Source: Chthonomonadaceae bacterium (GTDB lineage Bacteria > Armatimonadota > Chthonomonadetes > Chthonomonadales > Chthonomonadaceae). From it: 32,326 nt of DNA. Positions 1 to 32,326 of the stretch are shown in pieces (the first letter of the stretch is position 1; each line of letters starts with the position of its first letter). The position numbers and the translations under genes are program-made. The DNA lies in contig JANWZQ010000105.1 of NCBI GenBank assembly GCA_025054835.1, positions 1 through 32,326 on the forward strand, given 5' to 3'. A model generated the notes under the pieces. The model was not told the DNA's origin. It was given only the letters and a program-made list of their open reading frames with translations, and searched no databases.

Positions 1-473
1 CCAGTGGGCAGGAGGTAGCCGAGGGGGTGAGTCGGAGCCAGGAAGTCGGTGCTGCTCTGGCGCAGATCCTGCAGGCGTCGCAGGCACTGGCCGCAGAAGT
101 GGAGGCGGTGTCGGCGACGGCGGAGCAGATGGCGGCGTCGGTGCAGGAGGTGACGGCGACGGTGGACTCGGTCAGTCAGCTGGCGCAGCAGAGTGAGGAG
201 GAGGTGGTGCAGGCGGCGCAGCAGGCGGACCGGGTGGTGCAGGCGATTGCTTCGGTGGCGGCGGTCAGTGAGCAGACGGCGGCCGGAGCACAGCAGATGA
301 GCGCCAGTGTCGAGGAAGTCGCCGCCAGTGCGCAGCAGGTGGCGCAGAACACGCAGGACCTGCTGCAGATGGCCAGTACCTTCCGGGAACTGGTGGAGCA
401 GTTCCGACTGTCAGAGGACAGTTCGGAACGCTCGGAACTGAAGGTCGCCACTGCACGACGCAAGGCCGCGTGA
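1..473 (+). CDS. Methyl-accepting chemotaxis protein, C-terminal fragment
   Basis: The reading frame is open to the left edge of the window, so this is the 3' end of a longer gene; a GTG at 27 is only an internal codon. The visible part is an Ala/Gln/Glu/Ser/Val-rich heptad coiled coil with repeated blocks such as ATAEQMAASVQEV and SEQTAAGAQQMSASVEEVA, ending in FRELVEQFRL. This is the typical descending helix of the MCP cytoplasmic signalling domain, which controls the CheA kinase through CheW. The conserved hairpin tip, the HAMP domain and any sensor domain lie outside the window. It ends in TGA at 471-473. No chemotaxis partner gene is seen nearby. The family is clear; the sensed signal cannot be told. 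Confidence 0.88.
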   Translation, partial: SGQEVAEGVSRSQEVGAALAQILQASQALAAEVEAVSATAEQMAASVQEVTATVDSVSQLAQQSEEEVVQAAQQADRVVQAIASVAAVSEQTAAGAQQMSASVEEVAASAQQVAQNTQDLLQMASTFRELVEQFRLSEDSSERSELKVATARRKAA

Positions 474-585
474 TCGTTGCTCACAGTACGCAGGGATACA
501 GGCTCGCTACGGTGAAACAGGAAGCGATCACTCTGGCGCACTTCCGGAATGCACCGGCGGCACGTTTGTGTCGGGAGGAGTCACC

Positions 586-771
586 ATGGCGAATCTGAAC
601 CCTGAGGATTTCACGCGTCTTGCCACGTTCTTCGTACCGGAGAACATCACTGCGCTTGCCTTTTCGCCGGACGGCAGGTTGCTTGCGGTAGCTGCCGCAG
701 ACAAGGTGCACATCTATCGGGTGCCTCCCCAGGCAACAGGCTCCGATACCTCCGCAGGCAGCAGCAAGTAA
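586..771 (+). CDS. 61-residue protein with one WD40-like blade
   Basis: The ATG at 586 is preceded by GGGAGGAG at about 573-580, a good ribosome binding site; a GTG at 568 is less likely. The product has an acidic N-terminus and then the segment ITALAFSPDGRLLAVAAADK followed by VHIYRV, which is one canonical WD40 blade (AFSPDG turn, LA.A..D, V.IY). The tail is Ser/Thr-rich. WD40 proteins normally need several blades to close a propeller, so this would have to pair with another protein, oligomerise, or be a remnant. The downstream DNA encodes sulP on the other strand, so it is not the start of a longer WD40 gene. Function unknown. Confidence 0.6.
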   Translation: MANLNPEDFTRLATFFVPENITALAFSPDGRLLAVAAADKVHIYRVPPQATGSDTSAGSSK

Positions 772-802
772 TCCGGAGACTTTCGGCGTCACACACGAAA
801 GG

Positions 803-841
803 GGGAGAGGAGCAGGCCCTGCGTCCTTCTGCTCCTCTCCC
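803..841. terminator. Bidirectional hairpin terminator between convergent genes
   Basis: A perfect 13-bp stem, 803-815 paired with 829-841 (GGGAGAGGAGCAG / CTGCTCCTCTCCC), encloses a 13-nt loop. It lies between the stops of the plus-strand mini-WD gene (771) and the minus-strand sulP gene (875). The plus-strand exit is T-rich (TGTTGTCTGTGT) and the minus-strand exit reads CCTTTCGTGTG, so termination on both strands is plausible, although neither side has a long uninterrupted U run. Confidence 0.7.
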
Positions 842-874
842 TGTTGTCTGTGTAACGCAGACTCTGGCCGGTAG

Positions 875-2467
875 CTACGAGCGCGCCTCCACCGTCGCAG
901 GAGACTCTGGTCGTGGAGGTTCCAGCAGGTCCGACTTCTGCGCGAGCGGGCTGCCGTTGGCGGCATTCTCATACCATGCCTCATGCAACTCGTCGATGTC
1001 CACATGTCCGCCGAGCTTCTCGTAGGCCACGCGCCAGCTGTGCAACGCGTCGAATGCGGCGTGATCCATGAAATCGATCATCAGGTCCACGTCCACCATG
1101 GCGCCGGGTGGGATCCGTTCCAGTTGTGCGGTCAATTGCGGCACCGAGAAGAAGGACAGCGTGCCATCGATACGCACGTGCCACTTGCCGGCTCGTTCTT
1201 CTACAAGGATGTTGACGCGAGAGAGCCGCTTCAGCAACAGGATCACCGCCAGTGCAATCCCGATGCCCACGCCCGCCAGCAAGTTGATGAACACCACACT
1301 GAAGACAGTCACAAAATAGACGACCGCCTCCCGATGCTCCGACAGTTCGCGGATGTGGTGCACGTTGACCAGCCGCACTCCGACGAACACCAGCAGGCTC
1401 GCCAGAACGGCCAGTGGGATCCGCTGGAGTTGTGTGCTGAAGAACAGGGTGAACAGGACCACCCAGACGCCGTGAAGAATGGTAGACAGTCGGGTCTGCG
1501 CGCCCGAGCTGATGTTGGCGGACGTGCGCACGATGACCCCGGTGATCGGCATGCCTCCCAGCATGCCCGATACGGTGTTGCCCAGGCCCTGCCCCACCAG
1601 CTCCCTGTCCAGATTGGCCCGGGGCCCGGTGTGCAACTTATCGGTTGCCACCGCGCACAGGAGCGACTCCACGCTTGCGATCATCGCAATGGTCAGCGCG
1701 GAAACGATCAGCCCGCCGGGATCCACCCCGGTAAACTGCGGCCAGGTGTGGGCAAACAGGTTCTCGGGCAGTTTGACCCGCTCCACGTCCGTCCAGAGGA
1801 AAGTGGATACCAGTGTCCCGATCAATACAGCGACCAGTGGACCCGGGATCACTCGCAAGCGCTTTGGCGCGTATTGCCACCCGATCAGGATGCCCAGCGT
1901 GATCAGCCCCAGCATGGCCGCGTGGGTGTGCAGGCCAAGGATCTGTCCCGGCAACTCCCGCAGGTTGTCCCATGCGGAGCTATTGGGCGCCCCGCCCAGC
2001 ATGACGTGCACCTGCGCCAGCGCAATGATGATGCCAATGCCTGCCAGCATGCCATGCACCACGGCGGGCGAGATCGCCAGACAGACCCGCGCGATCCGGA
2101 GCAGACCGAAGCCAACCTGCATCAGCCCGGCCAGCACGGTAACCGCGCAGACCACCGGCCAGGGATACTTCTGTGTGAGCCCGAACACCAGCACAGTCAG
2201 CCCGGCTGCCGGCCCACTCACCTGCAGGGGCGCACCACCGAACAATCCGACAACAATGCCACCTGCAGCCGCTGCGATCAACCCACTGATGATGGGCGCT
2301 CCCGATGCGTAGGCAATCCCGATGGACAGAGGGATCGCCACGAGAAACACCACCAGGGATGCCAGAAAGTCTCTGTAGAAAGTGTGCCTGATCGAGGAAT
2401 ACCTCTGAGCAGTGCGCGCATCACTCACGGGATCCACACTCCTCTGTATGAGCCAATGAGAGATCAT
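875..2467 (-). CDS. SulP/SLC26-family anion transporter with STAS domain
   Basis: This 530-residue inner-membrane protein has the SulP layout: about 10-12 hydrophobic helices from residue 33 to about 425, then a C-terminal STAS domain (about 435-505) that normally regulates transport. Family signatures include DFLASLVVFLVAIPLSIGIA near the N-terminus, SGPAAGLTVLVFG, and VESLLCAVATDKLHTG followed by NRELVGQG-like and GNTVSGMLGGMPITG blocks. Members carry sulfate, bicarbonate, chloride or other anions; the substrate cannot be read from sequence, and no carbonic anhydrase domain is fused. The ATG at 2467 has no clear ribosome site. An in-frame GTG at 2428 has AGGAG 10 nt upstream and may be the true start, giving 517 residues. 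It is transcribed alone and faces the shared hairpin at 803-841. Confidence 0.92.
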   Translation of the reverse strand: MISHWLIQRSVDPVSDARTAQRYSSIRHTFYRDFLASLVVFLVAIPLSIGIAYASGAPIISGLIAAAAGGIVVGLFGGAPLQVSGPAAGLTVLVFGLTQKYPWPVVCAVTVLAGLMQVGFGLLRIARVCLAISPAVVHGMLAGIGIIIALAQVHVMLGGAPNSSAWDNLRELPGQILGLHTHAAMLGLITLGILIGWQYAPKRLRVIPGPLVAVLIGTLVSTFLWTDVERVKLPENLFAHTWPQFTGVDPGGLIVSALTIAMIASVESLLCAVATDKLHTGPRANLDRELVGQGLGNTVSGMLGGMPITGVIVRTSANISSGAQTRLSTILHGVWVVLFTLFFSTQLQRIPLAVLASLLVFVGVRLVNVHHIRELSEHREAVVYFVTVFSVVFINLLAGVGIGIALAVILLLKRLSRVNILVEERAGKWHVRIDGTLSFFSVPQLTAQLERIPPGAMVDVDLMIDFMDHAAFDALHSWRVAYEKLGGHVDIDELHEAWYENAANGSPLAQKSDLLEPPRPESPATVEARS

Positions 2468-2648
2468 TATGCGGCGCTATCGGGCAAGCCCATGAGCCCG
2501 GTAACAGGAGCGCCGGGAGACCGCGGCAACGTACCAGAAATCGTACCTGCATGTCCGCGTATCAGAGGAATACGACTGCGCGCGAAATTCCTGTTCCAGA
2601 AAATCCGGACTCATGCGGTGTGCCGGTATCTCAGAGCTACAGGACCGC

Positions 2649-2678
2649 TTGACGCAAACGTACATCCAGAGATACAAT
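2649..2678 (+). promoter_or_regulatory. Sigma-70-type promoter of the thioredoxin-like gene
   Basis: TTGACG at 2649-2654 and TACAAT at 2673-2678 are separated by 18 nt, close to the housekeeping consensus. The ribosome site AGGAG (2698-2702) and ATG (2711) follow within 35 nt, so the leader is short. Confidence 0.6.
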
Positions 2679-2710
2679 GCGCTCTGCGTTTCAGGAAAGG
2701 AGAAATGCTC

Positions 2711-3559
2711 ATGCGCACGTTTCTGGCTGCAAGCCTTCTGGCCGGCCTCTGCATTCTGCTGCGCCCCACGCCAGCTGACGCTGCAGAACGCATTCCATGG
2801 CAGTCCTCTCTCGCGGCCGCAATGCAACAGGCGAAGAAGACGAATCGGCTGGTGATGCTGGATTTTTACACGGACTGGTGCGCCTTCTGCAAAAAGCTGG
2901 ATCGAGAGACCTACACGCACCCGCGAGTGGTACAGCTGGCAAAACAGGTCGTCCCGGTTCGAATGAACGCCGAGAAAGAGGGGCGTACCAGCGCGCGGAA
3001 GTATGGCGTGACGGGTTTTCCCACCATTCTGTTCCTGACTCCACAGGGAAACGTTGCCGGGCGGATCGGTGGCTATCTGCCCGCAGGGCCCTTTGCGGCC
3101 GTACTGCAGCAACAGATCGATCACTTCCGCTCCATGCCGGTACTGGAAGCCCGCCTCAGAGCCAGCCCGGGCGACGTGGAGGCTGCAGCCCGGCTGGTTG
3201 TGATCTACGCCAACCAGGGCCGCAAAGCGGAAGCCCGTGCCCTGCTGGATCGCGCCGCGAAAGGAGATGGACGCAGCGGACTGCTGGCCAGAGCTTACAA
3301 CGCGGTCGCAGACACTTATCAGGAAGAGGGCCAGCTGGATCGGGCCATCGCGCTCTTTCAGAAGGCGGTGCAGACGGCCCGACATCCTGCCGATATTGCC
3401 TATGCCCATGTCAGCATCGGGACGTGTTACCTGTCCCGGGGCCAGTTTCAGCAGGCGATCCCGCCCCTGGAGGCCGCTCTGGCTACCCCGGGCGCGCCGC
3501 AGGAACTGCAGTCTGCGGCACGGCAGATGCTCACGCTGGCACGACAACGCGCTCAATAG
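2711..3559 (+). CDS. Exported thioredoxin-like protein with TPR repeats
   Basis: The 282-residue product starts with a Sec signal peptide (MRTFLAASLLAGLCILL, likely cleaved near ADAA at residues 22-25). A thioredoxin fold follows, with the redox pair C57-A-F-C60 in DWCAFCKKLDRE, and a GFPT cis-proline loop. This is closest to the thioredoxin-7/DsbD-gamma type. The C-terminal half (about residues 140-275) is helical with TPR-like pairs, for example ARAYNAVADTYQEEGQLDRA followed by IALFQKA. It probably reduces or exchanges disulfides outside the cytoplasm, with the TPR part holding a partner. ATG 2711 was chosen over ATG 2705 because AGGAG at 2698-2702 is 8 nt from 2711 but only 2 nt from 2705. 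A pfkB-type gene begins 39 nt downstream. Confidence 0.87.
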   Translation: MRTFLAASLLAGLCILLRPTPADAAERIPWQSSLAAAMQQAKKTNRLVMLDFYTDWCAFCKKLDRETYTHPRVVQLAKQVVPVRMNAEKEGRTSARKYGVTGFPTILFLTPQGNVAGRIGGYLPAGPFAAVLQQQIDHFRSMPVLEARLRASPGDVEAAARLVVIYANQGRKAEARALLDRAAKGDGRSGLLARAYNAVADTYQEEGQLDRAIALFQKAVQTARHPADIAYAHVSIGTCYLSRGQFQQAIPPLEAALATPGAPQELQSAARQMLTLARQRAQ

Positions 3560-3598
3560 GCAGGTGTCCGCCTGCCGAGAACCCGGAAAGAGGATGCC

Positions 3599-4597
3599 AT
3601 GCATTACGACGTCTTCGGTATGTGCAACGCCCTGTACGATCTGCAGGCCGAGGTTCCGGAAACAGTCCTGGAGGAACTGGGATTTCAGAAGGGCGGGATG
3701 TTCTTGATCGAGGAGGAGCAACAACGCGCCGTCGTCTCCCGGATCTACGAGCACATCGTCAATGCTGCTCCGGGTGGCTCCGGGGCCAACACCATGATCG
3801 GGCTGGCTCTGCTGGGCAGCAAGGCCTGCTACACCGGCAAAGTTGGTGATGACGAGCATGGCGCGCTCTACGTGAACGGGTTGCGCGAGAAGCAGGTGGA
3901 TTACCCGGTGAAACCCGGTACCGGTGAGACCGGCATCTCTGTGATTCTGATCACTCCGGATGCGCAACGCACCATGCTCACTTTTCTGGGCGCCTCCCGG
4001 ACACTCGGGCCGGATGACGTGGATCTGGACGCGTTGCGCGCCAGCAAGTACCTCTACGTGACTGCTTACCTCTGGGATACAGACAACCAGAAGGAAGCGG
4101 TTCTTCTGGCCATGCAGGAGGCCCGCAAAGCCGGCGTCCGGGTTGCGCTCAGTCTCTCCGACCCGTTCTGCGTCCACCGCCATAAGGCGGAACTGCTGCA
4201 ACTCATTCACGAGCACGTCGACTGCCTGATCGGCAATCATGAGGAGGCGCAGGTGCTCATGGACGTTGGCACGCCCTACGAGGCCATCAAAGCGATGGCT
4301 CCGTACTGCGACATTGCGGCCGTCACGTTGAGTGGTGAGGGCTCCCTGCTACGTCATGGCAATGTGATCTACGAAATCCCCCCATTCAAGGTGCATCCCA
4401 TCGATACGACCGGCGCGGGCGATATGTACGCGGCGGGCCTGCTCCATGGCCTCACGCACGATCTACCACTGGAGGTTGCCGGGAAGATCGCCTCCTACAC
4501 GGCGGCGCAGGTGGTGGCAAAACTGGGCCCGCGACTGGATCACGTGGACTCCGAGGCCCTCCGCCGTCTCTGCGGCACCGTGGAATCCGGAGCCTGA
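3599..4597 (+). CDS. PfkB/ribokinase-family carbohydrate or nucleoside kinase (adenosine-kinase-like)
   Basis: A 332-residue cytoplasmic kinase of usual family length. The N-terminal PfkB signature appears as PGGSGANTMIGLALLG (residues 58-73), and the C-terminal signature DTTGAGDMYAAG (269-280) carries the anion hole and the catalytic base Asp275. Among PfkB enzymes the GGSGANT block and the HEEAQVL region resemble adenosine/guanosine kinase and related sugar kinases, so phosphorylation of a nucleoside or sugar by ATP is likely; the exact substrate is uncertain. GAAAGAGG lies about 6-13 nt upstream of the ATG. It follows the thioredoxin-like gene by 39 nt on the same strand and may share its promoter. 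A nucleoside hydrolase lies elsewhere in the window (23756-24712). Confidence 0.9.
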   Translation: MHYDVFGMCNALYDLQAEVPETVLEELGFQKGGMFLIEEEQQRAVVSRIYEHIVNAAPGGSGANTMIGLALLGSKACYTGKVGDDEHGALYVNGLREKQVDYPVKPGTGETGISVILITPDAQRTMLTFLGASRTLGPDDVDLDALRASKYLYVTAYLWDTDNQKEAVLLAMQEARKAGVRVALSLSDPFCVHRHKAELLQLIHEHVDCLIGNHEEAQVLMDVGTPYEAIKAMAPYCDIAAVTLSGEGSLLRHGNVIYEIPPFKVHPIDTTGAGDMYAAGLLHGLTHDLPLEVAGKIASYTAAQVVAKLGPRLDHVDSEALRRLCGTVESGA

Positions 4598-4620
4598 GAC
4601 GGCCCGGACCGCAGACCGAT

Positions 4621-4649
4621 TTGACGTTCCTGTGGGGTTGTGATATACT
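4621..4649 (+). promoter_or_regulatory. Strong sigma-70 promoter with extended -10 for the UPF0182 gene
   Basis: TTGACG (4621-4626), a 17-nt spacer and TATACT (4644-4649) preceded by TG at 4641-4642 form a near-consensus extended -10 promoter. It sits between the pfkB stop (4597) and the UPF0182 start (4700), so the UPF0182 gene has its own transcription start near 4656. Confidence 0.75.
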
Positions 4650-4699
4650 GAGCACTTAAGGGTGCGCCCGGTCCAGCGCGACCCGGGAGGTTCTGTGCC

Positions 4700-7663
4700 A
4701 TGAAGTCAGGCCCCAGGAAGATCCAGATCGTCACCCCGGAGGGAGAGGTTGTCCGTCGGTCCGGTGCCCGCCTCCCTCTCCTCCTGTTCGCGCTCCTGTT
4801 CGGCGGCTTCCTGCTGATCCAGAATCTGGTTCCTCTGTACACCGACTGGCTCTGGTTCCGGGAGGTCGGCTATCCACAGGTGTTCGGCGTCACCGTGGTC
4901 ACGAAGACTGCGCTCTACCTGCTGTTCGGCGGCCTGTTCTTTGCCATCTTCTACGGCAACCTGTATGCAGCCCGCCGGCTTGCCCCGGAGGAGGCCGAAC
5001 GCTCGTTCTATGACCTGTTCGAGTGGCACTGGAGCAACCTGATCCAGAGAAGCATTGGCTGGCTCCTGCTGGGCGTCAGTCTGATGCTGGCCCTGTTTGC
5101 CGGGCGCATTGCCGCACAGGAATGGGCCAACGCTCTGGAATTTGTCCATGCCACGCCGTTCGGCAGGACGGACCCTGTCTTCGGTCTGGACATCGGCTTC
5201 TACGTGTTCCGCCTCTCTTTCCTGAACTTCGTGGCGAACTTCCTCTTCACGACCTTCCTGTTCACCGCTATCGCTGTCATTGCCCTGCATGTGGTGAACC
5301 GGGCGATCGAGTCATGGGCCGGCCTGCCGGACATTCGGCCGGCTGTGCGTGCGCAACTGTTGCTGCTGGCCGCCGGACTGGCGCTGACCCATGCTGTCCG
5401 CACACGCTTTAACGCCTACGGCCTGCTGATCAAGGACAACGGGCAGTTCACCGGCCCGGGCTACACGGACCTGACTGTCCGGCTCTTCGCGTTCCATGTG
5501 CAGACAGTCCTTCTGATCCTCGTGGGTATCGCCTGCCTGCTGACTCTCCGGCGTGGCAGAGGGTTCCGCTGGCCCGTCATCGGGCTGGCCACATGGTTCG
5601 TTACGGTGATTGTACTGGGCGGGGTAGTGCCGGGCATCGTCCAGAAAGCGAATGTGGAGCCGAACCAGATCGAAATGGAGCGCACGTTCATCGCGCGGAA
5701 CATCGCTTTTACCCGGCAGGGCTACGGTCTGGAGAACGTACGGCGCGTGGAGGGCTTCCCGGCCGACGAGAGCCTGAACGCCGAAAAGCTGCGGGCCAAT
5801 CGGGACACGATCGACAGTATCCGCCTGTGGGACCATAACTATCTGGCCAAGGTCTACAACCAGCTGCAAACCGTCAAGACGTACTACCGGTTCGAACAGA
5901 ACACTCTGACCGGGCGCACCACCAGCAACATCGACGTGGATCGCTACTTCATCAACGGGCAGTTGCGGCAGGTGATGCTGGCCGCACGCGAAATCGATCC
6001 GGACAATCTGCCGCGTTCCGCGCAGACCTGGCAGAACCGCCGTATGGGCTACACGCACGGCTATGGCGTGGTGATGAGCCCGGTCAATCGAGTGCGCAAT
6101 GGGGAACCCGAATACTTTATCGAAGGGTTCCCGCCAACTCCCTCCGCGGAAGCCTCCAACCTGAAGGTGACGCGCCCCGAGATCTACTTCGGCCTGCTCA
6201 CTTCCGACTACGTGTTTGTGGACACCGAGCAACCGGAGTTCGACTACCCGGCCACAGAGGCCACTGACGGTGATAACTACACCACCTACCGGGGCCGGGG
6301 TGGAATCCGCATCGGCGACGCCCCATTGGCCAAGCTCGCCTTCAGTATGCGCCTCGGCGATGCCCGTATGCTGCTCTTCAAAGGGTTCAAACCCTCCACG
6401 CGCGTCCTGATCCGGCGCGATGTGCGTGAACGTGTGCAGACCGTGGCGCCCTTCCTGCAACTGGACAGCGACCCCTACCTCGTCGTGACAGACAGCGGAC
6501 GTCTGGTCTGGATCCTGGACGCCTACACGCTTTCGGATCGTTACCCTTACTCAACGGCCGTCGAGGTAATGGTGGGCCCGCAGAGCTACATCGCGCCCAA
6601 CTACATCCGCAACAGCGTGAAAGCGACCGTGGACGCTTATGATGGTACCGTCAACCTCTACCTTGCGGACCCGACGGATCCAATCGCGCATACCTATGCC
6701 CGGATCTTCCCGGGCCTGCTCAGGCCGCTCTCCGCCCTCGGCGATGGCCTGCGTGCGCACCTGCGCTATCCGGAAGATCTCTTCCGCCTGCAACGCTCCG
6801 TCTACGGCGTGTATCACGTGGATGACCCGCGCACCTTCTACCTGCGCGAGGACGTGTGGGCCGTACCGGTCGAGCCGAACCTGGACTACGCGGATCCTGC
6901 GACGCTGCTCATCGGCACAGGCACCGGCCGCACGGGTCCTATCGGTCGTGCACAGATGGAGCCCTACTACGTGGTGATGCGGCTGACCGACCCGCAGTCC
7001 CGCTCCAGAAACTCTTCGGCCGAATTCCTGTTGATGAGCCCGCTGGCCCCGATCAACCGCGAGGACAAGAACATCCTCGGATGGATGTGTGCCCGTTGCG
7101 ACGGTGATCGGTACGGGGAACTGGTGCTCTACCGCTTCCCGCAACGCGTTGCGGTCAACGGGCCATCGCAGGCCATTTCGCTGCTCAACAGTGAGCCTGC
7201 CGTATCCAAAGAGCTGTCGTTGCTGCGACAGGGAGGCTCCACAGCACGGTTCGGGAACCTGCTGGTCCTGCCCATCGAGACCTCCTTGCTGTACATCGCG
7301 CCCCTCTACATCGAGGCGACCAACTCGGCCAATATCCCGCAGTTGCAACGGGTTGCCGTGGTGTTCGGCCAGCGTGTGGTGATGGAGGAGACGCTCGGCG
7401 CGGCGCTGGCCCGGCTCTTCCCCGGCTATGACGTGCCTGACGCATCGACTCCATCGCCCCCTTCCACGGAAACAGATGTCGTGAAAGACAGTCGCCCGCC
7501 GGCAGTCCCGTCGGTGTTGCGTGCGCTGATCGATCGAGCGTCATCGCACTACGAGACTGCACAGCAGAAATTGAAAGCAGGCGATTTTGCCGGCTACGGG
7601 GAGGCCATGAAGGCGCTGGAAAGGACCCTGCAGGAGTTGCGCCGCGCCACACAGTCCCGATAA
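4700..7663 (+). CDS. UPF0182 family large membrane protein
   Basis: The product is 987 residues, within the usual 900-1000 for UPF0182. The first third has about seven membrane helices (near 25-46, 66-88, 115-136, 168-195, 215-230, 263-283, 292-312). A large, probably extracytoplasmic region follows. Family hallmarks are TDWLWFREVGYPQVF (about 48-62) after helix 1 and EPNQIEMERTFIARNI, then TRQGYGL, after the last helix. The tail is Pro/Ser-rich with an amphipathic helical end (HYETAQQKLKAGDFAGYGEA) that is common in this family. Molecular function is unknown for the whole family. GGGAGG stands 9 nt before the ATG. It appears monocistronic, with promoters before it and before the next gene. 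Confidence 0.93.
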   Translation: MKSGPRKIQIVTPEGEVVRRSGARLPLLLFALLFGGFLLIQNLVPLYTDWLWFREVGYPQVFGVTVVTKTALYLLFGGLFFAIFYGNLYAARRLAPEEAERSFYDLFEWHWSNLIQRSIGWLLLGVSLMLALFAGRIAAQEWANALEFVHATPFGRTDPVFGLDIGFYVFRLSFLNFVANFLFTTFLFTAIAVIALHVVNRAIESWAGLPDIRPAVRAQLLLLAAGLALTHAVRTRFNAYGLLIKDNGQFTGPGYTDLTVRLFAFHVQTVLLILVGIACLLTLRRGRGFRWPVIGLATWFVTVIVLGGVVPGIVQKANVEPNQIEMERTFIARNIAFTRQGYGLENVRRVEGFPADESLNAEKLRANRDTIDSIRLWDHNYLAKVYNQLQTVKTYYRFEQNTLTGRTTSNIDVDRYFINGQLRQVMLAAREIDPDNLPRSAQTWQNRRMGYTHGYGVVMSPVNRVRNGEPEYFIEGFPPTPSAEASNLKVTRPEIYFGLLTSDYVFVDTEQPEFDYPATEATDGDNYTTYRGRGGIRIGDAPLAKLAFSMRLGDARMLLFKGFKPSTRVLIRRDVRERVQTVAPFLQLDSDPYLVVTDSGRLVWILDAYTLSDRYPYSTAVEVMVGPQSYIAPNYIRNSVKATVDAYDGTVNLYLADPTDPIAHTYARIFPGLLRPLSALGDGLRAHLRYPEDLFRLQRSVYGVYHVDDPRTFYLREDVWAVPVEPNLDYADPATLLIGTGTGRTGPIGRAQMEPYYVVMRLTDPQSRSRNSSAEFLLMSPLAPINREDKNILGWMCARCDGDRYGELVLYRFPQRVAVNGPSQAISLLNSEPAVSKELSLLRQGGSTARFGNLLVLPIETSLLYIAPLYIEATNSANIPQLQRVAVVFGQRVVMEETLGAALARLFPGYDVPDASTPSPPSTETDVVKDSRPPAVPSVLRALIDRASSHYETAQQKLKAGDFAGYGEAMKALERTLQELRRATQSR

Positions 7664-7684
7664 CCGGAACATTGCGCGCTAACG

Positions 7685-7712
7685 TTGCCCTGCACCGGTT
7701 TTCTGCTATACT
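7685..7712 (+). promoter_or_regulatory. Extended -10 promoter of the MutL-like gene
   Basis: TTGCCC (7685-7690), a 16-nt spacer and TATACT (7707-7712) with TG at 7704-7705. The -10 has the same TG-N-TATACT form as the promoter at 4641-4649. Start codon ATG 7758 is about 40 nt from the expected transcription start. Confidence 0.6.
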
Positions 7713-7757
7713 ATAGAGCGAATTCCACACCTGCCTTCGGGAGACGCGCCCCGTGCC

Positions 7758-9596
7758 ATGAGCGAACAACCAGCCCTGAAAGACCCTGCGCAGGTAAAAT
7801 CCATTCTTGCCACCGACTGCGGTAGCACCACGACCAAGGCCATTCTCATTGAGCAGCAACCCGATGGGCAGTACCGGCTTGTTGTGCGTGGAGAGGCCCC
7901 GACCACTGTGGAGGCTCCCTTTGACGACGTCACCGTGGGGGTGGTCAACGCCGTACGCGAAGTGGAAGAGCTGAGCGGTAAGACGATCCTCGGGGAAGAC
8001 GGCCGGCCGATCACGCCCGCCAGAGACGCGCGCACCGGTGTGGATCTCTATCTATCCACCTCCAGCGCGGGGGGTGGCCTGCAGATGACCGTAGCCGGTG
8101 TGGTCAAGGCGATGAGCGCGGAGTCGGCACAGCGAGCTGCACTGGGTGCTGGCGCGATCATCATCGATGTGATCGCTGTGGACGACGGGCGTAAAGAGTA
8201 CCAGCGCGTGGAGCGCCTGCGTCAGCTGCGCCCCGACATGATCCTGATGTCCGGGGGCACGGATGGAGGCACGGTGTCCCATCTGGTAGAGATGGCCGAA
8301 ATGCTGGTTGCCGCCGATCCGAAGCCGCGCCTGGGTATCGGACTCAAGCTGCCGGTCATCTACGCGGGCAACAGAGACGCCTACCCGCAGGTTGCCGCGC
8401 TCCTTGAAGATCGGGTAGCCCTCAAACGCGTGGAGAACCTGCGCCCCACCATGGATCGGGAGAACCTGCTACCGGCACGTGAGGCCATTCATGAGCTCTT
8501 CCTCGAACATGTGATGCAGCAGGCGCCGGGATATAACAAATTGACCACATGGACCAGCGCCGACATCATGTCCACCCCCAATGCGGTGGGGCGGATCATG
8601 GAAGAGATCGCACGGCAACGCAACATCAACGTGCTGGGTGTGGATATCGGCGGCGCTACTACCGATGTTTTCTCGGTCTTCAACGGGATTTTCAACCGCA
8701 CGGTCTCGGCCAATCTGGGCATGTCTTACTCCATCTGCAACGTGCTCACAGAGGCTGGAGTCGAGAACATCCAGCGCTGGCTTCCTTTCCGGGTGACAGA
8801 CGCGGAGCTGCGCAACCAGCTGCGCAACAAGATGATCCGCCCCACTACCATTCCCCAGCGCATGCAGGACCTGTTGATCGAGCAGGCAGTCAGCCGTGAG
8901 GCGCTGCGCCTCGCGTTTGAGCACCACAAGTCCCTGGCACGGGGCCTGACCGGCACCACCCTGGAGAAAAACATCGGCAACATCTTCGATCAGAAGGGCA
9001 CCGGACAGACTCTGGTCAACATGATGCACCTGCACATGATCGTGGGCTCGGGGGGTGTGCTCTCCCATGCGCCACGCCGCGCCCAGTCGGCCCTGATGAT
9101 GATGGATGCCTATCAGCCGGAGGGCTTTACCCTTCTAACGGTGGACTCCATCTTCATGATGCCGCAACTGGGCGTGCTCTCCGTGGTGCACCCTGTTGCG
9201 GCCACGCAGGTCTTCGAGCGCGACTGTCTGATCTATCTCGGTACCTGCATCGCGCCGGTTGGCGCAGGTCGGGAGGGCGAGCCCTGTGTCGCTGTGCAGT
9301 TCTGCGGCAAGACCGAGAACATTCCGTACGGAACGCTCCGCGTCTACCCCCTGGGCTTCAGGAACGGGCAGGATGGTGAGCCCGAAGAAGCCGAGATCGT
9401 GGTCACTCCGACGAAATCGTTCGACGTCGGCGCGGGTCGTGGCAAAGAAGTCCGCCGGGTGGTACAGGGAGGGGTAGTGGGCATCATCGTCGACACACGT
9501 GGGCGCCCGATTCAGCTCCCCCCGGATGAGCGCGTGCGGATCGCCAGGCTCAAAGAGTGGTTGCACGCCATGGGCCTGCCTGATGCCGATCAGTAG
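7758..9596 (+). CDS. MutL/GlmL-family ASKHA ATPase (glutamate mutase accessory-like)
   Basis: A 612-residue cytoplasmic protein of the MutL family (methylaspartate mutase accessory protein GlmL and relatives). The phosphate-1 loop is [15 protein letters not shown] near residues 18-32, and a second ASKHA nucleotide-binding motif is [16 protein letters not shown] (about 294-309). [11 protein letters not shown] (about 430-440) is the adenosine-type glycine loop. Classical GlmL proteins are about 460 residues; this one has an extra C-terminal domain of roughly 100 residues. GlmL proteins are thought to protect or reactivate B12-dependent glutamate mutase, but no mutase subunit or other B12 gene is in the window, so its client is unknown. 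It has its own promoter and is followed by carB after 20 nt, so readthrough is possible. Confidence 0.85.
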
Positions 9597-9616
9597 CAGA
9601 GCGAGGAACACACCGT

Positions 9617-11230
9617 TTGCGCGAAGGAAACGTGAAAAAGAAGATACTGGTTATTGGTTCCGGCCCGATCCGTATCGGGCAGGGGATTGAGTTCGACTAC
9701 TGCTCCGTCCACTGCGTCTGGGCGTTGCGCGAAGCGGGCTACGAGGCCCTGATCATCAATAACAACCCGGAAACCGTCTCCACCGATTTCGACACATCAG
9801 ATCGCCTCTACTTCGACCCGCTCACCCTGGAAGACGTGTTGAACGTCATCGATCGGGAACAGCCCGAAGGGGTGATTGTGCAGTTCGGTGGTCAGACCGC
9901 GATCAATCTGGCGCGCCCGTTGCACGAGGCGGGCGTGCGGATCATTGGCTCCTCCAACGAATCGATCGATCTGGCAGAGGACCGCGACCGCTTCGAGAAG
10001 GTTCTGCGGGAGCTGGGCATTCCCAAGCCAGCCGGTCGAGGCGTTGTGAGCATGGAGGCCGCCGAACAGGTAGCGGAAGAAATCGGCTATCCGGTGCTGG
10101 TGCGCCCTTCCTACGTGCTGGGCGGGCGAGCCATGGAGATCGTATACAGCCGTGAGGAACTGCAACGCTACATGGAGTACGCGGTCGACGTGTCGCCCCG
10201 GGCGCCCATTCTGATCGACAAGTACATCCTCGGCAAAGAGGTGGAAGTCGACGTGATCTGCGACGGGCGGGAGTGCCTGCTACCCGGCATCATGGAGCAC
10301 ATCGAACGCGCCGGCGTGCACTCCGGCGACAGCATGGCCGTCTACCCGCCTCAATCGCTGTCGCCGCACCTGATCGAGCAGATCGTGCACAGCGCTACCC
10401 GTCTCGCCCTCCGTCTGGAGGTGCGCGGGTTGCTCAACATCCAGTTCGTGGTGGACAGCCAGACTGACACGGCGCTCGTGCTGGAGGCCAACCCGCGCGC
10501 CTCGCGCACCGTTCCCTACCTGTCCAAAATCACCGGTGTGCCCATGGTGAAGATCGCCACACACATCATGCTGGGCCGGACCCTGCAGGAACAGGGGTAT
10601 CGCGGTGGTCTCTACCCGGACAGTCCCAGTATTGCTGTGAAGGCCCCTGTCTTCTCCTTCCTGAAATTGCACCGCGTGGACATCAACCTCGGTCCAGAGA
10701 TGAAGTCCACCGGCGAAATCATGGGCGTGGACACCGACTACCCGCGCGCGCTCTACAAAGCGATGGTTGCCTCCGGCATCGATGTGCCGACCGAGGGAAG
10801 TCTGGTTGCCACCATCGCCGATCCGGATAAACCGGAGGCGTTGCCCATCATTCAGGGTTTTGCAGAACTCGGGTTCCGTGTGTTCGCCACGGAGGGCACG
10901 GCGCGCTTCCTGCAGGAACATGGCATTCCCGCACAGGCTGTCAAGAAGTTACACGAAGGCGAAGACAACATTGAACATCTGATCCGGAGCGGGCAGATCT
11001 CTCTGTTGCTCAACACGCTCTCCACCAACAAGCGCATCGAGCGCGAAGCGGCGCGGATCCGGCGCGCCTCGGTAGAAGCCGGTGTGCCCTGCCTGACCAG
11101 TCTCGACACGGCACGCGCCCTGCTGCTGGCCCTCTCGGCGCGCGCGCGCGGAGAGCCCTTCGCCCTGGCCACTGTTGACGAGTATCTGCACGCTCCCGGA
11201 TCCCTCAAAGGGAGCGCACTTCATGGGTGA
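9617..11230 (+). CDS. carB: Carbamoyl-phosphate synthase large chain, C-terminal half (split carB)
   Basis: The 537-residue protein matches the second half of CarB, which is normally about 1070 residues. It starts with the pre-ATP-grasp block [16 protein letters not shown] and [19 protein letters not shown]. It continues through an ATP-grasp domain ([37 protein letters not shown]) and ends in an MGS-like allosteric domain ([19 protein letters not shown]). This half phosphorylates carbamate to carbamoyl phosphate for arginine and pyrimidine synthesis. The N-terminal half, which makes carboxyphosphate and carbamate, is not upstream: the preceding gene is MutL-like with only a 20-nt gap. The TTG at 9617 has GAGGA 9 nt upstream; a GTG at 9632 with AAGGA 3 nt upstream is the alternative. 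Its stop overlaps the next start. Confidence 0.92.
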
Positions 11231-12404
11231 ACAGATCGCCAGAAGGCTTTTGCGGATCCTTTCCCTGTGGTATTCCACGCCTTTGTGGAGCGCATCGGGA
11301 ACTCTGCTCCTGTTCCTGCTGACCTCCTCCGTCGCGGGCGCACGCCCCGACTACGCCCGTAAGGAGGGGCGCGCCTGCCAGTACTGCCACGTGAGCGCCA
11401 GCCCGGGATCGTTCGATCGAGCGACCGGGAGACGTGAGACGACTGCCCGCAACGAGCGGGGCCAGTACTATGCGGCGCACAACTACTCCTTTGAGGGCTA
11501 TATGGAACGGGTTGCGGCAGGGCGCCCACGCATGCCCTCCTTTCGTTACCTGTGGAAGGTCGATTTCCCGGACCTGCCGCGCCGCATCGCGGTTGCGGAC
11601 GTGACGGGCGACGGGCAGCCCCGCCTCGTCATGCTGCACGAAAAGCCCGGTGAGAAGGACATGGCAGTCCTCACAGTTCGCCGGTGGAACGGTAAAGAGT
11701 TCGTTATCGAGTTCACAGCGGACGTCAAGGCGCCCCCTGCGAGCATGCAGGTAGGGCACTTCGCCGGCAAGAACCGCCCTGCCGTCATCGTGACCGGCGA
11801 CGCCCTGTGGAGCTGGAACGGCAAGACCTTCCTGCGCACCCCGGCTCCTGCTACCCTGCCACTGTTCGGCGCGGCGCGTTTGAAAACCGGCGAGGACCGC
11901 CTGTTGCTGGCAGAGACACCGCAACGCATCGTGGCGCATCAGGTGCATCTGACCGGCGATCGATGGCTCAGCGCGCCCATGGACCCTCCAGCCCCCGCGC
12001 AGGTGCTCTGGGAAGACATGCACGCCACCCCGGATTTCTTCGACCGCATGGAGATGCCTCCCCTGCTCGGCAGCGGCGGCATCATTGGCCTCTGGGACAT
12101 CCGGCAGGACGGGCTGCTCGCGCTCTACCACGTCCGCCTTGATCAGGACTTCGATGTCAGGCCGGATACGCAAAAATCGGGCCAACCACAATTCATTCTG
12201 AAAGCAGAGTACTATGCCGTTGCGTTGCTGGACGCCCGGAGCACACTGGGTGTGCCATTCTGGACGACCCCCCGCCTGGAAACCCGTCCGCTGGACATCG
12301 CCCTGCAGAGTCCGCGTGAGGACCGCAAGCCCGGCCTGTTGATCCTGACCGCTGAACCGAAAGACAGCAAAACGCGCACCCTGCACTTCTTCGGTCTGGA
12401 GTGA
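11223..12404 (+). CDS. Exported protein with single c-type haem motif and repeat-propeller-like region
   Basis: A 393-residue product. The signal or anchor helix spans about residues 22-40 ([17 protein letters not shown]). Right after it lies a CXXCH haem attachment site, C52-Q-Y-C55-H56, in [15 protein letters not shown], so the mature N-terminus likely carries covalent haem outside the cytoplasm. From about residue 100 on there are FG-GAP/VCBS-like units, for example [20 protein letters not shown]. This hints at a beta-propeller. No second CXXCH is present. ATG 11223 is supported by AAAGGGAG 8 nt upstream and overlaps the carB stop by 8 nt (ATGGGTGA), indicating translational coupling. The role is unknown; electron transfer or haem-based sensing are both possible. 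Confidence 0.75.
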
Positions 12405-12411
12405 CTCATCC

Positions 12412-13614
12412 ATGCAACGCGTCCGCGGCCGTGGGCTGGGAGTCGGAACCGTGCTGGGCACCGCGGCGGTAGTGCGTACCCGGAGCGGCATACCGATCCT
12501 GCCCCCCATGCCGCGACGTCTGGCAGAGGATCGCGCACGCCATCGCTCGTCGGAACCGCCACACGTGATCCTCATTGCCGACGACTACGATATGGCACAG
12601 AGTGTGGCCCACTCGCTCCCATGGGGACGTGTGGTCGGCATCGTTGCGGCCTCCGCGCCACCGGACCTGCCGGCATCGGACCTGCCCGCGGTGGTGGATG
12701 TGCCAATCCAGGCAGAGCGCATGACGAACGACATGTTGATCCTGCTGGACGCAGGACGCGGTCTGGTGCTGATCGACCCCGAGGCGGCACTGGTCGCGCA
12801 GTATCAGGCGGAGGCTGAGCGCATCGCTCCCAGACGGCGCCTGTTTCTGGAGGGCGCGCATCTGCCCGCGCATACCCTGGACGGCGTGGTCGTTCAGGTG
12901 ATCGCCGAGGCCAGTGAACCCGCAGTGACCGCAGGAGCCGATGCGCTCTACCTGACCCTGCGATCCGAACCGCCAGTTTCTGGCGTCCCGCCTCCCGCCC
13001 CGGAGCAGCAGCTGGAGGAAGCCGTCCGGGTAGCTGCAGGCAAGCCTCTGTTCCTGATGCACACCGAAACGATCCCCGCCGCTGCCATGGTGCAGGCGGC
13101 CACTCGGGTGGATCTGGTGCTCGTGGTACCGGTGCAGAACGACCCGTCACGCCTGACGCAGGTGGCCACCGATCTGATCACCGCCGAGACCCTCTGTCAG
13201 GAGCAGGGGAAGATCTGTCATCTGCCTCTGCTCGCTGCCGCAGTCACCATGGACTTCTCCGAAGCAGACGAGGCACAGGACATCACGCGCATCGAGACAC
13301 TGGCGGCCAGAGGTGCCGCCCGGGTTCTGGCGCAGATCAACCTCGATTCACCCCGCTGCGTGCGCCGTTTTGCGGATGTGGTTGCCGCTGCAACCAGTGC
13401 GCTCCTGCCGGTGTTCGTCCATGTGGATGAGCACACATTGCCCGGCGCTCCCCTGGAAGAGATCGTGCGCACCCTGCTCGGTGCCGGCGTCTCCGGGTTA
13501 CTGACGTGGCACGGGCAGGTTGCTACGCTCAAGGAGCTGATCCGCACGTTGAACGTTGCCGAGTGTCGGGAAGCCCTGCTGCGTCAGTTCGTAGCCGACG
13601 GAGAGATGCCATGA
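12412..13614 (+). CDS. Degenerate PTS enzyme I-like (PEP-utilising) protein lacking catalytic residues
   Basis: The 400-residue product follows the order of PTS enzyme I. The N-terminal strand (GRGLGVGTVLGTAAVV, 6-21) resembles the enzyme I ASPGIAIG start. Residues 51-131 (ILIADDYD...LPAVVDVP...GLVLIDPEAALVAQYQ) resemble the phosphohistidine swivel domain. Residues 175-395 (GADALYLTLRSE, then a TIM-barrel-like region, ending GVSGLLTWHGQVATLKELIR) resemble the PEP-binding barrel. The HPr-binding helical domain is absent, the GGRTSHTAI active-histidine segment is replaced by AASAPPDLPASD, and the catalytic CGE motif reads VHVDEH. It therefore probably cannot transfer phosphate and may bind a ligand or partner. 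GGAG lies 10 nt before the ATG; its TGA overlaps the next ATG. The assignment comes from reading motifs by eye. Confidence 0.62.
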   Translation: MQRVRGRGLGVGTVLGTAAVVRTRSGIPILPPMPRRLAEDRARHRSSEPPHVILIADDYDMAQSVAHSLPWGRVVGIVAASAPPDLPASDLPAVVDVPIQAERMTNDMLILLDAGRGLVLIDPEAALVAQYQAEAERIAPRRRLFLEGAHLPAHTLDGVVVQVIAEASEPAVTAGADALYLTLRSEPPVSGVPPPAPEQQLEEAVRVAAGKPLFLMHTETIPAAAMVQAATRVDLVLVVPVQNDPSRLTQVATDLITAETLCQEQGKICHLPLLAAAVTMDFSEADEAQDITRIETLAARGAARVLAQINLDSPRCVRRFADVVAAATSALLPVFVHVDEHTLPGAPLEEIVRTLLGAGVSGLLTWHGQVATLKELIRTLNVAECREALLRQFVADGEMP

Positions 13615-14591
13615 GTCGGATTGTTGTACTGGTGATGCTGGATCCCGATGATCCCGACGCGCATCCCTTCCGGCAGCGCATCGCGCAGGATCCGGAACTG
13701 GCCGACCGGGTGGACCTGCGTTTCGCAACCGGCGAGCAGATTACAACAGCCATTGCCGACGCGGAAGTGGCGGTCGGTGCGCACCTGCCTGCGGAGCGGC
13801 TCGCGCAGGCCCCTCGCCTGAGATGGATGAGCTTCTGGAGCGCGGGGCTGGACGGTAAGATCACACCGGAGCTGCTGCAACGTGGCCTGATCCTGACCAA
13901 CGCCAGTGGCGTGCACGGCCCCAATATCGCGGAGCACGTGCTGGCCTGTATGTTGATGTTCACCCGGCGCATGCACCTGTACATGCGCAGGCAGATCGCC
14001 GGGGAGTGGTGGCGCCAGAGTGACGCGGAAGAACTGACAGGTCAGACACTGGGCATTGTGGGGCTGGGCCGAATTGGAGAGGCGCTGACAGTCCGGGCGA
14101 AGGCGTTCGGTATGCGGGTCATCGCGACCAAACGCAACCCGGGCGCACGCTACGATCCCGCGGCCACCCCCGACGCCCTGCTACCTCCGGAGCGCCTGCA
14201 TCACCTGCTCTCCGAAGCCGATCACGTGTGCGTCGCGGTTCCCTACACGCCAGAGACTCATCATCTCATCAATGCGGAGGCACTGGCGCAGATGAAGCCC
14301 ACGGCCTACCTGTACAACATCGCGCGCGGCAAAGTCGTTGACGAGCCAGCGTTGATCGCAGCGCTGCAGGAGGGCCGGATCGCTGGCGCTGGCCTGGACG
14401 TGTTCGAGACGGAACCACTGCCGCCAGATAGTCCGCTCTGGCGTATGGAAAACGTGATCCTCACCCCGCACGTCTCCGGGTTAACGCCCCACTACTTCGC
14501 TCGAACCGCTGAACTGTTTGCCGAGAACCTCAGGCGCTATCTACGCGGCGAGCCCCTGCAGAACCGGTACGATCCGGAAAAGGGCTACTGA
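13611..14591 (+). CDS. NAD-dependent D-2-hydroxyacid dehydrogenase
   Basis: A 326-residue cytoplasmic oxidoreductase of usual family length. The Rossmann motif LGIVGLGRIGEALTVRAKAF (about 145-164) is followed by the family block PTAYLYNIARGKVVDEPALI, which holds the substrate-binding Arg. DVFETEPLP carries the catalytic Glu and ILTPHVSG the proton-relay His. It should interconvert a 2-keto acid and a D-2-hydroxy acid with NAD(P)H; the overall look is of the glyoxylate/hydroxypyruvate reductase group, but the substrate is not certain. ATG 13611 overlaps the previous TGA in ATGA, with GGAGA about 7 nt upstream. Its stop lies 4 nt from the convergent aldehyde dehydrogenase stop. Confidence 0.92.
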   Translation: MSRIVVLVMLDPDDPDAHPFRQRIAQDPELADRVDLRFATGEQITTAIADAEVAVGAHLPAERLAQAPRLRWMSFWSAGLDGKITPELLQRGLILTNASGVHGPNIAEHVLACMLMFTRRMHLYMRRQIAGEWWRQSDAEELTGQTLGIVGLGRIGEALTVRAKAFGMRVIATKRNPGARYDPAATPDALLPPERLHHLLSEADHVCVAVPYTPETHHLINAEALAQMKPTAYLYNIARGKVVDEPALIAALQEGRIAGAGLDVFETEPLPPDSPLWRMENVILTPHVSGLTPHYFARTAELFAENLRRYLRGEPLQNRYDPEKGY

Positions 14592-14595
14592 AGCC

Positions 14596-15975
14596 TCACA
14601 ACCGGAAGCTAACTACCTTCAACTCGGTCATCTCCTCCATGGCGAAGCGCACTCCTTCCCTGCCCAGACCGCTCTGCTTGCGCCCCCCGTAGGGCATCAG
14701 ATCGGAACGGAAGGTAGGCACATCGTTGACACAGACGGTTCCGGCAACGATCTCCTGTGCGGCAGTAAGAGCCTCCTCCAGGTCGCGCGTGAAGATGCCC
14801 GCGTTGAGGCCATAGGCGGTCGCGTTGGCCAGCGCGATGGCGTCCTCCAGAGTGGTGTACGGCATCAGCAGTACCACTGGCGCGAAGGCTTCCTCCACGG
14901 CGATCCGCGCCTGCCGTGGCACGTTCTGCAGCACAGTCGGCGCATACAGTGTCGGGCCAAGACGCTGCCCGCCGGTCAGGAGGATCGCGCCTGCGGCCAT
15001 GGCCTCCTGCACGTCACGCTCCACGCGATCGCAGGCATGACGATGGATCAATGTGCCCATATCGGTGTGCTCATCACGTGGATCGCCAACGCGCAGAGCA
15101 CGCACACGCGGAAGTAACTCCCGGATCAACGCGTCCACCACACTCTCCTGTACCAGAACGCGTTGCACCGAGATGCAGAGCTGGCCGGCTACCGCGAAGC
15201 CACCGCGCACGATCCCTTCGGCTGCCTGCTCCAGATCCGCGCTCGGCGTGATGATCACCGGGCTGTTGCCACCCAGTTCCAGTGTGATCCGCTTGTAACC
15301 GGCGCGCGCCGGCAACTGCATGCCGACCTCACGGCTCCCCGTGAAAGTGAGGAATGGCACATCCGGGTGCGTCACCAGCGCATCTCCGGCCTCCTCGCCG
15401 TAGCCGGTCACCACATGGAGCGCCTGTTCCGGCAGGCCACATTCCCTCAGGATCCGGGCCAGCTGCAGTGCGATGAGCGGGGTCTGTTCCGCTGGCTTCA
15501 ATATCACCGCGTTGCCCGCGCCGAGTGCCGGCCCGACCTTGTGCGCCACCAGCGCCAGTGGCACGTTCCACGGTGTGATCGCCCCCACAATGCCCACGGG
15601 TTCCCGTACGTAGAAGCCCTTTCGCCCCTCTGTGGCAGGCAGGGCATCGAAGGGAATGGTCTCCCCGTGCAGGTGTCGGGCCTCCTCCGAGGCCAGTTGC
15701 AGAATGGTCGCTGCGCGCGCGACCTCCGCGCGCGCCTCCCGGATCGTCTTGCCGGTCTCGGCAGTCAGCAGATGCGCCAGCGGTTCCGCCTCCGCTGTCA
15801 GGCGTTGCGCTGCCGCCGCGAGGATTGCCACACGCCGATGCTGGGGAAGGGCGCGCATCTGTCTGGCTCCCTCCCGGGCAGCCTGCACCGCGCGCTCCAC
15901 ATCCCGGGCAGTCCCGCGGGGCACGCGTCCGATCTCCTCCCCTGTGTAGGGATTGAGCACAGCAATTGCATCCAT
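14596..15975 (-). CDS. NAD(P)-dependent aldehyde dehydrogenase
   Basis: A 459-residue enzyme of the ALDH superfamily that oxidises an aldehyde to its acid. The catalytic set is visible: Asn137 in TPWNVP, the cofactor loop FTGSREVG (211-218), general base Glu233 in LELGGNSP and nucleophile Cys267 in AGQLCISVQRV. The GQLCISVQR form and length are typical of lactaldehyde/succinate-semialdehyde/non-phosphorylating glyceraldehyde-3-phosphate dehydrogenase relatives; substrate is not resolved. GAGAGGCC stands just before the ATG on the minus strand. It is divergent from the DUF805 gene, with a perfect palindrome between them (16038-16053). Pairing with the neighbouring hydroxyacid dehydrogenase may reflect aldehyde/hydroxyacid metabolism, though they are transcribed toward each other. 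Confidence 0.93.
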   Translation of the reverse strand: MDAIAVLNPYTGEEIGRVPRGTARDVERAVQAAREGARQMRALPQHRRVAILAAAAQRLTAEAEPLAHLLTAETGKTIREARAEVARAATILQLASEEARHLHGETIPFDALPATEGRKGFYVREPVGIVGAITPWNVPLALVAHKVGPALGAGNAVILKPAEQTPLIALQLARILRECGLPEQALHVVTGYGEEAGDALVTHPDVPFLTFTGSREVGMQLPARAGYKRITLELGGNSPVIITPSADLEQAAEGIVRGGFAVAGQLCISVQRVLVQESVVDALIRELLPRVRALRVGDPRDEHTDMGTLIHRHACDRVERDVQEAMAAGAILLTGGQRLGPTLYAPTVLQNVPRQARIAVEEAFAPVVLLMPYTTLEDAIALANATAYGLNAGIFTRDLEEALTAAQEIVAGTVCVNDVPTFRSDLMPYGGRKQSGLGREGVRFAMEEMTELKVVSFRL

Positions 15976-16037
15976 GGCCTCTCCTTTCTCACGCGCAAAA
16001 GCGCACCCGCTTCACGCAAAAAACGCTTTCCGGGTTT

Positions 16038-16053
16038 CTGTACGTGCGTACAG
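16038..16053. promoter_or_regulatory. Perfect palindrome, possible operator
   Basis: CTGTACG-TG-CGTACAG is a perfect 7-bp inverted repeat with a 2-nt centre, in the 123-nt gap between the divergent aldehyde dehydrogenase and DUF805 genes. Its size and symmetry suit a dimeric repressor or activator able to control both genes. No regulator gene is adjacent, and the cognate protein is unknown. Confidence 0.45.
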
Positions 16054-16098
16054 TGTCTTTTATGCAATGCAATACAACCACTTCGGAGGAGACTTCTC

Positions 16099-16584
16099 AT
16101 GCGATGGTACTTTACTGCCCTTAGAAAGTATGCTGTCTTCCGCGGCCGGGCGCGCAGAAGAGAGTACTGGATGTTCTTCCTGTGGAACGCTATTTTCGGT
16201 TTTCTAATCTCCCGGGTCGATGTCTTGCTGGGCACGTGGGACGAGGAGAGCAGGATGGGGCAGATCTCCAGTCTCTACTCTCTGGCCATGGTTGTTCCCA
16301 ACTTCGCGATCATTGTGAGGCGCTTGCATGACATTGGTAAGAGCGGATGGAATGTACTCTGGCTGCTTTTTGCGTTGTTCATGGGACGATTTCTGCTCGT
16401 AACGTCTTTTCCTGGCGCAGATACAGGTTCTGAACACAAGGATTTCATGATGCTCATGATCATGCTGCTTTCTGTATCGGTAGTTGTTGCTACCCCCATC
16501 TGGTTTCTCATGATGCTTGTTCAAGACAGTCAGCCGGGCACGAACCGGTACGGTCCTAACCCAAAGGCCATTCAAGCCTCCTGA
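16099..16584 (+). CDS. DUF805 family membrane protein
   Basis: A 161-residue inner-membrane protein with the DUF805 pattern (E. coli YhaH/YhaI type). It begins MRWYFTALRKYAVFRGRARR, then REYWMFFLWNAIF, carries the charged RLHDIGKSGW loop (about 73-82), and ends near PGTNRYGPNP. About four membrane segments are visible. The GRARRREYW and NRYGPNP blocks are diagnostic. Function is unknown across the family. ATG 16099 has GGAGGAGA at 16085-16092; longer upstream reading frame is antisense to the aldehyde dehydrogenase and was rejected. The gene is more AT-rich than its neighbours, hinting at weaker codon bias or a different history. Confidence 0.88.
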   Translation: MRWYFTALRKYAVFRGRARRREYWMFFLWNAIFGFLISRVDVLLGTWDEESRMGQISSLYSLAMVVPNFAIIVRRLHDIGKSGWNVLWLLFALFMGRFLLVTSFPGADTGSEHKDFMMLMIMLLSVSVVVATPIWFLMMLVQDSQPGTNRYGPNPKAIQAS

Positions 16585-16650
16585 TACAGATCCATCGCTG
16601 CTGAGCCCATCCCTTGTGCTGGATTCTAGCAGTGGGAGCGTGCTGTACCT

Positions 16651-16682
16651 TCCCGGGCAGGCAGAGATCCGCCTGCCCGGGA
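16651..16682. terminator. Strong 12-bp hairpin between DUF805 and gltD
   Basis: TCCCGGGCAGGC (16651-16662) pairs perfectly with GCCTGCCCGGGA (16671-16682) around an 8-nt loop. It lies 67 nt after the DUF805 stop and may end its transcript, but no T-tract follows on either strand, so a regulatory or transcript-stabilising hairpin is equally possible. The rest of the gap up to 16790 shows only an imperfect inverted repeat (TGATCC 16754-16759 / GGATCA 16768-16773). Confidence 0.45.
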
Positions 16683-16794
16683 GCCCGCGCCTCCGCTCTG
16701 AGCTCCAATCACCCGAAGGATCATCCCCCTGTCAACGTTTTGTGCTCGACCGGTGATCCAGATGGCAGGATCATCGTACCGGCGCAGACCGGGG

Positions 16795-16800
16795 TATAAT
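16795..16800 (+). promoter_or_regulatory. Consensus -10 box of the gltD promoter
   Basis: TATAAT matches the sigma-70 -10 consensus exactly and sits 55 nt before the gltD start. No good -35 hexamer is found 16-18 nt upstream (the region reads CATCGT), so an activator may be needed. The inverted repeat TGATCC/GGATCA at 16754-16773 overlaps the expected -35 zone and could be its site. Confidence 0.5.
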
Positions 16801-16854
16801 AGAGTACCCGCGAAGGGGAATACACCCGGGCGAAGGAGACACAGGTAGCAGCCC

Positions 16855-18315
16855 ATGGCCGATCCGAGAGGATTCCTGAAATACTCGCGTGAGAACGCGC
16901 CACGCCGCCCCGTAGCAGAACGCATTCAGGACTGGATTGAGGTCTACGCCGATTTCCCGGAGGAGCGGCTCAAGCAACAGGCAGCGCGTTGCATGGATTG
17001 TGGCATCCCGTTCTGCCATCAGGGGTGCCCGCTGGGCAACATTATTCCGGACTGGAACGACCTCGTGTATCGCGGACGGTGGAAAGAGGCCCTCGCCGAG
17101 TTGCATGCCACCAACAACTTCCCCGAGTTCACGGGCAAGCTCTGCCCTGCCCCCTGCGAAAGCGCGTGCGTGCTGGGCATTAATCAGGATCCGGTGACCA
17201 TCAAACGCGTGGAAGAGACCATCGCGCTGCGCGGATGGGATGAAGGGTGGATTGTGCCAGAGCCGCCCCTGTTCCGTACGGGCAAGCGCGTGGCGATCGT
17301 CGGGTCCGGGCCTGCGGGACTGGCCGCCGCGCAACAGTTGAACCGCGCCGGGCATACCGTCACAGTCTTTGAACGCGACGACCGTATCGGAGGGCTTCTG
17401 CGCTACGGCATTCCCGACTTCAAGATGGAGAAACGCTTCCTCGATCGGCGCCTGCAGCAGATGGAAGCCGAGGGAGTGATCTTTCGTCCCGGAGTGAACG
17501 TCGGGGTGGACCTCCCGGCAGCGGAACTGCGCGCTAGCTTCGACGCGATCGTGCTGGCGGGCGGTTGCACTGTGCCGCGCGACCTGCCTGTGCCCGGTCG
17601 CGAGCTGGATGGCATCCACTTCGCCATGGAGTACCTGCCTCAGCAGAACCGCCGGGTCGCCGGTATCTGGCCGGAGGACCGCCCGCAGATCACCGCGAAG
17701 GACAAGCGTGTGGTGATCCTCGGCGGTGGCGATACCGGTGCCGACTGCCTGGGCACCGCACACCGACAGGGCGCACGTAGCGTACACCAGTTCGAAATCC
17801 TGCCCCGTCCACCGGAAGCCCGCGATGAGACCATGCCCTGGCCGCTCTACCCGATGATCTTCCGCACCTCCTCGGCTCATGAGGAAGGTGGCGAGCGTGA
17901 CTGGTGCATCTGCACCAAGGCGTTCTCCGGATCCAATGGCCGTGTGGAGAAACTGCACGCAGTGCGCGTTGCATGGCACACGAACGCCGATGGCCGCCGC
18001 ACCATGGTGGAGATCCCCGGTTCCGAATTCGAGATGGAAGTTGATCTGGTGTTGCTGGCTCTTGGATTCGTGCATCCGCAGCGGGAAGGCCTGCTCGCGG
18101 ACCTGGGCGTGGAGCTGGACGCCCGCGGCAACGTGAAGGCCAGCACCGACTCTTATGCGACCAGCGTGCCCGGCGTGTTTGCCTGCGGTGACATGCGGCG
18201 CGGGCAGTCCCTGATTGTCTGGGCGATTGCTGAAGGGCGTGAGGCGGCTCATCACGTCGATGCTTACCTGATGGGTACGTCTGCTCTGCCGCTTGCAGGC
18301 GCCCGACGGTTCTGA
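16855..18315 (+). CDS. gltD: Glutamate synthase small subunit (NADPH), GltD-like
   Basis: A 486-residue flavoprotein with the full GltD layout. The N-terminal Fe-S domain has cysteines 46, 49, 54 and 58 ([17 protein letters not shown]) and 97, 101 and 105 (CPAPCESAC). The FAD site is [17 protein letters not shown] (about 146-162), and the NADPH site is [21 protein letters not shown]-like near 285-305, shown by [10 protein letters not shown]. The C-terminal FAD block ends [19 protein letters not shown]. It passes electrons from NADPH to the large subunit GltB, which forms glutamate from glutamine and 2-oxoglutarate. No gltB is nearby, so the partner is encoded elsewhere or this works with another oxidoreductase. 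The best ribosome site, AAGGAG at 16833-16838, is unusually far (16 nt) from the ATG. The FkbM gene follows after 17 nt. Confidence 0.94.
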
Positions 18316-18332
18316 GCCCCGGGAACCACCCC

Positions 18333-19169
18333 GTGTTGCGGGCGTTGTGGGAAGACCTGGTGGGTGCGGCGCGTATTGCCGCCGACTTCCCGTCCTACCT
18401 GCGCCTGACCACGGACTTCCTGCTCTACCGCCCGATGCGGTTCTTCTGCCCCCCCGGCCTCAATCGAGAGAGGAGGGTGCGCCTGCGAGCAGGCATTGAG
18501 ATCCTCTATCGCCTCAATCGCGGCGATATCTGGGCCCTGCATGAGATCTGGATCCGTGAAATCTACCGTTTGCCGGACGACCGCTCGCGTGCCATTATTG
18601 TGGACCTCGGTGCCAATATCGGTCTCGCCGCGCTCTATCTGGCAACACGCTACCAGAGTTCCCTGCTGATCGCGGTCGAGCCCGTGCCTGCCAATGCCGA
18701 CCTGGCCCGACGCAACCTGGAGCGCAACAACATCTGCGCACAGGTCCTCCTCGCGGCCGCAGGGCCGAAAGATGGCACCGCACATTTACAGCAGACCGCT
18801 TCCTCCACTAACAGCACGATCGCCTTCACCGCCGCCCCTGTTACAGAAGCAACACACACCGTTGCAGTGCTCGGCATGTCATCGGTGCTGCGCGCGTTGC
18901 CCCCGGACACCCCGATCGATCTGATCAAGATGGATATCGAAGGCAGTGAAGAGGCGCTCCTGCGCGGGGATACGTCCTGGTTGCAACGGGTGCGTGCGCT
19001 CATCGTCGAGTTTCACCCGCACCTCACAGATCCATCGCCGCTCATTCCGGTGATCGAGGCATCCGGACTGGAACGCGTGTCACACCACACTGCGGCCCCG
19101 GAAATCGTACTGTTTGTGCGGCGAGATGAACCTGCTGCATTACCGCCGACGAGAGGAGAAATACGGTGA
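18333..19169 (+). CDS. FkbM family methyltransferase
   Basis: A 278-residue SAM-dependent methyltransferase. The SAM-binding motif I is IIVDLGANIGLAALYLATRY (about 88-107), followed by the acidic loop IAVEPVPANADLARRNLERN. The FkbM signature LIKMDIEGSEEALLRG (about 197-212) is clear. FkbM enzymes O-methylate sugars, polyketides or other small molecules; the acceptor here is unknown. The start is GTG 18333 with a weak GGGAA ribosome site, so initiation may depend on translation of gltD 17 nt upstream. The stop overlaps the next start in GTGA, indicating coupling. Confidence 0.9.
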   Translation: MLRALWEDLVGAARIAADFPSYLRLTTDFLLYRPMRFFCPPGLNRERRVRLRAGIEILYRLNRGDIWALHEIWIREIYRLPDDRSRAIIVDLGANIGLAALYLATRYQSSLLIAVEPVPANADLARRNLERNNICAQVLLAAAGPKDGTAHLQQTASSTNSTIAFTAAPVTEATHTVAVLGMSSVLRALPPDTPIDLIKMDIEGSEEALLRGDTSWLQRVRALIVEFHPHLTDPSPLIPVIEASGLERVSHHTAAPEIVLFVRRDEPAALPPTRGEIR

Positions 19170-20125
19170 AACGACCGGCCCTGACTCTGATCATCCTGCT
19201 GATGAGCGCGTTGGCCACCAGCGCACAACGTGATCTTAAAAAGGCGACACAGCAAGCGATCGACGCATTCTTCGGATCGGGCGCGCAGGCTCCAGCGGCA
19301 CGGCTCCTGGCCACTCTGAGTGACCGACGGATCACGGAGAGCTCGGGGCTGGTCGCCAGCCGCCGTAACCCGGGTGTGCTCTGGACACACAACGACTCCG
19401 GTGATGGCCCCTACCTGTTCGCCATCGATCGGAAGGGCCGGACGCTAGCCCGGTTCCGGGTCACCGGCGCTACCAGCGTCGACTGGGAAGACATCGCGAT
19501 CGGTCCCGGGTCGGATGGAGCCCCTGCACTGTACATCGGCGACATCGGAGATAACGGTCGTTCTCGTAGCGATCTGGCGATCTATCGCGTGCGCGAGCCG
19601 GCGGTCTCGCAGGGCCGTACGCTGGCAGAGGCACAGACCACGTCCGCCGAGCGCTTTCCCTTCCGCTACCCGGATCGAGCGCATGACGCCGAGACCCTGC
19701 TGGTACACCCGCAAACCGGCGAAATCTTCATTGTCACCAAGTCTTCCGACGGCCGCAGCCAGGTGTTCGCGTACCCGCTTCCCTTACAGGCTGACCGCCA
19801 GGTCACTCTGCAGGCTGTGACAACCCTCACATTCACCAGCATGCTGGGATCAGGGAGATTGGCCGAAGCAGAGCGCATGACTACCGGAGGCGATATCGCA
19901 TCGGATGGGCGACACGTCGTTATCCGCACCTATGCCCATGCTTACGAGTGGCGGATTACGCCGGGGCAATCGCTGGCCGATGCGTTGAAAAGCACACCGA
20001 CCCGGATATTCCTGCCGCTCACCCGGCAGGGAGAGGCGATTTGCTACCGTGCTGACAATCGCGCGCTGCTGACCACCAGTGAGGGGGCACCGGCCCCGCT
20101 GCATGAGATCCCACTCAGCAGGTGA
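19166..20125 (+). CDS. Secreted beta-propeller-like protein of unknown function
   Basis: A 319-residue product with a signal peptide (MKRPALTLIILLMSALATSA, cut near SAQ). The mature part opens with ESSGLVASRRNPGVLWTHND and contains VDWEDIAIGPG and LYIGDIGDNGRSRSDLAIYR. This is a widespread family of exported proteins that look like beta-propellers and are usually annotated as hypothetical. The repeated Asp-Gly and Gly-Asp turns fit blade loops. No enzyme motif is recognised. The GTG start has GAGGAG about 8 nt upstream and overlaps the FkbM stop by 4 nt. A shared transcript with gltD and the methyltransferase is likely, but a joint function is not evident. Confidence 0.78.
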   Translation: MKRPALTLIILLMSALATSAQRDLKKATQQAIDAFFGSGAQAPAARLLATLSDRRITESSGLVASRRNPGVLWTHNDSGDGPYLFAIDRKGRTLARFRVTGATSVDWEDIAIGPGSDGAPALYIGDIGDNGRSRSDLAIYRVREPAVSQGRTLAEAQTTSAERFPFRYPDRAHDAETLLVHPQTGEIFIVTKSSDGRSQVFAYPLPLQADRQVTLQAVTTLTFTSMLGSGRLAEAERMTTGGDIASDGRHVVIRTYAHAYEWRITPGQSLADALKSTPTRIFLPLTRQGEAICYRADNRALLTTSEGAPAPLHEIPLSR

Positions 20126-20153
20126 TCCCGGGCAGAGAACGTTGCTCCGCGTG

Positions 20154-22103
20154 CTAGAAAATCGCATACCCGCTGGGCCCCAGCAGCACATCGAGGATCT
20201 TGAGCACCACGCCTGTCAGCAGATCGCCCAGGATCATCCCGAGAGCTACGCCACGTAGCAGTCGGAACCCGCGTGCCCCGCCCAGACGCAACGTGAGGGC
20301 CTTCAACCCCCATCCGAGAAATACCGAGCAGAGCATTTTGCTGGCATAGCCGACCTGTAGCGTCCCGGTCAGAGCATAACCAAGCGGGTGCAACGGCCAT
20401 CCGGGGAACCGCGCTCGCAGCACCGAAAGCCCTCCGGTTACGCCCGCACCAGCGAGGAGCGCGACCCCGGCCTCCGCCGACGGGCGCACGGCCCCGGTGA
20501 GCCGTAGCGTGGCCTGTCCGGCTGCGGTTACCGGGATCACGACCGCGCTCATCTGCAGGCCATCGTTGTTGGAGGCCTGCAGCAACGCGCCGTGACGGTA
20601 GAACAGCGTCAGCGCCACGATCGTGCTGAGCGCCAGCGCCAGCAACGTCGCACCCAGTAACAGAACGTAGAAAGATCGGAATGGAAGACCGATCTCTTCT
20701 CGCAGTTTCCCCGCCTGAAACCCTGCCGGTGTCAGCATCTGCCGCGCGTCCCGCAGGTGTTGCGTGAATAGCATCAATCGGGTCAGGGCGATCGGCGGCA
20801 GGGCCTGCGCGCCCGTCAGGGAGAGCAACAGTCTGTCTGGCAGGATGGGCGCCAGTCCCCACGTCATACCACCCTCGGCCATCAGCCGACTCAGTACCAG
20901 CACGACTGCCAGATAGAAGCCGAAGTAGCCGATGCTGAACCAGAGCGGAATGGCGTGGTATGCGCACCAACCAAGCACACCCGCACCTCCGAAGAGGAAA
21001 CCGATGAGAAACCAGCGTTCCTCGCGCTGGCAGGCATTGCGGCTCAGGATCGCGCGCAGTGCGTGCCGCGCGTTCCAGAGGATCAGACCGGCCAGAACAA
21101 GAAATGCTCCTGCCGACTGCTCTTCCAGATATGGAGGTTGCGCCATCCCCTGACCCGGCACCGTATCCCCCCGGCCGGCGAAGGCCACTGCCAGTCGTTC
21201 CAGCTTGCTCAGCAGCAGAAAGAACCAGATGCTGAACGTGACATCGGTCGGGGCGAGAAACGTCAGACCGATGAGCATGGGGTACAGGTTAATGTAGAGC
21301 GGCTGTACCGCCGACCAGGGCGGGTGCGAAGCCAGCGCAGAAATGTCGTTGAAAAACGGGATGTGAGGTATCGCTGGCAGGTAGGCATGAGCAACGCCGA
21401 GACCGTGGAACGCCAGAACGATTGCCATACCCGCACCGATTGCCTGGCGCAACGCACGCGCACTCTCCGGAGCCTCCGCAGCACGCAGGCTCTCGACCGG
21501 CAGAGCGACCAGCGGGAAAGAGAGGCGTTCGTGCCGCACCCACACGCGTTCCAGCAGAGCGCACAGGCAGATCTGTGCGGTAACAAACGGAAGGAAAAAC
21601 AGCCCCCATACGCACAGGGGGCGTACCCAGTGTTGCCAGGGAACGGACCGGTGAACTCCCTCGAAGAACTGCCGGGCAGCCTGCCTGTCTGTCAGGATCA
21701 GCCCGGAGTGCAGGTACGTGTCGACGGCTTCCGTCAGTGTCGCGCCCCGCGCATAGTAGACCGGTGCGGCCACCGAGCAGAGGAACGGATGCGTCATCCC
21801 GCGCCCGGCCACCATGTTGGCGGTCAACCAGACCGCCAGGATCGCCAGCAGCTCTCCGCGCGTCAGCAGAGGGCGTCCACCGCGTAATCGGCAGAGTGCA
21901 TGGTGCATCCCGGCAAGCATGGCCCAGAGCAGGCATGCCGCCAGAGGTGGGAACGGCCCGGCGGCCATGGTTCCGCCAACGACGATGTCGCTCCACTGTA
22001 CAAAGAGCACCAGCGGCACGACGCCCCCCAGCGCGATACCGAAGACACGCTTTCGGATACGGGCCGCCGTGCCGGTCTCATCTGCAGTCGTAGCCACCGT
22101 CAC
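20154..22103 (-). CDS. DUF6785/DUF6784-type polytopic membrane protein
   Basis: A 649-residue protein with about 14 hydrophobic segments along its whole length. It resembles the large DUF6785 (N-terminal) and DUF6784 (C-terminal) membrane proteins common in Armatimonadota and Planctomycetota. Matching blocks include TRGELLAILAVWLTANMVAG, VWVRHERLSFPLVALPVESL, PWSAVQPLYINLYPMLIGLT and FSIWFFLLLSKLE. Function is unknown; the architecture is transporter-like. The start is GTG 22103 with no clear ribosome site, and it lies 12 nt after the stop of the zinc-ribbon gene, so translation is probably coupled. It is the last gene of a three-gene minus-strand unit and converges on the propeller-like gene at 20125. 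Confidence 0.8.
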   Translation of the reverse strand: MTVATTADETGTAARIRKRVFGIALGGVVPLVLFVQWSDIVVGGTMAAGPFPPLAACLLWAMLAGMHHALCRLRGGRPLLTRGELLAILAVWLTANMVAGRGMTHPFLCSVAAPVYYARGATLTEAVDTYLHSGLILTDRQAARQFFEGVHRSVPWQHWVRPLCVWGLFFLPFVTAQICLCALLERVWVRHERLSFPLVALPVESLRAAEAPESARALRQAIGAGMAIVLAFHGLGVAHAYLPAIPHIPFFNDISALASHPPWSAVQPLYINLYPMLIGLTFLAPTDVTFSIWFFLLLSKLERLAVAFAGRGDTVPGQGMAQPPYLEEQSAGAFLVLAGLILWNARHALRAILSRNACQREERWFLIGFLFGGAGVLGWCAYHAIPLWFSIGYFGFYLAVVLVLSRLMAEGGMTWGLAPILPDRLLLSLTGAQALPPIALTRLMLFTQHLRDARQMLTPAGFQAGKLREEIGLPFRSFYVLLLGATLLALALSTIVALTLFYRHGALLQASNNDGLQMSAVVIPVTAAGQATLRLTGAVRPSAEAGVALLAGAGVTGGLSVLRARFPGWPLHPLGYALTGTLQVGYASKMLCSVFLGWGLKALTLRLGGARGFRLLRGVALGMILGDLLTGVVLKILDVLLGPSGYAIF

Positions 22104-22115
22104 CGGTGTGCAGAC

Positions 22116-23063
22116 CTACCGCCCTGTGCCGGGTATTCCCATCATCCCGCCGCCGGACATCCTTCCAGGAAGCGCGTTCATGCTGGCCCCGACCGGGCTT
22201 CCGCTCACTTTCCAGACGCCCCGATCGTTCTTCAGGGTGAGGCTCTGCATGACCTCCTGCTTCTGGCCGAACAGGCTCACGCTGAGGGTGACCGGCACGG
22301 TTGCCTCGCCACTGGCGTAGCGGGGCTCGCCGACGTTTTTGACTTCTATGGAGCTGAGCGCCGTTTTTAAGAGCTGGCCCAGCTGCGGGTTCTGGTCCAG
22401 TTGCTTCCGGACATCGTCGGCCGCTGCCTGCGCGTTCGGGTACTTCCTTCTGTCTTCTTCACTCAGGTAGGAGAGTTCGTAGACCGTCTTCCAGTCCAGC
22501 ATCTTCAGTGCGGTTATGTACTTGCGCGCCTGGTCTTTCGGGTTGGTGCGCAGGTTGAAGTACCACCAGCCTCCGGCCCCGGCAAGCGCGAGCACCAGCA
22601 CCAGCACGATGGCAACAATAGCGCCTCCGCCCGATCCAGACCGCGCCTCCTCAACCGCCGGGCGGTGCGTTCGGGCCGCAGTGGGACGGGCCTGTGGTGG
22701 GCCTGCCGGGCGCTGGGGAGGCAACGCGCCCCCCACATAGCGTGGCGGCGTATTGTCCTGCAGGGTATCGTCGAAGACTTCACCGGTCAGTGCCACGCGC
22801 CGTCCCGGTCGGTTCGATGGTGCTCCGGGATTGACCGCAGGAGTGGGAGACGGATATGCCGGCGGAGCAGTCGCGGGGGGCGTTTGCCCGGCAGGGGGTA
22901 CGCTGGTTGATGGCGGGACAACCGGATCGGCAGCGGGCTGTGCGGCCTGCCCGGCAGGCTGGGCGGGTTGATTGCCGGGCAACGGCAACGGCGTGAAACA
23001 GAGCGGGCAGGTCGTCATGACGGTTTCATCGACCTGTTGCTCACATCGGGGGCAGGTTACCAT
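22116..23063 (-). CDS. Zinc-ribbon, membrane-anchored protein with NTF2-like C-terminal domain
   Basis: A 315-residue protein. A four-cysteine zinc ribbon opens it (Cys4, Cys7, Cys19, Cys22; CPRC and CPLC pairs). A long Pro/Ala/Gln-rich linker spans about 27-145, one membrane helix about 148-169 (AIVAIVLVLVLALAG), and then a domain of about 130 residues resembles DUF4878/NTF2-like folds (ARKYITALKMLDWKTVYELS, SLTLKNDRGVWKVSG). It ends in a Gly/Met-rich tail. The ribbon and linker should be cytoplasmic and the NTF2-like domain outside. ATG 23063 was chosen for the GGAAAGG just upstream; a TTG at 23090 lacks support. It shares layout with the upstream gene (23094-23639), suggesting duplication. 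Function unknown. Confidence 0.75.
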   Translation of the reverse strand: MVTCPRCEQQVDETVMTTCPLCFTPLPLPGNQPAQPAGQAAQPAADPVVPPSTSVPPAGQTPPATAPPAYPSPTPAVNPGAPSNRPGRRVALTGEVFDDTLQDNTPPRYVGGALPPQRPAGPPQARPTAARTHRPAVEEARSGSGGGAIVAIVLVLVLALAGAGGWWYFNLRTNPKDQARKYITALKMLDWKTVYELSYLSEEDRRKYPNAQAAADDVRKQLDQNPQLGQLLKTALSSIEVKNVGEPRYASGEATVPVTLSVSLFGQKQEVMQSLTLKNDRGVWKVSGSPVGASMNALPGRMSGGGMMGIPGTGR

Positions 23064-23093
23064 GGTCCTTTCCTTTTCATCGCGTGGCAATCA

Positions 23094-23639
23094 CTAGCTG
23101 TTGATCGGGTCCCCCGGAGGGGTTGGAGGCACTTTCAGCAGGGCGCGCCGGGACCGTTCCAACCACACCTTCCACTTGCCCTCACTGTCCTTGCGCAGCA
23201 CATACTGGTCTTCCACATTTTCGGAGGAAGTCTGGTAGAGCTGTTGCCCGGCAGCAGTGCCGCGCACGGTGAGGCCCACGTCAATGGTGGCAATGTTGGG
23301 ATTTTTCGGGTCGATCTGTTCTTTCCCCATTTTGACGTCTGCGATGCGCGCAGTGTAGCCGCGGGCCTGCGGCGCGTCCCGCTCGTAGATCTGCCGGGTC
23401 GGGTAGTACTTCTCTTTGTCAGAGCGGTCGATTAACGCGTACTGTTCCACAACGTTGCCTGCCTTGATCGCGCCCAGGTACTGTCCCAGCACGTAGCCCG
23501 GTGAGTTCTTGTAGATCACGAAGTACCACCGTGCGGCATAGAAGATCCCGGCGATCACCGCTACAATGACGATGACCTCGGAAAGCTGGATACGCATGAA
23601 GCTTTCACGCGGGCGCGAGCGCCCGACAATGCGTGCCAT
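23094..23639 (-). CDS. Membrane-anchored NTF2-like (DUF4878-like) protein
   Basis: A 181-residue product with a basic N-terminus, one membrane helix (about 19-38, LSEVIVIVAVIAGIFYAARW), and an extracytoplasmic domain. That domain, with GYVLGQYLGAIKAGNVVEQY, RTSDKEKYYP-like and YVLRKDSEGKWKVW blocks, resembles the NTF2-like domain of the next gene in order and spacing. ATG 23639 has AGGAGGGA 3-11 nt upstream, an excellent ribosome site; an in-frame upstream ATG at 23711 lacks one. It heads the three-gene minus-strand unit (30 nt to the next start) and is divergent from the nucleoside hydrolase gene. No catalytic residues are recognised, so a binding or scaffold role is more likely than enzymatic. 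Confidence 0.72.
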   Translation of the reverse strand: MARIVGRSRPRESFMRIQLSEVIVIVAVIAGIFYAARWYFVIYKNSPGYVLGQYLGAIKAGNVVEQYALIDRSDKEKYYPTRQIYERDAPQARGYTARIADVKMGKEQIDPKNPNIATIDVGLTVRGTAAGQQLYQTSSENVEDQYVLRKDSEGKWKVWLERSRRALLKVPPTPPGDPINS

Positions 23640-23681
23640 GTTCCCTCCTGCAACTGCAGCGCCGTCTCCGGCTCTTCTGGC

Positions 23682-23711
23682 TTGCAGTGTGATCCCATCT
23701 TGTGTTACCAT
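23682..23711 (+). promoter_or_regulatory. Possible extended -10 promoter of the nucleoside hydrolase gene
   Basis: TTGCAG (23682-23687), an 18-nt spacer and TACCAT (23706-23711) with TG at 23703-23704. The -10 matches four of six consensus bases and keeps the TG extension. The ATG at 23756 is 45 nt downstream. The assignment is tentative. Confidence 0.35.
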
Positions 23712-23755
23712 TAGGCAGAGCGTACCAGATTCCTTCTGAAAGCGAGAGAACCAGT

Positions 23756-24712
23756 ATGGCCATCACGCCCGCTTCCGCCTCTCACCCCCTCCCCGTCCTG
23801 CTGGACACCGACATCGGCACTGATATCGACGATGTGTACGCCCTGATCCTGGCCGCTGTGTCGCCAGAACTCGCGTTGCGTGCTGTCACGACTGTGAATA
23901 ACGACGTGATCCTGCGCGCCCGGATCGCCCGGTGTGTGCTGGACCTGCTCGGACGTACGGACGTGCCTGTGTATGCCGGGCTGGCGGACTCGCTGACGCC
24001 AGAGGAGCGGCGTGGGTGGATGGGACATGAAGGACAGGGGATTGACCTTTCGGCCGTGACAGATTTTCTGGAGCCTGCAGTGGCTCCGGCCCGTATCGCC
24101 CATCATGCGGAAGAGGCTGCCGCCGCAGGTACGCCCCTGACCGTGTTCACCATCGGGGCGATGACCAATCTCGCGGTGGCTCTGCGAGATTACCCGGACG
24201 CGACGCGCACGATCGGGCAGGTGATTGCAATGGGATCCTCGTTCACGGGCTACGGCGAGGAACAGGCACAGATGGAGCATAACATTGCCTGTGACCCGGT
24301 GGCCGCCGATATCGTGCTGCGCTCTGGACTGCCTGTCACGCTGGTTGGTCTGAATGTGACACGGCAGACGACGATGACCGCGGCCGATGTGGATGCGCTG
24401 GAGACGATCGGAGGGCCGCTCGCACAGGCGCTGGTGGGCATGCACCGTGTCTGGTTCCAGAGGATCCAGCAGGACCGTTCTCCAATGCACGATGGCCTGG
24501 CGGTTGCCCTGCCCATCGACCCATCGCTGGTCACGCTGGAGCCTGTGACTGCACGCGTGGAGACTTCTGGCCCCCGCCGGGGCCACACCATCTGCCTGCC
24601 ACCGGATGAGAACGCGCCTGTGTGTCATTTTGCCGTCAGCGTGGACGTGCCCCGCTATCAGTCGCTGTTACTGGATCGGGTGCGGGAAGCGGTCTATCGA
24701 GCGGCACACTGA
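23756..24712 (+). CDS. Nucleoside hydrolase (IunH/RihA family)
   Basis: A 318-residue enzyme that hydrolyses the N-glycosidic bond of nucleosides to ribose and base. The Ca2+-binding Asp cluster is at Asp17, Asp19, Asp23, Asp25 and Asp26 (LLDTDIGTDIDDVYAL). FTIGAMTNLAVAL and MEHNIACDPVAADIVL are family blocks, and MHDGLAVALPIDP carries the C-terminal His-Asp pair. Base specificity is unclear. ATG 23756 follows a weak GAGAG site; the upstream frame to 23702 has no better start. The Gfo/Idh/MocA gene follows 55 nt later on the same strand with its own strong ribosome site. The PfkB-type kinase at 3599-4597 could act on related substrates. Confidence 0.92.
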   Translation: MAITPASASHPLPVLLDTDIGTDIDDVYALILAAVSPELALRAVTTVNNDVILRARIARCVLDLLGRTDVPVYAGLADSLTPEERRGWMGHEGQGIDLSAVTDFLEPAVAPARIAHHAEEAAAAGTPLTVFTIGAMTNLAVALRDYPDATRTIGQVIAMGSSFTGYGEEQAQMEHNIACDPVAADIVLRSGLPVTLVGLNVTRQTTMTAADVDALETIGGPLAQALVGMHRVWFQRIQQDRSPMHDGLAVALPIDPSLVTLEPVTARVETSGPRRGHTICLPPDENAPVCHFAVSVDVPRYQSLLLDRVREAVYRAAH

Positions 24713-24767
24713 CTGGATCTTCGTTGTTCTCTCACCGGTCGGGATCACTTTTCAGGGAGGACTACCG

Positions 24768-25748
24768 ATGCGCAAGGTGAAGTGGGGTGTGCTTGGATGC
24801 GCTGCGTTTGCCCGCAGCACGGCTATTCCCGCGATGCTGCAGGCAAAGGGCGTGGAAGTTGCCGCGATCGCGAGCCGCAGTCTGGAGAAGGCCCGGGAGT
24901 TCGCGCAGCAATTCGGCATTCCGAAGGCCTACGGCTCTTACGAGGAGTTGCTGGCGGACCCGGAGATTGAGGCGATCTATAATCCGCTGCCCAACGGTCT
25001 GCACCCGGAGTGGACCATCAAGGCGGCGCGCGCGGGCAAGCACAGTCTGGTCGAGAAGCCGTTTGCTGCCAACGTCGCGGAAGCGGAGCAGGTAGCGCAG
25101 GCCGTGCGTGAGCACAGGGTGCGGGTGATGGAGGCTTTCATGTGGCGCTTTCACCCCATGCACCGATTCGTGCGACAACGCATTCGCGAGGGTGCCATCG
25201 GTGAACTGAAGTTCATGCGGAGCGCGTTCACGTTCGTCCTTGCGCGAGGCCCCAATGTCCGTCTGGATCCGACGCTGGCCGGCGGAAGCATCATGGATGT
25301 GGGATGCTACTGTATCAGTGCGGCTCGCTTCCTCTTCGATGCCGAGCCAATCCGCGTTTACGCCCGTGCGGACTACGACCCGGAATACCACGTGGATATG
25401 CTGGCCTGCGGAGTTGTGGAATTCCCGCACGGCTACGCGACGTTCGACACCGGATTCACCCTGCCGTTCCGCTGTGACTACGAAGCCGTTGGCACGCAGG
25501 GACGGATTTACGTGCCACGCGCTTTCCTGCCCGGCGAGGAGGCCGAGGTGATTGTGGAAGTCGGAGATCGCGTCGAGCGCGAGCGCTTCCCCGGTATCAA
25601 TCAGTGGGCACTGGAGTTCGAGCATCTCTCGGCGTGTATCGCGGAAGGACACCCGCAGGAGTACGACATTGATGACGCGATCCGGCAGCAACGGGTGATT
25701 GATGCCGTGTATCGGTCCACGCGCTCCGGCCAACCGGAGGCCGTATGA
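24768..25748 (+). CDS. Gfo/Idh/MocA family oxidoreductase
   Basis: A 326-residue NAD(P)-dependent sugar or polyol dehydrogenase. The Rossmann motif is WGVLGCAAFARSTAIPAM (6-23). The family signature Glu96-Lys97-Pro98 in SLVEKPFA holds the catalytic Lys. The C-terminal alpha/beta domain includes GGSIMDVGCYCISAARFLF and the QWALEFEHLSACIAEG helix. The product resembles the D-xylose/glucose-fructose type of the family, but substrate cannot be fixed. AGGGAGG lies 9 nt before ATG 24768. Being just after nucleoside hydrolase suggests sugar salvage, without proof. Confidence 0.92.
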   Translation: MRKVKWGVLGCAAFARSTAIPAMLQAKGVEVAAIASRSLEKAREFAQQFGIPKAYGSYEELLADPEIEAIYNPLPNGLHPEWTIKAARAGKHSLVEKPFAANVAEAEQVAQAVREHRVRVMEAFMWRFHPMHRFVRQRIREGAIGELKFMRSAFTFVLARGPNVRLDPTLAGGSIMDVGCYCISAARFLFDAEPIRVYARADYDPEYHVDMLACGVVEFPHGYATFDTGFTLPFRCDYEAVGTQGRIYVPRAFLPGEEAEVIVEVGDRVERERFPGINQWALEFEHLSACIAEGHPQEYDIDDAIRQQRVIDAVYRSTRSGQPEAV

Positions 25749-25803
25749 CGCTCATACCGGTACCGTTTTCTCTCGGGCAATCCTACCGGATCAGTGCATC
25801 GCG

Positions 25804-25820
25804 TGGCATATTTTTTGCAA
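25804..25820 (+). promoter_or_regulatory. Sigma-54 (RpoN) promoter upstream of the PEP-CTERM gene
   Basis: TGGCATATTTTTTGCAA has GG at 25805-25806 and GC at 25817-25818, exactly the 10-nt separation of the -24/-12 consensus TGGCAC-N5-TTGCA, with one mismatch. The predicted transcript starts near 25830 and the PEP-CTERM start is at 25880. RpoN dependence of PEP-CTERM genes is known in some Proteobacteria. Confidence 0.65.
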
Positions 25821-25879
25821 TGCTCCATATGACATATCGCCTCTGGACCGTTACCATTATGTGAGGAAGGGCGCTCGCT

Positions 25880-26530
25880 ATGACTCTGCATCGCTTCTTT
25901 GTGCAAACCGGTGTCACTGCATTGCTGGTCATCTCTGTTCTGCGCTCAGCTTCCGCGCAGGTGCTCTTTGATAATTTCGGGCCGGGAAACACCTTTCAGA
26001 TCAACGCGGGACTGACGCAGGGCTTTTTCAGGCCTCCCGTTGTACAGGGAATGGGGTTCACCCCGACGGTTTCTGCGCACCTGTCCTGTATTGATCTGGC
26101 TATCAGTCTATCCCGTGGGCCCAACGTATTTGTGCTTCGCCTGTTGAGTGACAACGCAGGCATGCCCGGCGCGTTGCTTGAGGAATGGACTGTGGTCGGG
26201 CAGATGGGAACGTTCGGTACTGTCAGTCCCATCATCAGCGTCACTTCTGTGAACACCCCCTTCCTCTCTGCCGGGTCGCAGTACTGGGTCGTGCCATTCG
26301 CCACCAGCGCTACCCATGCTGTGTGGAACTACAACATCACGGGGGACTTCGGTCCGCTCGCAGCCTCCAACGATGGTGGCATCACCTACACAATTCTCCC
26401 GAACCAGCGACGTGGCGCTTTCCGGGTTCTGGGTGGAACGCCAGCAGTTCCGGAGCCTGGCCCATTTTCGTTGCTGCTGGCAACGTGCGCCGGCGCGAGC
26501 TTGCTTGTACGTCGTAGACACAACGCCTAG
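25880..26530 (+). CDS. PEP-CTERM sorted surface protein
   Basis: A 216-residue exported protein. It has a signal peptide (TGVTALLVISVLRSASA, cut after about residue 26). The beta-rich body of about 160 residues resembles the choice-of-anchor type domains found in PEP-CTERM proteins (LFDNFGPGNTFQINAG, SAGSQYWVVPFATSATHAVW). The sorting tail has VPEPGPFSLLL, a short hydrophobic helix and the basic end RRRHNA. The tail is recognised by exosortase, which cleaves at PEP and transfers the protein to the envelope, usually in bacteria making exopolysaccharide. No exosortase is in the window. GAGGAAGG lies about 11-18 nt upstream of the ATG, and a sigma-54 promoter and a clear terminator flank it, so it is a single-gene unit. 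Confidence 0.88.
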   Translation: MTLHRFFVQTGVTALLVISVLRSASAQVLFDNFGPGNTFQINAGLTQGFFRPPVVQGMGFTPTVSAHLSCIDLAISLSRGPNVFVLRLLSDNAGMPGALLEEWTVVGQMGTFGTVSPIISVTSVNTPFLSAGSQYWVVPFATSATHAVWNYNITGDFGPLAASNDGGITYTILPNQRRGAFRVLGGTPAVPEPGPFSLLLATCAGASLLVRRRHNA

Positions 26531-26546
26531 CTGTCTCATGATACCT

Positions 26547-26604
26547 GCCTCCCCGTGCAGGAAACCTGCGTTGCAGAGTATCCTGCATGTGGGGAGGCTT
26601 TTTT
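26547..26604 (+). terminator. Rho-independent terminator after the PEP-CTERM gene
   Basis: GCCTCCCC (26547-26554) pairs with GGGGAGGC (26591-26598), and TGCAGG (26556-26561) with CCTGCA (26582-26587), with a small internal loop. TTTTTT (26599-26604) follows immediately. It starts 17 nt after the stop codon. Confidence 0.85.
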
Positions 26605-26657
26605 CTACCATCGGGCTTCCCGGTGTCTCCTGTTGAACCCTGTTGTGGAGCCATCTT

Positions 26658-27725
26658 ATGACACGTTATCAGGTCGCTGATGCAGTTGTGAGTGGAGCCA
26701 GTGTCTTCTGGTTGCGTGATACGGTACGCCAGGCCGAGGCCTGCATTGTTCCGGAGTACGGTGCCAATGCCACGGCCTTCCGCACCACGCCGGATGATGA
26801 TCCAGCCCCGGGCGAACCGGTGGACCTGCTGGTCCCACCGGAGAACCCGGCACAGCTACGCGACAATCCTTTTGCTTCTGGTAACCCGATCCTGTTCCCA
26901 TTCCCCAATCGGGTCCGGCAGGGCATTTACACTTTTGAGGGACGCACCTACCGAATGGACCGTCTGATGGCCCTCGGGCGAGACCCCGCCGCAGGACATG
27001 CGATCCACGGACTTGTGGCAGATAAACCATGGAGCGTGGAGGCCGTACAGGCCGATGCGGACAGAGCGTTCCTGCGGTGCACGCTCACGCTGGACGCCTA
27101 CCCGGACATTCAGGAGCAGTACCCGTTTCCCTGCCGCCTCACGGCCACGTACACCCTGTGCGATGGCGTGCTGGAACTGCAGGTCGAAGCGACCAATACC
27201 GGGCCGACCCGTTTGCCCATGGGATTCGGTATTCATCCCTGGTTCCCGGTAGCTCTGCGCCCGGGACGCCGCCTGCCCGATAGCCTGACCGATCTGGCCC
27301 CGGGGCAACGTGCCCGCACCATGGTGCGTGTGCCCTGCACGGCTCTCTGGGAACTGGACCAGTTGATGCCCACCGGGCGTGTTCTGCCGGCGGAGGGCCC
27401 ATTTGCCCTGAACGATTTCCGCACTCTGGAGGACCATTTCTACGATCATGTCTTCACTGAAGTCCAGCGCAACTCCGATGGATGGAGTGAGGCGAGCGTG
27501 CGCGATCCGCAGACCGGAATGGAGGCCTACCTGTCTGCAGATCCTGCCTTCCGGGAATGGGTGTTTTACGCCCCGCTGGATCGCCCGGTGGTCGCTCTGG
27601 AGCCCTACACCTGTCCGACCGACGCCGTGAACCTGCAGGCGCGGGGCATCGATGCGGGGTTGATTGCTCTGTCGCCAGGCGGGACATGGCGTGGAACGGT
27701 GCGTTTTGGCCTGCGCCGTTTTTGA
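26658..27725 (+). CDS. Aldose 1-epimerase (galactose mutarotase family)
   Basis: A 355-residue enzyme that interconverts alpha and beta anomers of aldoses. Visible family blocks are FPFPNRVRQGIYTFEGRTY, the GHAIHGL motif with a catalytic His, LRCTLTLDAYPDIQEQYPFP and MGFGIHPWF with the second His. VVALEPYTCPTDAVNL is the C-terminal block with the catalytic-base Glu. ATG 26658 is chosen because TGGAG lies 8 nt upstream; the extra five codons from 26643 have no support. It stands behind the PEP-CTERM terminator, so it has its own promoter, not clearly identified. It converges with the ABC-2 permease gene 32 nt downstream. Confidence 0.9.
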   Translation: MTRYQVADAVVSGASVFWLRDTVRQAEACIVPEYGANATAFRTTPDDDPAPGEPVDLLVPPENPAQLRDNPFASGNPILFPFPNRVRQGIYTFEGRTYRMDRLMALGRDPAAGHAIHGLVADKPWSVEAVQADADRAFLRCTLTLDAYPDIQEQYPFPCRLTATYTLCDGVLELQVEATNTGPTRLPMGFGIHPWFPVALRPGRRLPDSLTDLAPGQRARTMVRVPCTALWELDQLMPTGRVLPAEGPFALNDFRTLEDHFYDHVFTEVQRNSDGWSEASVRDPQTGMEAYLSADPAFREWVFYAPLDRPVVALEPYTCPTDAVNLQARGIDAGLIALSPGGTWRGTVRFGLRRF

Positions 27726-27757
27726 GGCGTTGCGGAAAAGGGCTGGATAACGCTTCT

Positions 27758-28543
27758 TCAGGCGGACGCGCCCGTGTAGTGCTGGAGGCCGAACCGCCAG
27801 AACGCCGAGGAGAGCCAGAGCAGAACGGCTGCCACCACCAGGGAAAGCAGGGCAGTAGTTCCCCCGATTTTGCCAGCGAGCGCCTGTGCCGGAACCGAGA
27901 TGATGAATGCGACCGGGATCACATAGGTCAATCCGCCGCGCAACCACGCCGGGTAGATCTCAATGGGGTATCGTCCGGCCTCAAATGCCTGCCAGACGAT
28001 CTGCTCGATGTTCTCCAGTCGTACGAACCAGAAGGTGAGAGTTACCAGAAACAACCAGAATGCGTAGAGGATCGCCACACCGGCCGCCAGCGTCACCGCA
28101 AAAGTGACCGCCTGCATCCACCCGATGGAAAGTGACAGCCGGCTCACCGTATACACAGAGAGCCCCAGCCCGACCAGCACGTTCACCACGCGCCAGATGT
28201 TGGCCTGCCGGAATGTAGCGAGGAACTGCGCGTTGACTGGTTTGAGCAGCACGAAGTCGAGCGTCCCGTCGCGTACTTGCTGCATCACCTGCCGCATGTT
28301 GGGCGCGATGAACATCTCGATCAGGCCATCCATCAGGTAGTACACGGCCAGCAGGGTCATCGCATCCGCGAAGCGCCACCCTCTGAGCGTATCGGTGTAC
28401 TGATATGCGACGGACAGACTGCCTACCGTGGTGATCAGGCCGAGCAGGCTCGCCACAATGCGTGTGAAGAAGTCGGCCCGATATTCCATGTCGGTCTGGA
28501 TGCTGGTGCGCAGGAATACGCCTAGCAGTTGCAGGTAGCGCAT
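27758..28543 (-). CDS. ABC-2 family transporter permease
   Basis: A 261-residue inner-membrane protein with six predicted helices. It matches the ABC-2 permease type often found in pairs (PF06182-like): MEYRADFFTRIVASLLGLI near the N-terminus, then VYYLMDGLIEMFIAPNM and the hallmark VRDGTLDFVLLKPVNAQFL. Such proteins export peptides, lipids or other compounds together with an ATPase. No ATP-binding subunit or second permease is on this strand around it, so the partners are elsewhere or it is an orphan. ATG 28543 lacks a clear ribosome site; the longer frame to 28876 is antisense to the small membrane protein gene and was rejected. It is divergent from that gene. Confidence 0.85.
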   Translation of the reverse strand: MRYLQLLGVFLRTSIQTDMEYRADFFTRIVASLLGLITTVGSLSVAYQYTDTLRGWRFADAMTLLAVYYLMDGLIEMFIAPNMRQVMQQVRDGTLDFVLLKPVNAQFLATFRQANIWRVVNVLVGLGLSVYTVSRLSLSIGWMQAVTFAVTLAAGVAILYAFWLFLVTLTFWFVRLENIEQIVWQAFEAGRYPIEIYPAWLRGGLTYVIPVAFIISVPAQALAGKIGGTTALLSLVVAAVLLWLSSAFWRFGLQHYTGASA

Positions 28544-28635
28544 GGGTACTATCAGGACATGCCTGCGCGGCCCGGTCCGGTTGCGGACTGGCGAAACGTG
28601 GCGCGGCAGGGTTGCGTAGAGAGATACGAGACAAC

Positions 28636-28654
28636 GGGCAGGAAGGGCCTGCCC
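28636..28654. other. Short perfect hairpin in the leader of the small membrane protein gene
   Basis: GGGCAGG (28636-28642) and CCTGCCC (28648-28654) form a 7-bp stem with a 5-nt loop, 21 nt before the ATG at 28676. It lies in the 132-nt gap between two divergent genes; nothing else clear was seen in the gap. Confidence 0.3.
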
Positions 28655-28675
28655 TGACCGTGCAGGAAAGCGAAC

Positions 28676-28855
28676 ATGAAAAACGTTCTGATGTTTCTTC
28701 TGGCCCTGTTCATCGTGTGGGTCGTCTGGCGGATCGTCATCGGCTTCGTGTCGAGCCTGATCGGAACGCTGATCAGCATCGGCATGATCCTGCTGTTCTG
28801 CTTCCTTGTGTATCAGGTCTACAAGTTGCTGACGCGCGAGAAACTCCGCTACTGA
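28676..28855 (+). CDS. 59-residue small membrane protein with two helices
   Basis: ATG 28676 to TGA 28853-28855 gives MKNVLMFLLALFIVWVVW at the start and YKLLTREKLRY at the end. Two hydrophobic stretches (about residues 3-22 and 28-48) are joined by a short loop, and the C-terminus is basic. AGGAAAG lies about 6 nt upstream of the ATG, the codon use is GC3-rich like its neighbours, and the hydrophobic pattern is continuous, so it looks like a real gene too short for common length cut-offs. Function is unknown. It is 89 nt upstream of the AlkB start, on the same strand, and may be co-transcribed with it. Confidence 0.7.
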   Translation: MKNVLMFLLALFIVWVVWRIVIGFVSSLIGTLISIGMILLFCFLVYQVYKLLTREKLRY

Positions 28856-28944
28856 CCACACCCGTGCCGATGTCACAGGCTTTCCAGCGGGTTGATACCA
28901 GCAGACAGGAGGGGTACCGGCTCACCCTGCCCGGAGGCGCCCCG

Positions 28945-29511
28945 ATGCCGGACGCCATGGTGAGGGTGTATCCGGATTTCTGCACCGCCGCCGAACGCGC
29001 TCGCTGGTTTGATGCGCTACTGCAGGAGATAGCCTGGCGCGATGACCCGATCCGTCTGTTTGGCCGGGAGATCCCGCAACCACGTCGCTTCGCGTGGTAC
29101 GGGGAAGAGGGCGTGCGGTACACCTACTCCGGCCTCACGCTGTATGCGCTTCCGTGGACACCTGTGCTGGTGGAGATCAAGCATGCGGTGGAGTCTGTTA
29201 CCGCATGCGAGTTCAACAGCGTGCTGATCAACCTCTACCGCGACGGCCGTGACAGCATGTCGTGGCATGCTGATGATGAGCCGGAGCTGGGGCCGTGCCC
29301 TACCATCGCTTCTGTGAGCCTGGGGGGTACCCGCCGTTTCGCGCTGCGGCACCGCCTGAACCGGCAACTGCGCACGCACGTGGATCTGACCGATGGCTGC
29401 CTGCTGGTGATGTCCGGATCCACGCAACATTTCTGGCACCACCAGATCGCGAAGACGGCCCGCCCCGTCGCGCCCCGGATCAATCTGACGTTCCGATACA
29501 TCCACGCGTGA
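28945..29511 (+). CDS. alkB: AlkB-family Fe(II)/2-oxoglutarate-dependent dioxygenase
   Basis: A 188-residue DNA/RNA alkylation repair enzyme, closest to the ALKBH2-like short bacterial form, which removes 1-methyladenine and 3-methylcytosine oxidatively. Fe ligands are His108 and Asp110 (SWHADDEPELG) and a distal His (about 166, in QHFWHHQIAK). The 2-oxoglutarate Arg pair is at 178 and 184 (RINLTFRYI). The substrate block FNSVLINLYRDGRDSMSWHA is typical. GGAGG 7 nt before ATG 28945 supports this start; an earlier ATG at 28870 has no ribosome site but would add 25 residues. Its stop lies 4 nt from the convergent comB stop. No LexA- or Ada-type site was recognised. Confidence 0.9.
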   Translation: MPDAMVRVYPDFCTAAERARWFDALLQEIAWRDDPIRLFGREIPQPRRFAWYGEEGVRYTYSGLTLYALPWTPVLVEIKHAVESVTACEFNSVLINLYRDGRDSMSWHADDEPELGPCPTIASVSLGGTRRFALRHRLNRQLRTHVDLTDGCLLVMSGSTQHFWHHQIAKTARPVAPRINLTFRYIHA

Positions 29512-29515
29512 TACC

Positions 29516-30265
29516 TCAGGAGATCAAGACGACCGGTGCCGCAACCGTGTCGACCTCGCCCTCGTTCACCAGCGTGGGCACATGGGGCAGAACGTCCGTT
29601 TCGGCGCTGTATCCGATGTCCTCACCGAAGCCTCGTTCGGCAAGCGCACGTGCGTGATGGCCTTCCATCCAGCCACGCAGGAGATTGGGCTCGCGCTCCC
29701 AGAGCCGGCGCGCTGCGATCGCTGAGTCAGCCTGTTCGGGCATGTTCCACGGGCCACCCTGCGCGACCAGTGCCTCCACGTACATGCCTGCAACGGTCGC
29801 GTCTTCCAGAGTGAATTGCCCGTTGGTGCCGGAGCAGACGATCATGATGTCGGACTGTGTCTCCTGCGCCCGCTGCCATGCGGCCTGCGCCACAGCCATG
29901 CGGTTGACGGCCGCGCCCAAGTAGACGCAACGCGCGTCCATGACAGCTGCGACAGCCCGGGTACCATTGGTGGTAGAAAGTACTGTCGGGCGCCCTGTGA
30001 AGTCTGCTGCAGCGATCTCTGTCGGGGAGTTGCCGTAGTCGAAGTCCGGCACCTTGAACCCGTCGGTTTCGCCGCAGAGCACGTAGCCGTTCCGGCGCGC
30101 GAACGTGCGGGCCAGTTCGTGCGACGGAGCCACATACACACACGGGCACCCGCGCTCGAACAGGGTGGCAACAACCGTGGTTGCGCGCAGGACATCCACA
30201 ACAACGCACACGGCCTGCGCTACGTCCTGTACCATCTGCGGCAGAAAAGCGACCCGAATTTGCAT
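29516..30265 (-). CDS. comB: 2-phosphosulfolactate phosphatase (ComB family)
   Basis: A 249-residue protein of normal ComB length. Family blocks are VCVVVDVLRATTVVATLFERG, ADFTGRPTVLSTTNGTRAVA, IMIVCSGTNGQFTLEDATVAG-like and the C-terminal HHARALAERGFGEDIGYSAE. In methanogens ComB removes phosphate from 2-phosphosulfolactate during coenzyme M synthesis. Many bacteria without coenzyme M carry it, where its real substrate is uncertain. No ComA or ComC is nearby. GGCGAGAT lies near the ATG at 30265, and the upstream macro-like gene stops 11 nt before, so they form one transcript with nicotinate phosphoribosyltransferase. Confidence 0.9.
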   Translation of the reverse strand: MQIRVAFLPQMVQDVAQAVCVVVDVLRATTVVATLFERGCPCVYVAPSHELARTFARRNGYVLCGETDGFKVPDFDYGNSPTEIAAADFTGRPTVLSTTNGTRAVAAVMDARCVYLGAAVNRMAVAQAAWQRAQETQSDIMIVCSGTNGQFTLEDATVAGMYVEALVAQGGPWNMPEQADSAIAARRLWEREPNLLRGWMEGHHARALAERGFGEDIGYSAETDVLPHVPTLVNEGEVDTVAAPVVLIS

Positions 30266-30276
30266 GGAGATCTCGC

Positions 30277-31167
30277 CTATCCGTACACGGCTGTACGTTC
30301 CTGCGCTTCCTTCTCGACTTCCCGATCCGGCAGGGGTGCGATCCCACCGGACGCTTCTATCTCCTCCAGGCGCTCCATCTCGTCAATGAACGCCTGTGTG
30401 TTGGCCGGGTCCCAGACCCAGATCTTGGCGACCGGGATCAGGTCGCGGCAGGAGAGAAGGGCTTCCAGCATCATCCGGGCCGTCTGGTGCGCGGTCTGGA
30501 GGCGCAGGTCGTCGGTGATCCAGCTGGGTTGCGCCAGCAGATTCTCGGTCATGTCCGGGACCATGATGGAGCCGACATGCTCTTCGCGGAGCAGCAGTTC
30601 GATGGCGCGGCGCAGCGCGCGGCGCATCAGCTCGGGAGTGGTGCGCTTCTGCTCGTCGAAGATCACTGCCAGCGCTGTGAAGCGGTAGAGATAACGTGCC
30701 CCCTCGCCGATGAACGCTTCGCCCGGAGGCAGGGGGGCGACCTTGTTGGCGGCGTACTGCACCCGGTTGGCCCCGCGATCTCGGGCCAGTTTGGCTGCGC
30801 CAAACACCATTTTCAGGTCCGGGGCAACTGGCACGATCAGCGCATCCGCTCGTGAGACCAGCGGATAGCGGCGGCGCGACTCCCAGAGCTCGATGGTCAT
30901 TCCGCCCACGCGGATCCTGAACGCGGGGGGGAAGATGTAAGGAAGCAACAGGGCGAGAATGACCACGGTGACAATCGGGCCGAGCAGACCGAAAACGAGG
31001 AAACCGACCACCAGCAGCAGCGGGTCCACGCCGATAGTGGTCCCGGGGATTGTCAGCTGGTCGCCATACAGACTTCCCCGGCACCCTGTCAGTCCGAGCA
31101 GAGTGAGCAGGGCCAGCAACAGTGCGATCCAACGGATTGCCGGGCGTTTGCAGTGAGTAGCCGTCAT
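30277..31167 (-). CDS. Membrane-tethered macro-domain-like protein with lipobox
   Basis: A 296-residue protein. The N-terminus is a lipoprotein-like signal (IALLLALLTLLGLTGC, lipobox L26-T-G-C29). A second long hydrophobic helix spans about 48-79, and from about 88 on there is a soluble domain. That domain contains SRADALIVPVAPDLKMVFGA, GEAFIGEGARYLYRF and ELMRRALRRAIELLLREEHV, then GSIMVPDM. The order resembles a diverged macro domain, the fold that binds ADP-ribose and related NAD-derived ligands. If Cys29 is lipidated outside, the second helix would return the domain to the cytoplasm. The C-terminal tail is acidic. GGAGGT is 12 nt before the ATG. It lies between nicotinate phosphoribosyltransferase (22-nt gap) and comB (11-nt gap). 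The macro assignment is by motif reading only. Confidence 0.6.
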   Translation of the reverse strand: MTATHCKRPAIRWIALLLALLTLLGLTGCRGSLYGDQLTIPGTTIGVDPLLLVVGFLVFGLLGPIVTVVILALLLPYIFPPAFRIRVGGMTIELWESRRRYPLVSRADALIVPVAPDLKMVFGAAKLARDRGANRVQYAANKVAPLPPGEAFIGEGARYLYRFTALAVIFDEQKRTTPELMRRALRRAIELLLREEHVGSIMVPDMTENLLAQPSWITDDLRLQTAHQTARMMLEALLSCRDLIPVAKIWVWDPANTQAFIDEMERLEEIEASGGIAPLPDREVEKEAQERTAVYG

Positions 31168-31189
31168 ACTAATGCAGTAACCTCCAGGA

Positions 31190-32326
31190 TCATTCGGGTA
31201 AACGCGAGACGGGTTCCAGTAACGGGTTGTCGCACGCCTGTCTTCCGAACTTTGCCATAGGATACCATGTGCCGGCGATTTTCACGCGCACCACGTCGGC
31301 CGTAAAGTCATTGTTGGTGCCATGTGCCGCGCAATTGGAGAACAGGGAGGATCCCACGCCGTAGATATCCACCGGTACCCCCATGGCCTCAAAGGCCCGG
31401 ATCCGCTCGGGATGGAAGCCACCGGTGACGATGATCCGGACGTTGCGGCACCACGCGCGGGCGCGGTCTATCCATCGTGACGGGAGATCCCACGTTTCAA
31501 ATGCGCTGTCGATAGCGGCACGAAGGGCAAAGCAGAGGCGTGGGTTGACCCCGTTGTCCAGTCGCGGGTCCCCGAGCGGGGGCACGCGCAGGTCACGCAG
31601 ATCGCTTCCCGTGTCAGGCCGCACCCCGTAGAGCACGTACCTGCGGGCCTCCTCTTCCTCCCCGTCGTCCATCAATCGCATGTAGCGCCGGAACATGCGC
31701 TCCATCACCGCAAGAGAGGTGCCGACGCAATCGTTGTGAAAGTCGACCAGCGCAATACGCGGGATTGAGACGGGTAACACGGCGGCAAAAGCCATCATGG
31801 CCTCCGGAGTGTCCCCCAGAAAGCAGGCAATGGCCGCGTGCGCGATGGTCCCTCCGCCGGCACCGCCCCACCACGCTCCCTGCGCATCGGTTGAGACGTG
31901 GACGCCAGTGCATTTTTCGTGGCGCGCGTTGTAGGCCTGCACGGCAATATGGTAGGCGTAACCGTCGGCGGCCTGTACCTCATGTGCGTCAAATCGGGCC
32001 GGGAAGAACAGCACTTCTTTACCGCGCGCAGCGACCAGGGTATGGTAAACGTTGGTCGCGACCCGGGTTCCCCGGGTAAGCGCGCCGAGAGTGGGCGTTT
32101 CCAGCATGGCAAAATCGCGGTAACGTCCGCGCACCTTCAGCACGGGCAACACCTGACGCGGATCGCCCGCATAATCCAGGATCACACCGTCCTGCACGGC
32201 CTGCACCTCCAGCTGATCGAAGGTATCGACCCATTGCCCCCCGGAGTCGAAGTAGCCGGTGCCGGTTTGCAGTATCGCGAGCGCCTGATCGACCCCGACA
32301 ATCACGGAGAAAGGCTGGCGGCGGGT
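31190..32326 (-). CDS. pncB: Nicotinate phosphoribosyltransferase, N-terminus cut by window edge
   Basis: The frame runs past the right edge: upstream of GTG 32305 the in-frame codons read TRRQPFS without a stop, so the true start lies outside. About 378 residues are visible. Family blocks are YRDFAMLETPTLGALTRGTR, FFPARFDAHEVQAADGYAY, LVDFHNDCVGTSLAVMERMF and VTGGFHPERIRAFEAMGVPV with a C-terminal GVGSSLFSN phosphate-binding loop. The enzyme joins nicotinate and PRPP to nicotinate mononucleotide, the entry step of NAD salvage. Together with the macro-like gene and comB it forms a minus-strand run, and it appears to be the first visible gene. The assignment to the nicotinate rather than nicotinamide branch is by overall similarity. 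Confidence 0.87.
   Translation of the reverse strand, partial: TRRQPFSVIVGVDQALAILQTGTGYFDSGGQWVDTFDQLEVQAVQDGVILDYAGDPRQVLPVLKVRGRYRDFAMLETPTLGALTRGTRVATNVYHTLVAARGKEVLFFPARFDAHEVQAADGYAYHIAVQAYNARHEKCTGVHVSTDAQGAWWGGAGGGTIAHAAIACFLGDTPEAMMAFAAVLPVSIPRIALVDFHNDCVGTSLAVMERMFRRYMRLMDDGEEEEARRYVLYGVRPDTGSDLRDLRVPPLGDPRLDNGVNPRLCFALRAAIDSAFETWDLPSRWIDRARAWCRNVRIIVTGGFHPERIRAFEAMGVPVDIYGVGSSLFSNCAAHGTNNDFTADVVRVKIAGTWYPMAKFGRQACDNPLLEPVSRLPE

Follow-up and report, generated by a model that had tools for sequence, protein, structure and literature searches.

An Enzyme I-like protein family without catalytic residues in Armatimonadota, most likely a pseudoenzyme with a non-phosphotransfer role

The locus and the architecture of the encoded protein

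The window analyzed here, i.e., the whole stretch of 32,326 nucleotides of contig JANWZQ010000105.1 from a Chthonomonadaceae bacterium (phylum Armatimonadota), contains an open reading frame with an ATG start whose product is related to Enzyme I (EI) of the phosphotransferase system (PTS). The parts of the encoded protein and the downstream gene are compiled in Table 1. The stop codon of the EI-like gene overlaps the start codon of the D-2-hydroxyacid dehydrogenase gene in the sequence ATGA at 13611-13614, and stop/start codon overlaps of this kind are frequent in operons containing EI-like genes. The N-terminal strand module was aligned to EI residues 4-24 by the family profile, an assignment that is weak when taken alone, and in the structural superposition with VIA residue 1 of the model was paired with EI residues 1-2. 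Where the window protein has only a short link, EI carries the HPr-binding helical domain of approximately 120 amino acids.

Table 1. Features of the EI-like gene and its downstream neighbor (positions refer to the window, residues to the encoded protein).
Feature	Position	Strand	Evidence
EI-like pseudoenzyme gene (400 aa)	12412..13614	+	Open reading frame, EI profiles, structural model, fold search, family in 83/291 genomes
N-terminal strand module, residues 1-30, MQRVRGRGLGVGTVLGTAAVV..	12412..12501	+	Counterpart of the first strand of EI
Short link, residues 31-50	12502..12561	+	No PF05524 match; 34-member alignment
Swivel (phosphohistidine) domain core, residues 51-124	12562..12783	+	hhalign against 11 EIs; DSSP of the model
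Site of the deleted His189 segment, residues 82-90	12655..12681	+	Columns of the EI TSH motif without aligned residue
Swivel-barrel linker, residues 125-158, YQAE..R..H.PA.T.DG	12784..12885	+	Highest conservation within the family
Degenerate (beta-alpha)8 PEP-binding-type barrel, residues 159-395	12886..13596	+	Eight strands in the model; superposition; EI ligand residues absent
His337 codon, at the position of catalytic Cys502 in EI	13420..13422	+	Profile alignment
D-2-hydroxyacid dehydrogenase	13611..14591	+	NCBIfam NF041369, E 1e-74; orthologue adjacent in several other families

Further genes of the window lie upstream. A secreted-looking protein with a CQYCH motif, for which no Pfam or NCBIfam match was found, is encoded at 11175-12404 and ends 7 bases before the EI-like gene. 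The frame at 9617-11230 matches only the second half of CarB, the large subunit of carbamoyl-phosphate synthase (positions 550-1050); CarB appears to be split in this genome, and a 530-aa ATP-grasp frame on contig C67 is a candidate for the remaining half. The frame at 7758-9596 encodes a GlmL/MutL-like protein whose matches to three models all fall below the curated cut-offs, and at 983-3559 a large protein is encoded in which TPR repeats follow a thioredoxin/DsbD-like domain.

Sequence homology and predicted fold

Searched alone, the window protein gave no Pfam match, NCBIfam EI models matched its residues 40-169 (E 2e-7 and 3e-7), and a phmmer search of the PDB identified E. coli EI with an E-value of 3e-4. 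An alignment of 34 family members was used for profile comparisons. The Pfam domains PF00391 and PF02896, for which the window protein alone was negative, were matched by 20 and 10 of the 34 members, respectively, and the EI model TIGR01417 was matched individually by 32 of them (best E 6e-25). Run against the PDB, the family profile identified EI of Staphylococcus carnosus (E 1.4e-31), with a match spanning the swivel, the linker and both barrel halves, while the same profile reached an E-value of only 5e-5 for PEP synthase. Profile-to-profile comparison with hhalign against a reference set of eleven intact Armatimonadota EIs resulted in a probability of 99.7 (E 3.5e-27).

The AlphaFold2 model of the window protein (pLDDT 91.2, pTM 0.76) predicts N-terminal strands, a swivel domain and eight barrel strands, with part of the swivel-barrel linker being the least confident region. 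EI structures were the best Foldseek matches (E 2.5e-16). With VIA the model matched whole EI with a Z-score of about 21 and the EI C-terminal domain with a Z-score of 20.8 (rmsd 3.5 A over 233 residues), while Z-scores of 15-16 were obtained for pyruvate phosphate dikinase (PPDK). The large rmsd toward whole EI is consistent with a different orientation of the swivel in the model. A member of the divergent clade f35, modeled with a pLDDT of 83.8, matched EI with a Z-score of 22.6 and an rmsd of 2.7 A over 243 residues. The original prediction that the protein keeps the EI domain order of N-terminal strand, swivel and barrel is therefore borne out by the profiles, by the model and by the best PDB matches, and the swivel and the (beta-alpha)8 barrel are predicted to follow each other as in PTS EI.

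Loss of the catalytic residues

Ten catalytic columns were followed in E. coli numbering (H189, R296, R332, D335, R358, E431, N454, D455, R465, and C502), all of which are invariant across the eleven EIs of the phylum. Of these columns, five have been lost by deletion in the 34-member family, and at the remaining five no residue is conserved. The GGxxSHxxI segment with the active-site histidine, present in 11/11 phylum EIs, is deleted in the family alignment and no aligned member keeps the histidine. The PEP and Mg ligands R296, R332, R358, E431, N454, D455, and R465 are deleted or unconserved, with an equivalent of R296 only scattered among members, e.g., in the locus L033. The Cys502 column is occupied by His337 in the window protein and by a cysteine in L033 only. 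The HPr-binding domain PF05524 was detected neither in the window protein nor anywhere in its order. Short motifs that recall the RTE motif of EI, i.e., LRTE in L110 and L118 and LRSE in the window protein, were rejected as they are off column, the arginine of the window protein by one residue. Columns of structural importance are retained: D113, G175, A176, and K374 in 34/34 members, T155 in 33/34 and G117 in 31/34.

The absence of the HPr-binding domain, of the active histidine segment and of the catalytic cysteine motif, as originally predicted, was thus confirmed, and neither the histidine nor the cysteine motif of the window protein is intact in the profile alignment. The losses go beyond these three sites, as R332, D335, R358, E431, N454, D455, and R465 are also affected. 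The protein does not qualify as PPDK or PEP synthase either: no ATP-grasp domain was found by Pfam within its 400 amino acids and the CGGxTSH-type histidine segment is deleted. The catalytic death of the EI-like family is well supported.

Distribution in the phylum and absence of the phosphotransferase system from the order of the window

The family profile matched 100 of the 291 Armatimonadota genomes. The EI-like family itself was assigned to 83/291 genomes, a count that leaves out genomes with only long EI proteins or weak matches; orthologues in other members of the phylum, as the original prediction had proposed to look for, are thus present. A search with single sequences was positive for 44 of 101 relatives, a few intact EIs included. 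A scan of the genome contigs with the window protein as single query revealed no relative, and none was found among plasmids, viral contigs, and PHROGs.

HPr and EIIA (EIIA-2) were detected in none of the 31 genomes of the order to which the window belongs, and no match to the EI N-domain was obtained in the order; PTS-bearing control genomes were positive. PEP-utilizers_C occurs once per genome in most genomes of the order, mostly in frames of PPDK size, and in a few genomes not at all; in the genome of the window the sole protein with this domain is an open frame of approximately 930 amino acids, i.e., of PPDK size. Real EI is encoded in at least 11 genomes of the phylum, of which only G040 and G251 also carry the short family. 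The absence of the PTS was also reported for Fimbriimonas ginsengisoli from another lineage of Armatimonadota (PMC4072686). The term paralogue, used for the protein in the original prediction, does not quite apply, as its genome yielded no intact EI, and a paralogue acting beside a working EI is ruled out for this genome, in which HPr, the EI N-domain and intact EI were all not found.

Phylogeny, selection and a member with vestiges of the active site

Phylogenetically, the family forms one clade versus EI and PPDK (support 100/99). The tree leaves EI paraphyletic, and it accommodates a placement of the family inside EI as well as beside it. The ratio dN/dS was 0.04-0.13 in ten close pairs and 0.27 in one more distant pair; the EI-like gene is therefore under purifying selection. 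The family accordingly combines the features of a pseudoenzyme, as the fold is kept, the catalytic residues are lost and selection is purifying.

It had also been asked whether the same residues are lost in all orthologues. The loss is family-wide but incomplete in places, as L033 (4629-5882, genome G040) retains vestiges: within LLRQE its R296/E298 columns are still occupied by Arg and Glu, and YLCGRMS provides a Cys at C502, while its histidine segment is absent. Its host genome also encodes intact EI and HPr. In the tree L033 is deep-branching and placed apart from other members, next to the EI/PPDK side, so that it looks like a transitional form supporting decay from an EI-like ancestor.

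Operon setting

The neighborhood of the EI-like gene was surveyed for 53 loci from eleven families. The D-2-hydroxyacid dehydrogenase is located directly downstream in 20/53 loci (f1, f15, f19, and f39), and LptC/LptA-like genes, identified based on PF06835 and PF03968, are located directly upstream in 16/53 (f6, f13, f15, f24, f39, and f40). Additional loci of f15 and f19 raise the numbers for both linkages, and several of them show LptC, LptA, EI-like gene and dehydrogenase in one row. A binomial chance estimate for these adjacencies is illustrative only because loci that inherited one ancestral operon violate the assumption behind it. In all 9 genomes checked, G000 included, the neighboring dehydrogenase was the best match of the genome, and the one f1 genome lacking the EI-like gene (G008) also lacks a close dehydrogenase orthologue. 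However, three genomes (G018, G206, and G239) carry the EI-like family and no close dehydrogenase orthologue, and G027 carries the dehydrogenase and not the family.

In f1, LptC/A are not adjacent to the EI-like gene; usually an ABC transporter set (ATPase c2 and permease c4) and a PqqD-domain protein are encoded upstream, an arrangement not found in the window. In f35 (L114, L116, L117, and L118) the upstream genes read as a MoxR-type ATPase and a DUF58-type gene. As the upstream genes of f1 and f35 differ, the neighbors are not constant, and in f3 neither LptC/A nor the dehydrogenase lies beside the EI-like gene. In L031 (5893-7296) and other f6 loci, LptC-type and LptA-type matches fall into one frame, so that LptC and LptA seem to be fused in that genus. 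An apparent fusion of 667 amino acids in G102 turned out to be none: the open frame is extended and overlaps a separate LptA frame.

Conservation pattern of the barrel and the linker

The two ends of the barrel strands are conserved to a different extent. In the family the N-face is more conserved than the C-face (0.45 versus 0.25, p 2e-6), whereas EI shows the opposite direction (0.64 versus 0.74, p 0.005), the contrast being more marked in the family than in EI. The C-face comprises the ligand-side, i.e., catalytic, ends of the barrel strands, where EI binds PEP. Within the family, conservation peaks in the swivel-barrel linker with Y131-Q132, R143, H150, T155, and D157, of which Q132, R143, H150, T155, and D157 are near-invariant in the 34-member alignment; the mean JS value of residues 108-158 is 0.49. 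Conservation of the N-face may reflect folding needs alone.

Proposed function and alternative explanations

A non-phosphotransfer role of the EI-like family, as originally predicted, is strongly supported because the losses are family-wide and extend beyond three sites and because the order of the window has neither HPr nor EIIA. A dead EI fold that is kept under strong selection without a PTS points to a new non-catalytic job. Most likely, with a probability of roughly 0.6, the protein is an EI-derived pseudoenzyme of a phylum-wide family acting as a non-catalytic scaffold or regulatory subunit. We infer a course of events in which the PTS was lost or became dispensable first. A protein with EI-like swivel and barrel and without the HPr-binding domain would then have shed the phosphohistidine, PEP, Mg and cysteine residues, while the fold was retained and the gene maintained by purifying selection. 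A partner would be held by the barrel N-face, the swivel-barrel linker and the C-terminal helices. The D-2-hydroxyacid dehydrogenase, whose gene is translationally coupled, is the first candidate partner; the envelope (LptC/LptA) module of the same operon could be a further one in many lineages. That the EI fold serves as a conserved cytoplasmic scaffold coupling 2-keto-acid reduction by the adjacent dehydrogenase to LptC/LptA lipid export to the outer membrane, and thereby metabolism to the envelope, specifically in Armatimonadota, is a rather doubtful extension. The scaffold reading itself has to accommodate neighbors that are not universal, as seen for f35, f3, and f1 and for G018, G206, G239, and G027, and an N-face pattern possibly due to folding only.

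The original prediction left a ligand sensor and a scaffold side by side; the scaffold fits better because the barrel ends that form the PEP face in EI are the least conserved ones. PEP and pyruvate are ligands of EI barrels, and the family of the co-encoded dehydrogenase acts on 2-keto acids, so a barrel binding PEP, pyruvate or another keto acid might signal to the dehydrogenase or the envelope system by movement of the swivel, and the hinge linker is indeed the most conserved part. As the PEP and Mg ligands are all gone and conservation is lowest at the ligand-side strand ends, no common pocket is visible, making such a metabolite sensor unlikely. A barrel with a different, newly gained catalytic site is less probable again because the PEP site is no longer conserved. 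Although (beta-alpha)8 barrels gain new activities readily and the linker has near-invariant H150 and R143, no conserved polar cluster exists at the C-terminal strand ends, and most of the conserved polar residues are found where swivel and barrel join.

Two further alternatives concern origin and functionality. PPDK swivel domains also have no helical insert, and this, together with the structural Z-scores of 15-16 and the paraphyly of EI, would fit a descent from a PPDK/PEP-synthase-like swivel-barrel protein in which the HPr domain was never present. The profile E-values (1e-31 for EI versus 5e-5 for PEP synthase), the Z-scores of 20-22 for EI compared to 15-16 for PPDK, and the EI-like RxE and CG motifs in place in L033 render this origin improbable. 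A decaying relic without function, suggested by the loss of every known catalytic residue, is ruled out for practical purposes by dN/dS values of about 0.1 in close pairs and by the conserved operons; in addition, the frame is open in most members, and almost all genomes of the order carry one copy.

Relation to known systems and significance

With PTS EI (PtsI/PtsP; TIGR01417, PF05524+PF00391+PF02896) the family shares the domain order, the swivel/barrel fold, the linker and structural residues; it differs in having no HPr-binding domain, active histidine, PEP/Mg ligands or catalytic cysteine, and no HPr or EIIA was detected in the order of the window. PPDK and PEP synthase belong to the same swivel-barrel superfamily and have a swivel without the helical insert, but the family has no ATP-grasp domain, matches them much more weakly in sequence and forms a separate clade. 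Regulatory PTS without permeases were described, such as the PTS-Ntr of proteobacteria (PMC13104625) and the incomplete PTS of Brucella (PMC2937029). There, PTS parts are likewise retained for regulation and not for sugar uptake; however, their phosphotransfer chains are active, while here the carriers are absent and the EI homologue has no catalytic residues. Pseudoenzymes in general also show a fold that is selected for after catalytic residues have been lost (PMC5106787). The original prediction considered the protein as not described as a family, and in the open-licence literature no description of an EI-derived pseudoenzyme family was found, which is weak evidence of absence. Pseudoenzymes are known as a class, and an EI-fold family in PTS-less genomes would be new.

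Automatic annotation is likely to label such proteins as PEP-protein phosphotransferase, and the bacteria would therefore be credited with a PTS step that they lack. A testable gene set for a new role of the fold is formed by LptC, LptA, the EI-like protein and the 2-hydroxyacid dehydrogenase. Across much of the phylum, the entry enzyme of the PTS outlives the PTS itself: the fold stays and the chemistry is gone.
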